Part shown: positions 1-64,000 of the stretch, piece by piece
Numbering within the stretch: the first letter of the stretch is position 1
Layout: each line of letters opens with the position of its first letter
Source of the DNA: an uncultured Treponema sp.
Lineage (GTDB): Bacteria; Spirochaetota; Spirochaetia; Treponematales; Treponemataceae
DNA: 64,000 bases
Direction: 5' to 3'
Assembly: GCA_946615905.1 (NCBI GenBank)
Contig: CAMOIE010000014.1
Coordinates: forward strand, 1 to 64,000
Notes under the pieces: model-generated
Seen by the model: only the letters and a program-made list of their open reading frames with translations
What the model was told of the DNA's origin: nothing
Database searches by the model: none
Translations under genes and position numbers: made by a program

Positions 1-2
1 GG

Positions 3-191
3 CGAGAGCAAGGCAAGGAAGAAGGTCGTGCCGAAGGAGCTGCTGCGCAGAAGGCAGAGGACGAGAAGATTATCGCACAAATCACTGCGGACAGAGATGC
101 AGAGCTTTCAAGCAAGGACGCGGAGCTTGACAGGCTCAAGTCGCTGCTGGCGGCGCATGGAATTGATTTTGAAGCTAAGGAGACTATCTAG
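3..191 (+). CDS. C-terminal fragment of an Rpn/PD-(D/E)XK nuclease-family protein
   Basis: The open frame enters from the left edge and stops with TAG at 189-191, so only about 62 C-terminal residues are visible. They are highly charged (EQGKEEGRAEGAAAQKAED, then a probable coiled coil ending HGIDFEAKETI). The EGxxEGxxEG pattern followed by a helical tail is typical of the C-terminus of Rpn (YhgA-like) recombination-promoting nuclease/putative transposase proteins, which are abundant in treponemes. The catalytic domain lies outside the window, so the family call rests on the tail alone. A strong terminator follows about 80 bp downstream. Confidence 0.55.
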   Translation, partial: REQGKEEGRAEGAAAQKAEDEKIIAQITADRDAELSSKDAELDRLKSLLAAHGIDFEAKETI

Positions 192-272
192 CCGTGAACT
201 TGCATGAGGCGTAAGGCAACGGGCAGGTGGATTGACGGGCTGAAGTGCACTTCAAAATTCTCAGCAAAAAGC

Positions 273-319
273 AAAAAAAAGGCAGGTTGCAAGAAAAAAT
301 TTTTGCAACCTGCCTTTTT
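273..319. terminator. Bidirectional intrinsic terminator
   Basis: A perfect 12-bp stem pairs GGCAGGTTGCAA (281-292) with TTGCAACCTGCC (303-314) around a 10-nt A/T loop. A-tracts on the left and T-tracts on the right allow termination in both directions. It separates the Rpn-like gene from the convergent lipoprotein gene ending at 389. The remainder of the 192-388 gap shows no gene. Confidence 0.85.
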
Positions 320-388
320 GTTATTGTTGATAATACATTCCCGCCGGGGGCTGTTGCCCGCCGGGGGGGAAGATTTTTAGTAAAAGAG

Positions 389-2413
389 CTAGTTCAATTT
401 GATGGCAAAGATCTGTGAAACCTGAGCTGCCTGCTCCGTGCCGCCAGAAGGTGTGACAGAGCCGTTTCCGTATATAGTCAGGTACCACGTGCCCTCGCTC
501 AAAGTGCCTGTGTCCACCGTAATAGTGTGGTCTGTCGAGTTGTGAGTAGCGGTAGCTGACGCATCACCATTCACCAATCTGTAGGTCACGCCGGACACGA
601 TACTATCATCATAAGTGAGCTTGATTACATTGCCGACAGTTCCTGAAATGTCAACTTTATCGACAGAGGTGATTGGCACAGCAGTCGCAGAACCAATCTG
701 GTAGCTCGTCATCCACTGGGCGGACTCGAGGGCTGCGTATGTCGGGTATGTCACTGTGACTGTGGCAACGCTCTTCCATACGCCGGTGAGTTTGAGGTTC
801 GTGATGTTGTTGGCAGGAATGTTAGTAACAGCAGGGGCGGCATCCATTTCGTCAGAAGTCTGGCTTGCGACCGTTGTAATCCACTTGGTCCACTTCATTC
901 CAGCATCGCCAGTCGTCACGTACGGATAGCCGGTTGATGAGTTGCTTGCCGCAACATAAGGCAGCAGAGAGCCGATTTCCGTTGAGTAGTTGTAGCCGAT
1001 AACATAAAGTGGCAGAGTTGATTGTGTCGGAGTATCATCCACCATAACCTTAGCGTTACCATCACCAAGAGTATAAGTAATAGTGAACATACCGAATGGA
1101 CCTGTTGAAGTGGCACTGTTGACCTGATTGATTGCAGTCGGTGTGTCAGACGCATCGTTCTCATCATATTTGTTGTAGGCGCGGATTGTAGCCTGGTAGG
1201 TGAATCCGGTCTCAAGGAAGACGGAACAGGCCGTCTCGTTCTTGCCAAGGGTCGGGTCAGCGTCACCGGCAGCATTGGAGTTAGTCTTGACGTTTCCGGC
1301 AGCAGTGCCGATTGTGACCTCGCCCTTCTTGATTGTGTATGTAGCAGTGTCGTAAGTTGTAGTACCCTCAGAGACTGTACCCTTCTTAATGATAAGCTCA
1401 TAGCCGGTCTCGTTTCCAGCCTTGTCATCCCATTCGAATTTGGCAAGGAAGAGGTTGGGAGTAGCGGCGTTGGCTGCAAGACCTGTGTCGTCATAGGAAG
1501 TAGTAACCCAAAGTTTTGTCGGATTGGCTGCAGGTGAGTTGAGGTAGTCACCAAGAGGAATTATTTTTCTTGATGTGTTTCCACCGTTTACAATCAAAGC
1601 CTCGTCATAGTGGCCGAGTTTCTGTCCGCCAGAGGCAGGGTCTCCGTCATAGAAATCGATTACATACCAGTAATTGGCTCCAGCGATTACATTCTTTGCG
1701 TAAACGAAGTTAACATTTACCCCGCTGGTGGTGGCGGAGGCGGTAGTTGTCGTAACATTCTCCGTAACCTTATAGGCACCGGAGTTTGCAGAGGTAAATG
1801 TAGAGCCTGAGTAGGTGCATACGTCCTGCACGATATATTTAAGGTATTTACTGGCTGTAACTGAACCGGAAATATCCACAGAGCCGGTCGCATTGGTGCT
1901 TGTGACAGGTGCAAGGGCGAATGTCTCTGTAGAGCCTGTAGCTGTAAGGTCAACACCAGTGTTGGTCGCAGTCAAAACCATGTTGGTGGCAGCTGGCTCC
2001 TCACCCTCTCCCAACTGGTATGCGTTCAATGTCAAAGACCAAGTTCCAGGGGAAAGTTCGATTGTCTCGCCCGATCCGGTGATTTGGTCAAAATGTAACA
2101 GTGTAGCCGCAAGAGTCTTTGTAGAACTTGAAGCGTCTGTAAGCGTTCCCGTACCGGACAGGTAGTATGCGAGGTTTTTCTTCGCTCCTTCTGTCCACTC
2201 GATTGGCAAAATAGTACGGGAAGAGATGTTCCCCAACAGGACCTTTACGTATCCTGCCGGCTGGGCAGAGTCGCCGGTTGAACCGACTACAACATCGTCA
2301 GATTCATCTTCTGCGTTCAAGTTCATAAAGTTGCTGCAGGAAACGAGTCCGAAAGCAAGCCATACAAACATTAAAGCAGCGAGACGTGTGAAAAGTTTTC
2401 TAATGTTTTTCAT
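389..2413 (-). CDS. Large Ser/Thr-rich lipoprotein, function unknown
   Basis: The protein has 674 residues. A basic start and hydrophobic stretch end in the lipobox LVSC, so Cys26 is the likely lipidated residue and the mature protein is probably membrane-anchored and facing the periplasm or the cell surface. The body is rich in Thr, Ser, Ala and Gly, with short beta-strand-like segments suggestive of Ig/FN3-like modules. A stretch near residues 440-550 loosely resembles InlB-type beta repeats. No catalytic motif was recognised. The start has a clear AGGAG ribosome site 7-8 nt upstream of ATG. It could be an adhesin or structural surface protein, but that is only inferred from composition. 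Confidence 0.7.
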   Translation of the reverse strand: MKNIRKLFTRLAALMFVWLAFGLVSCSNFMNLNAEDESDDVVVGSTGDSAQPAGYVKVLLGNISSRTILPIEWTEGAKKNLAYYLSGTGTLTDASSSTKTLAATLLHFDQITGSGETIELSPGTWSLTLNAYQLGEGEEPAATNMVLTATNTGVDLTATGSTETFALAPVTSTNATGSVDISGSVTASKYLKYIVQDVCTYSGSTFTSANSGAYKVTENVTTTTASATTSGVNVNFVYAKNVIAGANYWYVIDFYDGDPASGGQKLGHYDEALIVNGGNTSRKIIPLGDYLNSPAANPTKLWVTTSYDDTGLAANAATPNLFLAKFEWDDKAGNETGYELIIKKGTVSEGTTTYDTATYTIKKGEVTIGTAAGNVKTNSNAAGDADPTLGKNETACSVFLETGFTYQATIRAYNKYDENDASDTPTAINQVNSATSTGPFGMFTITYTLGDGNAKVMVDDTPTQSTLPLYVIGYNYSTEIGSLLPYVAASNSSTGYPYVTTGDAGMKWTKWITTVASQTSDEMDAAPAVTNIPANNITNLKLTGVWKSVATVTVTYPTYAALESAQWMTSYQIGSATAVPITSVDKVDISGTVGNVIKLTYDDSIVSGVTYRLVNGDASATATHNSTDHTITVDTGTLSEGTWYLTIYGNGSVTPSGGTEQAAQVSQIFAIKLN

Positions 2414-2453
2414 GTTTCACTCCTTATAAAAAACATATTTTCGCTATATTTAT

Positions 2454-2479
2454 GCCTGGCCGCCACAAGGCAGCCAGGC
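2454..2479. other. Inverted repeat upstream of the large lipoprotein gene
   Basis: GCCTGGC at 2454 and GCCAGGC ending at 2479 form a G+C-rich hairpin about 40 bp upstream of the ATG of the lipoprotein gene, in the gap after the stop of the upstream lipoprotein gene. No T-run follows in the minus direction, so it is not a classical terminator. It could be a 5' leader structure or a processing site. Confidence 0.35.
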
Positions 2480-2515
2480 CCAATTACCATATTTATCAGT
2501 TTTCTGTCACTTCTT

Positions 2516-3019
2516 TCAGTCGGTTATAATTAAAACTGCGCTGTCCTCCAGATGATAGTCAGCAAACCAAACCATAACCGACAAGGTGTAGGTTCCAGAC
2601 GGAAGGCCTGTCAGTGACGGGCGGATTATTACGCTAGAGTTGTATTTTAAATTCTTATTGGGAACCGTTATTCTGCCGGTGTTAAAGTAAACAGAGGCAT
2701 ACGTATACTCTGCATCAGCCGGGTCATTTACCTCATCGCCATTCTCGTCCTTCAAGTACCAGTTGCTAGGCTGTATGCAGGAAAGTGAGATAACCTTGGT
2801 CTCGTCCTGAGCCACGGTGTAGGAGTCCTCTGGAATCAAGAGACTGGCATCGTACCTATAAGTAGAAGAAGACGATGTTGAAGGAACCCATTTTTTAGTC
2901 ACGCCGCAATGCTCGTTGTAGTCTTCAACCATGTCGTCAACGTCATGGTCGCAGGCAGAAAAAGTCAAAACAAGCGGGAGCAGAAGGACTAGGGGCAGCT
3001 TTAAGAAAGTTCTTTTCAT
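2516..3019 (-). CDS. Small lipoprotein, function unknown
   Basis: A 167-residue protein with a lipoprotein signal (MKRTFLKLPL, hydrophobic core, lipobox FSAC, Cys23). The mature part begins with an acidic stretch (DHDVDDMVEDYNEH) and is predicted to be mostly beta, with a pattern near the C-terminus (LPSGTYTLSVMVWF) typical of a beta-sandwich. Its ATG overlaps the stop of the upstream beta-propeller gene (ATGA, 3016-3019), so the two are probably translationally coupled and may work together at the envelope. I do not recognise a named family. Confidence 0.75.
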   Translation of the reverse strand: MKRTFLKLPLVLLLPLVLTFSACDHDVDDMVEDYNEHCGVTKKWVPSTSSSSTYRYDASLLIPEDSYTVAQDETKVISLSCIQPSNWYLKDENGDEVNDPADAEYTYASVYFNTGRITVPNKNLKYNSSVIIRPSLTGLPSGTYTLSVMVWFADYHLEDSAVLIITD

Positions 3020-4905
3020 TTTTGCCCCCCTTCAACAGCCACAGTATCCTGGGCAGGGTCATTTTTTGCAGCCCTTTTTTCCCTGAGATTTTTTACCCAC
3101 TTCCATGAAACAGGAATCTTTGCAGAAACGTTTGCACGAGGACGGGCCTTTAGCAAAGTGTCAAATTCGTAGCCAAAGCTGCATTCAATATACTGCCAGC
3201 CAATACCTAAATCTGCGGCAATAAAGGCAGACTCATACCATTTTGTCGAAACAGACTCGGAACTTTCCTTCAAATAAAGTTTTGACAACCTGGCCCCCGG
3301 CACTGCCTCAAAGAAAACGTAGGGAACGAATTCCCGCACGCTTTTTACCGGGAAGGGCTTTTGAATTCCAACAGGAACAAAAAGTCCAATGTCGTACATT
3401 TTGGGCGGGTCGACCTTTTTCGAGTCATAGGAATAGTCATAGGGGAAGTCACTTTTAGGAAGTCCCATGCCGACATTCAAGCCCGCGCCAAAGAAAAATT
3501 TTTCGGTATAGAAATGCTTGTATTTTATTTCCCCGTCAAAGGCCATCTTGTAGGGGTCTGGCAAAAGTCGCCATGTAAGGCCAAGAGCCACAAATGACTT
3601 TCCGGGCTTACGAACCTTATTTTCCTCCTCTGGCTTTTCCTCTTCTTCTGGCTTTTTTTCCTCTTCTTTTTTCTTCTCTTCTTCCTTTTTCTTTTCTTCT
3701 TCCGCTTTCTTGGCTTCCTCTTTTTTATCTTCGCTTTTGACTTCCTCGTTCACCCTTGTATTCCGGCTTTGATCCTCCGCGGCAGCCTCTTTTTTCACTT
3801 CTTTGGGAACATTCACCTCTTTTGGCTCTGGATTGGTATTGTTCTCAACCATTCTGTCCAATTCTTCCCTTTCGTAGCGTTTATGTGGGAAGGTCAGAAC
3901 CTTTCCAGAAAGGCTCCACCGCATGACGCAACCTTCTTTTGTTCCAGCAAGGAGGGAGTCGCCATCAGAAGACCATGCGAATGAAAGGGCCTCATCGGTA
4001 GTGCTGAGGGCAAGAAAAAATTCATTTGTCACAGCACCTGTCTCAACATCGTAAATTTTGATTTTTCCACCCTTGACTGCGGCGGCAATTTTCATTCCGT
4101 CCGGGCTAAAAGCCGCAGTATTGATAAAAGTCTCAGAGTCTTTGATTAAAATTTCTTTTTTCGCCCCCGGAGCAGAAAGAGCCAAAGTGTGGGGGTCTTT
4201 TTGGTAAGCAAAGAATTCTCCGCCTGGACTAAAAATCGGCTCCAAATCGTTTTGGGTATAGGCCTTGTATTCAGAAAGGACAGAGCCTTCAGAATCAAAG
4301 ATTCGCCCCCTCCCCTCTGCATCGCAAAGAGAAACATAGCCTGTCTGATAATTTGAGTCCACGGCAAAAAGGCTAGAGGCCGAAGAATCGTCAGAAAACA
4401 AATTGAACAAAAACTGGTCTGTGTAGGCAAGCCTAAAGCAGCGGGTAACATTTGTGCCGTCAAGAGGAATCAGCATTGAGTAGCCGTTTTTGAAAAAGGC
4501 CGCGTCCGGAATCGACTGGGAAGTTCCCCGGATTCTGTATGTGGCGGTCATTTCGTCCGGAAGCTTGTCAGGGGAAAGGGTTCGAACTACAACAGAATTG
4601 TCATCTGAGACAAAAAGAAAGCGGCGGCTGTCCCCGGAAAATTTCAATTTTGTGACAACATCATCGGAATCTGAAAAAACTCCCAAAATCGCATTGTCCA
4701 TGGCATTCCAAAGGACTACAGACTTGTTCCAGGTTGTCGCGAAATATTTAGCGTCTGGGCTGAAGGTTACTGAATATACGGGAGTTTCAGATTTGGCTAT
4801 GACGACATCACTTGCAGAAAAAGCAAGCGGAGCCTTTTGGGCATAAAAGCACAACGACAGTGAGAAAACGAAAATAATGGCAAGATAAAATTGCCACTCG
4901 CGCAC
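3016..4905 (-). CDS. Exported WD40-like beta-propeller fused to a barrel-like C-terminal domain
   Basis: The frame is open to a GTG at 4938, but AAGGAG lies 11 nt before a second GTG at 4903-4905, which gives an N-terminus MREWQFYLAIIFVFSLSL typical of a signal peptide; I chose that start (629 residues). Residues about 35-340 carry repeated WD40-like strands (VYSVTFSPDAKYFATTWN, NTAAFSPDGMKIAAAVKGG, ALSFAWSSDGDSLLAGTKEG). A Lys/Glu linker (about residues 370-430, KKEEEKKKEEEKKPEEEEK) follows. The last roughly 190 residues alternate aromatic and polar residues like an outer-membrane beta-barrel, then end in a polar tail. Likely an envelope scaffold; the barrel assignment is inference. Confidence 0.7.
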   Translation of the reverse strand: MREWQFYLAIIFVFSLSLCFYAQKAPLAFSASDVVIAKSETPVYSVTFSPDAKYFATTWNKSVVLWNAMDNAILGVFSDSDDVVTKLKFSGDSRRFLFVSDDNSVVVRTLSPDKLPDEMTATYRIRGTSQSIPDAAFFKNGYSMLIPLDGTNVTRCFRLAYTDQFLFNLFSDDSSASSLFAVDSNYQTGYVSLCDAEGRGRIFDSEGSVLSEYKAYTQNDLEPIFSPGGEFFAYQKDPHTLALSAPGAKKEILIKDSETFINTAAFSPDGMKIAAAVKGGKIKIYDVETGAVTNEFFLALSTTDEALSFAWSSDGDSLLAGTKEGCVMRWSLSGKVLTFPHKRYEREELDRMVENNTNPEPKEVNVPKEVKKEAAAEDQSRNTRVNEEVKSEDKKEEAKKAEEEKKKEEEKKKEEEKKPEEEEKPEEENKVRKPGKSFVALGLTWRLLPDPYKMAFDGEIKYKHFYTEKFFFGAGLNVGMGLPKSDFPYDYSYDSKKVDPPKMYDIGLFVPVGIQKPFPVKSVREFVPYVFFEAVPGARLSKLYLKESSESVSTKWYESAFIAADLGIGWQYIECSFGYEFDTLLKARPRANVSAKIPVSWKWVKNLREKRAAKNDPAQDTVAVEGGQK

Positions 4906-5040
4906 TTCTTTTTTAACTCCTTCTTTTTGTCTTCCCACCCAAAAAAAAGAACTTAATGATAATCCTAATACATTCTTCGACTAAATTCAGTCTTTTCTTT
5001 ATATAAATTGTCATTAAAAGTAGCTACAATATTTTCTGTC

Positions 5041-7581
5041 ATGAAACTGTTAAAAGAATCTTTCGCAGGGATATTCGCCATCTCTTTTCTTATCTCCTGC
5101 ACTAGTTCCTCCAAAATCCGAAATCAGTTTGACGAGGACGCCCAGCTCTACCTTTCGGCCACAAGCGAACTGGCAGCACCAAAGGATTTAGTCCTCCCGT
5201 CAATAGAAAAATCGCAGAACATCAGCGGACTCAAGCCTGAGGAAACGCCGGAAGTCTTTGTCCAGACTTTAACACAGACTTCAATGAAAGGCTGGCAGTT
5301 CACCCTTTACGGAGGAAAAATCTATTCCCGCCGAAACGGACAAAAGTCATGGGAGCTTTTTCTTGAAAGAGGCCTCCCCTTCTCCAAAAAGAGCCGTTGG
5401 AACCCGGATTATTTTAAAAGCCCTGAGCGAATCACGGAAATTCAAGCCGACGGGGACACCCTCTGCGCCTTTGACGGTCAGGGAAGGCTTTTTAGAATCT
5501 ATTTGGACAGACCCGCCTCCATGTTGCAGGACTGGAGAAACTTAGAGTGGAGCCAGAACTTCGGATGGCCGATGAAGGCTCAGCTGACCCAAAATCAGCT
5601 GGTCAAAAACAAAAGGGGCTGGGCAATGGGAGTCCGCCGGGAAGACATCCTCTACTACACTGACCGCTACAAAAACGAACACCACTACGGCACGATGGGT
5701 CTTGAGACAATCTACGTACTCACAGAAAATGGACAGGAAATCCGTTTTACCGACTCAGGACTTCCGACCGACTGGAGCAAGTCGATTCTCGGACCTGAGG
5801 AGGGGGCATTCATCAGCAGAAATATTTCTTGTTCCGGCTCCACGCTTTTTGTAATCGGCGATGACGGCACCATGTACACACGGCTGATTGACTTTGACAC
5901 GATGGGCTGCGACCCCATGTTTTTCAAATATACTTATATAGAAGAAAAACAAGCATACAAAGGCAGTGACTACAGGTCGAATTTTACAGAATGGGGGCTT
6001 CCAAACGAGGACTGGCTAAGGCAGCCTAAAATCAAGCTTTCTGGCAAGGCGAGGCTCTCACGCTTTATCGCAATTTACCAAAACGGCCAGGGGAACGATG
6101 CCAGGGAACTGAGGGTTGCGGGAACGGACTCAGAGGGAAACACGGGCTTTTACAAAAAGCAGCTGACTGACTCAGAATGGGAATTCTTCCCGGCTCCCCT
6201 TTTGATTATGAACGGCGACTATCTGACCGGAGACGGCAAGCGGGGCAAGAAAATCGAATTCTCATACAAGGGCTGGCTTTTGGAAAATGGAAAGCCAAAT
6301 GAAAACGTGAGCATTTCTATCCCCGACTTCAAGCTGACAAACGAGGGGAAGGCAAATCTTTTTATCACGATGAATAAGGACGGTTGGAGCGAAAGCATAA
6401 GAATCAGCCTACACACGGTCGAAATGTGGACGTCGCTAATCCGCTACAATCCTGGACTTGACGGAACGAGCAAGCATTATTTTGTCACCGCTGAATTCGG
6501 CACCCTAGAAGGCAAGCACGAGGAATTCACTGCCCTGCTAAATGAACTCTTTGGCGGCCGGAACAAAAAGCTCTTCGACTTGACGGCAGAGGCGACTGAC
6601 CGCTTCGTGCAGATTTCATTCACAAAAAAGCCGCTCGACTCAATCATGAAAAAAGACAAAAGCCTCTTTTTGACCTCCGACGGCAGCTACGCTCCTCCGC
6701 TCATCGCAAAGACGGCGGCAATCTCAACGGAGGCTTCCTCATACGATGACAGAGGTCTTTTAATCGAAGAAAAAGACTACTACACTCGGCGCGACATTCC
6801 AGAAATCAGGCGGATTTTAGAGGCCAACAAAAGGCAGCGCGGGATTCTCAGGGGGGAGCTTAAAATCTACGAGGAATACAAATATTCTTCAAATGATTCG
6901 CGCTGGGGCTACAATTTTGCAGACCTTTTGACCAGGGTGACTTTTTTAAATCAAATTGACTTCCCCAAAATAAAGACGATGACAAGTCAGGGCGGAAGAA
7001 TCATGAACACCCAGGCAGATTCCGTAGACACGATTTACAAGCAGCTTTCGTTTTACTACCCGCACTTGATCAGGATTTTGGACAAGAGAATTGAGTCCTA
7101 CGGGCTTTTGCTTGCCTCCCTTGAGGGCGGGGCGACTAGCGTAAAGGCTGACGGCCACCTAAAAAAATCATACCCAGAATACTTTGCAGCGGTAGGACTG
7201 CCTACAGAAGTCAATGGAAAATCCGGCGGAAAGCCAGCGAAAATCTACACGCTAAATGAAGTCCCCTATTTTTCAGGCCTTCTTTTGGAAGAGGCTGACG
7301 GCGGTTCTTATCTGATTGTAGAACTTGAGGATACGGCAAAGAAGATTTTCAAGAGGGAGTTGGAAGAAAACAAGCCCGATGCGCTCAAGGATTCGCCTGT
7401 AAAAATCAAGGCAAATTTTATTCCAATCCGCAATTCTTCTGACCTGCTCGATTCATTTGCAGGGGTAACTTTCATTTCCGCAAAAAAGGGAAAGCTCCTC
7501 TGGGACGGCGAAAATCTGACAATAAGCGTAAAAGACTCAATTTTCAACAGCAAGGAGATTTTTGAAGCAAAAACAAAGTGA
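5041..7581 (+). CDS. Large lipoprotein, function unknown
   Basis: An upstream TTG at 5008 keeps the frame open, but ATG at 5041 starts a clean lipoprotein signal (MKLLKESFAGIFAISFLISC, lipobox Cys20), so 5041 is preferred (846 residues). The N-terminal half has repeated W/G-rich beta segments (GWQFTLYGGKIYSRRNG, LLENG-type strands) that may form a propeller. The C-terminal half is mixed alpha/beta without a recognised catalytic motif. No strong ribosome site is seen. It diverges from the beta-propeller/barrel gene and ends tail-to-tail with cbiET, overlapping it by 38 bp (7544-7581). Confidence 0.7.
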   Translation: MKLLKESFAGIFAISFLISCTSSSKIRNQFDEDAQLYLSATSELAAPKDLVLPSIEKSQNISGLKPEETPEVFVQTLTQTSMKGWQFTLYGGKIYSRRNGQKSWELFLERGLPFSKKSRWNPDYFKSPERITEIQADGDTLCAFDGQGRLFRIYLDRPASMLQDWRNLEWSQNFGWPMKAQLTQNQLVKNKRGWAMGVRREDILYYTDRYKNEHHYGTMGLETIYVLTENGQEIRFTDSGLPTDWSKSILGPEEGAFISRNISCSGSTLFVIGDDGTMYTRLIDFDTMGCDPMFFKYTYIEEKQAYKGSDYRSNFTEWGLPNEDWLRQPKIKLSGKARLSRFIAIYQNGQGNDARELRVAGTDSEGNTGFYKKQLTDSEWEFFPAPLLIMNGDYLTGDGKRGKKIEFSYKGWLLENGKPNENVSISIPDFKLTNEGKANLFITMNKDGWSESIRISLHTVEMWTSLIRYNPGLDGTSKHYFVTAEFGTLEGKHEEFTALLNELFGGRNKKLFDLTAEATDRFVQISFTKKPLDSIMKKDKSLFLTSDGSYAPPLIAKTAAISTEASSYDDRGLLIEEKDYYTRRDIPEIRRILEANKRQRGILRGELKIYEEYKYSSNDSRWGYNFADLLTRVTFLNQIDFPKIKTMTSQGGRIMNTQADSVDTIYKQLSFYYPHLIRILDKRIESYGLLLASLEGGATSVKADGHLKKSYPEYFAAVGLPTEVNGKSGGKPAKIYTLNEVPYFSGLLLEEADGGSYLIVELEDTAKKIFKRELEENKPDALKDSPVKIKANFIPIRNSSDLLDSFAGVTFISAKKGKLLWDGENLTISVKDSIFNSKEIFEAKTK

Positions 7582-8860
7582 CGGGGTTGAAGCCGGTGAC
7601 GGCGATTTGGGTCTCATCGAGTTTTAGATTTTTGCTGGCGGCGTAAGCTTTAGCCGCGTCTATCGTCTTTTGCGTGACGGCGGATATGACGATTTTGCAG
7701 GCGGGATTTTTTTCAAGGACTAAATCCAAAATCCCCGGCAGATGACCTTGAGAGCCTCCGACAAAAACTCTGTCCGGGGCGGGAAGATTCTCCAGAGAGG
7801 CAGGGGCAAGTCCGCAAATAATCTCCATGTTGACGCAGGAAAATTTCTTGCGGTTGGCCTTTTCCAATTCCACGGCGGCGGGCTTTTCTTCTACTGAATA
7901 CAAGGAAAGGGCGGCTGAACGGGCAATGTCGACCGAAACCGCCCCCGTTCCCGCGCCCACATCCCAGACGGTCAGTCCGTCCTTCAATTCCAAGAGTGAC
8001 AGAATGGCGGAGCGGACAAAACGCTTGCTCATCGGAACCAATTTTTCTCCGTCAAATTGACTTGAGCGGATAAAATCAGAGTCAGGCAATGCCCCGCAAG
8101 GAAAGTCAGGGATTTTCCGCTCGACCAAAAGGACAGAAAGCCCCTCTTTTAATGCCGGGTCGCCCTCAGAAAATTCGGCAGCGGTCGCAGAAATTATTTT
8201 CTCATCAGGATAGGAAAGTCTGATTCCTGCGGTCAAAAGCGCGTCCCCGAATCCCCGGTCGGTCAAAAATCTTGCGATTGAAAGAGGAGAGACTTTTCCC
8301 CCTGTCAAAAAAAAGCATTTTTCTGATTTTGAGAGTTCTGCCCCCAAGTCAATTTCCGTTCCGTGGGCGGAGGCCAAGAGCCAGTCTTTCCAGCTCTTTT
8401 TGATTTTTGCGGCAAAATACTGGACGGAAGAGAGCGCGGGAATTATTTCAGTCTGCCAGCCGGATTCTTCAAGTGCGGGAACAAGGCTTTCGGCAAGGGA
8501 ATAAAAACCCGCGTCCCCGCTGACAAGAATCACAGGGGCTGCAGGAGATTTTTCTACAGCTGATTGACGGGAGCCGTTAAAGTTAATTTTATCTACATCT
8601 GTTTGACGGGCGGCGAAAGTCTCGATAAGGGCGACAATTTTTTCGACTTTGTATTCTGAATGAAGCTCCGAATCCGGGCGGATTAGCTTTTTGAGAGAAT
8701 CCAAAAGCCTAGAAGCCCCGCAAATGAAGGGGGCATTTTGAACCGCATTCCGGGCAGTCTGGCTTAAAAAGTCAGGATTTCCAGGCCCCGCCCCGACAAT
8801 CAGGCATTTTTTTTCATTTATCGCCGCCATTTCCGCAGTAGGCAAAAAATCATTTTTCAT
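7544..8860 (-). CDS. cbiET: Precorrin-6B C5,15-methyltransferase (decarboxylating), CbiE-CbiT fusion
   Basis: Residues about 15-225 are a tetrapyrrole methylase domain (CbiE; CLIVGAGPGNPDFLS, VSGDAGFYSLAE). Residues about 235-430 are a class I SAM methyltransferase with decarboxylase role (CbiT; LTVWDVGAGTGAVSVDIA). Together they methylate C5 and C15 and remove the C12 acetate carboxyl of the corrin intermediate, as in CobL. TTG at 8863 is possible, but ATG at 8860 shares its A with the TGA of the upstream gene (TGATG), and GGGAGG lies about 12 nt before it. It is the last gene of the three-gene cobalamin operon. The 438-residue length matches the CobL-type fused form. Confidence 0.92.
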   Translation of the reverse strand: MKNDFLPTAEMAAINEKKCLIVGAGPGNPDFLSQTARNAVQNAPFICGASRLLDSLKKLIRPDSELHSEYKVEKIVALIETFAARQTDVDKINFNGSRQSAVEKSPAAPVILVSGDAGFYSLAESLVPALEESGWQTEIIPALSSVQYFAAKIKKSWKDWLLASAHGTEIDLGAELSKSEKCFFLTGGKVSPLSIARFLTDRGFGDALLTAGIRLSYPDEKIISATAAEFSEGDPALKEGLSVLLVERKIPDFPCGALPDSDFIRSSQFDGEKLVPMSKRFVRSAILSLLELKDGLTVWDVGAGTGAVSVDIARSAALSLYSVEEKPAAVELEKANRKKFSCVNMEIICGLAPASLENLPAPDRVFVGGSQGHLPGILDLVLEKNPACKIVISAVTQKTIDAAKAYAASKNLKLDETQIAVTGFNPVTLFLLQKSPCC

Positions 8861-10443
8861 CAAGATTTCAAAACCTCCCGGACTTTTGAGACAAGCTCCT
8901 CCTGACTTGAAAAGTCATTCTCCGATTTTTCAGCGTTTTCGGCATTTTGCGGGCGGCTTACGACAATGACCGACATCGAGCATTTTTTGGCCGCCTCGAT
9001 TTTCTGGGCAAAACCTCCGGCTTCCCCACTTTCCTTTGTGACAAGGACTTTGGCTTTCGTCTGGCAAAAAAGGGCTTCGTTCATCGATGTAGAAAAAGGC
9101 CCCTGCATAGCGATGATTCTGTTCATCGGGATTGAGGCTGACAGGCATTTTTGAATCGACTCGACTGACGGCAGCACGCGGAAAAATACCCTCTCACGCC
9201 AATTTTCTATGCACGTAAATGGGGCAAGCTCCCGGCTCCCGGTCGAGACAAAAATCACGGTGTCCGGCGGAAAACTCGCGCACAATTCTGCGGCGGCGGC
9301 AACAGAGGGAACAAAAGTGATTCCGTCTGCCGCTCTTGTGGATTGGAAGCTTTCAGACTCCGGGCGGGAAAATCTAAAATAAGGGATTTTAGTCTTCTTG
9401 CAGGCGGCAAGCGCATTTTTGGACACTTCCTCAGCGTACGGGTGGGTCGCGTCAACAACCGCATCGTATCTAGGGAATACTTCTTCCATTTTGGACTGAT
9501 TCATCCGCCCGGTCAAAATCTTGCAATTTTTCTCAAAATCAAAGGAGTCCTCGCGCAAATCGTCCAAGCCCGCCTGTGTGGCAAGAGAAATCGTGACTTC
9601 AAAAGAAGAGTCAAAGAGAGAGCGGGCGATAGACTTTCCCTCGCTCGTTCCGGCCAAAAGGATAATTTTTTTTATTTTACGCTGCATATAGCCGCGCGGA
9701 GTCAGCAAAAAGTCCCGTTGATTTTCACCGCTTCCAAGAGTGATTTTTTTAGTCGCGGAAGAGCCGACAAAGACAGTCGTCAGCATGTCGAGATTTTTTC
9801 CACCCAAATTCTTGAGCATGCAAAAGTCCTTCTCCTCCCCTTCCCGGCCAATATTTTTAGTCCATGCGCAGGCTGTCTCCGGTGACTTTCCACCGTCAAT
9901 AAGAATCTGGCAGGCCTTTTTTAATGCATCGGGACGGGCGTGACTCATCGGATTGTAAATCGCAATCGGAAAGTCTGCGGACGCTGCGGCTTTGAGGCGG
10001 GATTCAATTTTGGAGGTCGGAGTCAGATAGTCTGAAAGCGAAATCACCGCAAAGTCGTTTGAGAGCACGGAGCCTAAAAGGGCGGAGCCTGAAAGGGCGG
10101 CCGTCACACCTGGAATAATTTTTACTTTTACTTCTGGAAAGTCGGCGGCCATCTCAAGGGCAAGGGAGGCCATTCCATAGAGGCCGGAGTCCCCGGAAGA
10201 GACGAGGGCGATTTTTTCCCCGGCAGAAGCCGCCTCCAGCGCAGAGCGGACGCGTTTTTCTTCCGCCATCATGCCGGTCTGAATGTATTTCTTTGCAAAA
10301 TAAGGCTTTAAAAGCTCCACATAAGTTGAATAGCCTGCAATCACTGATACGCCATCGAGGATTTTTTTTGCCTCGATGGTCATTCCGTCAATTTTTCCGG
10401 GGCCGATTCCGACTACGTATAAGATTTTTTCAGATTCACTCAT
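8860..10443 (-). CDS. cbiHJ: CobJ/CbiH C17-methyltransferase fused to CobK/CbiJ precorrin-6A reductase
   Basis: Residues about 1-250 are a tetrapyrrole methylase (ILYVVGIGPGKIDGMT, ALVSSGDSGLYGMA, IYNPMSHARPD) that methylates C17 and contracts the ring. After a short MQRKIKK linker, residues about 275-520 match precorrin-6A reductase (IILLAGTSEGKSIARSL, DAVVDATHPYAEEVSKNA, VFVSTGSRELAPF). The frame extends upstream to 10533, but ATG at 10443 starts the domain exactly and overlaps the preceding stop (ATGA, 10440-10443). Both steps lie in the same corrin pathway, so a fusion makes biochemical sense. Genes for cobI, cbiC and cbiD are not in this window. Confidence 0.9.
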   Translation of the reverse strand: MSESEKILYVVGIGPGKIDGMTIEAKKILDGVSVIAGYSTYVELLKPYFAKKYIQTGMMAEEKRVRSALEAASAGEKIALVSSGDSGLYGMASLALEMAADFPEVKVKIIPGVTAALSGSALLGSVLSNDFAVISLSDYLTPTSKIESRLKAAASADFPIAIYNPMSHARPDALKKACQILIDGGKSPETACAWTKNIGREGEEKDFCMLKNLGGKNLDMLTTVFVGSSATKKITLGSGENQRDFLLTPRGYMQRKIKKIILLAGTSEGKSIARSLFDSSFEVTISLATQAGLDDLREDSFDFEKNCKILTGRMNQSKMEEVFPRYDAVVDATHPYAEEVSKNALAACKKTKIPYFRFSRPESESFQSTRAADGITFVPSVAAAAELCASFPPDTVIFVSTGSRELAPFTCIENWRERVFFRVLPSVESIQKCLSASIPMNRIIAMQGPFSTSMNEALFCQTKAKVLVTKESGEAGGFAQKIEAAKKCSMSVIVVSRPQNAENAEKSENDFSSQEELVSKVREVLKS

Positions 10444-12275
10444 AATTTTACCGCCAAGGCAAAAGTCATTCCGTCCGCAGCTGTCTTTTTGACCAAAAGT
10501 TTTCCGCCAAGAGCAAGGGCAGAGCGCTCGCAAACGTTGTCCGTTCCAGTAACGCCTTTTACAAAGTCGGACTTGGAAAAGTCACCTGCGACCGCATTAA
10601 GTTCTTCGGCTGTAAAGAAATGAGTCCTCACTTTGAAATTCTTGGCCAGGTCCAAAATCGCATTTTCGCCCTTCTTCAAGTCAATCGAAGAAATAGAACA
10701 GACGGCTTCCTCAAAAAATCCGCCTGAGTCAAGCTGACTTTTTACAAAATTTTCCATTTTTTTTGAATCGCTCCCCTTTTTGCAGCCAAGCCCCAGATTC
10801 AGGCAGGGGGGAATTAAAAAAAGCCTTTCCCGCCCGCCAAGATTCTCGCACTTTTCAAAATCCGATTTTCTAAAGGAGACGACAAAATCAGCATTTTCAA
10901 TCGAGCCGGTCATTTTAACAGGAGCTAAAGACTCTTTTAGACGCTCACAAATTCTTTGCGAGATTTCTTCCGGGGCAAAACAAGAGATTTTTTCATTTTG
11001 CAGGACTCTGGAAGAAATATTTTTCACCGCAGCGATATTCTTGATTTTAAATCCATTTTGAGCCGCCCATGAGTCGACCGCCCATTTTCCGCAGGAATCA
11101 GTCGCCGTCGTGATGACAGCCTCCGCCCCGATTTTCCGCGCGATTATATTTGCCGCAAAGTTCGCCCCGCCTAGGTGCCCGCCAATAATCGGGACTGCAA
11201 AACGCAGCTTTCCGTCAAAGGCGACTACCGCAGGATCAGAATCTTTACCGACTAAAAATCCGGCTGACGCGCGCACTGCAATCGCCGCCGCCCCGACTGA
11301 CAAAATCAAGGTCTTTTGCCCGGCATGTGAAGAGTCAAAAAGGCGGCCGAAAATTTCTTCCGCCCTCTCGTGATTAATCCCAAAGCATTTGCATAATTCC
11401 AAGTCCGCCCCGCAAAGAGCGAGTTCTTTTACAAGAGCAAAAAGCCTTTCCGCTGCCGCCATCTCCGACTCCGAATAGCAGATTACAGCGATTTTCTGAA
11501 AGTCCAGATTTTGGGTGCCAGAAGCCTTTCGATATTCAGTCGTAAAATCCTTGTCGTAAAGGCAGCTTTTATTGTAGTCCGCTCCCAAAAAATCCCCGAC
11601 AAGGACGAGGGCTGTTTTCCTAATCCCGGCCTCCCGGACTTTTTGGGCAATGTCGGCCAAAGTTCCCCGGACGATTTTCTGATTCCTCCACGAGGCCTTG
11701 TAGACCACGGCGACAGGACTTTCTTTTGTGTAGCGGGAACCCGGCCCGGTCAGCTTTTCTGCGAGGGAGTCAATCATTCCGGTGGAAAGAAAAAGGACCA
11801 GAGACGAGCCGATTTTAGAAAGATTTTCGATTCTCTCGTTTTCAGGCACAGGAGTCCGTCCCTCCATGCGGGAAATTATCAGAGTCTGGCTGATTTCAGG
11901 CACGGTGTATTCCGCATTCAAGGCAGCTGCCGCCGCCAAAAATGCGGAGACTCCCGGCACTACTGAATATTCAAGGCCTATTTTTTTAAGCTCCTCGATT
12001 TGCTCACGGATTGAACCGTAAATTGACGGGTCTCCGGTGTGGAGGCGGACGGCGACTTTTCCGTCTTTTTCTGCGGAGGCGAGGGCTTGGGTCGTCTCTT
12101 CCAAAGTCATTTTTGAGGAGTCAAGAATCTCGCAGCCGGACTTGCAGTATTCCAAAAGCTCGGGGTTCACAAGGCTTCCAGCCCAGACGAGCAAATCGGC
12201 CTTTTGCAAGAGTCTCATTCCGCGCACAGTGATTAAGTCAGCGGCACCGCTTCCCGCACCCACAAAATAAATCAT
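10440..12275 (-). CDS. cbiFG: CbiF precorrin-4 C11-methyltransferase fused to CbiG cobalt-precorrin-5A hydrolase
   Basis: Residues 1 to about 250 form a CbiF/CobM methylase (MIYFVGAGSGAADLITVRG, RLHTGDPSIYGSIREQ, LVLFLSTGMI). Residues about 260-610 are CbiG-like (AVICYSESEM, VPIIGGHLGGANFAANIIA, VITTATDSCGKWAVD). CbiG opens the lactone ring in the anaerobic (cobalt-early) pathway, so this operon points to anaerobic B12 synthesis. The frame runs on to GTG 12341, but ATG 12275 matches the family start and lies 6 nt after a TATAAT. There is no Shine-Dalgarno at that ATG; an AAGGAG about 50 nt upstream would serve an in-frame TTG extension. The first 55 nt are part of a 76-bp repeat duplicated beyond the toxin-antitoxin pair. 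Confidence 0.9.
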   Translation of the reverse strand: MIYFVGAGSGAADLITVRGMRLLQKADLLVWAGSLVNPELLEYCKSGCEILDSSKMTLEETTQALASAEKDGKVAVRLHTGDPSIYGSIREQIEELKKIGLEYSVVPGVSAFLAAAAALNAEYTVPEISQTLIISRMEGRTPVPENERIENLSKIGSSLVLFLSTGMIDSLAEKLTGPGSRYTKESPVAVVYKASWRNQKIVRGTLADIAQKVREAGIRKTALVLVGDFLGADYNKSCLYDKDFTTEYRKASGTQNLDFQKIAVICYSESEMAAAERLFALVKELALCGADLELCKCFGINHERAEEIFGRLFDSSHAGQKTLILSVGAAAIAVRASAGFLVGKDSDPAVVAFDGKLRFAVPIIGGHLGGANFAANIIARKIGAEAVITTATDSCGKWAVDSWAAQNGFKIKNIAAVKNISSRVLQNEKISCFAPEEISQRICERLKESLAPVKMTGSIENADFVVSFRKSDFEKCENLGGRERLFLIPPCLNLGLGCKKGSDSKKMENFVKSQLDSGGFFEEAVCSISSIDLKKGENAILDLAKNFKVRTHFFTAEELNAVAGDFSKSDFVKGVTGTDNVCERSALALGGKLLVKKTAADGMTFALAVKL

Positions 12276-12296
12276 GCGGGGATTATAACACAGATT
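12221..12296. repeat. 76-bp direct repeat, copy 1 (promoter and first 18 codons of cbiFG)
   Basis: This segment is identical over 76 bp to 13028-13103 (constant offset 807). It holds cbiFG codons 1-18 and 21 bp upstream, including TATAAT. Identity ends at 12296 (C versus T next). The two copies frame the HigBA-like toxin-antitoxin pair. Confidence 0.97.
12282..12290 (-). promoter_or_regulatory. Extended -10 element of the cobalamin operon
   Basis: Read on the minus strand, TGT-TATAAT ends 6 nt before the cbiFG ATG. A TGn extension substitutes for a poor -35 in known sigma-70 promoters. Transcription starting about 7 nt downstream would begin at or next to the A of ATG, so the mRNA is probably leaderless. 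No B12 riboswitch fits in the space. Confidence 0.55.
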
Positions 12297-12361
12297 CCTG
12301 CCAACCGCCAATTCGAGTTTTTCTCCTTGTTTTTTGTTCACAAATATGCTAACTTTTAAAT

Positions 12362-12718
12362 ATGAAGTATCGGGAAGTCAAATTTTACAAGACTGCGGAA
12401 GGGAAAAAGCCTGTGAAAGAATTTCTCGATTCACTCGACGGCAAGGTCGCGCAGAAAATCGTCTGGACTTTGAAGCTTGTGGAGGAGCTTGAAAGAATTC
12501 CCACGACCTACCTGAAAAACATCACGGGAACTGAATTTTATGAAGTCCGTGTGATTTTCAGCGGCAACATCTACAGGATTCTTGGATTTTTCCACGCGGG
12601 GAATTTTCTTATGCTGACGAACGGATTTCAGAAAAAGACGCAAAAAACGCCGAAGAATGAAATCGACATCTGCAAAGAGCGAATGAAGGATTTTTACGAC
12701 CGAGGAGGCGAATTATGA
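12362..12718 (+). CDS. higB: HigB/RelE-like toxin (phage Gp49-like family)
   Basis: A 118-residue basic protein with the family layout: N-terminal REVKFYKTAEGKKPVKEFLD, central ITGTEFYEVRVIFSGNIYRI, and the C-terminal signature MLTNGFQKKTQKTP. These features mark the Gp49-like HigB group, ribosome-dependent mRNA interferases of the RelE fold. The downstream antitoxin gene overlaps it by 4 bp (ATGA, 12715-12718); toxin-first order is the HigBA norm. The pair points away from the adjoining cobalamin operon and lies inside a 76-bp direct duplication. Activity is inferred from family. Confidence 0.85.
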   Translation: MKYREVKFYKTAEGKKPVKEFLDSLDGKVAQKIVWTLKLVEELERIPTTYLKNITGTEFYEVRVIFSGNIYRILGFFHAGNFLMLTNGFQKKTQKTPKNEIDICKERMKDFYDRGGEL

Positions 12719-12990
12719 GCGATTTGGACGAATACATTGACGAAAGGAAAAAGAGAGACCCGGACTTTGCCGAGGGATTTGATTCAGGCTACGAGGATTT
12801 CAAAATCGGTCATCTAATCAAGGAAATGCGCCTTGAAAACAAGATGACGCAGGAAGAGCTTGCCGCAAGGCTGAACACCAAAAAGAGCGTGATTTCCCGC
12901 CTGGAAAACCACTCAAACGACGTGCGGCTTTCAACATTGCAGAAAGTCGCGGGAGTTTTTGGAAAACGCGTTTCGCTGGCGATAAATTAG
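12715..12990 (+). CDS. higA: HigA-like XRE-family antitoxin
   Basis: A 91-residue protein with an N-terminal acidic arm (MSDLDEYIDERKKRDPDF) and a helix-turn-helix of the XRE/Cro type at about residues 33-85 (LIKEMRLENKMTQEELAARL, KSVISRLENHSND, LSTLQKVAGVFG). It presumably neutralises the overlapping HigB-like toxin and represses their shared promoter. Its translation is probably coupled through the ATGA junction. The gene ends 37 bp before the second copy of the 76-bp repeat. Confidence 0.87.
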   Translation: MSDLDEYIDERKKRDPDFAEGFDSGYEDFKIGHLIKEMRLENKMTQEELAARLNTKKSVISRLENHSNDVRLSTLQKVAGVFGKRVSLAIN

Positions 12991-13027
12991 CTTCTATTAT
13001 TTTTTTCACTCCGAATACAAGATTCAG

Positions 13028-13103
13028 CGCGCACAGTGATTAAGTCAGCGGCACCGCTTCCCGCACCCACAAAATAAATCATGCGGGGATTATAACACAG
13101 ATT
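13028..13103. repeat. 76-bp direct repeat, copy 2 (orphan cbiFG 5' end)
   Basis: A perfect copy of 12221-12296. On the minus strand it contains the TATAAT, ATG (13082) and first 18 codons of cbiFG, then runs into unrelated sequence, so no functional gene remains. It may still work as a promoter firing toward the antisense of higA. Confidence 0.95.
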
Positions 13104-13149
13104 TCAAAATAATTGAGTAAAAGACATAATTTTATTAAAATATTTTCAA

Positions 13150-13265
13150 CAAGGCAAAAACGACCTCCCGTTCCGGTGCCCCCATCGGGAAAAGGCTTCA
13201 CTTCGCTACGCTCGTTGCAGAATTTTTCCCGCCGGTCCCCCCACCACTCCGGTCGGTTTTTGAAT
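13150..13265. repeat. G+C-rich dispersed intergenic repeat
   Basis: Between the orphan repeat and metF lies a G+C-rich stretch with short inverted motifs (ccggtgccccc, gctacgctcgttgc, ccgccggtcccccc) resembling the other intergenic G+C-rich segments of this window. The rest of the 13104-13321 gap is A/T-rich and shows no gene. Confidence 0.5.
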
Positions 13266-13321
13266 TTTTGCCATTTTATAAAAAAGTTACTCAATCATTT
13301 TTTATAAAAAAAGGAGAGGAC

Positions 13322-14224
13322 ATGCAGACATCTTCAATCGCAGAAAAGTTAAAGTCAAAAAAGGTCACGGTTTCGTTTGAGATTTTTCCGCCAAAAAAGC
13401 AGGCGGGCTTTGAGTCTGTCAGGCAAACGGCCCTTGACCTGGCCTCCCTCAACCCGGACTTTATCTCAATCACCTACGGGGCTGGAGGAACAACCCAGTC
13501 CAACACTGCCGAACTCGCTTCCCTCATCGAAAAAAACGGAGTCTCTGCCCTCGCCCACCTCACCTGCGTCCGCCTCACAAAGAAAAAACTTGAGGAAAAC
13601 ATCGCCGCATTCAAGTCACAGGGAATCAAAAATATCCTTGCCCTCCGTGGTGACATGCCCAGAGACATAAATGAAGGCGAAGACGTTTTTCCGTCAGGAT
13701 TCAGCCATGCGTCAAACCTCATCACGCTTTTAAAAAAGGAAGGCTTTTGCGTTGGAGGAGCCTGCTACCCGGAAGGACACCCGGAATCCGCCAACCGCGA
13801 CGAGGACATCGACAAGCTCAAGGAAAAAGTCGAGGCAGGAGCTGATTTTTTGACGACCCAGATGTTCTTTGACAACGACATGCTCTATTCATTTTTGTAC
13901 AGAATGCAGTCAGCAGGAATCCACGTGCCGGTCCTGGCTGGAATCATGCCAATCACAAACTCAAGTCAGGTCTCCAAAATGGTCGATTTGTCCAACGCCT
14001 ATATTCCCCGCCGACTCCTGTCAATCTGCGACAAATTCCGCTCATCCCCGGACGCTATGCGCCAAGCCGGAATCGCCTACGCAACCGAGCAAATCATAGA
14101 CCTAATCTCAAACGGCGTGCGAGGAATCCACATCTACACGATGAACAAGCCGGAAATCGCCCGCGCAATCATGAGGAACATAGACTCAATCATAGCGGCG
14201 ACGAACGGTCAGATTGGGGCCTGA
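13322..14224 (+). CDS. metF: 5,10-methylenetetrahydrofolate reductase
   Basis: A 300-residue TIM-barrel flavoprotein with MetF signatures: VSFEIFPPKK (Glu20 corresponds to the catalytic Glu), SITYGAGG, LALRGDMP, GGACYPEGHPES, TTQMFFDND, GIMPI. It reduces methylene-THF to 5-methyl-THF, the methyl donor used by the MetH enzyme encoded 160 bp downstream. An upstream start at 13268 is possible, but ATG 13322 has an AAGGAGAGG ribosome site and the expected N-terminus. No SAM or B12 riboswitch was seen in its leader. Confidence 0.96.
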   Translation: MQTSSIAEKLKSKKVTVSFEIFPPKKQAGFESVRQTALDLASLNPDFISITYGAGGTTQSNTAELASLIEKNGVSALAHLTCVRLTKKKLEENIAAFKSQGIKNILALRGDMPRDINEGEDVFPSGFSHASNLITLLKKEGFCVGGACYPEGHPESANRDEDIDKLKEKVEAGADFLTTQMFFDNDMLYSFLYRMQSAGIHVPVLAGIMPITNSSQVSKMVDLSNAYIPRRLLSICDKFRSSPDAMRQAGIAYATEQIIDLISNGVRGIHIYTMNKPEIARAIMRNIDSIIAATNGQIGA

Positions 14225-14227
14225 TTT

Positions 14228-14350
14228 TTTCGGGCGCAAGTCCCTCTGCAAGCGCCCCCTCCGGGCTTGCTACGCGCGGTACCGGCCATGGCCGGCACTT
14301 GCCTCCGGCAACCCTACGGTCGCGGAGCGCAATTTCTTTTTCATCTTCGG
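14228..14350. repeat. G+C-rich dispersed intergenic repeat between metF and metH
   Basis: It begins TCGGGCGC and contains GCGGTACCGGCCATGGCCGG (a palindromic core) and CTTGCCTCCGGCAACC, then GAGCGCAATTTC. The second half aligns with 61230-61275 (CTTGCCTCGCGGCAACC, GTGGCGCAATC), and the start recurs at other gaps. It separates metF from metH without an obvious T-tailed terminator. Confidence 0.65.
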
Positions 14351-14385
14351 GCGTCTTTGCTTAAAAAGACAAGCAGGAAATAAAA

Positions 14386-17028
14386 ATGGTCAATAAAAAA
14401 ATCGATTTCAAAAATTTTCTAAGAGAGTCAATCGAAAGCGGAAAGCCGGTGATTTTTGACGGCGGAATGGGAACGATGATTCAAGCCTCCGGACTCCAAT
14501 CAAGCGATTACGCGATTCCAGAGGATTTGAACCTCGACAGGCCTGACATCATAAAAAAAATCCACAGAAAGTATTTGGACGCTGGCGCGAACGTCCTGAC
14601 CGCCAACACTTTCGGGGCAAATCCGTTAAAGCTCAGCGGGTCAAAATATTCCTGCCGCGAATACATCGAGGCCGCCGTCAAATTGATGAAAGAAGCCGTC
14701 GACGAATGCGAGTCAGACCCGGAATCCTACGGGCACGACAAAAAGCACTTTATCGCCTGGGACACCGGTCAGATCGGCCGCCTCTTAGAGCCGATGGGGG
14801 ATTTGACTTTTGACCAAGCCTACGAGGCCTACAAAGAAGCCGTCGTCACTGCGGAAAAAGCCGGGGCGGAGCTTGCCATAATCGAGACTATGAGCGACTT
14901 GCACGAAATGAAGGCCGCGATTTTGGCCGTCCAGGAAAACACCAACCTTGCAGTCGTCGCGACACCGACTTTTCAAGAAAACCTTCGCACGCTCACCGGC
15001 GCGGACGTTTTGACATGCGTGACTTACCTTGAATCCCTTCACGTCGATGTACTTGGCTTTAACTGTGGCGGCTCTCTCGAAGAAGACGCAAAGCTCGCTG
15101 ACCAATTCTTGAGATACTCCCACACCCCGGTTCTGATTCAGCCGAACGCAGGAATTCCAGTCGTTGTGAACGGAATTGCAATGTACCGGGTCTCGGCAAA
15201 AGACTTCGCAGAATTCCAGCTTGAAAACCGCAAAAAAGGAGCCGTATTGCTCGGTGGCTGCTGCGGAACAACTCCCGCCCATATCGGCACGATGGCGAAA
15301 TTAGTTAGGAGTTACCAGTTAGAAGCCAGCAGTACAAATTCCCAACTCCCCACTCCAAACTCCATACTCCTAACTACCAACTCCTCACTCCTAACTACCA
15401 ACTCCCCACTCCTAACTGACACCTATATCTGCTCCTACAACAAGACCGTGCAAATTGGAGGAAATGCTGGGCCGAAAATTGTAGGCGAGAGGATAAACCC
15501 GACAGGTAAAAAAAAGGTCAAGGCAGCCTTGCAAGCTCACGACCTCAATTTTATTCTGTCAGAAGCCGAAAGCCAGATTCAGGCTGGGGCACAGATTCTC
15601 GACGTAAACGTTGGACTGCCAGGAATCGATGAGGCCGCCATGATGGAAGAGGCGTTAAAGACCATTCAGGGGGCATTCAACGTGCCTCTGCAGCTCGACT
15701 CATCGGAAAAAGCCGCCCTTGAAAAGGGACTAAGGGCCTACAACGGCAAGGCTCTGATAAATTCAGTGAACGGCCGCCAGGACGTGATGGATGCGATTTT
15801 TCCGCTTGTAAAGCACTACGGCGGGGCTGTGGTCGCCCTTTGTATTGACGAAAAAGGAATCGCTCCGACCGCCGAAGGAAGGGCAAATGTCGCCCGAAAA
15901 ATCATAAAAGAGGCGGCAAAGTACGGGATTCCTGTGCGCGACATAGTAATCGACACGCTGACGCTTACAGTCTCTAGCCAGCAAAAGGAAGCCCTAGAAA
16001 CAGTGAGGGCAATCGAGCTTTTGAAAAAAGAATTCGGAAGTCAAGGATTGAAATTTATTTTGGGAGTCTCGAACATATCATTCGGACTTCCAAGACGGGA
16101 TATAATCAACTCACGCTTTTTTACGATGGCACTCTACGCGGGTTTGGATGCCTGCATTATAAATCCATTGAGCAAGCCCATGATGGAGTCCTATGACGGC
16201 TACAGGGCACTGGCGGGCTTTGACGAAAACTGTCTGGACTACATCGAGTCCTACACAGGAACTACAGCCCCGGTGTACGGAATCAGCGCGGAGGAGGCGG
16301 CAAACTTTGCAGGAAAATCCTCAGAGCCGCAAAAAAAGGCCGAGTCACCGGAAAATCAGGCTAGCTCTGTTCCCGATGACGCTGACGAAAACGAAAAAAA
16401 GCTGATTGAGATCATAAACAAGGGTTTCAAGGACTTTTCCGGAGAAGCGGCGAAAAAGCTTCTTGAGGGCGGGAAAAGTCCTGTTGAAATCATAAACCGC
16501 TGCATAGTCCCGGCGTTGGACATCGTTGGCAAGGATTTTGAGAAGGGACGGAAATTCCTTCCACAACTGCTTCTTGCCGCGGAGACTGTCGGAAACGCCT
16601 TTGCGATAATCAAAGCGCATTTGGAGGCGACCGGAGTCAAGCAGGAGTCAAGGGGGACGATTGCAATCGCGACGGTTTTCGGAGACATCCACGACATCGG
16701 AAAGAACATCACAAAAGCCCTGCTTGAAAACTACGGCTACACGGTGATTGACCTCGGCAAAAACGTTCCGGCGGAAACAATCGTAGAGACGGTCATAAAA
16801 CATAATATTAAGCTCGTCGGTCTTTCCGCATTGATGACAACCACTGTCGGAAATATGGAAAAAACGATAGAATTGTTGCATAATGAATTAGGCAAGATTG
16901 GCCGAACCTGCAAAATCATGGCGGGAGGAGCTGTCTTGACCGCGGACTACGCCACGAAAATCGGCGCGGATTACTACGCGAAGGATGCCATGACTTCAAT
17001 AGCAATCGCAAAGGAAGTCTTCGGCTAA
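14386..17028 (+). CDS. metH: Cobalamin-dependent methionine synthase lacking the reactivation domain
   Basis: The 880 residues comprise a homocysteine S-methyltransferase domain (about 1-305; zinc ligands Cys227 in FNCGG and Cys292/Cys293 in GGCCGTTP), a pterin-binding domain (about 350-630; GERINPTGKKK, DVNVGLPGID), and the B12 cap and Rossmann domains (about 660-880). The cobalt-ligating motif DxHxxG is intact at Asp767-His769-Gly772. The C-terminal AdoMet-binding reactivation domain of E. coli MetH (about 1,227 residues) is missing, so reductive reactivation must come from a separate protein. A Leu/Thr/Asn/Ser linker encoded by tandem repeats joins the first two domains. It follows metF and uses the product of the nearby cobalamin cluster. 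Confidence 0.96.
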   Translation: MVNKKIDFKNFLRESIESGKPVIFDGGMGTMIQASGLQSSDYAIPEDLNLDRPDIIKKIHRKYLDAGANVLTANTFGANPLKLSGSKYSCREYIEAAVKLMKEAVDECESDPESYGHDKKHFIAWDTGQIGRLLEPMGDLTFDQAYEAYKEAVVTAEKAGAELAIIETMSDLHEMKAAILAVQENTNLAVVATPTFQENLRTLTGADVLTCVTYLESLHVDVLGFNCGGSLEEDAKLADQFLRYSHTPVLIQPNAGIPVVVNGIAMYRVSAKDFAEFQLENRKKGAVLLGGCCGTTPAHIGTMAKLVRSYQLEASSTNSQLPTPNSILLTTNSSLLTTNSPLLTDTYICSYNKTVQIGGNAGPKIVGERINPTGKKKVKAALQAHDLNFILSEAESQIQAGAQILDVNVGLPGIDEAAMMEEALKTIQGAFNVPLQLDSSEKAALEKGLRAYNGKALINSVNGRQDVMDAIFPLVKHYGGAVVALCIDEKGIAPTAEGRANVARKIIKEAAKYGIPVRDIVIDTLTLTVSSQQKEALETVRAIELLKKEFGSQGLKFILGVSNISFGLPRRDIINSRFFTMALYAGLDACIINPLSKPMMESYDGYRALAGFDENCLDYIESYTGTTAPVYGISAEEAANFAGKSSEPQKKAESPENQASSVPDDADENEKKLIEIINKGFKDFSGEAAKKLLEGGKSPVEIINRCIVPALDIVGKDFEKGRKFLPQLLLAAETVGNAFAIIKAHLEATGVKQESRGTIAIATVFGDIHDIGKNITKALLENYGYTVIDLGKNVPAETIVETVIKHNIKLVGLSALMTTTVGNMEKTIELLHNELGKIGRTCKIMAGGAVLTADYATKIGADYYAKDAMTSIAIAKEVFG
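15365..15418. repeat. In-frame 21-bp tandem repeat inside metH
   Basis: The unit ACTCCTAACTACCAACTCC plus 2 nt occurs twice and then partially, encoding LLTTNSS-LLTTNSP-LLTD. Upstream, at 15301-15322, lies the inverted complement (TTAGTTAGGAGTTACCAG). The insertion keeps the frame and sits exactly in the linker between the homocysteine and pterin domains. Confidence 0.9.
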
Positions 17029-17043
17029 AAAACAGGGGGAAAA

Positions 17044-17982
17044 ATGGAAGCAACATTAGCATCAAACGGAAGCAAAAAATTGAGCCGCAAGGAGAAACGC
17101 CTTCAGAAAAAAATCGCAAAATACGAAAGCCGCCCAATTTCATCCTTTCCGGCAATCACCCCGTATCTTCATCTTTTTACCCGCCCGGATACAATTCCGA
17201 CTACATTCCGCTTTTGGATCCCAGTATTTAGAACATACTTCGGGCTCCAGTACAAAAGAAAGTGGGGAATCAGCAAGACTCCTATTGTCCACGTTGACCA
17301 CGAGCTTGACCAAAAAATTCCATTCCGTGCTGACAAAGTTCACATCTACATGCATTTCATCAACATGTGGGTAAAGTCCCTCTCAATGCTGATTCATCAG
17401 TTCGGGGCAAAGGACGGCTGCGTCTACTGCCGCGAGTGGCTTAAAGTCCTGACAAAAATCTACCATGAGTCAGCGAGAATCTACAAATTCCGCCTTTCGA
17501 CAATGGAGAGACCAAAATACCACAAGGGAAAATTCTTTTGGATTCACGCCCTTGACCCCCACCTTCTCTGCGTTCCATCACTACACATAGCGATTATAGC
17601 CTCATGCTACGCATATTTCCGAAACCTCTTCAAGCGCGGAAACTTCTCCGACAAAGAGGAATTCCTTTGGACTACAGAACTTTATAACGATGCAGTTGAA
17701 ATCGCAGAGTCAGTTCTCTACGTCAAGCAGCATTCGGTAAACTGTGTTCCGGCGGCCCTCTACATGGTCACGATTCTCTTTCCGGATATTTTCACGCCGA
17801 ACGACGCGACAAACTTCATCAACGACCTCTTTCTTTCGGCAAACGACATTTCCGCCGAGGACAAGGCGACAATCAAAGCCCACATCTCATTCATGTACGA
17901 GAGATTTTTGCTTGAGGGTGCGGGAGAGGACGACTGGACGGAGCCTGTAAAACGCTGGCTCGTGAACTACAGCGAAAAATAA
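17044..17982 (+). CDS. Possible PAP2-like protein, function unknown
   Basis: A 312-residue protein with a basic N-terminus (KKLSRKEKRLQKKIAKYESR). CVPSLHIAIIAS (about residues 178-189) and, some 50 residues later, VLYVKQHSVNCVPAALYMV resemble the PSxH and xxxHxxxD blocks of PAP2/inositolphosphotransferase proteins, with Asn-Cys in place of the usual Asp region. Transmembrane character is weak. It begins 15 bp after metH with a GGGGG-like site, so it may be co-transcribed. The PAP2 assignment is tentative. Confidence 0.5.
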   Translation: MEATLASNGSKKLSRKEKRLQKKIAKYESRPISSFPAITPYLHLFTRPDTIPTTFRFWIPVFRTYFGLQYKRKWGISKTPIVHVDHELDQKIPFRADKVHIYMHFINMWVKSLSMLIHQFGAKDGCVYCREWLKVLTKIYHESARIYKFRLSTMERPKYHKGKFFWIHALDPHLLCVPSLHIAIIASCYAYFRNLFKRGNFSDKEEFLWTTELYNDAVEIAESVLYVKQHSVNCVPAALYMVTILFPDIFTPNDATNFINDLFLSANDISAEDKATIKAHISFMYERFLLEGAGEDDWTEPVKRWLVNYSEK

Positions 17983-17999
17983 ACGATAAACGGTAGACG

Positions 18000-19373
18000 A
18001 TGTTTCCTCCTTTCCCTGAAGATGGCGCTTACGAAGTATGCAGGAAAATAGCCGAGGATTTGGATTCTGGCCGGTTGATTTTAAGACAGGTCACAAAGCT
18101 GAGTCTTGAGCGGGCCGGACAGGGAATCATGCTCGGCGCGGCAATCTGCAAGGATTCTTCCGGGCAAAAAGTCATTTTAAAGACCGTCTCAGGAATCGCA
18201 AGGAAGCTGACTTTCCCGGATTTTTCCCCTCTGCCAACTTCCGGCTCTGAAATTTATGTTCTCCCGCTGATTTCTCCGGCGCAAATCGAGTCCGCACTGG
18301 CAAAAAATGACGATGCTGTTCACGCCCTAACGGCGAAAATCGGGGAGGCTGAAAATTCCTTCGACATGGAAAAAGTCAAAAGCCTAAAAAAAGAGCGGAC
18401 TCTTTTGACGAACGAGTCGCTTAAAAAAGTCCACGATTTGTATTCGTTCACTAAAATTGACAAAAGCAAAATCTCACTGAATGAAATCTGCCGCATGAGG
18501 CTTGGCGGAAAAAATCCACCGACCGGAACAGGCGACTGCTGCGCCCCGAAACTTCTCGAATACGCGTTTACCCACGATTTGACTATTTTGAGCATGTGCG
18601 AGATTTTTTACGGGCGGAAGACGGCGAATAAAATCTCCGGGCAAAAATACCCCCCATGCGACGAGCGGTGCGGAATTATTCTGCCTGTCATGTTAGGCCT
18701 TGAAGTCATTTACCGGGATTCCAGCATTTGCGTAATCAACAAGGAGTCGGGGCTTTTGTCGATTCCGGGAAGGACAGCCGACAAGCAGGACTGCGTGACA
18801 TCAAGATTCAAAAGGCTTTACCCAGATTTTGTGGGAGTCGACCTTCCGGCAGTCCACCGCCTCGACATGGAGACCAGCGGCCTTATGCTTTTGGCCTTTA
18901 CAAAAGATGCCCAGAAAAATCTGAACAGGCAGTTCGAGCTTGGGGAAAGCATTCACAAGGAATACACGGCCTTGATTGACGGAATCCTCCCCGCAAGAAA
19001 AATCCCGATTGAAGGAGAGATGACTCTTTTTCACCGGGTTGACTTGGACAACCGCCCCCACCAGATTTACGATGAGATTCACGGAAAAAAGGCTGTCACA
19101 AAGTGGAAGATTCAGGACGTTGAGACTTATATTTCCCCGGACGGAAGCAGGCGCAAGGTGACGCGTGTGACATTTTTCCCGCAGACAGGCCGGACCCACC
19201 AGCTCCGTTTTGCCGCCGCTGATTCTCACGGCTGGGCCTGCCCGATTGTCGGTGACACTTTGTACGGTCGCTGTGAAAAGGGGGAGAGGCTTAAACTTCA
19301 CGCAAGCCGGCTCGAATTCAATCACCCGGATGACGGCCGCCGCATGATTTTTGAGAGCAAAGCCCCATTTTAA
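18000..19373 (+). CDS. RluA-family pseudouridine synthase with N-terminal extension
   Basis: Residues about 235-457 form the catalytic domain: ICVINKESGLLSIPG, the HRLDMETSGL motif with the catalytic Asp, KEYTALIDG, FPQTGRTHQLRFAAA and GDTLYG. It would convert uridine to pseudouridine in rRNA or tRNA. The N-terminal roughly 220 residues hold a charged helical segment (VKSLKKERTLLTNESLKKVHD) and GTGDCCAPKLLEYAF, an extension shared by a subset of longer RluA relatives. The specific target base cannot be told. It begins 17 bp after the PAP2-like gene; no Shine-Dalgarno is obvious. Confidence 0.85.
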   Translation: MFPPFPEDGAYEVCRKIAEDLDSGRLILRQVTKLSLERAGQGIMLGAAICKDSSGQKVILKTVSGIARKLTFPDFSPLPTSGSEIYVLPLISPAQIESALAKNDDAVHALTAKIGEAENSFDMEKVKSLKKERTLLTNESLKKVHDLYSFTKIDKSKISLNEICRMRLGGKNPPTGTGDCCAPKLLEYAFTHDLTILSMCEIFYGRKTANKISGQKYPPCDERCGIILPVMLGLEVIYRDSSICVINKESGLLSIPGRTADKQDCVTSRFKRLYPDFVGVDLPAVHRLDMETSGLMLLAFTKDAQKNLNRQFELGESIHKEYTALIDGILPARKIPIEGEMTLFHRVDLDNRPHQIYDEIHGKKAVTKWKIQDVETYISPDGSRRKVTRVTFFPQTGRTHQLRFAAADSHGWACPIVGDTLYGRCEKGERLKLHASRLEFNHPDDGRRMIFESKAPF

Positions 19374-19387
19374 GTTAAAACATTCTA

Positions 19388-19416
19388 TTGAATAATGTGA
19401 GGATTTCCGCTAATAT
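19388..19416 (+). promoter_or_regulatory. Sigma-70-type promoter of fusA
   Basis: TTGAAT (19388-19393), a 17-bp spacer and TAATAT (19411-19416) lie about 90 bp upstream of the fusA ATG, right after the stop of the pseudouridine synthase gene. The long leader ends in a ribosome site (AAGAGG). Confidence 0.55.
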
Positions 19417-19506
19417 TAATAGAATCCACAGACTAGACTGACAATTTTCTCGCTTAATTTGATGCGGTCTGAATTAATTGGAAACTTTTTTATAAGAGGT
19501 AACAAT

Positions 19507-21594
19507 ATGGCTTTTGATATTACCAAAGTACGTAATATCGGTATCAGTGCCCACATTGACTCAGGTAAAACAACAACCTCTGAACGCATCTTGTTCTACT
19601 GCAACAAGATTCATGCGATTCACGAAGTTCGTGGTAAAGACGGTGTCGGTGCTGTAATGGACAACATGGAACTGGAACGCGAACGCGGAATCACTATCCA
19701 GTCAGCAGCTACTCAGGTTCAGTGGAAAGACATCACAATCAACCTGATTGACACACCCGGTCACGTTGACTTTACAGTTGAAGTTGAACGCTCACTCCGC
19801 GTTTTGGACGGAGCCATTATGATTCTCTGCGCAGTTGCAGGTGTTCAGTCTCAGTCAATCACTGTTGACCGCCAGCTCAAGCGCTACCATGTACCCCGCA
19901 TCGCATTCGTAAACAAATGTGACCGCCAGGGTGCAAATCCTGTCCGCGTTATGCACCAGCTCCGCGAAAAGCTCGGTCTCAACGCACACATGGTCGAGCT
20001 TCCGATTGGTTTGGAAGACAAACTTGAGGGCGTAGTCGACCTCGTTGGAATGAAAGCCATCTACTTCGACGGCGAGAACGGTGAGAACCTCCGCTATGCA
20101 GAGATTCCCGCAAACATGGTCGAAGAAGCAAAAAAATACCGCGAGGAACTCCTCGACGCAGCATCAAACTTCGATGATGACCTCATGGAAGCTATTCTCG
20201 ACGAAAAAGAGATTACAGAAGACCAGCTCGTCGCCGCTATCCGCAAGGGAACTCTCGCTGAGCAGTTCGTCGGCGTATTCTGCGGTTCAGCCCACGTCAA
20301 CAAGGGTATTCAGCCCCTTCTCGACGGTGTTGAGCGCTACCTGCCGGATCCGACCGAAGTTCACAACTACGGTCTCGACCTCGACAAAAACGAAGCTCAG
20401 GTGGAGCTTTTCAACGTTCCCGACAAGCCGACTGTTGCCCTCGCATTCAAACTCGATGACGGACAGTTCGGTCAGTTGACATACATCCGCGTCTACCAGG
20501 GCCGCGTTGTAAAGGGCATGGAACTTTACAACACACGCTCAAAGAAGAAGTTCAAGGTCGGCCGCTTGGTCCGCATGAACTCAGCCGCCATGGAAGACAT
20601 CAACGTCGGTGAGCCTGGCGACATCTGCGCATTGTTCGGTGTTGACTGTGCTTCTGGCGACACATTCTGCGCTGAGGGAATCAACGTTGCAATGACATCA
20701 ATGTTCGTTCCGAACCCGGTTATCTCTGAGGCTATCGAGCCTGTCAACAAGGCTGACGCTGCCAACCTCTCAAAGGCTCTCAACCGCTTCACAAAAGAGG
20801 ACCCGACATTCCAGACTTACGTTGACCCTGAGTCTAACCAGACAATCATCAAGGGTATGGGTGAGTTGCACCTCGCAGTTTACGTTGAGCGCATGAAGCG
20901 TGAGTACAAATGCGAAGTCCGCGTTTCTCCGCCCCAGGTTGCATACCGCGAAGCTATTACACAGCGCGCAGAATTCAACTACACACACAAAAAGCAGACT
21001 GGTGGTTCCGGTCAGTACGGTCGCGTTGCCGGCTTTATGGAGCCGATTCAGGACAAAGACTACGAATTCGTCGACTCAATCAAGGGCGGTGCTATTCCTA
21101 ACGAATACATTCCTTCCTGCGACAAGGGTTTCAGAAAGGCTATGGAAAAAGGCTCTTTGATTGGTGCCCCGATCGTAAACGTCCGCTGTACAATCAACGA
21201 CGGTCAGTATCACCCGGTCGACTCTTCTGACCAGGCATTCCAGACAGCAGCTTTGTTCGCATTCCGCGAGGGCTACATGAAGGCAAAGCCGGTTATCTTG
21301 GAGCCGATTATGAAGGTTTCTATCGAAGGACCGACTGAGTTCCAGGGAAATATGTTCGGCCTTATCAACCAGCGCCGTGGTGTTATCCTTGAGACAACAG
21401 ATGAGAACAACCAGTCAGTAGTAAACGCTGAAGTTCCGCTGAGCGAAATGTTCGGATTCTCAACAATCCTCCGCTCATCAACCCAGGGTAAAGCCGAATT
21501 CACAATGGAATTCGAGAAATACGGAAGAGTTCCGAACGCTGTTGCCGAAACTCTGATTGCAGACTTCAAGGCAAAACAGGCTGCCGGAAAATAA
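19507..21594 (+). CDS. fusA: Elongation factor G, spirochaete/mitochondrial-like type
   Basis: A 695-residue GTPase that drives translocation. G1 is AHIDSGKT (residues 15-22), G3 DTPGH, G4 NKCD; the domain IV loop and C-terminal fold are present. Ser in place of the usual His-Gly region of canonical GHVDHGKT-like loops, plus the [14 protein letters not shown] opening, match the EF-G subgroup shared by spirochaetes, planctomycetes and mitochondria (spdEFG1/mtEFG1). ATG 19507 follows AAGAGGTAACAAT; an upstream start at 19459 lacks this site. Codon use is strongly biased (GGT, CGC, AAC), typical of high expression. The gene for a RecA-like ATPase follows after 10 bp. Confidence 0.96.
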
Positions 21595-21604
21595 GGAGTC
21601 AGGA

Positions 21605-22282
21605 ATGGATAAACAGGATTTTTACACAAAAAGCCCCGTCCGCCTTTTTGACGAAGCTACCGGCGGTTTGAAAGCTGGAGAAATCGGACTGGTCACTTCA
21701 AAGAAGGGACTCGGAAAGACTTCAGTTCTCGTTCAGTTCGGTATGGACACACTTCTTGAAGGCAAGCAGCTTGTCCACGTGACATTCGACTTGCACTCTT
21801 CAAACGTTATCTCTTGGTACGATGGAATTTTCAACGAGCTTGCAAAAAAGCGCAATGTTGGAAACGAAAGCGAACTCAAAGATGATATCGTTCGCAACCG
21901 CACAATCCTCAACTTCTCTTTGGACAACTTCTCAGTTACAAAGGTTGTCTCAACTCTCAAGGCTCTCAAAGCCGGCGGAATCGAAGTTGCAGGCCTTGTA
22001 ATGGACGGAATCGACTTCACAAAAGTTTCTGAGGACGACGTAAAAGCCGTCGCAGACTATGCGAAAGCTGAGAACGTAAAGGTTTGGACAGCCTCAACTG
22101 CCGAGGGAACCAAGCTCGCCGACTCTGTTCCGGCCAACTTGGAAAAATACTTCGCAGCTGTTCTTCACCTTGCAAGCGACGGTTCTGCTGTCGCCGTGAA
22201 CGTTCTTAAAATGCACGACAAAAAAGATGTCGCGGCAAGCCTCAAGCTTGACTCAAAGACATTGCTTTTGTCTAAGAACTAA
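21605..22282 (+). CDS. RecA/KaiC-like P-loop ATPase, function unknown
   Basis: A 225-residue protein. GGLKAGEIGLVTSKKGLGKT (about residues 20-39) fits a RecA/KaiC-type Walker A, with the first Gly replaced by Ser (SKKGLGKT). VAGLVMDGIDF is a Walker B-like strand, though the order is degenerate. AGGAGT precedes ATG 21605, and only 10 bp separate it from the fusA stop, so the two are co-transcribed. Codon bias is as strong as in fusA, implying abundance. No DNA-binding module is present. A role linked to translation is suggested only by its position. Confidence 0.7.
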   Translation: MDKQDFYTKSPVRLFDEATGGLKAGEIGLVTSKKGLGKTSVLVQFGMDTLLEGKQLVHVTFDLHSSNVISWYDGIFNELAKKRNVGNESELKDDIVRNRTILNFSLDNFSVTKVVSTLKALKAGGIEVAGLVMDGIDFTKVSEDDVKAVADYAKAENVKVWTASTAEGTKLADSVPANLEKYFAAVLHLASDGSAVAVNVLKMHDKKDVAASLKLDSKTLLLSKN

Positions 22283-22298
22283 AACTAGCTTTTAGGAC

Positions 22299-22339
22299 AA
22301 AAAAATCCCGCGCCCGCTTTGGACGTGGGATTTTTTTTT
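22299..22339. terminator. Intrinsic terminator after fusA operon
   Basis: AAAAAATCCCGCGCCC pairs with GGACGTGGGATTTTTT across a short loop and is followed by a run of nine T. It begins about 17 bp after the ATPase gene stop and ends the fusA operon. Confidence 0.85.
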
Positions 22340-22340
22340 G

Positions 22341-22455
22341 CGCAAATGCGTTAGCGATTGGAGTGGCGGCGCAGCCGATGCGTAGCATTGAGGGCACCGA
22401 AACCACGAAAAGCGCGGCGGCGGGAGGGCGCGAAAGCGGCCGGACGACGCAACGC
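22341..22455. repeat. G+C-rich dispersed intergenic repeat
   Basis: On the minus strand it begins ATTCGGGCGTTGCG and contains TCGGTGCCCTCAATGCTACG and CTGCGCCGCCACTCC, close to the segments at 26957-27050 and 61169-61275. It lies between two convergent genes. Confidence 0.65.
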
Positions 22456-22464
22456 CCGAATTCG

Positions 22465-23760
22465 CTAATAGGCTATCGGTGTAAGTTTCCCGCCACCAGG
22501 CAGGTTGTAAGTTCTTGAGCCTAGCTTTGAATTCGCAGGATTGTTCTTATTGTAGTAGATTATATGGCCAGAACTCATTATATTCGAAAATTCAGGATTC
22601 TCATCTGAAAAAGCGTCCACATAGCAGTTAGCTGTCAAAGTCACTTTTGCGCTGTCAGCGAGGCTGAGGTTTACATGGCCGACTTTTTTTGTGTTCAGGG
22701 AACCTGAATATTTTGCACCGGCCATCAAATTCACAGTTGCGGATGAAATCGAATCAACGTTTATCTCCCCGGTTAAAATCTGATTTTCGACACTAATGAT
22801 GACATTTCCGCCGTTTGCACCAGCCTTTCCAAAACCGTGGGGGGAATCATTCCCCGATACAAGCAAAAGTTCATCGATGTTGCCGGAAAGTTTGCAGGCA
22901 TTCAAATTTATCGAAGCGTCTGTATTTGTAATATAGAAAAATGGTCCATTAGAATTGTTTTTGAGACTTGATGATTTTGCAGAAAATACAGCCTTTCCGT
23001 TTTCTGAATCTCCATCCGCAGACTGGTAAAGCATTATGGCAGAATTCACAAAGTCAGTTTTTTCTTTTGAGCCACCCTCAAGGGTAGAATCTTCTATGAA
23101 AACTCTTTTTTTTCCATCGATACATGCGATTTGCCCAACAGAGGCTTTGCCTTTTATTTTTTTCAGCGAAACATCACCTGTAGAATAGACCAATGGGGAG
23201 TCTGTCCCGGCGGTGACTGCCCTGCCCCCTTCAACGGAGATAGTTCCACCACCGTCAGTTGAGAAGGCCGCACTGCGATTTCCCCGAGTCTGTATGTCCA
23301 CGTTCCAGGCAGTAATTTTTCCACCAAGACTCGCATCCAGTCCCCGTGAAGACTTTTTGTTTGTGCGTATTACAATTTCGTCCGCATTGACAGAGGAGCC
23401 GTTTCCGCTAGAAGAAATTGCGCTTGAGCCGTCACCATAAGTGTTGATAAAAACCCCTTCCAGTCCGATGTATGAGCCGTTCAAAGCAAGCAGCGCAGAG
23501 TTAAGGCCATAAAAAGCCGACTGACTTTCATCACTAGAGTCACCGGAATTTTTGTTGAGGTCAGTCTTTTTTATTGTGTACGATTTTCCGTCATCAGCAA
23601 TAAAAACTGACTGGTTATCATTTTCCGCAGAAACAGAGCCGTTATCCAGGGAAATATTTTTCTTTTCCGAATTAAAAAAAGACGGTTTGTTTCCGCTGGC
23701 AAACAAAAAGCCAGAAGACAAAAGCAGGACTGCAAATGTTTTCAGTAATTTTTTTTTCAT
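22465..23760 (-). CDS. Secreted beta-helix-like protein
   Basis: A 431-residue protein with a signal peptide (MKKKLLKTFAVLLLSSGF, cleavage near LFASG). The body repeats short Gly/Ser/Asn/Asp-rich strands (SAAFSTDGGGTISVEGGRAV, NADEIVIRTN, ANGGNVIISVENQ, SLADSAKVTLTANC), the pattern of right-handed parallel beta-helices such as autotransporter passengers or pectate-lyase-like adhesins. No barrel translocator is attached, so it may be periplasmic or released. The start has a GGAGG ribosome site. A hairpin and a good promoter precede it. Confidence 0.72.
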   Translation of the reverse strand: MKKKLLKTFAVLLLSSGFLFASGNKPSFFNSEKKNISLDNGSVSAENDNQSVFIADDGKSYTIKKTDLNKNSGDSSDESQSAFYGLNSALLALNGSYIGLEGVFINTYGDGSSAISSSGNGSSVNADEIVIRTNKKSSRGLDASLGGKITAWNVDIQTRGNRSAAFSTDGGGTISVEGGRAVTAGTDSPLVYSTGDVSLKKIKGKASVGQIACIDGKKRVFIEDSTLEGGSKEKTDFVNSAIMLYQSADGDSENGKAVFSAKSSSLKNNSNGPFFYITNTDASINLNACKLSGNIDELLLVSGNDSPHGFGKAGANGGNVIISVENQILTGEINVDSISSATVNLMAGAKYSGSLNTKKVGHVNLSLADSAKVTLTANCYVDAFSDENPEFSNIMSSGHIIYYNKNNPANSKLGSRTYNLPGGGKLTPIAY

Positions 23761-23785
23761 AAATCCTCCGATTTTTTTGCGATTT

Positions 23786-23810
23786 TTCTAAAACTAACAG
23801 GGTTTTAGAA
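23786..23810 (-). promoter_or_regulatory. 5' leader hairpin just before the ribosome site
   Basis: A perfect 9-bp stem TTCTAAAAC/GTTTTAGAA (23786-23794 and 23802-23810) with a 7-nt loop lies 15-20 nt upstream of the GGAGG of the beta-helix gene. It could affect translation or mRNA stability; no ligand motif was recognised. Confidence 0.4.
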
Positions 23811-23845
23811 TTTTCTACCTGTTATTAAAACATAGCATTTCTTTT

Positions 23846-23873
23846 ATTATAAAGCAAAATCAGAATAAGACAA
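23846..23873 (-). promoter_or_regulatory. Promoter of the beta-helix gene
   Basis: On the minus strand, TTGTCT, a 16-bp spacer and TATAAT. It lies about 85 bp upstream of the ATG in A/T-rich DNA. Confidence 0.6.
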
Positions 23874-23973
23874 AAAGAAAACTGAAATTTTCAAAAAAAA
23901 ACAGAAAAAAAGCGGAGAGATGTTTCAAGCTAACAAACGTTTTTATTGCGGCAGAAATAGATAAATCTAATTC

Positions 23974-24777
23974 TTACTTCCAGGGAAAAATAAAAGAGGC
24001 AAGTTTTCGCTCGCCCAAGGATTCCTTGTCTTCGGCGATAAGGTCGCCCCATGGAACTTCCTCCCGCTTGTCGCGGTCGTTCAAGGCCTCTGGGTGTTCT
24101 TCCAGCCAGTCGTATTTGTAGAGGCGGAGGCGGAGGGCGTTCATCGGGGAGAGAAAAATTCCTGTGATTCCGGGCATAATTCCGAAAGTCACGATGCTCA
24201 TGGCAAAAAGCAATAAATTGTAAAGAAAGACTGCGATTGAAAATCCTGCGTTGTCAAAAAATATGATGAAGGATTTTTTCAAGGCCTTTTGAAAAGTGTT
24301 TTCTTCCTGCAAAAAATAGAGTGGAATAAACCACTGCAAGGCAATCAGGCTGACAATGGAGAACCAAGCCAGCACCGCCCCTAAAATCAGGCTGACATAG
24401 GAGCCGGAAGCCAGATACTGGTGAAAGTAAAAGACGATTCCGTGGCCAGCAAGAAGGAGAAAGGCTGCGAACAAAAATCCGAATGCAAAAGCCGTCTTCC
24501 AGACTGCCGGAATTGTGCGGAAGAAGAGCGAGAATGACGGAGTGTTGAAGTCTGCGATTTTACGGGCGTTTGCCCCCCATGCGAAAATCAGGATTGAAAA
24601 AAGTCCTGCAAAAATCGGAAAAGCAAGATTCGGCAAAAGAGGATTTATTGAAATTGAAAGACTGACTCCAAAGTAACAGGCGACTCCTGCTGCAATAAAA
24701 ATCAAATTGAGCAAAAGCAGCATGAAGAGATTGTCCCAGCCGTCGCAGAAATTCTTTTTGAGAAAAAAATTGAACAT
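23974..24777 (-). CDS. Multi-pass membrane protein (YesL-like), function unknown
   Basis: A 267-residue integral membrane protein with about six hydrophobic segments (e.g. LFMLLLLNLIFIAAGVACYF, FAFGFLFAAFLLLAGHGIVF, IAVFLYNLLLFAMSIVTFGI). The opening MFNFFLKKNFCDGWDNLFML and overall topology recall DUF624/YesL-type proteins, but the resemblance is weak. The C-terminal tail is charged and cytosolic (DRDKREEVPWGDLIAEDKES). It lies about 50 bp downstream of fhs on the same strand and may be co-transcribed; no functional link is evident. Confidence 0.6.
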   Translation of the reverse strand: MFNFFLKKNFCDGWDNLFMLLLLNLIFIAAGVACYFGVSLSISINPLLPNLAFPIFAGLFSILIFAWGANARKIADFNTPSFSLFFRTIPAVWKTAFAFGFLFAAFLLLAGHGIVFYFHQYLASGSYVSLILGAVLAWFSIVSLIALQWFIPLYFLQEENTFQKALKKSFIIFFDNAGFSIAVFLYNLLLFAMSIVTFGIMPGITGIFLSPMNALRLRLYKYDWLEEHPEALNDRDKREEVPWGDLIAEDKESLGERKLASFIFPWK

Positions 24778-24827
24778 TCTTAACTCCGATATCGATTAAA
24801 TCAAATAAATCAAATAAATTAAATCGA

Positions 24828-26510
24828 TTAAAAAAGCCCGGAAATATTTCCGTCATCGTCAACGTCGATGTTGAGGGCTGCCGGAAGCTTAGGCAGACCT
24901 GGCATAGTCATGATGTCACCGGCAAGGGCGACGACAAAGCCAGCCCCGGAATAAAGCTGAACATCGCGGACGGGGAAAATATAGCCCTGGGGTGCGCCGA
25001 GCAATTTTGGGTCGTGACTGATTGAATTCTGGGTTTTCGCAATACAGACAGGGAGCTTTCCATAGCCCTGCTCCTCGAATTCGCGGAGTTTTTTGAGGGC
25101 GGCAGGGGCAAACTCAACATTCGCGGCCCGGTAAATCTCCGTGGCGACCATTTCGATTTTGTTTTTAAGGGGAAGTTCGTCCGGGTAGAGGAATTTAAAG
25201 TCGGCCTTTTTGTCTTCAAGGGTTTCAACGACTTTGCGGGCGAGATTTTCAGCTCCGGCTCCGCCTTTTCCCCAGCCTTCAGTCAGAACTGCGTCAACGC
25301 CGATTTCTGAGCATTTTTTAATCAAAAGGTCGCTTTCGGCCTGGGTGTCAGAGACAAAGTGGTTTACGGCGACGATTACAGGAAGTCCGAACTTTCTCAT
25401 GTTCTCGACGTGGACTTTAAGGTTCTCAAAGCCTTTTTCGAGGGCTGAAAGATTTTCAGTTCCAAGCTCTGCCTTTGGAAGGCCGCCGTGCATTTTGAGT
25501 GCTCTGATTGTGGCGACGATTACTGCCATGTCCGGTCGGATTCCAGAGAGGCGGCACTTTATGTCGCAGAATTTCTCGGCTCCGAGGTCTGCGGCAAAAC
25601 CTGCTTCCGTGACAACGTAGTCGCCGGAGGCAAGGGCTGAGATTGTCGCGTTTACGGAGTTGCAGCCGTGGGCTATGTTTGCGAAGGGGCCGCCGTGAAC
25701 GAAGGCGGGAGTTTTCTCAAGGGTCTGCACGAGGTTTGGGCGAACTGCGTCTTTTAAAAGGGCAGCTACTGCTCCAGTGCATTTTAATTCAGAAAATTTG
25801 ACCCATTTTTTGTCAAAGGTGCGGCCGATTGTAATGTTGCCGATTCTTTCTTTTAGTTCGGAGATTGACTTTGACAGGCAGATAATGGCCATGATTTCTG
25901 ACGCTACCGAGATGCAGAAATGGTCTTCGCGGGGAACGCCGTCAGTTCTGGAGCCGAGGCCGACGATTATGTTGCGGAGGGCGCGGTCGTTCAAGTCGAC
26001 ACAACGTTTCCAGGTGATTGTGCGGGGGTCGATTCCGAGGGCATTGCCCTGCTGAATGTGGTTGTCAATCAAGGCGGCGATTAAATTGTTGGCTGCGGAA
26101 ATCGCGTGGATGTCACCCGTAAAATGCAGGTTGATTTCTTCCATCGGGACAATCTGGGCATATCCTCCGCCACAGGCTCCGCCTTTTACGCCGAAGCAGG
26201 GGCCGAGAGAAGGTTCACGGAGGGCGATTACGGTCTTTTTGCCGATTTTAGAAAGCCCGTCGCCGAGTCCGATTGAGACTGTTGACTTTCCCTCGCCTGC
26301 GGGGGTCGGGGTGACTGCGGTGACGAGAATGAGCCGGCCTTTTTTGCCGGAAGCGACTTTCGACTGCAAGGCGCGAAGCTCGTTCATTGTGATTTTCGCC
26401 TTATAAGGGCCGAATTGTTCGAGAGAGTCTTCCGAAATGCCGATTTTTGAAGCGATTTCGGTGATTTTTTGACTTTTATTGGCCTGTGCGATTTGAATGT
26501 CAGAAAGCAT
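24828..26510 (-). CDS. fhs: Formate-tetrahydrofolate ligase
   Basis: A 560-residue enzyme that makes 10-formyl-THF from formate, THF and ATP. The P-loop region [16 protein letters not shown] (residues 67-82), [27 protein letters not shown] and [14 protein letters not shown] are diagnostic. The length matches the family. GGGGGC precedes the ATG. It supplies C1 units for purine and formyl-Met synthesis and is a marker of acetogenic treponemes, though acetogenesis cannot be inferred from it alone. It complements metF, metH and 5-FCL in this window. Confidence 0.97.
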
Positions 26511-26644
26511 TTTTGCCCCCGGAAAAAATATATTTACTGAACATTTTAGAGAAATTCCCCCTCTGATTCAATGGGAACTTTGTTATAGCACAGGGCAAGC
26601 TGTTGACTATGCAAACAAATCGAATGTCATGTTTTATAAAAAAT

Positions 26645-26692
26645 CACGCGGATTGGTTCGCGGCTACGCCGCTCACTTTTTTTTCAGAAAGT
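26645..26692. repeat. Palindromic dispersed element, copy 1
   Basis: CACGCGGATTGGTTCGCGG continues into CTACGCCGCTCACTTTT and AGAAAGT. The core GCGGCTACGCCGC is a hairpin. It matches 36765-36810 in inverted orientation over about 46 bp with only a few differences, and is related to 43456-43528. It lies just upstream of fhs in the long fhs-marR gap. Confidence 0.85.
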
Positions 26693-26789
26693 TTTGCAGT
26701 ACATAATAATAGCGGCAGAAAAATTGAAAGCCGCTCAATGAACTCCAATTTTGACGGAAGCGGGAGGTAGGGAACGGCCATGAAATGGC

Positions 26790-26812
26790 AAAAACTCACG
26801 AGGTGAGTTTTT
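26790..26812. terminator. Bidirectional terminator-like hairpin
   Basis: AAAAACTCAC (26790-26799), loop GAG and GTGAGTTTTT (26803-26812) make a perfect 10-bp stem ending in A/T runs. It lies in the fhs-marR gap, where both flanking genes are transcribed outward, so its purpose is unclear unless an RNA is made here. Confidence 0.55.
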
Positions 26813-26956
26813 AGTGAGTCTCGCCCGTAGCCAGCGTAGGGCGCGTGACGGCGCGACTGCTAGCGTACGTCAAAATTGTTTTGTAGAAAATCTTACAAAA
26901 TGTCTGACGTTTATGTCCCCCGCTATGGGGAAAGGCTGGGGGATGATAGAAAGTCG

Positions 26957-27050
26957 CGCCACGTGACCGGAGTGCAGCCGCAGGCTGGTGCGTAGCACCG
27001 AGGGTTACCGAGCGCGGAGGGCGCGCTTGCCGGGAGACTTGCGCCAAAAA
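26957..27050. repeat. G+C-rich dispersed intergenic repeat
   Basis: On the minus strand: GGCGCAAGTCTCCCGGCAAG, then CTCGGTAACCCTCGGTGCTA, CCTGCGGCTGCACTCCGGTC and ACGTGGCGC. It aligns closely with 61169-61275, less so with 22341-22455. Confidence 0.7.
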
Positions 27051-27081
27051 AACTACAATATACATTGGCGGACGAAAATCG

Positions 27082-27087
27082 TATAAT
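27082..27087 (+). promoter_or_regulatory. -10 element directly before the marR start
   Basis: TATAAT ends 5 nt before the ATG at 27093, with no Shine-Dalgarno between. This suggests a leaderless transcript. Confidence 0.5.
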
Positions 27088-27092
27088 TAGCT

Positions 27093-27545
27093 ATGGATTA
27101 CGACTGGACTTCGGTGCTTTCGCTGATTTCGAGGGTGCATTCGGCTTCGGCGGAATTTTTGCAGAAAAAACTTGCCGCCTGCGGGCTTGAGAATTTCGCC
27201 TCCTCGCACGGGAACATTCTCTTTTGCCTCTCCCAGCATGACGGACTTTCTTCGGGGGAGCTTTCAGAAAAAATCAACCGGGACAAATCGACGACGACTG
27301 CCCTGCTCAAAAAACTTGAAAAATCCGAATTGGTGAAGGTCGAACGGGACGGGACTGACTGCCGGAAAAAGATTGTCTCGCTGACGGCCGCCGGGCGCGA
27401 ATACAACGAGAAAACCGCCGGGATTTCAAAGGAAATGCTCGAAAAATGCTGGAAGGGTTTTGACGAGGACGAAAAAAAATCCGTGACAGAGGCAATCGTC
27501 AGAATGCTTAAAAATCTTGAAGATAAAGTTATAGAAGAAAAATGA
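27093..27545 (+). CDS. MarR-family transcriptional regulator
   Basis: A 150-residue winged-helix protein: dimerisation helices at each end, and DNA-binding wing at about residues 48-100 (GLSSGELSEKINRDKSTTTA, LLKKLEKSELVKVERDGTDC, RKKIVSLTAAGREYNEK). MarR proteins usually repress their own operon and release DNA on binding a small molecule. Its stop overlaps the start of the M16-like gene (ATGA, 27542-27545), so the two are probably a coupled operon and the M16-like protein a likely regulatory target. Confidence 0.9.
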   Translation: MDYDWTSVLSLISRVHSASAEFLQKKLAACGLENFASSHGNILFCLSQHDGLSSGELSEKINRDKSTTTALLKKLEKSELVKVERDGTDCRKKIVSLTAAGREYNEKTAGISKEMLEKCWKGFDEDEKKSVTEAIVRMLKNLEDKVIEEK

Positions 27546-30364
27546 AAAAAAACATGAAATCCGCCGCAAAAATTTTGCTTTTAGCCGCCCTGACTTTTTT
27601 TTCCGCAAGCAGGGCTTTCTCATTCACGGAAAATTCGATTCAGCAGGTGACGCTGGAGTCCGGGCTTAAAATCTACGTCCTTGAGGACCCAGCCTCGGCC
27701 CCGGTCAGACTGGAGCTTGACGTTGGGGCTGGATATTCCGCCCAGACCGCAAAGACCGCGGGTTTCTTTGAGCTGTACGCCCGCCTTGCAGGAGGTGAGA
27801 TTAATTCCGACAGCGTGAAGATAATCAAGACGGTAGCCCCGGCCGACACGGAGAAAGCGGTCGCGTCGCTGGCTTCGATTCTCAGTCCTATTTCATTGAC
27901 GGACAAAGAATTGAGGGCTTCGCTGAATTCCTACCGCAAGGAGCTGGGCGAGCTGGCTTCATCCCCGGCGGGATTTATAAACACTGCGATTGACTCAAGA
28001 GTTTTTCCCGCCGCCCCGTGGAAGAGTCAGACAGGATTCAACCCGGATAAAATCTTTTCGGCCTCGGTGGAAGAGTGCCGGTCGATTTTGCAGGACATCT
28101 CCAGAGCCTTTTACACAAGCCGGAACGCGGTTTTGTATGCGAGCGGCAACGTCACAAAAGAAGAAATCGTCTCCTACGCGAAAAAATATTTTTACCCCTA
28201 CTCGCAGTCAATCTTCCCGGACGCGGACTCTACCTTGATCAGTTCGGCAAGTTCGCCAGATGTAGAAAAGAGCAAAAAACAGAGGAAATTCGTCCTCGTG
28301 AACGAAGAGCTTTCCTCGGACATCACCCAGCTGGTCATCCAATACGGGAATTTCTCAACTGACAAGGCTGACTTTCTCTCGACTATTTTTGAAAACGACG
28401 CCTCGACTTTGAAAAGCCGCCTTATGGAGCAAAAAAATCTGGCAATCCGCCACCCCCAGTACATTCACGCCTCCTCGGCGCAAAAAAGAGGGGTTTCCCG
28501 CCTGATTTTCCAGTCAATTTTGGAAAAGTCAACGGTCTCGCCGGCGGCCCAGGCAGAAAAATTTCTTGAGGTCTTGTCTTCACCTGATTCCATCCGACTG
28601 GAAGAAGCGGCCTTTGCCAGAATGCAGATCGCCCAGAGCTTTTCGCGGCTTTCATCCTCGTCAGAAAGCCTGATGGAGCTGCTGTCATTTTGGAACTCGA
28701 TTTCCCCTTCCCTCTCGCCGCTTTCAGAGCTTTTTGCCCGGAATTCTGCCTTTGAAAAAGTGGATGTCCAAGAGCTTGCCAAGGACTTTTCCGGGCAGGA
28801 GCCGGTGGTTTTCGTCCTCGTCAATGAGAATGTCTACAAAAAATACCAAAAGCAGTTTGAATACTACGGCTACTCGCTGATTACAAAAAAGAACGGTCCC
28901 TGGCACAAACTCCCCCAGTACGCCCGATTTTTGAAAAATCAAAAGGAAGAGAAAAAGTCTAATATCCTTCCCCCTGCGGAACGCTTTATCAGTGAGAACA
29001 AAAAGCAGTTTACAAGTTTCACCCTGGCAAACGGAATTCCGGTCACGGTGAAAAAAATGCCTGAGTCAGAGACGGCGGCCTGCACGCTGATTATTCAGGG
29101 TGGAGACCTGCTTTTCGCAAAAGAATCTCCGGGTCTGGCTTCCGTTCTAGCGGACGCAATCGCCGCGAACACAAGAAAAGAACTTTACGCCATGCAAATG
29201 TCAGGCGCATTCTCAGGCTTTTGGGAGGTAAAATCCAACACGACGGCTGAATATTCGGCGGTCACGGTCAGCTCAAGTCAAAAAGAAAGCCTCGCTGCCA
29301 TCGACGCATTGAGCCGGGCGGTTATTTTCTCAGAAATCACGCCGGTCACAGCAGACTCTGTGATTTATGCCCTCCGCCGAAACTGGAGGATTCAAACCGG
29401 GTCTCCGGAATTCCAGCTTTACTGTGAGGCAGTCCGGCAGGTCTACAAGGGGGATGACTACACAAGGCTTTTTGCCGACACAAAGGAAAAGCCGGATTCT
29501 GCGCTTGAATTCTCAAAAATCGCGGCCGCCTACCCCCTCTTTCTTGACTCCTCAAGGTATTCTTTTGTCATCAGCGGGGGAAGTCTGGATTGTGAAAAAT
29601 TGCAGGCAGCCCTCAACGCGACTTTCGGAACTTTGCAAAGCGTCAAGGCGACGGAAAACATTCAGACAAAAGTCAGCCAAAAGTCACTGCCCAAAAGACA
29701 GAAAAAACTTACGCTCAGACACCAGTTTTTCACGGATATTTCAGCCGACAAGGCAGGCCCCAGACCGGCAGTCCTGGTTCCGACCACGGATTTTTCAGAC
29801 CCAATTTTATACGTCCTCAACGCCCCGGACCTTTCGTCAACTGACTCAGCCCTCTTCAACTCGCTTTTGTACGAGCTTGCGGCTAGAATCCAGCAGAAAG
29901 TTCCGTCAGAGCAGATTGTAAAAGCCTTTCCGCCGACCGGAGATTTTCCTTTCGCCCGCATTGAGATTACAAAAATCAAGCACTTGAATTCAGCGGCGGC
30001 CTCCTTCAAGGAAGCGGTTCATGAATTGAAGGAAGAGCTTGGAAGCCTGATTAACCAAGGTCAGTCAGAAGCGAAAAGCGATGATTTTCTCCCCCAATTC
30101 AGCGATGCCCGCGAGACAAGGGACAGCCTCCTGCAAAAAATGGAAAACTGCTGGCTGATGAAAGAACTTTCAGAAAGCGGAACTTCCGACGGAACCAACG
30201 AACTTGTCTACAAGGGACTTTTACAGTCTGGCAGGGGGGATTTTTACCTCGACTGCTACAAGGCAGTGGACCAGGCCCGCGCAGAGGACTATTTTTTGCT
30301 GGCCTCAGTCTACCTCGATGACGAGGCAGCCCTCACGGTTTATTCCGCAGACTCAAAAAAATAA
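27542..30364 (+). CDS. Exported M16-like protein without the zinc motif
   Basis: A 940-residue protein with a signal peptide (MKKNMKSAAKILLLAALTFF, cleavage near residue 26) and two M16 peptidase-like halves: ESGLKIYVLEDPASAPVRLE with GAGYSAQTAKTAGFFELYA at the start, NGIPVTVKKMPESETAACTL in the second. At the position of the catalytic HxxEH the sequence reads GFFELYARLAG, so zinc binding is lost. It is probably a non-catalytic homologue, as in the paired PqqL/YmxG-type systems, acting as a chaperone or subunit. It is translationally coupled to the upstream MarR gene and ends 1 bp before convergent 5-FCL. Confidence 0.8.
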   Translation: MKKNMKSAAKILLLAALTFFSASRAFSFTENSIQQVTLESGLKIYVLEDPASAPVRLELDVGAGYSAQTAKTAGFFELYARLAGGEINSDSVKIIKTVAPADTEKAVASLASILSPISLTDKELRASLNSYRKELGELASSPAGFINTAIDSRVFPAAPWKSQTGFNPDKIFSASVEECRSILQDISRAFYTSRNAVLYASGNVTKEEIVSYAKKYFYPYSQSIFPDADSTLISSASSPDVEKSKKQRKFVLVNEELSSDITQLVIQYGNFSTDKADFLSTIFENDASTLKSRLMEQKNLAIRHPQYIHASSAQKRGVSRLIFQSILEKSTVSPAAQAEKFLEVLSSPDSIRLEEAAFARMQIAQSFSRLSSSSESLMELLSFWNSISPSLSPLSELFARNSAFEKVDVQELAKDFSGQEPVVFVLVNENVYKKYQKQFEYYGYSLITKKNGPWHKLPQYARFLKNQKEEKKSNILPPAERFISENKKQFTSFTLANGIPVTVKKMPESETAACTLIIQGGDLLFAKESPGLASVLADAIAANTRKELYAMQMSGAFSGFWEVKSNTTAEYSAVTVSSSQKESLAAIDALSRAVIFSEITPVTADSVIYALRRNWRIQTGSPEFQLYCEAVRQVYKGDDYTRLFADTKEKPDSALEFSKIAAAYPLFLDSSRYSFVISGGSLDCEKLQAALNATFGTLQSVKATENIQTKVSQKSLPKRQKKLTLRHQFFTDISADKAGPRPAVLVPTTDFSDPILYVLNAPDLSSTDSALFNSLLYELAARIQQKVPSEQIVKAFPPTGDFPFARIEITKIKHLNSAAASFKEAVHELKEELGSLINQGQSEAKSDDFLPQFSDARETRDSLLQKMENCWLMKELSESGTSDGTNELVYKGLLQSGRGDFYLDCYKAVDQARAEDYFLLASVYLDDEAALTVYSADSKK

Positions 30365-30365
30365 A

Positions 30366-30953
30366 TCAGCTGACGATCAAATCCATTTTCACATCATGCA
30401 TGTCGCAGGGAATGTCAGGGCAAATCTGGCAGGGCAGGCAAAAGCCGCACAAAAAGACTTTCCCGGCAAAAGAGCGCAGATTTGAAATCCAACGGTCGTA
30501 GTAGCCCTTTCCGTGGCCGATTCTCTTTCCGCCTTTTGTAAAACCGACTCCGGGAACGATTACAAAGGCTTTTTTTCCGGCAAGATTTTTCAGGTCGATT
30601 TTCTCAAGGTCGAAAGCCGGCTCCTTGATTCCAAAGGTACCGGCCACAATCTGACTTTCAATTGGAAGCCCTTTCCGAAGGGCAAAAAAATCCATGGAAT
30701 CAGGGCCAGTCACACGGGGAATCGCGACGATTTTTCCCATTTCCAAGGCAGACCGAATCGCTTTTGAGCAGTCAGCCTCCAAGTCAGAGGCCATGTAGGC
30801 AAAAATTATGTCGGCACATTTGAATTCTTCGATTAAGGCGAGTTTTTCGCAGATTTTTTCAGAAAGTCCCAGCCTGTCGTTTTTTTGGCAGAAGTCGAGG
30901 ATTTTTTCTCTCAGTGCTTTTCGCAAAAGTTTTTTTTCTTCGATAAGATTCAT
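30366..30953 (-). CDS. 5-formyltetrahydrofolate cyclo-ligase
   Basis: A 195-residue enzyme that turns 5-formyl-THF into 5,10-methenyl-THF with ATP. N-terminal LIEEKKLLRKALREKILDF, central IVAIPRVTGPDSMDFF, and the diagnostic VPGVGFTKGGKRIGHGKGYY with catalytic/phosphate-binding residues match the 5-FCL (YgfA) family. A TTG at 30956 is possible, but ATG 30953 is standard. It recycles the folate inhibitor made by serine hydroxymethyltransferase and belongs to the one-carbon set here. A TACAAT lies 7 nt upstream of the ATG, suggesting a leaderless mRNA. Confidence 0.93.
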   Translation of the reverse strand: MNLIEEKKLLRKALREKILDFCQKNDRLGLSEKICEKLALIEEFKCADIIFAYMASDLEADCSKAIRSALEMGKIVAIPRVTGPDSMDFFALRKGLPIESQIVAGTFGIKEPAFDLEKIDLKNLAGKKAFVIVPGVGFTKGGKRIGHGKGYYDRWISNLRSFAGKVFLCGFCLPCQICPDIPCDMHDVKMDLIVS

Positions 30954-30960
30954 CAAGACG

Positions 30961-30966
30961 ATTGTA
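30961..30966 (-). promoter_or_regulatory. -10 element directly before the 5-FCL start
   Basis: On the minus strand, TACAAT ends 7 nt before the ATG at 30953. A weak TTTCAA lies 16 bp farther upstream. No Shine-Dalgarno is present. Confidence 0.45.
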
Positions 30967-30997
30967 CACGGAAAGGAAAATTTTGAAAACGCGAAGG

Positions 30998-31104
30998 ATT
31001 ATTCGGGCGCTTCGGCTTACGCCGCCGCGTCACTCCGGGTTCCGCTTTCGCTGCATTCGTCGCTAGCGCTTCCGAACTTGCGCCCTCCGTACCGCTAGCG
31101 CATT
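30998..31104. repeat. G+C-rich dispersed intergenic repeat
   Basis: Begins ATTCGGGCGCTTCGGCTTAC, followed by GTCACTCCGGGTTCCGCTTT and AACTTGCGCCCTCCG. Its CCGGGTTCCGCTTTCGCT portion recurs at 39620-39640. The 30957-31368 gap contains only this repeat, a hairpin and a tRNA-like fragment. Confidence 0.65.
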
Positions 31105-31107
31105 CGC

Positions 31108-31143
31108 AAAAAAAAAAGCCTTCTCCGTTAGGAAAAGGCTTTT
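31108..31143 (-). terminator. Terminator next to the tRNA-like fragment
   Basis: On the minus strand, AAAAGCCTTTTCC, loop TAAC and GGAGAAGGCTTTT, followed by a T-run. It directly follows the 19-nt copy of the tRNA-Asn 3' end. Confidence 0.7.
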
Positions 31144-31161
31144 CGGCTCCTGCTGGGCTTG
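31143..31161 (-). repeat. 19-nt duplicate of the tRNA-Asn 3' end
   Basis: TCGGCTCCTGCTGGGCTTG is identical to 31368-31386, the acceptor and T-arm part of tRNA-Asn. No other tRNA arm can be recognised beside it. It may be a remnant tRNA gene or an att-like site. Confidence 0.75.
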
Positions 31162-31331
31162 CTCTCCAGTCGCAAACATCGTGTTTGCTCCTTCCAAGCC
31201 ACCTGCGCTCGCTTTTGCCGCGTCCATGCGGCAACTCCTCAAAATCGCTCCGCACTGCTCGCAATTTTGAAGACCGCTCACTTCGTTTCAAGCCCAGATA
31301 TTTTCATCAAAACAATAAAATTCAATTTGCG

Positions 31332-31366
31332 AAAAAAAAAATCCCTCAGAAAATCTGAGGGATTTT
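31332..31366 (-). terminator. Terminator of tRNA-Asn
   Basis: On the minus strand, AATCCCTCAGA, loop TTT and TCTGAGGGATT followed by a long T-run, starting right after the tRNA 3' end. Confidence 0.9.
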
Positions 31367-31368
31367 AT

Positions 31369-31441
31369 CGGCTCCTGCTGGGCTTGAACCAGCGACACAT
31401 GGATTAACAGTCCATTGCTCTACCAACTGAGCTAAGGAACC
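31369..31441 (-). tRNA. tRNA-Asn (anticodon GTT)
   Basis: On the minus strand the cloverleaf is complete: acceptor GGTTCCT pairs AGGAGCC, D-arm TAGCTCAGTTGGTAGAGCA, anticodon loop CTGTTAA (anticodon GTT), T-loop GGTTCAAGCC, discriminator G. The 3' CCA is not encoded. A terminator follows immediately. Confidence 0.96.
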
Positions 31442-31578
31442 ATCACTTGAAAAAGTGTAAGATGATATTACGAAAAAATTGTTTTTATGTCAAGAGGTAA
31501 ATAATCTTTTTTGTAAAAAATCTTTCTTTTTTTTGAAAATTTCGCTAGTATCAAGAGGTCAAAAAAATCTCATTTTTT

Positions 31579-31608
31579 GTTGACGATTTATCAGCAACAT
31601 TATTATTT
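31579..31608 (+). promoter_or_regulatory. Putative grpE promoter with palindromic operator
   Basis: TTGACG (31580-31585), 17 bp and TTATTT form a promoter candidate. GTTGACGATTTATCAGCAAC (31579-31598) is an imperfect palindrome (7 of 10 pairs) overlapping the -35 and spacer. The standard heat-shock CIRCE operator is absent, so this could be an alternative repressor site. Confidence 0.4.
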
Positions 31609-31643
31609 TACAAATAACTGAAAACTCGCTCAGGAAGATTTGA

Positions 31644-32276
31644 ATGAAAAACAAAAAAGAAAACGAACAGGTTAAGGAAGAAGAAAAAAAGACTGAATCT
31701 CAGTCCGAGACCGAAAAAACTTCCGAAACCGCTGAAAACGAAACAGAAAAGAAAGAAAGCGAAAAGGCAGAATCCGCCGAAGCTGAAAAAAATGAAGCAA
31801 AGGAAGAGTCTGCTGAAGAAAAAATCGCCCGTCTTGAGGCTGAGAACGCAGACCTTAAAGACCAGCTTTTGCGCCGCGCCGCAGACTTTGACAACTACCG
31901 CAAGCGCATGATTGCCGAAAAGCAGGAAGCCTTCGACTACGGCAACGCGAATCTTTTGAAGGATTTGCTGGATTCACTGGACAACTTTGACCGGGCAATT
32001 GAAGCCGCCGCTACAGCGACAGACGTAAAGGCCGTTGCGGACGGAGTTTCAATGGTCAACAAGAATCTGGTCGGAATGCTTGAGAACAAGTACAATCTGA
32101 CTTCATTCGGAAAGGCCGGGGATAAATTCGACCCGGAAATCCACGAGGCAATCGGCAAGACAGAGGGCGACGTAAAGGAACCGGAGCTGTCACAGGTTTA
32201 CCTCAAGGGCTATAAATTGAAGGAACGCGTTATCAGACACGCAAAAGTCATGGTAACGATGCCAAAAGAAAATTAA
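31644..32276 (+). CDS. grpE: GrpE nucleotide-exchange factor
   Basis: A 210-residue cochaperone that speeds ADP release from DnaK. The first roughly 70 residues are almost entirely Glu, Lys, Ser and Ala, forming an acidic extension. The GrpE core follows: LEAENADLKDQLLRRAADFD, NYRKRMIAEKQEAF, LLKDLLDSLDNFDRAI, FDPEIHEAIG and VIRHAKVMVTMP. It opens a grpE-dnaK-dnaJ set; no hrcA precedes it in this window. The AGGAAG before the ATG acts as ribosome site. Confidence 0.96.
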   Translation: MKNKKENEQVKEEEKKTESQSETEKTSETAENETEKKESEKAESAEAEKNEAKEESAEEKIARLEAENADLKDQLLRRAADFDNYRKRMIAEKQEAFDYGNANLLKDLLDSLDNFDRAIEAAATATDVKAVADGVSMVNKNLVGMLENKYNLTSFGKAGDKFDPEIHEAIGKTEGDVKEPELSQVYLKGYKLKERVIRHAKVMVTMPKEN

Positions 32277-32329
32277 TTAGCTGGCATTTATGCCGCGCCG
32301 CTAACGCGGTGTTTTTATAGGAGAAAAAT

Positions 32330-34291
32330 ATGGGAAAGATTATTGGTATTGACTTGGGAACCACAAACTCCTGCGTTGCCGTAATGGAAAACGGCGCGCC
32401 GGTTGTCATCCAGAACTCAGAGGGCGGAAGAACAACTCCGTCAATCGTCGGTTTTACGGCTAAAGGCGACCGCATCGTAGGTCTTCCGGCCAAAAACCAG
32501 ATGGTCACAAACCCGAAGAACACAGTCTACTCTGTAAAACGCCTTATCGGCCACAGGTACGGAGAGCTTGAGGGCGAGGCTACAAAGCTCCCCTACGCAA
32601 TCAAAGACCACGGCTCCGATGTCCGCGTTGAGGTTGAAGAGAACGGCTCAAAGAAAGAATTCTCCCCCCAGGAAATCTCAGCTTTCATCCTTCAGAAGAT
32701 GAAGAAAACCGCCGAGGACTACCTTGGCCAGCCTGTAACAGAGGCTGTTATCACAGTTCCGGCATATTTCAACGACTCACAGCGTCAGGCAACAAAAGAC
32801 GCTGGTAAAATCGCCGGTTTGGACGTAAAGCGCATCATCAACGAACCGACAGCTGCTTCTCTCGCATTCGGATTCGATAAAGACCAGAAATCAGAGAAGA
32901 CAATCGCCGTATACGACTTGGGCGGCGGTACATTCGATATTTCAATTCTCGAACTCGGCGACGGCGTTTTCGAGGTAAAATCAACAAACGGAAACACACA
33001 CTTGGGCGGAGACGACTGGGACCGCCGAATCGTCAACTGGCTCATTGACCAGTTCAAGGCTGACACAGGAATCGACCTTGCCGGTGACTCAATGGCAATG
33101 CAGCGTCTTCGCGAGGCCGCCGAGAACGCAAAGATTTCTCTTTCAAACCAGGCTTCAGTTGACATCAACCTTCCGTTCATCACAGCTGACGCGACAGGAC
33201 CGAAGCACTTGCAGAAGTCTTTGACACGCGCACAGTTCGAGCAGATGACAGACGACCTCTTTGAGGCCACAAAAGAGCCCTGCCGCAAGGCAATGGCAGA
33301 CGCTGAAATCACAGCTGACAAAATCGATGAGGTTCTTCTCGTCGGTGGCTCTTCACGTATGCCCAAAGTCCAGGAAATCGTAAAGGAAATCTTCGGAAAA
33401 GAAGGCTCACGCGGAGTCAACCCTGACGAGGCTGTCGCTGTCGGCGCGGCTATTCAGGGCGGTGTTCTTGCAGGAGACGTCAAAGACGTTCTTTTGCTCG
33501 ATGTAACACCCCTTTCACTCGGAATTGAGACAATGGGCGGAGTCTTCACAAAACTCATTCCCCGCAACACGACAATCCCGACTTCAAAGAGCCAGATTTT
33601 CTCAACTGCGGCTGACGGACAGACTGCTGTAACAATCCATGTCTTGCAGGGTGAGCGCGAGATGGCAAGCCAGAACCGCACTCTCGGAAACTTCAACCTT
33701 GAGGGCATTCCGGCAGCACCCCGTGGCGTTCCCCAGATTGAAGTCAAATTCGACATCGATGCCAACGGTATCGTCCACGTTTCCGCAAAGGACATGGGAA
33801 CCGGCAAAGAGCAGCAGATTACAATCACCTCTTCTTCAGGACTTTCAGAGGACGAGATCAACAAAATGGTCAAGGACGCTGAGGCCAACGCTGACGCTGA
33901 CAAAAAGCAGAAGGAAGCGGTCGAGGCAAAGAACGAGGCTGACAGCCTGATTTACGCCACAGAAAAATCTCTCAAAGACTTGGGAGACAAGGTTTCTGGC
34001 GCAGACAAGCAGAAGATTGAGGACGCAAAGGCAGCCTTGAAAAAGGCTCTTGAGGGTGGCAACACCGAGGAAATCAAGGCAAAGACCGAGGAGCTTAAAC
34101 AGGCTTCATACAAGATTGCCGAGGAAATCTACAAGCAGCAGGGTGCGAATGCCGGAGCTGCCGGTGCCCAGCCTGGAGCAAATTCTGGAGCTGACGCTAA
34201 CGGAGCTTCCTCAAACAACGATTCAGCCAAGTCAGCAGGTTTTGACAAAGGCAAGGCTGACGACGTTGACTACGAAGTTCATGACAAATAA
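32330..34291 (+). CDS. dnaK: Chaperone DnaK (Hsp70)
   Basis: A 653-residue Hsp70. The nucleotide-binding domain shows [17 protein letters not shown] (residue 6 on), [35 protein letters not shown] and [14 protein letters not shown]; the substrate-binding domain carries [16 protein letters not shown]. The C-terminal lid ends in an Ala/Gly/Asn-rich segment ([19 protein letters not shown]) and [10 protein letters not shown]. It refolds proteins with DnaJ and GrpE. An AGGAG site lies 6-7 nt before the ATG, 53 bp after grpE. Codon bias indicates high expression. Confidence 0.98.
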
Positions 34292-34294
34292 AAA

Positions 34295-34333
34295 CACGAC
34301 AAATAAAAATCCTTCGCGATTTTTATTTGTCGC
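34295..34333. terminator. Hairpin directly after dnaK
   Basis: CGACAAATAAAAATC pairs with GATTTTTATTTGTCG around CTTCGC, starting 4 bp after the dnaK stop. It could terminate or attenuate transcription before dnaJ. Confidence 0.6.
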
Positions 34334-34335
34334 TT

Positions 34336-34418
34336 AATGTACAATGAGCAATAAACAATGTACAATTTCCTGATATTCAGGCTTGTACATTGGCATTGTA
34401 AATTGTACATTTTTTTAT
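34336..34418. repeat. Long TGTACAAT-type inverted repeat between dnaK and dnaJ
   Basis: AATGTACAATGAGCAATAAA through ATGTACAA and TTGTACATTGGCATTGTAAA through TTGTACATT form a nearly 30-bp imperfect stem with a 17-nt loop, then a T-run. The TGTACAAT word occurs several times. A second terminator-like structure in the same gap suggests dnaJ is transcribed less than dnaK. Confidence 0.8.
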
Positions 34419-34477
34419 CGACCGAGTGATTTTTAGTAAAAAGTCGAAGATTAAGTTTTTTTGGGAAAATAAAAGTT

Positions 34478-35638
34478 ATGGCAACAAAAAGAGATTATTA
34501 CGAAGTTTTGGGAGTCGAAAAGTCAGCTTCAAAGGAAGATATAAAAAAGGCCTACAGAAAGCTGGCCGTAAAGTATCATCCTGACAGAAACCCCGGCAAC
34601 AAAGAGGCCGAGGAAAAATTCAAGGAAGCTACCGAAGCCTACGAAATTCTCTCTGATGACCAGAAACGCCCGATTTATGACCAGTACGGATTCGCAGGCC
34701 TTGACGGCATGGGCGGAGGCGGCGGTTTTTCCGGCGGATTCGGCGGAAGCCGGGCTTTCCACGACTTCTCAGACCTCTTCGGAGGAATGGGCGGCGGATT
34801 CGGCGATATTTTTGACAATATTTTCGGCGGCGGAATGGGCGGCTCCAGAAGAAGCCATTCACCAAACGCTCCTCAGGAAGGCCAGAGCCTCCGCTACGAC
34901 CTTAACATCTCATTCAAAGACGCGGTTTACGGCACAAAAGCCACAATCAACTTCCGCCACAACGAGACCTGCTCACACTGCAACGGAACGGGCGGCGAGG
35001 CAGGTTCAAAACGCAAGACTTGCGCAACTTGTGGCGGCGTAGGACAGGTAAGACGCTCAGCGGGATTTTTCGCAGTCCAGCAGACCTGCCCCACTTGCGG
35101 CGGCACAGGAAGCGTAATCGACAAGCCATGCAAATACTGCCGTGGAAGCGGGGTTGAAGAAAAATCCAAGTCAATCGACCTCAAGATTCCGGCCGGAGTT
35201 GACGATGGAAAGAGAATCGCGATTCCCCGTCAGGGCGATGCAGGAACAAACGGCGGAGAGCCGGGCGACTTGATCGTCGTTCTCCGTGTAAGCGAGGACG
35301 CATATTTTGAGCGTTCTGGTCAGGACTTGTACTGCGCGGTTCCGGTCACATTCAGTCAGGCAGCATTGGGCACAAAAATCAACGTGACTTCGCTCGATGG
35401 CAAAAAGATTGAAATCAAACTCCCCCAGGGTACGGAAAACGGCAAGTTGCTCCGCATCAAAAACGAAGGAGTTCCATACACAGGAAACGCCGGTAAAAAA
35501 GGCGACCTTTACATAAAGATTCTTGTCCGCGTGCCAGAGAAAATGACCAGCAGGCAGAAAGAACTTCTCGAAGAATACGCAAAAATCGAGAACGCCACAG
35601 TAGAACCTGCCTGCGTGAAACTTTCCCAGCTACGGTAA
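34478..35638 (+). CDS. dnaJ: Chaperone DnaJ (Hsp40)
   Basis: A 386-residue cochaperone. The J domain carries HPD at residues 34-36 ([11 protein letters not shown]). A Gly/Phe-rich region ([25 protein letters not shown]) leads to the zinc domain with four CxxCxGxG motifs ([32 protein letters not shown]), then the C-terminal substrate domains. It delivers substrates to DnaK and stimulates its ATPase. It is 186 bp from dnaK, behind two hairpins. The start has no strong ribosome site. Confidence 0.97.
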
Positions 35639-35815
35639 CGCGTTAGGCAATGGAAGCCCGAAGTTGGTGGCTGCTTAGCAGCCGCCAATGAGCGTAGCGA
35701 AGGCTGGAACTGCCGACGGCACGAGTTTTGGTGTTTTTTGCGTAGCAAAAATTGACGCAGTGCGGCAAAAGCAAAACTCGGGAAGCAAGCCGTAGGCTTG
35801 CGACGAACGCCCTGA
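35639..35815. repeat. G+C-rich dispersed intergenic repeat
   Basis: A gap filled with short direct and inverted words (GCGTAGCGAAGG, GGCTGCTTAGCAGCC, GCAAGCCGTAGGCTTGC, TTTTGCGTAGCAAAA). On the minus strand it begins AGGGCGTTCGTCG like the family start seen elsewhere. No gene is seen. Confidence 0.6.
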
Positions 35816-35820
35816 TTTTT

Positions 35821-36756
35821 ATGCCTTTTTACAATTTATCTTCCGATAATATATCCATGGGATTGCCGGACGGATTTAACGAATACATCGCGCCTGATTG
35901 CGACAGGCTGGCCTTTTTGCAAAAATATCTTGCCGAGCGCGGGGTTCAAACTTCCGTGGTTCCCGTGGCAGGACGCAAGCACCTTTACGTCAATTTTCCT
36001 TCCGCCGCCTACAATCCGACTTTTAAAATCAAGACAATTCTGACCCACTACGACCGGGTTCCCTCTTCTCCTGGGGCAAACGACAACTCGGCCTCGGACT
36101 TTGCGGTGGCTGACTTTGCCGTGAGGCTGCAAAAATATTCCAGACTGGGTTTGAGCCACAACATCCGCATTTTTTTCACAGACGGAGAGGAGCTTGGCGA
36201 GGGAGGAGTCTCCGAGCAGGGGGCTTTTGGACTTGCAGAGCTTTTCAGGAAACTAGGAATCACAAAAGACGACGTTTACGTTTTTGACTCCTGCGGCCGG
36301 GGAAACGTGGCGGTTCTTGCAAGGGCAGGTCTTGAGTTCGCGAAAAAATCCTCTGACTTTGCCCGCCGATTTGCAGATTTGTATGGGCGCACGCAAAATC
36401 TACTCCGGTCAACATGCCCCAATTCATGGATAAGCCTTCCCGTTCCATATTCAGACAATGCCGGATTTTTGGCATTGGGCATTCCCGCCGTGGCAATCAC
36501 TTTTTTGCCCGCTGACGAGGCGACCGAATACCAGAGAAACCTGATGGCAGACCCCAAGCTTGAGAAAAACGTGATGAACTGCAAGGTCGATGACGACGGA
36601 AAAGTCCCAAAATTCAAATACCAGGAAAAACTCCCGATGACATGGCGGCTCTTCCACACCGAGTACGACAACGCACTTAGCCTGACGCCTGATTCCTTCG
36701 CCCTTGAGGGAAAAATCCTCGATGAAATCGCAAAAATGCGGACACCGAGTCTTTAG
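35821..36756 (+). CDS. M28-family-like metallopeptidase
   Basis: About 311 residues with the M28 layout: THYDRVPSSPGANDNSASDF gives the first His-x-Asp and the bridging Asp, FFTDGEELGEGG gives the Glu-Glu pair (general base and metal ligand), VFDSCGRG the later Asp, and FHTEYDN the last His. It probably cleaves N-terminal residues from peptides, or acts on other small amides; no signal peptide is seen, so it is likely cytoplasmic. Start is ambiguous between ATG 35821 and ATG 35857; neither has a Shine-Dalgarno. Confidence 0.72.
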   Translation: MPFYNLSSDNISMGLPDGFNEYIAPDCDRLAFLQKYLAERGVQTSVVPVAGRKHLYVNFPSAAYNPTFKIKTILTHYDRVPSSPGANDNSASDFAVADFAVRLQKYSRLGLSHNIRIFFTDGEELGEGGVSEQGAFGLAELFRKLGITKDDVYVFDSCGRGNVAVLARAGLEFAKKSSDFARRFADLYGRTQNLLRSTCPNSWISLPVPYSDNAGFLALGIPAVAITFLPADEATEYQRNLMADPKLEKNVMNCKVDDDGKVPKFKYQEKLPMTWRLFHTEYDNALSLTPDSFALEGKILDEIAKMRTPSL

Positions 36757-36764
36757 AGGGCTAA

Positions 36765-36810
36765 ACTTTCTTAAAAAAGTGAGCGGCGTAGCCGCGAACC
36801 AATCCGCGTG
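36765..36810. repeat. Palindromic dispersed element, copy 2
   Basis: Inverted relative to copy 1 at 26645-26692: ACTTTCTTAAAAAAGTGAGC, GGCGTAGCCGC, GAACCAATCCGCGTG. It starts 8 bp after the M28-like gene stop and the GCGGCGTAGCCGC core can form a hairpin. Confidence 0.85.
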
Positions 36811-36875
36811 GCTTTTTAAAAACTTGACATTCACGCTGTTTTGTCCAAAATGCACTCGTAACTTCCGCAGTTAAA

Positions 36876-36884
36876 TGATAAAAT
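36876..36884 (+). promoter_or_regulatory. Extended -10 element directly before guaD
   Basis: TGA-TAAAAT ends 7 nt before the ATG at 36892 with no Shine-Dalgarno, consistent with a leaderless mRNA. Confidence 0.5.
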
Positions 36885-36891
36885 AGCCCTC

Positions 36892-38157
36892 ATGCTCACA
36901 AATGATTTTGCAATAAAAGGCGACTTTGCCTACTGCCTTGAAGACAGGACGACCAAATATTCACCGGATTCCTATGCCGTCTGCATAAACGGGAAATGTG
37001 CGGGACTTTTCAAGACTTTGCCTCAAGAATTCAAAAATCTCCCGGTAAAAGACTATTCAGGCTACATGATTATCCCCGGCCTCGTTGACCTCCACCTGCA
37101 CGCAAGCCAGTTCCGGCTGACAGGTTCCCGCATGGACGAGCAGCTTTTGGAATGGCTGCAAAACAACGTCTTCCCAGAGGAAGGAAAATTCTCTGACCTC
37201 GACTACGCGAAAAAAATCTACTTTGACTTTACCAAGGACTTGAAAAATTCCGCGACGACAAGAGCCTCTATTTTCGCCACGATTCACCCGAAGTCAACCA
37301 TATCTTTAATGCAGGCCCTTGAAGATTCAGGCTTGAAGACTTTCGCAGGCCTCGTGGAGATGGACAGAAACTCCCCGGACTTTCTCCTGCAAAAGGACGT
37401 TAAAAAAGCGGCGGCGGACACAAGGGCTTGGCTTGAAAAATCATCGATTTTCAAAAATTGCAGGCCGATTTTAACCCCTCGATTTGTTCCCTCCTGTACA
37501 GACGAGCTGATGGGAGAGCTTTCAAAAATCCGCGATGAATACAATCTTCCGGTTCAGTCACACTTGAGCGAAAATCTCGGAGAAATCGACTGGGTGAAAA
37601 ATCTCAGCCCCGCCTCAAAATTCTACGGGCAGGCTTATGATTCGTTCGGACTTTTCGGTGGCCACGGAGAAGGAAAATGCGTCATGGCCCACTGCGTCCA
37701 TTCAACGGAAGACGAAGTTGACCTAATGCAAAAAAACGGGGTCTTTGTGGCGGCATGTCCGGTTTCCAACGTCAATCTTACAAGCGGAATCCCCCCGCTA
37801 AGAAAATATTTTGACCGCAAAATCAACATGGGCTTTGGCTCTGACATAGCGGCCGGCTCCTCCCTCTCGATTTTTGAGGCCATGAAAACTTCCGTGCAGA
37901 CTTCCAAAATCCGCGCGATGACCTGTAAAGACGAAAAAGCCCTTTCCGCCGAGGATGCCTTTTACATAGCGACAATCGGGGGCGGCTCCTTCTGGGGAAA
38001 AGTCGGTTCTTTTATCCCAGGCTGGGATTTTGACGCTGTTGTAATCGAAAAAGACAGTCACAGCGATTGCGACCCGCTAAAAGTCCGTCTGGAAAAGGCG
38101 ATTTACGCTGACGCAAAGGCAAAGGCGAAATTCGTCTGCGGAGCCCAGATTTTTTAA
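36892..38157 (+). CDS. guaD: Guanine deaminase
   Basis: A 421-residue amidohydrolase that converts guanine to xanthine and ammonia. Zinc ligands His68 and His70 lie in VDLHLHASQF. QSHLSENLGEIDWVKNL provides the next His/Glu, MAHCVHSTEDE the following His, and GFGSDIAAGSSLSIFEAM the catalytic Asp. The SENLGEI and CVHST patterns are typical of GuaD rather than other amidohydrolases. It is a purine salvage enzyme, three genes from purC. Confidence 0.92.
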   Translation: MLTNDFAIKGDFAYCLEDRTTKYSPDSYAVCINGKCAGLFKTLPQEFKNLPVKDYSGYMIIPGLVDLHLHASQFRLTGSRMDEQLLEWLQNNVFPEEGKFSDLDYAKKIYFDFTKDLKNSATTRASIFATIHPKSTISLMQALEDSGLKTFAGLVEMDRNSPDFLLQKDVKKAAADTRAWLEKSSIFKNCRPILTPRFVPSCTDELMGELSKIRDEYNLPVQSHLSENLGEIDWVKNLSPASKFYGQAYDSFGLFGGHGEGKCVMAHCVHSTEDEVDLMQKNGVFVAACPVSNVNLTSGIPPLRKYFDRKINMGFGSDIAAGSSLSIFEAMKTSVQTSKIRAMTCKDEKALSAEDAFYIATIGGGSFWGKVGSFIPGWDFDAVVIEKDSHSDCDPLKVRLEKAIYADAKAKAKFVCGAQIF

Positions 38158-38162
38158 GTCTA

Positions 38163-38191
38163 TTGTATTTTTTTTCATAAATTGCTATATT
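38163..38191 (+). promoter_or_regulatory. Promoter of argG
   Basis: TTGTAT (38163-38168), a 17-bp spacer and TATATT (38186-38191), about 70 bp upstream of the argG ATG. Confidence 0.5.
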
Positions 38192-38261
38192 TTTTGCATA
38201 AATATACAATTCCCCAGCACTTCCGGGTTCCGGGCGAAAAATCATTTTTTAGAGGCTAAAT

Positions 38262-39527
38262 ATGGCAAAAGACAAGGTTATTCTTGCTTACTCAGGCGGA
38301 TTGGACACAACAGTAATCATCCCCTGGCTCAAGGAAAATTATGACTACGACGTAATCGCCGTCTGCATCGATGTCGGTCAGGGCGATGACTGGGAGAAAA
38401 TCAAGGGACGCGCGGTAAAGACCGGTGCCTCAGCCTGCTACGTAGTCGATGCCCGCCAGGAATACATCGAAGAATATATCTGGCCCGCCCTCAAAGGCAA
38501 CTGCAAATACGAAGACCAGTATCTTTTGGGAACGTCAACAGCCCGCCCGCTGATTGGAAAAATCCTCGTTGAGTACGCCCGCCAGGAAGGAGCCGTTGCA
38601 ATCTGCCACGGTGCCACTGGAAAAGGCAACGACCAGGTTCGCTTCGAGCTTGCAATCAAGGCATTTGCCCCGGACTTGCGCGTAATCGCCGCATGGCGCG
38701 ACCCCAAATGGAACATGGACAGCCGCGACGCTGAGATTAAATTCCTTGAGGACCGCGGACTTGAAGTTCCGATGAAAAAAGACCAGTCCTACTCACGCGA
38801 TGAGAACATCTGGCACATCAGCCACGAGGGACTGGAGCTTGAGAAGACCGAAAACGAGCCTAACTACAAGCACATGCTCAAAAACACGGTCTGCCCGGAA
38901 GAGGCTCCCGAATCTGGCGAATACGTCAAAATCGAGTTTGAGAAGGGAATCCCTGTCTCCGTCAACGGCAAGAAAATGAACGGCTTGGAGCTTATGGAAG
39001 AACTCAATAAAATCGGCGGAAGAAACGGAGTCGGCCTTGTCGACATCTGCGAGAACCGCTGCGTGGGCATGAAGAGCCGCGGCGTTTACGAGACACCCGG
39101 CGGAGCAATCCTCTACGCCGCCCACGAAATGCTCGACCACCTGACACTTGACCGCGACACCTACCACTACAAGCAGCAGGTCTCCCTCCGCATGAGCGAG
39201 CTGATTTACGATGGCAAATGGTTCACGACTTTGATGGACGCATGCATCGCTTTCATGGACAAGTGCGAGGAGACATGCACAGGTTGGGTCAACCTCAAGC
39301 TCTACAAGGGCTCTATCCGTGGCGCAGGCTCCCATTCAAAGTACAGCCTCTACAACGAGAGCATCGCCTCATTCACAACCGGCGAACTCTACGACCACCA
39401 CGATGCCCAGGGCTTCATCACATTGTTCGGCTTGCCCCTTAAAGTCCGCGCGATGATGGAGCAGCAGGTCGGCGAGGGACAGGCTATAATCGAGAGCAAG
39501 TCCTTCAAAAAACGCCCGACTGAGTAG
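38262..39527 (+). CDS. argG: Argininosuccinate synthase
   Basis: A 421-residue enzyme joining citrulline and aspartate with ATP. LAYSGGLDTTVIIPW is the pyrophosphatase P-loop, CIDVGQGDD, STARPLIGKILVEYA, ICHGATGKGNDQVRFEL and SYSRDENIWHISHEG are diagnostic. Length matches the family. An AGAGG site precedes the ATG. No other arginine gene is nearby, so argH and earlier steps must lie elsewhere. Confidence 0.98.
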   Translation: MAKDKVILAYSGGLDTTVIIPWLKENYDYDVIAVCIDVGQGDDWEKIKGRAVKTGASACYVVDARQEYIEEYIWPALKGNCKYEDQYLLGTSTARPLIGKILVEYARQEGAVAICHGATGKGNDQVRFELAIKAFAPDLRVIAAWRDPKWNMDSRDAEIKFLEDRGLEVPMKKDQSYSRDENIWHISHEGLELEKTENEPNYKHMLKNTVCPEEAPESGEYVKIEFEKGIPVSVNGKKMNGLELMEELNKIGGRNGVGLVDICENRCVGMKSRGVYETPGGAILYAAHEMLDHLTLDRDTYHYKQQVSLRMSELIYDGKWFTTLMDACIAFMDKCEETCTGWVNLKLYKGSIRGAGSHSKYSLYNESIASFTTGELYDHHDAQGFITLFGLPLKVRAMMEQQVGEGQAIIESKSFKKRPTE

Positions 39528-39539
39528 GATTTAGGAATC

Positions 39540-39611
39540 AGTCATTCTGAGCCGCAGGCGAAGAATCGCACTCCTAATATGGGGTTCCCCGCCGTGCTTT
39601 CGCACGGCGGG
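39540..39611. repeat. Intergenic repeat word and perfect 10-bp hairpin
   Basis: GTCATTCTGAGCCGCAGGCG, followed by AAGAATC, resembles a short repeat found between genes of many bacteria. Then CCCGCCGTGC (39588-39597), loop TTTC and GCACGGCGGG make a perfect stem without a T-run. The following 39612-39690 belongs to the G+C-rich repeat family. Confidence 0.6.
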
Positions 39612-39695
39612 TCGCTATGTCCGGGGTTCCGCTTTCGCTCCATTCGTCAGCAAGCTGCCGAACTTACGCCCCTCCCAGCGCTAACCCGACAGAAA

Positions 39696-39724
39696 GCACA
39701 GATGAAAATCCGTTTCACCTGTGC
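39696..39724 (+). promoter_or_regulatory. Hairpin in the purC leader
   Basis: GCACAGATGAAA (39696-39707) pairs with TTTCACCTGTGC (39713-39724), one mismatch, 25-30 nt before the purC ribosome site. No purine aptamer core was recognised. Confidence 0.4.
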
Positions 39725-39759
39725 AAATCTGTAAAAAAAAGAATATTGAGGAATATTTT

Positions 39760-40605
39760 ATGAAAAAGATAATCAGCGGAAAGGTCCGCGAAGTTTACGA
39801 TTTGGAAGACGGCCGCATGGTCATCGTCACTACGGACAGAATCTCTGCCTTCGACGTAATTCTCCCCACGATGATTACCGACAAGGGCAAGGTTTTGAAC
39901 GCGCTTTCAAACTTCTGGTTCGACTGCACAAAGGACATCGTGAAAAACCACATGATTTCCTCAGATTTGAAGGACATGCCGGTAGAATTCCAGAAGCCCG
40001 AATACGAGGGCCGCACAATCCTGGTCAAAAAGCTCAAGATGCTTCCCTACGAGGTAATCGTCCGTGGCTACATGTTCGGCTCTATGTACGATGCATTGAA
40101 GTCTGGAAAACTGCCTGAGGGCGTTCACTTTGACCGCGACTACGACCTAGCAGAAAAACTCGACGAGCCGATTGTCACACCGTCTACAAAGGCTAAGGAA
40201 GGCCACGACATCAACGTCTCCCTCGACTACATGAAAAAAGACATCGGCGCCGACCTTGCCGAGAAAATCGAAAAGACAGCGATTGCCCTTTATAAAAAGG
40301 CCTATGAGCATGCCTACAAAAACGGAATCATCATCGCTGACACAAAATTCGAGTTCGGCCTTGACGAAAAGGGAGAGCTTGTCCTTGGCGACGAGGTGCT
40401 GACTCCCGATTCCTCAAGATTCTGGAACAAGGATACCTACAAAGTCGGAACAAGCCCCGCAAGCTACGACAAGCAGTTCCTCCGCGACTGGCTCAAGGCA
40501 AACAATCTGGCCGGCGACCCGAACATCAAGTCAGTTCCGGCGGAAGTCGTCTCAAAGACTTCCGAAATCTACCACGAGTGCGCAGAGCGGATTATCAAAA
40601 AATAA
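39760..40605 (+). CDS. purC: SAICAR synthase
   Basis: A 281-residue enzyme of de novo purine synthesis that joins CAIR with aspartate. The nucleotide-binding SGKVREVYDLEDGRMVIVTT, TDRISAFDVILP, VRGYMFGSMYDALKSG and IIIADTKFEFGLDEKGELVL are diagnostic. It is close to the longer (eukaryote-like) PurC type in having the GTSPASYDKQFLRDWL tail. ATG 39760 follows TTGAGGAATATTTT; the upstream start at 39721 lacks homology. A strong terminator follows. Confidence 0.96.
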   Translation: MKKIISGKVREVYDLEDGRMVIVTTDRISAFDVILPTMITDKGKVLNALSNFWFDCTKDIVKNHMISSDLKDMPVEFQKPEYEGRTILVKKLKMLPYEVIVRGYMFGSMYDALKSGKLPEGVHFDRDYDLAEKLDEPIVTPSTKAKEGHDINVSLDYMKKDIGADLAEKIEKTAIALYKKAYEHAYKNGIIIADTKFEFGLDEKGELVLGDEVLTPDSSRFWNKDTYKVGTSPASYDKQFLRDWLKANNLAGDPNIKSVPAEVVSKTSEIYHECAERIIKK

Positions 40606-40672
40606 AAAGCAGCTTTCTTATAATTGGTTAACCACAAATTGCGTCATAAGGTTAATTGACTATGAATAAGCG

Positions 40673-40718
40673 AAATCGCCGGCTATAAGTCTCTAGACTT
40701 GCCGGCGATTTTTTTTTA
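40673..40718. terminator. Intrinsic terminator after purC
   Basis: AAATCGCCGGC (40673-40683) pairs with GCCGGCGATTT (40701-40711), with an inner AAGTC/GACTT stem, then a T-run. The following gene begins only 12 bp later. Confidence 0.88.
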
Positions 40719-40729
40719 CTATTTTGATT

Positions 40730-41329
40730 ATGGAAAACTCAGAAAAAAACGGGCAGGTTCAAAAAACACTCGCTGCCCTCTCAAAAAACGGATTTGAGGT
40801 TTACTCAGTCCAGACATCGGAAGAGGCCGTAAAAAAGGCTTTGGAATTGATTCCCGACTGGTCTGTCGTCGGCTGGGGCGGCTCTATGTCAATAATCGAC
40901 TCAGGCCTGATTGAAGCCCTGAAAAAAGGCAACTACCAGCTGCTTGACCGGGACACAGCAAAGTCATCGGAGGAGCGCACAGAAATCATGCGCCAGTGCC
41001 TGACCGCAGACTACTTTCTCTGCTCCTTTAATGCCCTCACGGAGGACGGAACTGCCGTAAACACTGACGGCAACGGCAACCGTGTGGCCGCGATTTCATT
41101 CGGACCAAAAAATGTAATCGCAATTGTCGGTGTGAATAAAATCGTAAAAAATATGGATGAAGCCTACGACCGTATAAAAAGAATCGCCGCTCCCTTGAAC
41201 TGCAAGCGCTTTGGTCTTGACCCGACTCCAGAGAACGTGGACTACCTCTGCAACGTCACGCAGATTCTCCGCCGCACGAAAAACGGCAGAATCAAAGTGA
41301 TTCTTGTCAACGAGGACTTGGGATATTAA
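40730..41329 (+). CDS. LUD-domain (LutC-like) protein
   Basis: A 199-residue protein with the LUD/DUF162 fold: VVGWGGSMSIIDSGLIEALK, ADYFLCSFNALTEDGTAVNT, DGNGNRVAAISFGPKNVIAI, VGVNKIVKNMDEAY. LUD proteins often serve lactate oxidation with LutAB, but stand-alone versions of this sort are widespread in anaerobes with no known role. ATG 40730 lies 12 bp after the purC terminator. A D-lactate dehydrogenase gene is convergent and adjacent, which fits a lactate connection without proving it. Confidence 0.8.
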   Translation: MENSEKNGQVQKTLAALSKNGFEVYSVQTSEEAVKKALELIPDWSVVGWGGSMSIIDSGLIEALKKGNYQLLDRDTAKSSEERTEIMRQCLTADYFLCSFNALTEDGTAVNTDGNGNRVAAISFGPKNVIAIVGVNKIVKNMDEAYDRIKRIAAPLNCKRFGLDPTPENVDYLCNVTQILRRTKNGRIKVILVNEDLGY

Positions 41330-41338
41330 TTTGTGCAT

Positions 41339-41368
41339 CCGGGGCAAAAACTTGCCGTCCTGCCCCGG
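41339..41368. other. Hairpin between convergent genes
   Basis: CCGGGGC (41339-41345) pairs with GCCCCGG (41362-41368). It lies between the convergent LUD and D-lactate dehydrogenase genes but lacks a T-run, so terminator function is uncertain. Confidence 0.4.
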
Positions 41369-41376
41369 GTTGTTGA

Positions 41377-42384
41377 TTACTTGCCTGAGGCCTGAAAATA
41401 TTCCAGAATATTTTTGAGCGTTGTCTTTGCCGCAAATTTCAAACTCTCGCTTGTCAGAACCGCCTGATGTTTTGTCATCAGAACATTTGGCAACTGAACG
41501 AGGCTTGAGAAATTCTTTTCATCCTCTGAATTCTGCTCGAAATCCTCTTCAAAAATTGAATCTTCCTCAAAGGCCTCGATTGCGGCCCCCCTGATTCTTC
41601 CTGCAGATAGTGCTGAGTGCAAAGCCTGATAGTCAATCAAAGCTGACCGTCCTATGCTCACGATTACAGCGGATTTTTTCATCAGCGAAATGCTGTGGTT
41701 GTTTATAATGTTACGGGTCTCCGGCACAAGAGGGCAGTAAAGGGCAACGTAATCACAGGTACGGAAAATTTCTTCTGTATTTGCGTATGTCATGCCATTT
41801 GACTTTGCAAAATCCAGGTCTTGCACTGGGTCGTTCAAATACACTTCCGCACCGTAGCCCTTGAAAATTTGTGCGGCGATTTTTCCGATTCTTCCGGCAC
41901 CAACAATTCCAACCCGCTTCTCAAAAAGCTCGCTGCCGAGTATGTTACCGAAGAAGATGTTGTCTTCGCATTCAGGGACAAAGGTCTTTTGGATTTTACG
42001 GTTGAAAGTCTGCAAAAGTGCGACAGAAAATTCTGCGACAGAATGTGCCTGGTATTCTGGCAGGTAGACGACTTTGATTTTTCCTTGAGCAGCCTTCAAG
42101 TTGACGTTGCTTGTTCCAGCTGAACGGAGAGCCAGCAGACGGACACCTGAGTCATAAAGGGTCTGAACCATTTTGTCATCAATGCGGTCATTTATGTAAA
42201 TGCAGACAGCCTCATGGTTGGCAGCAAGGGGCAACGTTGTCAGAGTCAAATTATCCTTGTAAAAATCGAAAGAAAAGCCATAGTCAACAAATTCTGCTGC
42301 TGAGGCGGTTTTCAGAAAGAAATCTTTTTCGTAATCCTTTGTATCAAAAAACGCGACTCGTATTTTGTCTAAACTTTTTTCCAT
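41377..42384 (-). CDS. ldhA: D-lactate dehydrogenase-like 2-hydroxyacid dehydrogenase
   Basis: A 335-residue NAD-dependent enzyme. The Rossmann loop is VGIVGAGRIGKIAAQIF. Catalytic residues fit the family: Arg in VSIGRSALIDYQAL, Glu in IEAFEEDS and His in TKHQAVLTSESL. LALRSAGTSNVNL and YSxHSVAEF-type motifs match D-LDH more than other 2-hydroxyacid enzymes. It would reduce pyruvate to D-lactate. ATG 42384 has GGAGGAA 7-8 nt upstream; the frame runs on to 42402 without reason. Confidence 0.88.
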   Translation of the reverse strand: MEKSLDKIRVAFFDTKDYEKDFFLKTASAAEFVDYGFSFDFYKDNLTLTTLPLAANHEAVCIYINDRIDDKMVQTLYDSGVRLLALRSAGTSNVNLKAAQGKIKVVYLPEYQAHSVAEFSVALLQTFNRKIQKTFVPECEDNIFFGNILGSELFEKRVGIVGAGRIGKIAAQIFKGYGAEVYLNDPVQDLDFAKSNGMTYANTEEIFRTCDYVALYCPLVPETRNIINNHSISLMKKSAVIVSIGRSALIDYQALHSALSAGRIRGAAIEAFEEDSIFEEDFEQNSEDEKNFSSLVQLPNVLMTKHQAVLTSESLKFAAKTTLKNILEYFQASGK

Positions 42385-42483
42385 CACTCTTCCTCCGTAC
42401 ATTTCTACTAGTAAACCCTACTTGATTATCCGCCTTTTTTCCAAAAATGTAAATATTTTATTAATACTATTTTATACTTTTTG

Positions 42484-43440
42484 TTATTTCACGAGAAAAC
42501 TGTTGTTTTCCATGCAGACGTTCTCGCAAAATGTCGCGAGATTCAAGCTGGCGGGGCTCATGAGGTCTTCGGCATTGTAGCTCAAGTCCAATTTGCAACT
42601 TTCACCGTCAGAGTCCAGGCGGGAATAGGCCCCGTTCAGTCGGATTATGTCGCTTGCGGCTGCAAAAAGATGACTTTTGTGTTTTTCCTCGAATTTGAAC
42701 TCAAGGAATTTAAGCTGCATTTTTTCGATTTCTGAGTGTCTGGCCTTCTCAAAGTCCCAGGCGGAATTAAGTGAGCAGTTGTTGACCCTCTGCCACTCGG
42801 CGAAATCCTGAAAGAATTTTGACGGCGACATTTTGACTGCCTTTACGATTGAATTGAACCATGGGACAGCGCGGCCTAAAGTGTAGAAAATCCGGCAGGC
42901 AAATGCTATTTCCTTTGAGGCGGAAATTTCCTGCGGGGAATAAGTTCCAGTGGGCTTTGGCTGGCTCACCCCGGAATCCTTGTCCAATTGCGGAAAATCG
43001 ATGTGGTTTGGGTAGAGGGATATGGCGAAGTCAAGGCGGTCGCGGAAAAGTTTTGCTGAGTCTCCTTCCAATGAGGAAAAAGTCATGTCAAAACCCCAGA
43101 CAAGGCCAAGATTGTTCAAAGTCTCAGCCCGGCGCGAATAGAATTTCTTGTCAAAAAGATAGCTTCCGCCTTTTGAGGAGCCTTCAAGGGGAATGTCAAC
43201 CGTGCAGAAAATCTGACTGAGGGCGCGGCAAACGTCCATGTCCAGCGTTTTCGCCTCAAGCGGAAGAATCAGCATGAGATTCGGGAATTTTTTTGCCGCC
43301 TCGCCCAAAAATTTCAGGAGCTTTCCCTTGTGACCGAGAATCTCAGGGTCAGTCAAAGCGAATTCCGTCCCGCCTTTTTTGGCGAAATCGACAAGATTTT
43401 CAATGAGATTCTCTGATTTTATGTGAAAATTATTTTCCAT
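42484..43440 (-). CDS. Conserved protein of unknown function
   Basis: A 318-residue soluble protein. The first half alternates strands and helices like a TIM barrel (FALTDPEILGHKGKLLKFLG, LILPLEAKTLDM, VDIPLEGSSKGGSYLF, LDFAISLYPNHIDFPQL), reminiscent of the post-cysteine part of radical SAM enzymes, but no CxxxCxxC motif is present. The second half is helical and aromatic. It may be a radical-SAM-derived fold that lost its cluster. No operon partner is evident. Confidence 0.6.
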   Translation of the reverse strand: MENNFHIKSENLIENLVDFAKKGGTEFALTDPEILGHKGKLLKFLGEAAKKFPNLMLILPLEAKTLDMDVCRALSQIFCTVDIPLEGSSKGGSYLFDKKFYSRRAETLNNLGLVWGFDMTFSSLEGDSAKLFRDRLDFAISLYPNHIDFPQLDKDSGVSQPKPTGTYSPQEISASKEIAFACRIFYTLGRAVPWFNSIVKAVKMSPSKFFQDFAEWQRVNNCSLNSAWDFEKARHSEIEKMQLKFLEFKFEEKHKSHLFAAASDIIRLNGAYSRLDSDGESCKLDLSYNAEDLMSPASLNLATFCENVCMENNSFLVK

Positions 43441-43455
43441 CGAAAACTTTTATGT

Positions 43456-43528
43456 CACACGGATTGGTTCAGGCCTAACGGCCTTCACATTTAAAAGTGA
43501 GCAGCGTTAGCTGCGAACAAATCCGTGT
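43456..43528. repeat. Palindromic dispersed element, copy 3 (head-to-head form)
   Basis: CACACGGATTGGTTC at the left and GCGAACAAATCCGTGT at the right are inverted repeats of the outer arm of copies 1 and 2. AAAAGTGAGCAGCGTTAGCT corresponds to the inner part. It lies between convergently ending asnA and the start of the unknown 318-residue protein gene. The rest of 43529-43610 shows nothing. Confidence 0.8.
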
Positions 43529-43610
43529 AATAGCCTTAATTTTAAGCTTTAAAAATGCCATCACGATTGACGCTCCGAAATGGCACAAAAGTCATTGTCA
43601 TTTTTAGTTT

Positions 43611-44648
43611 TTACAGCAGGTTGATTCCAGCCGCCTTGCACTCAGCTTTCATCTCTTCCGGCCAGACAGAAACTTGTGTTTCGCCGATATGCGCCTTGCG
43701 GAGGAAGAACATGCAGAGACGTGACTGGCCGATACCACCGCCCAAAGTCAGGCTGAGTTTGCCTTCCAAAAGCATTTTGTGGAACATGAGCTTTGAACGC
43801 TCTGTGCAGCCTCTCTCCTCAAGTTGGGCCTTCAATGACTCAGGGGAGACGCGGATTCCCATCGATGAAAGCTCGAAGGCAGTCTCAAGGACAGGGTTCC
43901 AAACGAGAAGGTCTCCGTTCAAGCCCGTGTGACCGTCACCTGACTCTGATATCCAGTCATCGTAGTCGGGTGCGCGGCCATCGTGGATTGTGCCGTCGGG
44001 CAGCTTGCAGCCGATTCCGATTAAGAAGACGGCTCCGTACTGCTTGCAGATTTCATGCTCGCGTTCTTTCGGAGTCAGATTTGGGTATTTTTTCTGCAGG
44101 TCGTCAGCGTAGACGAAAGTGATTTTCTCAGGCAGGAAGGGCTTGATCTGGTCGTAGCGGTCGTAAATGAAGAATTCTGTGCGTTTCAAGCAGCGGTAGA
44201 CTTTCTCCACGACAGTCTTGAGGTGCATCACGGTGCGGTCGTTCTCGTCAATCGCCATCTCCCAGTCCCACTGGTCGACGTAAAGCGAGTGGATGTTGTC
44301 CAACTCCTCGTCGGGGCGGATGGCGTTCATGTCTGTGTAGATTCCGAAGTCTGGCATGAGACCAAGCTCCGTCACCTTGAGACGCTTCCATTTCGCAAGT
44401 GACTGTACGATTTCCATGTTCTGGGAGTGCATGTCCTTCACGTTGAAGTTTACCGGAACCTCGACTCCGTTCAAATCATCGTTCAAACCCGTTCCGGCGG
44501 GCAAAAAAAGCGGGGCGGTGACGCGGGTCAAATTCAATTCTGTGGAAAGCGCCGTCTGGAAAAAATCCTTGATCATTACGATGGCGTGTTCTGTTTCCTT
44601 TGTGTTCAAAAGGCTTTTGTAGTTTTTGGGAATGAAAGTTTTAGACAT
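43611..44648 (-). CDS. asnA: Aspartate-ammonia ligase
   Basis: A 345-residue class II tRNA-synthetase-like enzyme making asparagine from aspartate, ammonia and ATP. LTRVTAPLFLPAGTGLNDDL, VVQSLAKWKR-like EIVQSLAKWKRLKV, MNAIRPDEELDNIHSLYVDQ and LTLGGGIGQSRLCMFFLRKA are diagnostic of AsnA. Length agrees with the family (about 330 residues). AGGAAAA lies before the ATG. The tRNA-Asn gene is 12 kb away. Confidence 0.97.
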   Translation of the reverse strand: MSKTFIPKNYKSLLNTKETEHAIVMIKDFFQTALSTELNLTRVTAPLFLPAGTGLNDDLNGVEVPVNFNVKDMHSQNMEIVQSLAKWKRLKVTELGLMPDFGIYTDMNAIRPDEELDNIHSLYVDQWDWEMAIDENDRTVMHLKTVVEKVYRCLKRTEFFIYDRYDQIKPFLPEKITFVYADDLQKKYPNLTPKEREHEICKQYGAVFLIGIGCKLPDGTIHDGRAPDYDDWISESGDGHTGLNGDLLVWNPVLETAFELSSMGIRVSPESLKAQLEERGCTERSKLMFHKMLLEGKLSLTLGGGIGQSRLCMFFLRKAHIGETQVSVWPEEMKAECKAAGINLL

Positions 44649-44696
44649 ACAATTTTCCTGCTTTAGAGTAGAAAAATAATATCACTCTCGCCCCTC

Positions 44697-44725
44697 TTGT
44701 TCAATGAGATTTTAAATTTTACAAT
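44697..44725 (+). promoter_or_regulatory. Promoter fused to the start of the RsmI-like gene
   Basis: TTGTTC (44697-44702), 17 bp, TACAAT (44720-44725). The -10 ends 6 nt before the ATG at 44732 and no Shine-Dalgarno is present, so the transcript is probably leaderless. Confidence 0.6.
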
Positions 44726-44731
44726 CAGAGT

Positions 44732-45442
44732 ATGATTCCAGCCCTTTATTTAATTCCGGTAACGCTCGGTGAAACTCAGATTGATGACGTTTTGCCGCCC
44801 AAAAACAAAGAAATTATTTCGCAAATCAAGTATTTTATAGTCGAGAACAGGCGGTCAGCCATACGCTTTTTGAAGGCCTCCTGTCCGCATATCGATATAG
44901 ACTCGCTTGTTTTTTTTGAGCTGAACGAGCACACTGACCAAAAGGCAGATTTGTCCTTTATGCTGGAACCGCTTGCAAATGGAAAGGCCACAGGGGTGAT
45001 TTCAGAGGCAGGCTGCCCGGCTGTCGGAGATCCAGGTGCCTTGGCCGTGGAACTCGCCCACAAAAAAAATCTTAGGGTGATTCCCCTTGCAGGCCCATCC
45101 TCGATGATTCTGGCGGTAATGTCTTCAGGCTTTAACGGCCAGAATTTCGCCTTCAACGGCTACCTGCCGGCAAAACCGGCTGAAAGGGCCTCTGCAATCC
45201 ACAGGCTGGAAGCCCGCATGTACAAAGAAAACCAAACCCAGCTTTTTATTGAAGCCCCATACCGCAACGACAAGATGTTCCAAAGCCTGATTTCAAATTT
45301 GCGGCCGGAAACAAGGCTCTGTGTCGCCGCGGGACTGACAACTGACCAAGAATTCGTAAAGACAAAAAAGGTCTCAGCCTGGAAAAAAGAAAAATCGCCA
45401 GAAATCAATAAAATTCCAGCGATTTTCCTGATATACAAATAA
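44732..45442 (+). CDS. RsmI-like SAM-dependent methyltransferase
   Basis: A 236-residue tetrapyrrole-methylase-fold protein: ALYLIPVTLGETQIDDVLP, YFIVENRRSAIRFLK, GVISEAGCPAVGDPGALAVE, VIPLAGPSSMILAVMSSGFN, FNGYLPAKPAER. The order matches RsmI (16S rRNA C1402 2'-O-methyltransferase), but it is shorter, and NTPLGNLxD is replaced by VTLGETQIDD, as in a known paralogous group. The target is therefore uncertain. Confidence 0.82.
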   Translation: MIPALYLIPVTLGETQIDDVLPPKNKEIISQIKYFIVENRRSAIRFLKASCPHIDIDSLVFFELNEHTDQKADLSFMLEPLANGKATGVISEAGCPAVGDPGALAVELAHKKNLRVIPLAGPSSMILAVMSSGFNGQNFAFNGYLPAKPAERASAIHRLEARMYKENQTQLFIEAPYRNDKMFQSLISNLRPETRLCVAAGLTTDQEFVKTKKVSAWKKEKSPEINKIPAIFLIYK

Positions 45443-45548
45443 ATTTCATCAGGCCCAGCTTTGTAGCAGTAAAGGATTGTCGAAATTGACCAAAATGTCA
45501 GCAATTTTTCATTTTCTTAAATTTACTTGTAAGTAAATCAAAAATTCC

Positions 45549-45576
45549 TTGAAATTTAACAAATCTGTTATATACT
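45549..45576 (+). promoter_or_regulatory. Promoter fused to the start of the CHASE gene
   Basis: TTGAAA (45549-45554), 16 bp, TATACT (45571-45576), then 6 nt to the ATG at 45583. No Shine-Dalgarno is present. Confidence 0.65.
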
Positions 45577-45582
45577 TTTGTT

Positions 45583-46512
45583 ATGCCTGGCAGAAAATCA
45601 ATACGAACAATCTTCTCAATGCTTATGCTTTTCTCTCTTTTTGTATGCACCTGGCTAACGGTGTCAGTTCAGCGGTCTTATGCCGCCCGCATAAAAAATC
45701 AGGTTTTCGGTGTTTTAAATTTCACTGGAGCCATGATAAATACGACTCTGGCTCCATACATGGAGCTTTCTGGAATTTGGAAAGATATTCTCTGCAAAAA
45801 CAATGGAAATATCAAAGATTTTGAAAACATCTCAACTCTGATGCGGTCCCACTATCCACTGGTTCAGAGCATACAGTTGGCTCCCAAGGGTTTTGTCACC
45901 TATATTTTCCCGGAACACGGAAATGAAAAAGGAAAAATTGACCTCTTTGCAGACCCAAACCGCAAGCTAGAAGCTGAGTACGCAAGAGACACAAGAAAAA
46001 CCACCCTTACAGGTCCAGTCAAGCTGTATCAGGGGGGATATGGTCTGATTTTCCGAAATCCAATCTACATTCCAGATCCAGAAGGAAAAGAATATTTTTG
46101 GGGATTTTCAATAGTAATCGTAAAAACACCAGATGTATTCGGCCAATTCAACTTTTCATGGTTTACAGAAAACGGCATGGACTTTCAAGTTTGGAGGACT
46201 ACTCCCGACACCGGAAAACGGGAGACCATTTACAGTTCAAAAACTTCTCAGATGACAAAGGCTGTTTCAAATACATTTGAAATCGCAAACAACCACTGGA
46301 CAATCAGCGTGGAACCGACAAGCGGGGCATGGATTTCATACCCCCTGCTGGTCAGTCAAATAATACTTTCACTGATAATTTCAGTTTTAATTCCGGTAGT
46401 CGTCTGCCGCCTTTACACTGGAAAATATCCATACTCAAGGACATTCGCCTCATCTGCGGCAGACATTGTTGGCTTAAACTCAGCCGACGTATTTTCTGAC
46501 GAAGGCCAGTGA
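45583..46512 (+). CDS. CHASE-domain membrane sensor without output domain
   Basis: A 309-residue protein: TM1 at about residues 10-30 (FSMLMLFSLFVCTWLTVSVQ), a periplasmic CHASE domain at about 55-245 (HYPLVQSIQLAPKGFVTYIF, PEHGNEKGKIDLFADPNRKL, LTGPVKLYQGGYGLIFRNPI, YFWGFSIVIVKTPDV), TM2 at about 250-275 (YPLLVSQIILSLIISVLIPV) and a cytosolic tail of only about 35 residues. CHASE domains usually feed histidine kinases or GGDEF/EAL domains; none is present, and the next 800 bp are occupied by an intact opposite-strand gene, which it overlaps by 33 bp. It may be a truncated receptor or a partner for another protein. Confidence 0.85.
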   Translation: MPGRKSIRTIFSMLMLFSLFVCTWLTVSVQRSYAARIKNQVFGVLNFTGAMINTTLAPYMELSGIWKDILCKNNGNIKDFENISTLMRSHYPLVQSIQLAPKGFVTYIFPEHGNEKGKIDLFADPNRKLEAEYARDTRKTTLTGPVKLYQGGYGLIFRNPIYIPDPEGKEYFWGFSIVIVKTPDVFGQFNFSWFTENGMDFQVWRTTPDTGKRETIYSSKTSQMTKAVSNTFEIANNHWTISVEPTSGAWISYPLLVSQIILSLIISVLIPVVVCRLYTGKYPYSRTFASSAADIVGLNSADVFSDEGQ

Positions 46513-47319
46513 TTTCTCAGGCTCAGGAACTCCCTCAAAGACCAGGAGGGCTTCCGGGATATTCTTTTTGATTTCCGGCAAAAAGTCCTGCCAGCCCATA
46601 ATTCCATCTCCAAGCGGAACGATTTTCAGAGTATCACCGTCAACGACAAAATCCTTGAGGTGGAAGGCCGCGATTTTTCCCTTGAAAATATCAAGTGCAT
46701 GGGCGAAAATCTTTTCGCGGTCAGCGTAGTTCCCGATGTACAGGTAGTTGTAAGTGTCAACAATTACTTTCATCGAGCCTGATTTTCCGCCGTCAGTGAT
46801 TTCGTCCATCAGCCGCTTCAACTGGTCCGGGCAGAACATGCAGTGTCCCCAGGCCCCCTCAAGAACCATGGTCACTCCGCTTTCTTCTGCGATTTTCGGC
46901 ATAGGGGCAAAGACAGACTTCACCTGTTGAAAGGCCTCCTCTGTCTGATTTTTCGGATTATAAGTCCAGTGGTCATCGTTGTAGGAGCCGGTTTCGCTTG
47001 AGACAAATTTCGCCCCGAATTCAGCGGCGTGGCGCAAGTGGTCAGCGTATTTTTCCGCCCCGGCCTTCGCCTTTTCCATGTTCGAGTGAACCGGGTTAAA
47101 ATACGCCCCCAAAATCGGAATTTCAACGCCGTTGTTGTTAAATCCAGCGCGAATTTCAGAAATCAAATCAGGCGTCAGAGTCCCGGGATTTCCATTCTGC
47201 CCCTCAATAGCCTTTGCAATCGCAAGCTGAACTCCGTCAAATCCCATTTTATGGGCTTCTTTTCCCAAAAATTCAGCAGACCCTTTTCCGATATCATGCG
47301 GACGAATCAAAATTTTCAT
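46480..47319 (-). CDS. Xylose-isomerase-like TIM-barrel protein
   Basis: A 279-residue AP-endonuclease-2/sugar phosphate isomerase/epimerase fold: GFDGVQLAIAKAI, IPILGAYFNPVHSN, FVSSETGSYNDDHW, MVLEGAWGHCMFCP (metal ligand Glu), VIVDTYNYLY, IAAFHLKDFVVDGD and LLVFEGVPEPE. It probably isomerises or epimerises a sugar or inositol derivative. It is a lone gene, so its substrate cannot be inferred. The 3' end overlaps the CHASE gene tail-to-tail. Confidence 0.8.
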   Translation of the reverse strand: MKILIRPHDIGKGSAEFLGKEAHKMGFDGVQLAIAKAIEGQNGNPGTLTPDLISEIRAGFNNNGVEIPILGAYFNPVHSNMEKAKAGAEKYADHLRHAAEFGAKFVSSETGSYNDDHWTYNPKNQTEEAFQQVKSVFAPMPKIAEESGVTMVLEGAWGHCMFCPDQLKRLMDEITDGGKSGSMKVIVDTYNYLYIGNYADREKIFAHALDIFKGKIAAFHLKDFVVDGDTLKIVPLGDGIMGWQDFLPEIKKNIPEALLVFEGVPEPEKSLAFVRKYVG

Positions 47320-47352
47320 AATGCCCTCTTAAAAAATAAGTATTTTATTTTA

Positions 47353-47460
47353 CATCAGTCGGGCGTCTGCCCGCAAGCGGTCACCGGGTCTTCCGTTGCT
47401 CCGTGCTAACCGCACTTCGTTCCCCGCAGCTTCGCAACGTGGAACGGGTACCCCGCAACT
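47353..47460. repeat. G+C-rich dispersed intergenic repeat
   Basis: Starts GTCGGGCGTCTGCCCGC (a hairpin), then CGGGTCTTCCGTTGCTCCGT and CGGGTACCCCGCAACT. It resembles the other family members and lies between the divergent isomerase and nuclease genes. Confidence 0.55.
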
Positions 47461-47479
47461 ACACCCACTGACGCATTTT

Positions 47480-47488
47480 TGCTATAAT
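47480..47488 (+). promoter_or_regulatory. Extended -10 element directly before the nuclease gene
   Basis: TGC-TATAAT ends 6 nt before the ATG at 47495, with no Shine-Dalgarno. Apart from the first base, its spacing equals that of the cbiFG start. Confidence 0.55.
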
Positions 47489-47494
47489 GTCCCC

Positions 47495-48343
47495 ATGCGT
47501 AAAAGAGAGTCATCCTCAGGATTTTTAGCCTTTTACATCCTCGCCCTTGCAATAACCGTAATCGTATTCTGCCTTTTTTTTGCGATAAATTGTAGCTCCA
47601 GTCAGTTGGAAGAACCACAACAAGCCCAGCAGGCAGAGGCAAAAGAAAGTCAGCAGGTCTCAGAAAGTCTTGAGATTCCAGTCTGTCCAGGCTTTTCCCA
47701 CCAAAAGGACCACCAAATCCGAAAATTCAAATACTATTCAATTTGCTACCGAGAATCCTACGAGCAGGCAGAGTGGTCAGCTGAAATCATATCAAAAGAA
47801 CACATCAAAAAATCCGCCGCGCGTGCAAACGACTTTCGCATTGACCCGGAGATTTTGACCGGCTCCGCAGACCTTGCCGACTACAAAAAATCAGGCTTTG
47901 ACCGTGGACACCTAACTCCGGCAGCAGACATGTCCTTTGATTCTCTTGCTATGAGCGAAACTTTTTACATGAGCAACATGAGTCCCCAGTTTCCGGCCTT
48001 CAATCGGGGAATCTGGAAGGATTTGGAGGAGGATGTGCGGTCTCTCGTAAAAAAATACGGGCAAGTCTACCTTGTGACAGGCCCAATCCTCGAAAAAGCT
48101 GCCGCCGAATACGAGACAATCGGAAAAAACAAAGTCACAATTCCCCAGTATTTTTACAAAGTCATGCTTTTCAAAAACGAAAGTGGCGACTGGCAGACCT
48201 TAGCCTACATAATACCAAACAAAAAATGTGACGAAAGCCCTGCATTTTACAGGGTCACAGTTGACCAAGTTGAGGAGCGGGCAAATCTTGACTTTTTCAG
48301 CCCACTCGATGATGAGACAGAAAATTTAATTGAGAGCCGGTAA
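47495..48343 (+). CDS. DNA/RNA non-specific endonuclease (NUC1 family), membrane-anchored
   Basis: A 282-residue protein. An N-terminal hydrophobic stretch (about 10-31) ends at Cys33 (FFAINCSSS), so it is either TM-anchored or a lipoprotein with a relaxed lipobox. The beta-beta-alpha-metal nuclease domain carries DRGH at 136-139 (catalytic His139) and MSNMSPQFPAFNRGIWKDLE with the metal-ligand Asn. Such enzymes cleave DNA and RNA outside the cytoplasm, for nutrient scavenging or defence. ATG 47495 is preferred over the longer frame from 47396, which runs through repeat sequence. Confidence 0.92.
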   Translation: MRKRESSSGFLAFYILALAITVIVFCLFFAINCSSSQLEEPQQAQQAEAKESQQVSESLEIPVCPGFSHQKDHQIRKFKYYSICYRESYEQAEWSAEIISKEHIKKSAARANDFRIDPEILTGSADLADYKKSGFDRGHLTPAADMSFDSLAMSETFYMSNMSPQFPAFNRGIWKDLEEDVRSLVKKYGQVYLVTGPILEKAAAEYETIGKNKVTIPQYFYKVMLFKNESGDWQTLAYIIPNKKCDESPAFYRVTVDQVEERANLDFFSPLDDETENLIESR

Positions 48344-48359
48344 AAAGCCGCCATTCGGA

Positions 48360-49715
48360 CTAGTTAAGCCACTTTTCCCGCAGCAACCTGACCAAGAATA
48401 CTATTCCACGGACGCAAAGCTCGGCGCACATGGCAAACCAAACGCCGGAAAGCCCGTATTTTTGAGCAAGCAGCAGCGACAGTGTAATTCTAACACCCCA
48501 GATTGAGGCTAGAGTCATTATTCCAGGAACAAGAGTGTCACCAGCCCCCCGCAAGGCTCCTGCCGCAACGATTGAAGCCCCGAATAGGGGTTCCGCAAAC
48601 AACTCGATTCTAAGAGCCTTGACTCCGATTTCCCGGACGGCCAAATCAGGGGTCAAAAAGGCAAAAACAGCCGGGCAGACAAAATACATTATTACAGCCA
48701 TGAAAGTCATTACAGCCATGCCGGAGACGACCGTCAGGCGGGCAAAAGACCGGGCCATGTCCTTTCTCCCAGCACCGACCGACTGACCGACCAGAGTAGT
48801 AGCGGCGGATCCGATTCCGTAGCCCGGCATGTAGCACAAGGATTCCGCCGTAACGCCGAAGGAATTCGCCGCAATTGCAATTGTTCCCAATGGAGCGACT
48901 ATTCCTGTGACAGCTACCTGGGCACCGCAAAGGGCGGCCTGCTCAAAGGCCATAGGGGCGGAAATTTTCACGGCAGCCCGAGTGTATTCCCTGTTGAACC
49001 GCAGGGGGGCGGATTTTAAAAGGCCGATTTTTTCTGACCGAACACAGGCAAAAAATATTCCCAGAAACATCGTGACGGCCTCGGCCACAAGAGTTCCCAA
49101 AGCCGCACCAAAAACGCCCATTTTGAGCTGGATGATGAATAAAAAGTTAAAGGCAACGTCCAAAAGGCAGGTCAAGACATTTAAAAATCCAGGAATCTTC
49201 ATGTTGCCAGAACACTGGAGCATAGAATTCATCAAAAACATGATTTGCTCAACTGGAATCGCAAGGGCAAATACTAAAAAATAAAGGCAGGAATTTTTTG
49301 CGATTTGCTCAGAGCCTCCCAGCCAGTAAGGAAGTCTGAACGAGAGAAAGACAGCAATCGCACAGAGAAAAAGCGAAAAAATCAGGCAGGAGACAATTCC
49401 CTGCTTGAAAATCTCCCTGGCCTTTTGATAGTCTCCTGCCCCGCATGATTGGGCCAGTTGGACGGAAAAACCGGACGAGACCGCCATACACAGGCCACCG
49501 AAAAGCCATGTCGTACTTGCGACAAGGCCTATTGAAGCCGAGGCTTCCGCCCCCAAGGAGCCGACCATTGCCGCATCGATGTACTGCATCAATATGGAAG
49601 AAATCTGAGCGAAAATTCCCGGAATCGAAAGGTGCCAGACGCAGGCGATTTTTTGAGAGAGGGGAACAAGTCCCTTTGAGGATAAAATCGAAGTCAAGTC
49701 AACAGGTCGGGACAT
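48360..49715 (-). CDS. MATE-family efflux transporter
   Basis: A 451-residue, 12-TM multidrug or metabolite exporter of the MATE/NorM type: LSIPGIFAQISSILMQYIDA, MVGSLGAEASASIGLVAST, GFSVQLAQSCGAGDYQKA, and in the second half VAPLGTIAIAANSFGVTAES and SAATTLVGQSVGAGRKDMAR. It would be driven by Na+ or H+. GGGAGAT precedes the ATG, only 2 bp after the stop of the transglutaminase-like gene, so they form an operon. Confidence 0.93.
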   Translation of the reverse strand: MSRPVDLTSILSSKGLVPLSQKIACVWHLSIPGIFAQISSILMQYIDAAMVGSLGAEASASIGLVASTTWLFGGLCMAVSSGFSVQLAQSCGAGDYQKAREIFKQGIVSCLIFSLFLCAIAVFLSFRLPYWLGGSEQIAKNSCLYFLVFALAIPVEQIMFLMNSMLQCSGNMKIPGFLNVLTCLLDVAFNFLFIIQLKMGVFGAALGTLVAEAVTMFLGIFFACVRSEKIGLLKSAPLRFNREYTRAAVKISAPMAFEQAALCGAQVAVTGIVAPLGTIAIAANSFGVTAESLCYMPGYGIGSAATTLVGQSVGAGRKDMARSFARLTVVSGMAVMTFMAVIMYFVCPAVFAFLTPDLAVREIGVKALRIELFAEPLFGASIVAAGALRGAGDTLVPGIMTLASIWGVRITLSLLLAQKYGLSGVWFAMCAELCVRGIVFLVRLLREKWLN

Positions 49716-49717
49716 AA

Positions 49718-51160
49718 TTATCTCCCAACCATTTTAAGAGCCCGCTTGTCAGACAAAAGGGTTGAAGAGGTCGGATTATTCTTTAGGCCTTCGTCCAAAA
49801 TCTCAAGGGCCTCATCATATTTTCCAGAATTGACAGCCTTGACGAATTTATTGTGAACCACGACATCGTAATTGTAAAGACACTGTTTTTTTATGTTTTT
49901 GATTTTTGCAGAAGTCGGCATTTGAGCAAGAGCAGCATCCGCAATTTTTGAGGCAGAAAGCCAATCTCCCTTGTTCGACTCGTCCTGCACCTTCCTAAGC
50001 CAAAAGTATTCCTGCATTTCAGTCAAAAGTTTTTTTACGCCCGCATCAGATGAAAGGGCATTTTCCCTAGCACTTTCTATGTAGGCAAGGGCTTTGTCAT
50101 TCAAGTTGCCATCCTTCATAAGGGCCAAGTCTGCCCTGACTCTGGCAGAAAAAATCACCGGCTCCAAGAGTTTTTGAGTCTTCTCAAAAATTTTAGTCTT
50201 TCTTGGGACATAAAAGTCAAGGGCCTCGTCAGCACGGTTTGCATTGCAAAGGACGGCGACATAATTGTAAACAGCGGTATCATAATCAGCCGACAAATCC
50301 ACTTGCGGCCACCGTTCTTGAACATACTCGCACCAAATCACAGCCGGCTGAAATTGTTTTTTCCCGGTCAAGTATGCCGTATAATTAGAAAGAACGCTTG
50401 TAAAATCCTTCAGCGCGTCATTGTCTGGGCCAACCTCATCCTTCATAAAGACATAGCGGGTAGCGGCAAATGATATAGCAGTCTTATAGTCCTTACGGTT
50501 TGAAGAATTTGCAGAAATATTCCGGGCAATCAGGGAGACAGCCATACGGTCAGAAATTTCGTGGCGGGAATTGTAATACTTTTTGGGAACCACAAAATAG
50601 CGTTTTTCATCAAGCATTTTTTTTGTCCCCGGATTAAAACCGGAAGGGTTTGTCGCCTCCACGTCAATTTTTTTACCATCGACATAAACAGAACAAAAGG
50701 CATGGGAGGGAGTTCTCTGAACTTTTACGTTCAAACCCAAAGTTTTTGCCAAGGCCAGATAAAGAATCGAGGCTGAGACGCAGTTGTAGGTTCCATTTTG
50801 AAGGGCGACATCCAACTTGGTCTGGTCTGATTTATAGCGGGTCAGCAAATTGCCATACATAACGGAAAGAACTTTTTCCGCCTGCTCAATTTGCGGAAGA
50901 TTTTTATACTCAAGAACCTTCGCTGCCAGTCCCAAAAAAGTCTGATAATCCCTTGCCCCCTGACTAGAGTCTGGATCCCCGCCGGAAAAAGCGATTCCCA
51001 CGCAGATGATTTCCTGGGCAGTCAAGTCAGAAGTATTTTCATAAACAAAGAGGGGGTCAATCGGAGGAAAAGCTATCTGACTTTGTGCAAAAGAAGTTAC
51101 AAGCCTAAAAAATCCCAAAAACAAAAAGAAGGCTTTTAACATTTTTTTGTGTAAAATCAT
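49718..51160 (-). CDS. Exported transglutaminase-like/TPR protein
   Basis: A 480-residue protein. GGAG lies 9 nt before ATG 51160, which gives the signal peptide MILHKKMLKAFFLFLGFFRL; the longer start at 51175 is less likely. Residues about 90-190 are transglutaminase-like: NGTYNCVSASILYLALAK (nucleophile Cys), RTPSHAFCSVYVDGKKIDVE (His, then Asp/Glu). The C-terminal half consists of TPR-like helices (KAVNSGKYDEALEILDEGLK). Such proteins can be peptidases or scaffolds in the periplasm. The gene is coupled to the MATE gene. Confidence 0.75.
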   Translation of the reverse strand: MILHKKMLKAFFLFLGFFRLVTSFAQSQIAFPPIDPLFVYENTSDLTAQEIICVGIAFSGGDPDSSQGARDYQTFLGLAAKVLEYKNLPQIEQAEKVLSVMYGNLLTRYKSDQTKLDVALQNGTYNCVSASILYLALAKTLGLNVKVQRTPSHAFCSVYVDGKKIDVEATNPSGFNPGTKKMLDEKRYFVVPKKYYNSRHEISDRMAVSLIARNISANSSNRKDYKTAISFAATRYVFMKDEVGPDNDALKDFTSVLSNYTAYLTGKKQFQPAVIWCEYVQERWPQVDLSADYDTAVYNYVAVLCNANRADEALDFYVPRKTKIFEKTQKLLEPVIFSARVRADLALMKDGNLNDKALAYIESARENALSSDAGVKKLLTEMQEYFWLRKVQDESNKGDWLSASKIADAALAQMPTSAKIKNIKKQCLYNYDVVVHNKFVKAVNSGKYDEALEILDEGLKNNPTSSTLLSDKRALKMVGR

Positions 51161-51224
51161 AAATTTCTTCTCCATACGGTGGGGAAATTCCGCAAAAATC
51201 CATCAGCAAGAGGAAAATTGCAAT

Positions 51225-52028
51225 TTATTTTTCGATTTTCTGGCCGATTTTCTGGCCGATTCTGACGGGAACTTCCTCAGCAAAAGCCTTTTTGAATTCG
51301 GGCAGAAGTTCGGCCTGACCTGCCTGTAAAAGAATGACGATTGTGGACCCGTGCAAATCGAAGAAGCCCTTCTCTGCCCCCTTCTCAAAGTCAGCCTTGT
51401 CATCGTGGTTGACGATTCCGCCGACAGAAAAAGCCCCGACCTCAATCTGGGCAAGGTCGCTAAAATTCTTTGTGTGCAGAATCGTCCACGAGCGGCGGTT
51501 TTTAGTATAGACCCTGTAATGCTCAAGGGCTGAAGGCTGGACTGAGTGCAGGCTTCCTGGCACAAAATGATTCATATCGATGGAGCCTGAGTCGATGTAA
51601 ATGTAGCGGTGGTAGTCAATAGGGCGAAGGCGGAAAACAAGGCAGGTTCCGCCGGTGAAAATCTCAGGATTGTCAAAGCCAGGCAGCAAATCCTCAACCG
51701 AATAGTCAAAGCCCTTTACGTGGAAAGTGGAACCTTCGCGAATATCGTAGGCAGAAAGGAGTCCATCGGCAGTCGAGATAAGGGCATTCGGGTCGCTCTC
51801 AAAAGTGACACTCTTTTTCCGGGTGAAAAAATCATTGAATGTACGGAAAGAGACACCCTCAAAGCCTGTCATGTCGATTCCGTTCTTTTTGATGAAGGGA
51901 TTTATGTAAAAGCGGGAAAGCGGAGAGCGCAAAAAAGCACCGAGAATTGCCGGGACTTTTAAGGCAAGCATAGTCTGCTGCATGAGGCGACCAAATCTCG
52001 TGGAATATAAAAAGTCTACGCTGCTCAT
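51225..52028 (-). CDS. psd: Phosphatidylserine decarboxylase
   Basis: A 267-residue proenzyme that makes phosphatidylethanolamine. The self-cleavage/pyruvoyl site is the GST motif in FDLHGSTIVILLQAGQ, with HSVQPSALEHYRVYTKNRR and FRLRPIDYHRYIYIDSG upstream. N-terminal FNDFFTRKKSV is characteristic. The start overlaps the pssA stop by 4 bp (ATGA, 52025-52028). The C-terminus ends in a short IGQKIGQKIEK repeat. Confidence 0.94.
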   Translation of the reverse strand: MSSVDFLYSTRFGRLMQQTMLALKVPAILGAFLRSPLSRFYINPFIKKNGIDMTGFEGVSFRTFNDFFTRKKSVTFESDPNALISTADGLLSAYDIREGSTFHVKGFDYSVEDLLPGFDNPEIFTGGTCLVFRLRPIDYHRYIYIDSGSIDMNHFVPGSLHSVQPSALEHYRVYTKNRRSWTILHTKNFSDLAQIEVGAFSVGGIVNHDDKADFEKGAEKGFFDLHGSTIVILLQAGQAELLPEFKKAFAEEVPVRIGQKIGQKIEK

Positions 52029-52672
52029 TTGTTCAAAAATAAAATCGCCAGTTCCGCAAGCCCGATGATTATCAGGATGATTTTTCCAGTCCAGTGGGGT
52101 TTTGCAAGTTTAAATGGTGTGATGAATGAAAGTCCCATCGCGGCCAAAATCGCGGATCCCCAAAGTTCAACGCGGCTATCAAAAAGGTCATAGACTCCGC
52201 GGCGGATGCAGTCAATTCGACAGAGAATAAAGATAAAGGGAAGAATCAATGCTGCGCTCGTCACAGGAAGTCCCCGGTATTCTGAACGCTCACCGGCAGA
52301 CTGGGTTTGTCTCTGGGCTTCGTCAACGTTGAACCAGCAGAGGCGGATTACCGCGCAAAGCACATAAGCTCCGCCGATTACAGCAGAGAAGCGGTGAAAG
52401 CCGTTGATTTTGTATATAAAAATCGCGGGAAGGACTCCGTAGCAAATCATGTCGCTCATAGAGTCAATCTGGATTCCGAATGCCTTTTGGGCATCGTTGC
52501 GGTTCTTTTTAGTCGCGGCAACTTTTCCATCGAACATGTCGAGCACGCCGGAAATCATCAGGCAGAGCAAGGCCGCACGGTAATCTTCGTTGAGGGCAAA
52601 AGTAACCCCGGCCCATGAAAAAAGCAGCCCCGCATACGTCATAACTACAGTGTAGTTGTAAACTCCAAGCAT
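52025..52672 (-). CDS. pssA: CDP-diacylglycerol-serine O-phosphatidyltransferase
   Basis: A 215-residue membrane enzyme with the CDP-alcohol phosphotransferase motif in MFDGKVAATKKNRNDAQKAF followed by GIQIDSMSDM (D-G-x2-A ... G-x3-D-x3-D pattern). Several TM segments follow (VLPAIFIY, LILPFIFILCRIDCIRR). It makes phosphatidylserine, the substrate of the coupled psd product. AGGGG lies 6 nt upstream of ATG. It starts 9 bp after the TVP38 gene. Confidence 0.93.
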   Translation of the reverse strand: MLGVYNYTVVMTYAGLLFSWAGVTFALNEDYRAALLCLMISGVLDMFDGKVAATKKNRNDAQKAFGIQIDSMSDMICYGVLPAIFIYKINGFHRFSAVIGGAYVLCAVIRLCWFNVDEAQRQTQSAGERSEYRGLPVTSAALILPFIFILCRIDCIRRGVYDLFDSRVELWGSAILAAMGLSFITPFKLAKPHWTGKIILIIIGLAELAILFLNK

Positions 52673-52681
52673 ATCTAACCC

Positions 52682-53371
52682 CTAAAAAATATGACCAAAA
52701 ATAAGGCTGTAGCCGAGGATTGTCCATGGCTTTGCAGTCAGAATAATCAGCATGAATTTTCGGAAAGACATCGAAGTCATTCCCGAAAAATAACACAAAA
52801 AGTCATCCGGTGCAAACGGAAAACAGATTGCAATCCATAGGAAAACAGGATATCGTCTGTGTCTTTTTTCCATCCACCTGATACATTTATTATAACGCTT
52901 ATCAGAAAAAATAAGGTGCAGCAACCTGATTCCGTATTTTTTCGAAAGCAAAAATGCCAAAGCAGAGCCTGTGCAAATTCCTATGTAAGAACACAAGAAT
53001 CCTCCCAAGGCACCGAACATTCCAGCCCCTACAATGCAACCGACCGCTCCAGGAATCACTGCGTACAAAACCTTGACGCACTGAAAAAAAGCCAGCATCA
53101 AGGGACCAAGGACTCCATAGGAAGAAATATAGTCGCTCAAGGAGTTAACGTCCTTAAAGTGGCCTTCCATATATTCATGCACAAAGAAAACAGTCACCCC
53201 GATGATAACAATAAAAAACAAGATGAAACCTACAATTTTCAAGGCAGTAGGCCTTTCTTCCAACTGCTTTTCGATATTCAACTGTTCTTTGATTGCGGCA
53301 GGATTGACCTTGAGATTCAGTCGGCGTTTTCTAATTTCCTCTGACTCGTTTTCTCCGTTAAATTCTTCCAT
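52682..53371 (-). CDS. TVP38/TMEM64-family (DedA-like) membrane protein
   Basis: A 229-residue membrane protein: charged N-terminal tail (about 45 residues), then TM segments and the SNARE-associated/DedA core YGVLGPLMLAFFQCVKVLYA, VIPGAVGCIVGAGMFGALGG, RRYPVFLWIAICFPFAPDDF, SGMTSMSFRKFM. Members of this superfamily are linked to lipid scrambling and undecaprenyl-phosphate recycling. Its place at the head of the pssA-psd operon supports a role in phospholipid handling. Confidence 0.88.
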   Translation of the reverse strand: MEEFNGENESEEIRKRRLNLKVNPAAIKEQLNIEKQLEERPTALKIVGFILFFIVIIGVTVFFVHEYMEGHFKDVNSLSDYISSYGVLGPLMLAFFQCVKVLYAVIPGAVGCIVGAGMFGALGGFLCSYIGICTGSALAFLLSKKYGIRLLHLIFSDKRYNKCIRWMEKRHRRYPVFLWIAICFPFAPDDFLCYFSGMTSMSFRKFMLIILTAKPWTILGYSLIFGHIF

Positions 53372-53521
53372 ATCAGACTAGATACTATATAAAAAGAAAT
53401 GTAAAAAATCAACATACCAAAATTTCAGCTACAAAAATTTCAGATTTTTTTGCAACAAATTCGATTTTATTGTAGTCTAATAGGTATAAAGAAAAACTTC
53501 TCTTTTTTTGGAGCACTTGCA

Positions 53522-55195
53522 ATGAACATTTACAAGAACTTTATTGAGGGTGAGAGAGATTTTACAGATTACGAAGACCTCAAGAAGAATTTTAAAATCA
53601 GAATTCCTGAAAACTTCAACTTTGCATACGATGTCGTTGACTACTACGCCGAAAAAGAACCGTCAAAACGCGCGTTGATTTGGTGCAACGATGACGGTGA
53701 GGAAAAAATCTTCACTTTCGCAGACATTTCCCGCGAGTCAAAGAGGGCCGCGAACGTCTTGAAACGTCTGGGAATCAAAAAAGGCGACACTGTTATGCTG
53801 ATTCTGCGCCGCCGCTACGAATTCTGGTTTTTGATTTTGGCCTGCCACAGGCTCGGAGCGATTGCGATTCCTGCGACAAACCAGCTTTTGCAAAAGGACA
53901 TCGAGTACCGCACAAAGGCGGCCGGAGTAAAACTGATTATCACCCTCGATGACGAAAAAATTCAGGGGGAAATCGAAAAGGCCATGCCCGCCTCCCCCCT
54001 AGTCCGTGGACTTATGACCGTAGGAAAACCTCGCGGAGGCTGGCTCTCATACCACGAAATCGCCGCCGACACACCGGACATATTTGACCGCCCGGCAGGC
54101 GACCTCGCGACAAAAAACGAGGACGTAATGCTCCTTTATTTCACCTCTGGAACTTCCGGTTACCCGAAAATGGTTCAGCACAACTTCCTCTACCCCCTCG
54201 GCCACATTGTCACAGCGAAATACTGGCAGAACGTGGTTGACGATGGAGTTCACCTGACAGTAGCCGAGACAGGCTGGGCAAAGGCCGTCTGGGGAAAGCT
54301 ATACGGCCAGTGGCTTTGCGGCTCTGCTGTCCTCGCCTACGACATGATTTCTTTCAAGCCCCACCTTCTTTTGCAGCGTATGGAAAAATATGGGGTCACA
54401 ACCTTCTGCGCCCCGCCGACAGTCTACCGCTACATGATTCGCCAGGACTTGAGAAAATACAACCTCTCAAAGCTCTGCTATGCCGTCACGGCAGGAGAGG
54501 CCTTGAATCCCGAAGTCTACAATAAATTCTACGAGCAGACCGGAATCCGCATGTTCGAGGCCTACGGCCAGACAGAAGCCACAGTCATGATCGGGAACTT
54601 CCCCGGAATGACTCCAAAACCCGGCTCCATGGGAAAACCCGCCCCCGGCTACGATGTTCACATAGTCCGCCCGGACGGAAGCGACTGCGGCCCCAAGGAA
54701 AGCGGCTCCATCATCGTGAAACTGGACAAAGGCCGCCCCTTCGGACTTTTCTCCGGCTACTACCGCGACGAAAAACTGACAGAAGCCGCCTTTGAAGGGG
54801 GAATCTACCGCACAGGAGACACAGCCTACATCGATGAGGACGGCTACATTTGGTTCATCGGCCGCGACGACGATGTAATCAAAACCGCAGGCTACCGCGT
54901 AAGTCCTTTTGAGGTCGAGAGCATTTTGCAGGAACACCCATCAGTTTTGGAATGCGCCGTCACAGGCGTTCCGGATCCAAAGCGGGGACAGGCAATCAAA
55001 GCCACTATCGTCCTGACAAAAGACTACGAGGCAAGCCACGAGCTGGAGCTTAAGATTTTGGAATTCGTAAAGGCTCACACAGCCGGATACAAGCAGCCGA
55101 GAATCATCGAATTCGTCAAAGAGCTGCCAAAAACCATCTCCGGAAAAATCCGCCGCGTGGAAATCCGTGAGAAAGACTCCGAAAAATCGGAATAA
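53522..55195 (+). CDS. Acyl-CoA synthetase (medium-chain type, AMP-forming)
   Basis: A 557-residue ANL-superfamily ligase: YFTSGTSGYPKMVQHN (P-loop), MFEAYGQTEATVMIG, GGIYRTGDTAYIDEDGYIWF, and the catalytic Lys in LPKTISGKIRRVEI. It activates a carboxylate to acyl-CoA via acyl-AMP; the SGTSGYPK and YGQTE patterns match medium-chain/aryl-CoA ligases rather than acetyl-CoA synthetase. ATG 53522 has GGAG; the frame reaches 53450 without family sequence. The next gene follows by 3 bp. Confidence 0.9.
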   Translation: MNIYKNFIEGERDFTDYEDLKKNFKIRIPENFNFAYDVVDYYAEKEPSKRALIWCNDDGEEKIFTFADISRESKRAANVLKRLGIKKGDTVMLILRRRYEFWFLILACHRLGAIAIPATNQLLQKDIEYRTKAAGVKLIITLDDEKIQGEIEKAMPASPLVRGLMTVGKPRGGWLSYHEIAADTPDIFDRPAGDLATKNEDVMLLYFTSGTSGYPKMVQHNFLYPLGHIVTAKYWQNVVDDGVHLTVAETGWAKAVWGKLYGQWLCGSAVLAYDMISFKPHLLLQRMEKYGVTTFCAPPTVYRYMIRQDLRKYNLSKLCYAVTAGEALNPEVYNKFYEQTGIRMFEAYGQTEATVMIGNFPGMTPKPGSMGKPAPGYDVHIVRPDGSDCGPKESGSIIVKLDKGRPFGLFSGYYRDEKLTEAAFEGGIYRTGDTAYIDEDGYIWFIGRDDDVIKTAGYRVSPFEVESILQEHPSVLECAVTGVPDPKRGQAIKATIVLTKDYEASHELELKILEFVKAHTAGYKQPRIIEFVKELPKTISGKIRRVEIREKDSEKSE

Positions 55196-55198
55196 TAA

Positions 55199-56347
55199 AT
55201 GTCCAATATTTTAGACTACATCGAGTGGCGGGGGGATTTGACTTTTGAAGTCTCCCCCTTCAACTCCATAGACGCGTTGATTCTCGCCCAGCTCTCTTAC
55301 GTCAAGCTGGAGGGAATCGCCCCTGGCTCTTTCAAAGAAAAGGAGTCAATTTCAGACCTTTACCAAGAATATCTTGCCGCCCCTGACTTGGAAAAAAGGC
55401 AGGACACAGGGCTTTTAATCAATCCCCTCACACAGGTTTTGCTCAAGGCTCTGGCCAAGTCAGCAAGATTCGGTCAGATAAAAATTTGTGGCTGGTTCAC
55501 AAAATATGAGCAGAACTGCGAAGAGCAATTTTCAGCCTTCACGGCCTTTATCGATAAAAAAGAAATTTTCGTGGCATTCCGTGGGACTGACGACACGCTG
55601 ATTGGCTGGAAGGAGGACTTCAACCTCGCTTTTATGGAATCAGTTCCGGCCCAAGACGATGCCCTGATTTATCTAACAGAGGCAGCAAAACAGACGGGGG
55701 CAAAAAAAATCTCAGTCGGAGGCCACTCCAAAGGCGGAAACTTAGCCCTCTTTGCCGCCGCCAACCTCTGTCCAAAATTCTCAAAGCGACTTTCCGCCGT
55801 CTACAATTTTGATGGTCCCGGATTTTCAAAGAAAAAACTTTTGTCAGACCAATTTTGCAAAATCAAAAACCTGACAAAATCTTTTTACCCCCAGCTTTCA
55901 ATCGTAGGAATGTTGTTTGAGCATTTTCCCGAATATTCAATCGTAGAAAGCGACCAGTCAGGATTAATGCAGCACGACCCTTTCAGCTGGCAAATAATCG
56001 GAAAGGCTTTTTGCACAAAGGACGAATTCGATGGAATTTCCTCATATTTTTATAAAACCGTAAATGAATGGATGACAGAACTGTCGCAAGGCCAGCGGGA
56101 AGAATTTGTTGAAAGCCTCTTTTCTGTCATAATGTCATCGGGAAAGACCACTAATTCAGGACTCGCAGCGGATATATTAAAAAGCGGCGGCAGGATGATA
56201 AAAGCGGCCGGAAGTTTGGACAAAAAATCAAAAAGCTCTGTCGCCGATGCGGTAAAATCACTACTGTCAATCGCTGGAGAAAATCTAAAAATCGAGCTTG
56301 AAAGGAAAGACAAAAAAAAGCCTAGAAAAATACAAGAAAAAGACTAA
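55199..56347 (+). CDS. DUF2974/Mbeg1-like alpha/beta hydrolase
   Basis: A 382-residue protein: MSNILDYIEWRGDLTFEVSP and FNSIDALILAQLSYVKLEG are the typical opening, FVAFRGTDDTLIGWKEDFNL a lipase-3-like block, and KISVGGHSKGGNLALFAAAN holds the nucleophile Ser (GHSKGG). VYNFDGPGFSKK follows. It probably is an intracellular lipase or esterase. It starts 3 bp after the acyl-CoA synthetase, suggesting that released fatty acids may be its partner's substrate (inference). The Lys-rich tail is polar. Confidence 0.85.
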   Translation: MSNILDYIEWRGDLTFEVSPFNSIDALILAQLSYVKLEGIAPGSFKEKESISDLYQEYLAAPDLEKRQDTGLLINPLTQVLLKALAKSARFGQIKICGWFTKYEQNCEEQFSAFTAFIDKKEIFVAFRGTDDTLIGWKEDFNLAFMESVPAQDDALIYLTEAAKQTGAKKISVGGHSKGGNLALFAAANLCPKFSKRLSAVYNFDGPGFSKKKLLSDQFCKIKNLTKSFYPQLSIVGMLFEHFPEYSIVESDQSGLMQHDPFSWQIIGKAFCTKDEFDGISSYFYKTVNEWMTELSQGQREEFVESLFSVIMSSGKTTNSGLAADILKSGGRMIKAAGSLDKKSKSSVADAVKSLLSIAGENLKIELERKDKKKPRKIQEKD

Positions 56348-56348
56348 T

Positions 56349-57311
56349 CTAATCATTCTCCTTGGCAAACAAATAGTCCATCGAAGCTGGATTATTCCAA
56401 GGATTTTCTTTTGCAGAATTCGGAATAGAAGCAATGGTTCCTGCAAAAAAATCAGGCAAGGCCGATGTCAAAGCAGATAAAAGCTCATTTCCAGCCTTTT
56501 CTGAAATTGCATAAATTCTATCTTCATCGACCGCATACTCAGAAATCATGTGGGAAAGCAGCTGTCTAATGATTCTGACTTTTCTGGCGATTTCACGCTG
56601 GTCACCGCTCTTAAAATTTTCATAGGTGAAAACCGCAATTATGCATGGATGTTTTTTCTGGAATTTCGGCTCCGCAAGGGCGACTGCCATACGGTTGCGC
56701 TTTAAGACAGAGACCGGATCCTCATCTTTAGACTTTCCGTCTGGAACCAATGCGACTAGGGGATAATCCAAGGCGGCAGAATAGTTTCTCGGAATGTACA
56801 AATAATACCAGCAGTGAGCTCTGGTGTCCTCTTCCGTATAATTCTGAATCCAAAAATCAGGGACAATATCTTCGATTATTTTTGAAGCGGCCTTATAGTC
56901 CTTTTGGGGCTTGCAGATTGCCCTGTCAGTCGACCAAACAGCCCCCTGCTGCAAGACAGAAACAAAAAGGTCTTTTTTAGGCGAAACTTTTTTAGGGGTA
57001 TCAAGCTCTATGATTACAAACTGCCCCGGCACAGATTTTCCAGTAGCAACAGGAGTACGATTTACAGAAAGGCTTAAAATTTTACGGTTTGGAACGACAA
57101 AATCGCCAAAGGAAATTGAAGTCGGGTCGACAGGCGATGAATATTTTACAATGACCTGGGCAATATTCTCTCCAGAATCATAAACTTTGGCCAAAGCCAA
57201 AACATCCTCAATCCTGAAAATTCCCTTATTAACAGGGCAGGAAAGGAAAAATAGAGAACTAACGCAAAGTGCGAGAATAAAAATTATGTTTTTAGAATTA
57301 ATATTTTTCAT
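56349..57311 (-). CDS. Lipoprotein with esterase-like domain
   Basis: A 320-residue protein with lipobox FFLSC (Cys25). A beta domain at about 40-130 (VYDSGENIAQVIVKYSSPVD) precedes an alpha/beta-hydrolase-like region (CWYYLYIPRNYSAALDYPLV, DRIYAISEKAGNELLSALTS). The nucleophile elbow is degenerate: ISEKAG rather than GxSxGG. The layout resembles the neighbouring intact esterase, so it may be an inactive relative. It converges on the DUF2974 gene with 1 bp between. Confidence 0.6.
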   Translation of the reverse strand: MKNINSKNIIFILALCVSSLFFLSCPVNKGIFRIEDVLALAKVYDSGENIAQVIVKYSSPVDPTSISFGDFVVPNRKILSLSVNRTPVATGKSVPGQFVIIELDTPKKVSPKKDLFVSVLQQGAVWSTDRAICKPQKDYKAASKIIEDIVPDFWIQNYTEEDTRAHCWYYLYIPRNYSAALDYPLVALVPDGKSKDEDPVSVLKRNRMAVALAEPKFQKKHPCIIAVFTYENFKSGDQREIARKVRIIRQLLSHMISEYAVDEDRIYAISEKAGNELLSALTSALPDFFAGTIASIPNSAKENPWNNPASMDYLFAKEND

Positions 57312-57409
57312 ACAATAGTTTTTATATTATTGTATTTAAAGGCCTCACATTTTGCAAACAAACATCATGTTATAAGCTATAAAGTCTCTTTAATAAAACG
57401 TTAGCAAAT

Positions 57410-58807
57410 TTAATTCAATTTTTGAGAATTCAGCCATTCAAAAAGAGAAGTCTGCCCATCAAAGCATTTGTCATTCAAAGCGTAAATCCAGACGCTGTGG
57501 GCATCATACTCAACAGGCCGCCCCCGTTTGTCGTTGAATCCGTGCAAATCGTAGACTTTCTCAAAAACTGACGAATGTAAATTTTCTGCTCCGGCCAATT
57601 TAAGGCGGTCGAAAGTGGCGGCTGAATTTTTAGCAGGTTTCACAGTCTTATCATCTTCTGACCATGAGAACCACAAGGGCTGCAGGGACAAAAGTTTTAT
57701 ATCGCTGTCCGTCAACCTTGAGTCAGGATAAGCCTCGCTGATAGGAAAACCGGCTGCAAAAGAATCTGGGTAGCGTAGCATCATGTTCAAGACCATATAG
57801 CCACCGGCGGAAGCTCCGCCCAAATAAATCCGGCTCGTATCAATCTCCGGGTGGTAGGCAACAAAGTCATCAATAAGATTTTTTACGGCAATCGTATAAT
57901 AAGAAACAGTGGCCTTCGGCCTTTTTGCGGCAGGCTTGTCATCGCTGAGCTTTGACTGGAGGGCATCAGAAACTTCCGTCAAGGGCTTGAACAACTCGTC
58001 AAACCAAGCCGAAACATTGGCAGGAACCCACATCCTGTTTCCGGTAAAATCCTTGTCAGTTGACTCCAACCAAGCCGACTGGGCCTGGGGAACTAAAACA
58101 GCGGCACCTTCAGGAAAATATTTTTGAATGTCAGGACCTATAAGGTTGACAGCCTGAGTTCCCAAAAGGGCCAAATATGGAGAAGAGCCTCCTTCAGCAG
58201 CCCCGTGGAACCACACGATAAGGGGGACCTTCGCGTCATCAGATTTTTTTTCAGGCAGCCACCATGCGTAAGGAACGGCTAGGGAATTGAAAACCCTCTT
58301 GTCAGTCTTGAATTTTGCCGCATCCGGACTTACGACTCCCGTATACTTGTCAATATTGATGCCCAGCTCTTCGTTTTTAATGCGGAGTATGTAAAGGGGC
58401 TCCACGTCAAGAAAGGCGGCATAATGGGTGAACATGTCGCTGTACTGGTCCTTATCGCCGACATACAGTTCCAAGGCGATGAACTTTCCTTCTTCTGCGT
58501 CAGATTTGTTGCCATATTCATCACAAAGGTAGGCGGCTGTTATTTTACGGGTGCCCATCTCAAGGCCGACAGACAGCTTGCGTTTTCTAAAAATGACGGC
58601 AGCTTCAAAATCTCCGGCGTAAATTTTTTTTGCTTGAACCCTGTCCTCAGTGTGCATTACAACTTTGTCAGTCCAAGGCCCGCCGTCATATCCGGGCATA
58701 TATAAAACGTACTGATTTTCAGCGGGAACCATCTTATCCCGTACATCGAGGGCAAATACGGGCGAAATCAAAAATAAGGCGACTAGGAAGGCAAAAAGTT
58801 TATTCAT
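57410..58807 (-). CDS. Secreted PHB-depolymerase-like esterase/peptidase
   Basis: A 465-residue protein. ATG 58807 gives the signal peptide MNKLFAFLVALFLISPVFAL; the frame to 58858 overlaps the upstream gene. The catalytic domain follows an N-terminal beta domain: PLIVWFHGAAEGGSSPYLAL, RIYLGGASAGGYMVLNMMLR (nucleophile in GGASAGG), FSWSEDDKTVKPA (Asp) and EYDAHSVWIY (His). It resembles feruloyl-esterase or prolyl-oligopeptidase-like hydrolases that act on plant or peptide substrates. It follows the PgsA-like gene by 1 bp. Confidence 0.82.
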   Translation of the reverse strand: MNKLFAFLVALFLISPVFALDVRDKMVPAENQYVLYMPGYDGGPWTDKVVMHTEDRVQAKKIYAGDFEAAVIFRKRKLSVGLEMGTRKITAAYLCDEYGNKSDAEEGKFIALELYVGDKDQYSDMFTHYAAFLDVEPLYILRIKNEELGINIDKYTGVVSPDAAKFKTDKRVFNSLAVPYAWWLPEKKSDDAKVPLIVWFHGAAEGGSSPYLALLGTQAVNLIGPDIQKYFPEGAAVLVPQAQSAWLESTDKDFTGNRMWVPANVSAWFDELFKPLTEVSDALQSKLSDDKPAAKRPKATVSYYTIAVKNLIDDFVAYHPEIDTSRIYLGGASAGGYMVLNMMLRYPDSFAAGFPISEAYPDSRLTDSDIKLLSLQPLWFSWSEDDKTVKPAKNSAATFDRLKLAGAENLHSSVFEKVYDLHGFNDKRGRPVEYDAHSVWIYALNDKCFDGQTSLFEWLNSQKLN

Positions 58808-58808
58808 A

Positions 58809-59426
58809 CTATATTTCTTTTTTAAAAACAGAAGAAAAATTTTTAAGGTAATCGGCAAATGAAATGTAGCTCAAAAGAACGCAAATCACAAAGAAAACCA
58901 TAATCACGATTTTCACACAGGGAACGGTAAAATCCAAATCAAACGGAAGCCCCAACCTGTAGGCGGACTCGGCGGTCAGCATTACAAAACCGGAAGTAAT
59001 ATAGAAAACTGTCTTGAACTTTCCTCCGGAACGGGCAGCAATCGCAACCCCATGACGAATCGCAACCATACGGAGAAAATTCTGTGAGAATTCCCGGTAC
59101 ATAATCAAGACAAAAATAACAACGGGCATGTAAGAGCCGACCAAGGGGTTCCATGAAGAAAAGGCGCAGAGAAAAACCGTCAGGTTCAGCATCACATCGG
59201 CGAAGGGGTCGAAAATCTTCCCGAAATCACTGACTTCCCCAGACTTTCTCGCATAGTGGCCGTCAAAGTAGTCGGTCAGCTCAAAAACCGCCAGCAGGGG
59301 AATCATTAAAAGGGCAGAGGCAAAAGCCAAAGTCTCAGATTTAAGCCAAAGGGGCAGATTGTATATCAAAAAGAAAATCGGTGCAAAAATAACACGGGCA
59401 AAAGTAAATTTATTAGATGTTTTCAT
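58809..59426 (-). CDS. pgsA: CDP-alcohol phosphatidyltransferase (PgsA-like)
   Basis: A 205-residue membrane enzyme with the full motif D-G-x2-A-R-x8-G-x3-D-x3-D (YFDGHYARKSGEVSDFGKIF, then DPFADVML). Four or five TM helices follow. PgsA makes phosphatidylglycerol-phosphate, so with pssA it would cover both main phospholipid branches. ATG 59426 begins the family sequence; the frame to 59507 passes a promoter. A second paralogue elsewhere could be the true PgsA. Confidence 0.85.
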   Translation of the reverse strand: MKTSNKFTFARVIFAPIFFLIYNLPLWLKSETLAFASALLMIPLLAVFELTDYFDGHYARKSGEVSDFGKIFDPFADVMLNLTVFLCAFSSWNPLVGSYMPVVIFVLIMYREFSQNFLRMVAIRHGVAIAARSGGKFKTVFYITSGFVMLTAESAYRLGLPFDLDFTVPCVKIVIMVFFVICVLLSYISFADYLKNFSSVFKKEI

Positions 59427-59435
59427 GTTTGTGAC

Positions 59436-59464
59436 AGTATCTTGTCTTTTTCCCCTTACGTCAA
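59436..59464 (-). promoter_or_regulatory. Promoter of the pgsA-like gene
   Basis: On the minus strand TTGACG (59459-59464), 17 bp, GATACT (59436-59441), then 9 nt to the ATG. The leader would be about 2 nt or none. Confidence 0.6.
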
Positions 59465-59490
59465 GGCTGAAAGGAATTTTGACAGGAAAG

Positions 59491-60246
59491 TTACAGCTCC
59501 TTTTCAAATGTGTAGGAAAGTTTTTCCAAATTCACGGAAAATTTCACCCTATAAAGAGCCGGCAAAACCTTCGCCTCAGGAATTTTTGCAAAAACCATTT
59601 CCTTATTTTTTAATAGCCAGCTTTCAAAAGAAGAAAGCCCTGTATTTTTAGATTCAAGATAATCCGCCTCAAGGGGGATAAAATTCGCGTTTCCCTCAGA
59701 AGAGATCTTTCCACCGCTGACCCCGCAGACTTTGTACCAGACCCGGGGCAGTGGCAAAAGCAATTTCGCCGGAAGAAGGTACTCCTCAATCGCAAGATTT
59801 TTCTGCCCCGCAAAATCCACGGCAAGTGATTTTTCCCCGATTTTGACGGAAGAGTCAGAAAGGGAAATCTGAATCTCCTCGTTGTGTGAACCGAAGCGGG
59901 AGTAAAGGCGGACCCCCGTATAGGCGGAGAAAATCACGTAGAGCAGGACAAAGGCCGGAAAGACAATCTTCCAAAAAAGGCAGGCCAAAAATCCCGCAAG
60001 ACAGAGGGCTACAAAAAAGACGATATTCTCGGCCGCAAACAAAAGAGGACTTTCCCCCTTGCAAAATAGCAGAAAGGCGGTCGCGGCGGCGACGCAAATG
60101 CTGAGCAAAAGGAGGCAGAGGGCAATTCTGGCGTGTAAAAATTTTCTTTTGAAAATCACGGCGGCAAGCGGGCAGACGACACATGCAAAAGCCGCCCCGC
60201 AAGAGAGCGAGAAAATTCCTGCAAAAAGAGAGGCCAAAAAACTCAT
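59491..60246 (-). CDS. Membrane protein of unknown function
   Basis: A 251-residue protein with four hydrophobic helices in the first 115 residues (SLFAGIFSLSCGAAFACVVC, IALCLLLLSICVAAATAFLL, NIVFFVALCLAGFLACLFWK, IVFPAFVLLYVIFSAYTGVR) and a soluble beta-rich C-terminal part (ISLSDSSVKIGEKSLAVDFA). It overlaps the cytidylate-kinase-like gene by 4 bp (ATGA, 60243-60246), so they are co-translated. No family recognised. Confidence 0.65.
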   Translation of the reverse strand: MSFLASLFAGIFSLSCGAAFACVVCPLAAVIFKRKFLHARIALCLLLLSICVAAATAFLLFCKGESPLLFAAENIVFFVALCLAGFLACLFWKIVFPAFVLLYVIFSAYTGVRLYSRFGSHNEEIQISLSDSSVKIGEKSLAVDFAGQKNLAIEEYLLPAKLLLPLPRVWYKVCGVSGGKISSEGNANFIPLEADYLESKNTGLSSFESWLLKNKEMVFAKIPEAKVLPALYRVKFSVNLEKLSYTFEKEL

Positions 60247-61067
60247 TGCGGATACGCCTTGAAATTCTGCACTACTGAAATCGCAGACTCCACCCTGTAT
60301 GACGGAAGCTCGCTTTGGGCAATCGTGACGGCGTGTTCTGCCATGGCCGCAGAATCAGCGACCCCGTGCAAGACCATCTTTTTACCGTCAACGGCGGCGT
60401 GCAAAAAGGAAATCGCAAGCCCATAGTCGAAAATCAGCATGTTCACGATTCGCTGGGCTATCAGCAGGTCCTCAATACGGGACATTCCAGCGTCCTCTTT
60501 TTCAATCGTCGTAAAGTCGGCGACCATAGTCTCCAAACTTCTGGCGACCGTCTCCATATCGAGGGAACCCGTATTGAAAACCGCATGGTAGAGGTCGGCA
60601 GAGTCATTCTCATAATTAAAAAAGGACTTGAAAAATCCAGCCCTGTTTGTGTCGCTTTCGTTGATTCGCTTTTTTGCCTGCTTTTCGTTCCAACTGAATT
60701 CTTTCATCAGGCGACCGACACGGACTTCCTCGTTTGCAACCAGACGAACAGAAAGAAGGTTCTGAACCTTATCCAAAATCACAAAGGCGGCCCGACCGAT
60801 TAAAATGCAGTTGTTCTGGCTGGCGGCTTCCAAAACGGCGGTCTGCAGATAATTCAAGTATTCATCGCGGTCTTTTGCGAGCGAGGCAAAAAATCCGGGC
60901 TTCCGCTCATCATATTTTTCAAGCTTAGCCTTGGAAAATCCAAGTTCGACAATTCTTTTTTCAATGTCGTGACGGGTTACAAATCTATAGCCAAGATTTT
61001 TGGCCACAGCAGAGGCAATCTCGTCACCGAGAGAAGCAACTTGTCTTGAAATACTGATTATAGCCAT
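60243..61067 (-). CDS. Cytidylate-kinase-like protein with BON-like C-terminal domain
   Basis: A 274-residue protein. The N-terminal domain matches cytidylate kinase-like PF13189 (MAIISISRQVASLGDEIASA, LGYRFVTRHDIEKRI, NCILIGRAAFVIL, VRLVANEEVRVGRLM), but the P-loop GSGG is replaced by ASLGD, so nucleotide binding may differ. Residues about 200-274 (AAVDGKKMVLHGVADSAAMA) resemble a BON lipid-binding module. ATG 61067 has GGGGGG 4 nt upstream. The gene heads an operon with two membrane proteins. Confidence 0.75.
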   Translation of the reverse strand: MAIISISRQVASLGDEIASAVAKNLGYRFVTRHDIEKRIVELGFSKAKLEKYDERKPGFFASLAKDRDEYLNYLQTAVLEAASQNNCILIGRAAFVILDKVQNLLSVRLVANEEVRVGRLMKEFSWNEKQAKKRINESDTNRAGFFKSFFNYENDSADLYHAVFNTGSLDMETVARSLETMVADFTTIEKEDAGMSRIEDLLIAQRIVNMLIFDYGLAISFLHAAVDGKKMVLHGVADSAAMAEHAVTIAQSELPSYRVESAISVVQNFKAYPQ

Positions 61068-61168
61068 GAAGCCCCCCAATTTAAGAAAATGCCTCTATAT
61101 AATAAACTGTTTTCGCGATTAAGTAAACTATAAAAAATTCATCAAAAAATTCGTCAAAAAATCGGGTA

Positions 61169-61275
61169 AAATTCGGGCGCATGGGCATAATGCGAGCGTG
61201 GCCTACAGGCTTCGGTACCCTCGGTGCTGCCGCACTTGCCTCGCGGCAACCTTCCGGTCCCGTGGCGCAATCATT
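61169..61275. repeat. G+C-rich dispersed intergenic repeat
   Basis: Begins ATTCGGGCGCATGGGC, then CTTCGGTACCCTCGGTGCTG, CTTGCCTCGCGGCAACCTTC and CCGTGGCGCAATCATTT. It is closest to 26957-27050 and 14228-14350. It occupies the 354-bp gap between the kinase-like gene and fabG; nothing else but the terminator lies there. Confidence 0.7.
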
Positions 61276-61310
61276 TTTTCACCTCCGCATTCCCCTCTGC
61301 TCCCTGCCAG

Positions 61311-61361
61311 AAAAAAAATCCGCAGGACTCCAGCAAAAAACTGAAAATCCCGCGGATTTTT
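61311..61361 (-). terminator. Terminator of the fab operon
   Basis: On the minus strand, AAAAATCCGCGGGA pairs with TCCTGCGGATTTTT across a 20-nt loop, followed by T8. It lies 61 bp after the fabG stop. Confidence 0.75.
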
Positions 61362-61421
61362 AGATGTCTCGACAAGTCTTGTCACCTCGACCAAGCGTAG
61401 CGCGTGGAGAGGTCTACTTTT

Positions 61422-62165
61422 CTAGCAGCCCATTCCGCCGTCAACACCGATTACCTGGCCTGTGACGTATTCAGAAAGCGATGATGCAAGGAAAAGTGCC
61501 GTATTCGCAACTTCCTCGGCCTTACCAGCCCTCTTTAGCGGGATTCCCTCAACGAAGGACTGCTTAAGCTCTTCTTTGAGAACGGCCGTCATGTCAGTCT
61601 CGATAAAGCCAGGGGCAATGCAGTTTACGCGCACTCCGCGAGAACCGACTTCTTTTGCCAAAGACTTTGAGTAGGCGATAAGACCACCCTTAGAGGCAGC
61701 GTAATTGACCTGTCCGCCCTGGCCGTGAATTCCGACAATCGAAGACATGTTGATAATAGAGCCTGCCTTCTTGTGAATCATGTCGTTTGAAACAATCTGG
61801 CAAATCAAAAATGCGGAAGTCAAATTGACCCTAAGAACATCGTCCCAGTCGGTCTTTTTCATGCGGAATGAAAGGGTGTCGCGGGTGATTCCCGCGTTGT
61901 TGACAAGAACGTCAAATCCGCCGGCCTCTTTCAATGCGGCCTTCACGACCTCAGTGACCTGCTCTGCGTTTCCAACGTCAGCCCAAATCTCATGGAAGGC
62001 AGTGTTGTGGTCAGCCGCGAATTTCTCAATCTCAGCCTTACCCTTTGACTCGTGTGAGCAAAGTCCCCAAACCTCGGCACCCTCGCTCAAAAATTTCTCA
62101 ACGATTGCGCGTCCGATTCCACGGGAGCTTCCCGTGACAAGGGCTTTTTTTCCGTCTAATAACAT
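61422..62165 (-). CDS. fabG: 3-oxoacyl-[acyl-carrier-protein] reductase
   Basis: A 247-residue SDR enzyme reducing beta-ketoacyl-ACP with NADPH. ALVTGSSRGIGRAIVEKFL holds TGxxxGxG, LVNNAGITRDTL the structural NNAG, INMSSIVGIHG the Ser, and VNYAASKGGLIAYSKSL the Tyr-x3-Lys; GVRVNCIAPGFIETDM and the tail VIGVDGGMGC are FabG signatures. GGAGGAG lies 6-7 nt before ATG 62165; the frame running back to 62291 overlaps the fabD end and is not real. It follows fabD by 16 bp. Confidence 0.96.
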   Translation of the reverse strand: MLLDGKKALVTGSSRGIGRAIVEKFLSEGAEVWGLCSHESKGKAEIEKFAADHNTAFHEIWADVGNAEQVTEVVKAALKEAGGFDVLVNNAGITRDTLSFRMKKTDWDDVLRVNLTSAFLICQIVSNDMIHKKAGSIINMSSIVGIHGQGGQVNYAASKGGLIAYSKSLAKEVGSRGVRVNCIAPGFIETDMTAVLKEELKQSFVEGIPLKRAGKAEEVANTALFLASSLSEYVTGQVIGVDGGMGC

Positions 62166-62181
62166 AAATTTTCTCCTCCAA

Positions 62182-63132
62182 TTATAAAGAGTTGATTGAC
62201 TCAGCTGTATTGATTGGAGTGCAGGGGCATTCAGCTCCAAAGTCAGTCTGTCCCCAGAGGCCTGAGAGAACTTTTCCAGGTCCGATCTCAAGAACCTTCC
62301 AGTTCTCAGCTCCGTCAGCCTTAATCATCTCGGCAAGAACAGACTCCTCGTCTGTCCAGCGGACGGGGTGTGTCAAATGGTCAACGGCAGAAGCCTTTGC
62401 GGGAGCGCCCTCTGTGACTTTCTTTCCGGTCACGTTTGAGAAAAGCGTGATTTTTGGGTCAGCAAAAGTGTAGGGCTCCAATGCGACTTTGAAATTGTCG
62501 GCCGCTCTCTGCATGAGCGGACAGTGGAAGGGGCCTGCGACCTTGAGGCGGACGACTCTTCTGGCTCCAGCTTCCTGACAGGCTTTCTCAGCGGCATCAA
62601 GACCTGCGGCGGTTCCAGAGATTACAGTCTGCTTGACTGAGTTCAAGTTTGCGGCGTACGCTCCCTCGACTTTTGAGGCGATTTCCTCGACTTTCTCAGG
62701 CGGGAGTCCCAAAATCGCTGACATTCCGGGAGCGTTTCCTGCGTTCTCCTCTGCGATTTTCTCGCAGACTTCCTGCATTATGGAGCCGCGCTGCTGGACA
62801 ACTTTTGAAACATCCTCAAATGAGAGGATTCCTGCCGCGTACAATGCTGGGAATTCTCCGAGAGAGAAGCCCATTGCCGCAGACGGCTCAATTCCCTTTG
62901 TCTTGAGGGCTGCCATAACGGCCAGAGAACCTGCTGTAATCGCAAGCTGGCTGTTGTCGCTCCTGTTGAGTTCTTCCTGCGGAGTGTCCCACAAGAGTTT
63001 TGCTATATCTTTTCCTGTGATTTTAGACATATCGTCTACAACTTTGCGTGCTTCGAGGAAGGCTTCGCAAACATCTTTCATCATGCCCTGGGCCTGTGCG
63101 CCCTGACCGGGGAACAAAAATGCGTATTTCAT
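62182..63132 (-). CDS. fabD: Malonyl CoA-acyl carrier protein transacylase
   Basis: A 316-residue enzyme that loads malonyl onto ACP. FLFPGQGAQAQGM is the opening, MGFSLGEFPALYAAGILS carries the nucleophile Ser, and AGPFHCPLMQRAAD the catalytic His. The family motif is usually GHSLGE; here the residue before Ser is Phe (GFSLGE). ATG 63132 follows AAAGAGGTATTTGT; ATG 63171 is not supported by homology. fabG follows by 16 bp. Confidence 0.95.
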   Translation of the reverse strand: MKYAFLFPGQGAQAQGMMKDVCEAFLEARKVVDDMSKITGKDIAKLLWDTPQEELNRSDNSQLAITAGSLAVMAALKTKGIEPSAAMGFSLGEFPALYAAGILSFEDVSKVVQQRGSIMQEVCEKIAEENAGNAPGMSAILGLPPEKVEEIASKVEGAYAANLNSVKQTVISGTAAGLDAAEKACQEAGARRVVRLKVAGPFHCPLMQRAADNFKVALEPYTFADPKITLFSNVTGKKVTEGAPAKASAVDHLTHPVRWTDEESVLAEMIKADGAENWKVLEIGPGKVLSGLWGQTDFGAECPCTPINTAESINSL

Positions 63133-63259
63133 ACAAATACCTCTTTTCGACAAAATTTGTAAAAATGTCAAACTGATGATTTCATAGTATAAGAAAAAAA
63201 TTCTTTGTTCAAGAGAGAAAATTGAAAGAGAAAAAAAGCAGAAAAAATCACGAATTTAT

Positions 63260-63287
63260 TTGCAAATTCAAAAGTCTGACCTATAAT
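63260..63287 (+). promoter_or_regulatory. Promoter of the enolase-superfamily gene
   Basis: TTGCAA (63260-63265), 16 bp, TATAAT (63282-63287). The transcript would have a leader of about 75 nt ending in AGGAG before ATG 63372. Confidence 0.7.
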
Positions 63288-63371
63288 AAATATAAAGAGT
63301 TTATAAAACAATAAAATTTTTACCTAGTTTTATAAATGACATTTGGAAAGAAAAAAAACAGGAGCAGTCAA

Positions 63372-64000
63372 ATGAAGATTATCAAGGCAGAAGCATTTGA
63401 TTTCCATTGCACTTCAAGAATGGTTCGTGACAGCGAGGGGCACGCCCATCCGGGCAAGGAACACGACGCGAAACTCGGATTTTTTCGCGTGACCTGCGAT
63501 GACGGAACAACAGGCTGTGCAGTCGGCGGAAAAATGAACGTCGATATTTTGAAAAACGTAGTAGGCCCAGCAATCATCGGGGAAGACCCTTTTTACCACG
63601 AAAGAATCTGGCAGCGCATGAGAACATGGCAGCGCCTTCACTCTACATTTACGGACAGGACCCTCTGCGCCCTTGACCTCGCCCTTTGGGACATCTGCGG
63701 AAAAAAATGCGGCCAGCCGGTCTACAAACTCCTCGGAGCATACAGGGACAAAGTTCCGGCATACGGCTCCATAATGGTCGGTGACGATATTCCGGGCGGT
63801 CTGGACACCCCGCAGGCTTATGCGGACTACGCTGTTCAGCTGGTAAAAAAAGGCTACAAGGCTATCAAGCTCCACACTTGGATGCCGCCGATTATTCCAG
63901 AGCCAGACCCGAAAATGGACATAAAGGCATGCGCAGCAGTCCGGGAGGCAGTCGGACCCGACATAGAGCTTATGCTGGACCCCTACCACGACTACAGCCG
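63372..64000 (+). CDS. Mandelate racemase/muconate lactonizing-family enzyme, N-terminal part
   Basis: 209 residues are visible; the gene runs off the right edge. The N-terminal capping domain (MKIIKAEAFDFHCTSRMVRD, TTGCAVGGKMNVDILKNVVG) is followed by the start of the barrel (CALDLALWDICGKKCGQPVY, AYGSIMVGDDIP). The catalytic position usually reading KxK is Lys166-Leu-His168 (AIKLHTW), and LDPYHDY holds the first metal-ligand Asp. A sugar-acid dehydratase is plausible. AGGAG lies 7-8 nt before the ATG. Confidence 0.85.
   Translation, partial: MKIIKAEAFDFHCTSRMVRDSEGHAHPGKEHDAKLGFFRVTCDDGTTGCAVGGKMNVDILKNVVGPAIIGEDPFYHERIWQRMRTWQRLHSTFTDRTLCALDLALWDICGKKCGQPVYKLLGAYRDKVPAYGSIMVGDDIPGGLDTPQAYADYAVQLVKKGYKAIKLHTWMPPIIPEPDPKMDIKACAAVREAVGPDIELMLDPYHDYS

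Follow-up and report, generated by a model that had tools for sequence, protein, structure and literature searches.

A HigBA-type toxin–antitoxin (TA) pair lies between two identical 76-bp copies of the head of cbiFG, and repeat-framed toxin-type loci are found again at other places of the same genome. The explanation that we favor, with a probability of about 0.6, is that the pair was inserted as a bare unit where cbiFG begins and that the process duplicated 76 bp of its target, much as in the insertion with long target duplication (ILTD) described for restriction-modification genes. The pair's DNA would have entered a break at the cbiFG promoter that was either widely staggered or copied, which would leave 76 bp of the site on either side of it, and the pair would need no recombinase of its own. 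It follows from the structure that one recombination across the repeats would remove the pair cleanly; such a loss may occur later, and the addiction activity of the pair would select against it. If this explanation is true, the mechanism proposed for restriction-modification genes would extend to TA pairs. It has long been asked how solitary chromosomal TA pairs reach their positions when no mobile element is in sight. A repeat signature that identifies recent insertions offers testable events, and a single genome here has two cases with perfect repeats, of 76 and 87 bp.

The duplicated head of cbiFG and its insert

The window, which is the whole 64-kb stretch of DNA that was analyzed, contains the 76-bp pair as its sole direct repeat of at least 40 bp (Table 1). 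The two copies agree at every position and both stop abruptly. There is no third copy anywhere else in the genome, and the first 22 bases of the repeat, with up to 3 mismatches tolerated, gave 2 matches against 0.00 expected. Each copy includes a TATAAT −10 box, the ATG and 18 opening codons of cbiFG. Copy 1 is part of cbiFG, the native gene, which is intact and is read from the minus strand with its ATG at 12275. Copy 2, which abuts the insert, is an orphan duplicate of that gene's head. Because one copy belongs to an intact gene and the other is an orphan, and because other toxin-type loci, unrelated in kind and in site, have the same architecture, the duplication is best read as the mark of the insertion, a possibility that the earlier note had raised and that our analysis supports. 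Its description of the locus, a 76-bp identity around a 731-bp spacer with HigB-like and HigA-like genes, proved correct in every figure.

Table 1. Features of the cbiFG locus and repeat-framed loci elsewhere in the genome. C numbers are contigs of the genome under study (G000); the cbiFG locus is on C14. Coordinates without a prefix are those of the window.
Feature	Location	Strand	Remarks
cbiFG fusion (CbiF precorrin-4 C11-methyltransferase + CbiG)	10440..12275	-	Pfam TP_methylase, CbiG_C, CbiG_N; NCBIfam cobM_cbiF above cut-off
Direct repeat copy 1	12221..12296	-	cbiFG -10 box, start codon, first 18 codons; 100% identical to copy 2
Best promoter-like site upstream of cbiFG	12282..12311	-	TTGGCG-18-TATAAT; consensus match only
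Insert, 731 bp	12297..13027		TA pair and its own promoter region, nothing else
Probable antitoxin operator	12335..12353	+	TGTTCACAAATATGCTAAC, decayed form of palindrome TGTTAGCATATATGCTAACA; comparison with 17 related pairs
HigB-like toxin, Gp49/DUF891 family, 118 aa	12362..12718	+	PF05973, E 2.1e-19
HigA-like HTH antitoxin, 91 aa	12715..12990	+	PF01381 HTH_3, E 5.9e-13
31-codon orphan ORF	12987..13082	-	Runs from copy 2 into insert, antisense to antitoxin stop
Direct repeat copy 2	13028..13103	-	Orphan head of cbiFG
metF (methylenetetrahydrofolate reductase), right-hand neighbor	13322..14224	+	PF02219 E 1.3e-82; NCBIfam fadh2 above cut-off
DUF4160-type pair	C17, L216 1366-1452 and 2040-2126		87 bp, 100%; insert 587 bp, AT-rich (38% GC)
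VapBC pair	G000:C3 near 41982, L303 1086-2100		201 bp, 93%; insert 616 bp
Second Gp49 pair + DUF2442/DUF4160 pair	C19		Framed by terminator/gene-end copies
DUF3990 gene	C27		44 bp, 91%
AAA_14/DUF4143 gene at 3' end of nth	G000:C1:192722-194458, L174 12722-14458		140 bp, 86%
AAA_14/DUF4143 gene	C29		Repeat-framed
AbiEii + DUF6577	C11		Palindromic repeat; weaker case
Fic gene	C20		36 bp, short palindromic repeats; weak case

Beyond the two genes of the pair, the insert has neither ORFs of known families nor a recombinase gene or transposase ORF. An inverted-repeat pair is absent from its ends, which do not occur elsewhere in the genome, and downstream of the pair the window has no attC-like site. 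The 31-codon orphan ORF is probably without meaning.

The pair resembles type II TA systems of the HigBA/Gp49-HTH kind in its Gp49-family toxin and HTH_3 antitoxin, in the toxin-first order of the genes and in their 4-bp overlap; its function is predicted from the sequence. The toxin scores 69.8 bits against a curated cut-off of 23.9 (Pfam Gp49), and its best solved relative is HigB 6af3 (E 7e-7). A promoter palindrome is likewise present, but in a decayed form: the related pairs have in common a TTGACA and the palindrome across the −10 region, and the degenerate element in the promoter of our pair is the probable antitoxin operator. The GC3 of the pair is 0.56–0.59, against 0.55 ± 0.07 in the host. 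Since this composition is host-like while the GC content of related pairs is 31–39%, the pair appears to be long resident in the lineage. It looks as if the pair is old and the 76-bp duplication fresh, a point against the insertion reading insofar as the pair does not fit as a newcomer from a distant donor. A phage or plasmid origin was rejected, as toxins in plasmids, phages and IMG/VR are only 32–48% identical.

The pair and cbiFG are divergently oriented. The best promoter-like site of cbiFG (10/12 consensus matches, with a TG preceding the −10 box) combines a −10 box that lies in the native repeat with a −35 box (12311-12306) that lies in the insert, and a side effect of the insertion may be that cbiFG reads from a hybrid promoter made of its own −10 and the insert's −35. 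The −10 box of copy 2 has no matching −35 box. No riboswitch was found for cbiFG, the Rfam matches in the window consisting of one tRNA only. Between copy 2 and metF there is a GC-rich intergenic repeat (window 13156-13268), of which partial copies are present on C1 and C31 (88–89%).

Repeat-framed genes in the genome and the genus

The direct-repeat scan (at least 35 bp, at least 80% identity, 250–6000 bp apart) covered ~1.2 of the 2.96 Mb of the genome and gave 24 repeat pairs, several of which frame toxin-type or related genes. The search for other cassettes with flanking duplications, as proposed in the earlier note, was successful on C17, C3, C19, C27 and C1, and the repeats that frame the VapBC, DUF4160-type, C19, DUF3990 and DUF4143 loci measure 44–201 bp. 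On C3 a methyltransferase-like gene supplies the repeat, which is made of its 3' end and the promoter after it; a second TA-like pair stands directly behind the framed VapBC. The nth-end copies on C1 hardly differ within their first ~95 bp and diverge beyond. To our knowledge, the DUF4143 ATPases are not established as TA genes. DUF4160/DUF2442 was reported as the TA pair dhiTA (PMC8198452). Some of the framed inserts, those on C2, are not toxin-type (WYL regulator/DJ-1; TetR/aldo-keto reductases), which counts against the insertion reading for TA pairs. Two candidates were discarded: a 56-bp repeat on C22 is part of paralogous acetyltransferase ends, and the framing match at L207 is an artefact that arose because that locus is truncated. 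Other repeats of the genome are a CRISPR-like array, its repeat 36 bp long, in the vicinity of the framed Fic gene (C20, L142 8787-10406) and a perfect 8-bp tandem repeat, ATCTGCGA, in about 13 copies (G000:C4, L127 3986-4090).

In a test that started from the genes, we searched the whole genome for members of each family and then compared the flanks of every locus. Framed loci made up 2/2 of Gp49, 2/6 of DUF4160, 1/6 of DUF4143 (a seventh locus, at a contig end, is left out of this count), 0/4 of ParE and 1/4 of PIN/VapC. In this test a frame surrounds 6 of the 22 toxin-type loci, compared with 25 of 1500 random placements (1.7%; p=2.6e-6); several families were chosen for this count after a framed member had been seen. 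Among the loci not seen beforehand the figure is 2/17 (p=0.035), with those on C17 and C3 as the new cases. The presence of the same signature around unrelated TA pairs suggests that the pairs move as bare units.

Frames were also found in other species of the genus. At a score of at least 30 they surround 8 of 60 DUF4160 and Gp49 loci, compared with 0 of 48 housekeeping loci (p=0.007). When attC, HsdS, Rhs and tandem-pair cases are removed, 3/60 remain at this score (p=0.17), which counts against the insertion reading, and 6/60 at a score of at least 22 (p=0.026). The clearest case (G175, L231) is a DUF2442/DUF4160 pair which, together with a VapBC pair, stands alone between repeats of 120 bp; a phosphate-acetyltransferase-like gene lies upstream. 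Another DUF4160-family locus (L244, G085:C6 near 44274) has 85-bp repeats of 97.6% identity and adjoins a CbiL-like cobalamin gene, either by coincidence or through a site preference. The control repeats of G148 were rejected as insertion frames, being mostly paralogs, attC-like or DGR-like repeats; on its contig C1, repeats of ~90–110 bp occur at gene 3' ends beside a reverse-transcriptase-like ORF (L200 9727-15473, G148:C1:289727-295473) and together with it are probably a diversity-generating retroelement. A wider proposal, which we offer tentatively and regard as possible rather than probable, is that TA pairs of several unrelated families are mobile units in the genus, which insert without a recombinase and leave duplications of ~40–200 bp; the repeats would later permit a clean excision, penalized by the toxicity of the pairs themselves. 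If so, ILTD would be a general route for addiction modules and not peculiar to restriction-modification genes.

Relatives of the pair and of the locus

We inspected 17 related pairs (about 60–74% aa) from other genomes of the genus. Their flanks contain no neighbor-gene duplication (0/17, these being the closest relatives), which counts against the insertion reading at cbiFG. An attC-like site follows 8 of the 17, which indicates that the family of the pair travels elsewhere as an integron cassette; higBA integron cassettes were reported from oral samples (PMC4909258). Compared with these Treponema cassettes (intI, attC), the pair at cbiFG has no attC-like site, and cassette insertion makes no 76-bp duplication; an integron origin at this site was rejected on the lack of attC. 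A remnant of an integron integrase is found at G000:C2:81986-82324 (model residues 202–314), and a second one lies in G004:C15, close to a related pair. An integron was probably present in the lineage at one time.

The neighboring genes have no close counterpart in the genus, where metF reaches at best 73% nt and cbiFG 56–68% aa, at other places in the genomes. Neither the gene order of this locus nor an empty-site allele is present in the compared relatives (genus genomes; a contig scan matched distant genera only), and this too counts against the insertion reading.

Known systems and rival explanations

ILTD was described for restriction-modification genes of Helicobacter pylori (Nobusato 2000; Furuta 2010; reviewed in PMC3874152), the duplications being about 100 bp long (PMC3874152; PMC3031569; PMC1643837). 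The likeness lies in a bare gene unit that has no recombinase, in long direct repeats of local sequence with variable length, and in a cargo of the addiction type. Such local direct repeats abut the insert here, and the signature recurs at unrelated sites. The differences are that the cargo consists of TA pairs instead of restriction-modification genes and that the host belongs to another phylum. ILTD is proposed here from the architecture of the repeats and its recurrence. We found no description of this signature for TA pairs in the literature that we searched, which mostly did not include subscription papers. Transposons, too, come to be flanked by direct repeats of target sequence; 76 bp is far above their usual length, and the transposase and terminal inverted repeats of such elements are missing here.

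One possible option is that the repeats are portable homology arms and not a fresh target duplication. A conspecific circle or fragment carrying the pair beside a cbiFG head would then have integrated by one crossover within the 76 bp, as in the Campbell model. The host-like composition of the pair fits such a transfer within the species, and the two nth-end copies on C1 resemble two alleles, a divergence that hints at homologous import there. Yet a prior event would be needed to join the pair with a cbiFG head, 76 bp is little homology for RecA to recombine efficiently, and the copies on C14 and C17 are 100% identical with no mosaic, and we regard this route as unlikely. An old tandem duplication of the 76 bp together with the pair, followed by loss of the second pair, would yield the identical final structure with no insertion. 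It would require two precise events and an ancestral pair beside cbiFG, which is seen in no relative, and it leaves the recurrence around unrelated pairs unexplained; we consider it very improbable.

A product of the assembly or of a strain mixture, in which an empty site was joined with an extrachromosomal circle (76 bp plus the pair) or the alleles of two strains were joined, is improbable as well. The assembly is a draft of 47 contigs and, at k=55, an exact repeat of 76 bp makes a loop beyond resolution by the graph alone. However, the junction at 13027/13028 would have k-mer support, and other frames in the genome have diverged copies (86–93%), which assembly does not create. Many contig ends share 52–55 bp, which points to an assembler overlap, with a final k of 55 and not 76, and therefore an overlap artefact was dismissed as unlikely.

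The insertion of a bare pair with duplication of its target also has to be weighed against the idea, put forward in the earlier note, that the pair is an addiction-type guard of the B12 operon and that the orphan copy acts as a decoy promoter. The pair does adjoin cbiFG, and the G085 locus lies next to another cobalamin-type gene. We find this idea hardly credible. The decoy finds no support in the promoter itself, as the −10 box retained by copy 2 has no −35 to go with it and it is copy 1 that gains one from the insert. As for the guard, the pair is transcribed away from the operon, and a precise excision would take the pair and leave the operon intact. The remaining framed pairs stand at non-B12 genes (nrdG-like, DNA-methyltransferase-like, nth and SGNH-hydrolase-like), and since these target sites are unrelated to B12, they leave the guard unsupported.
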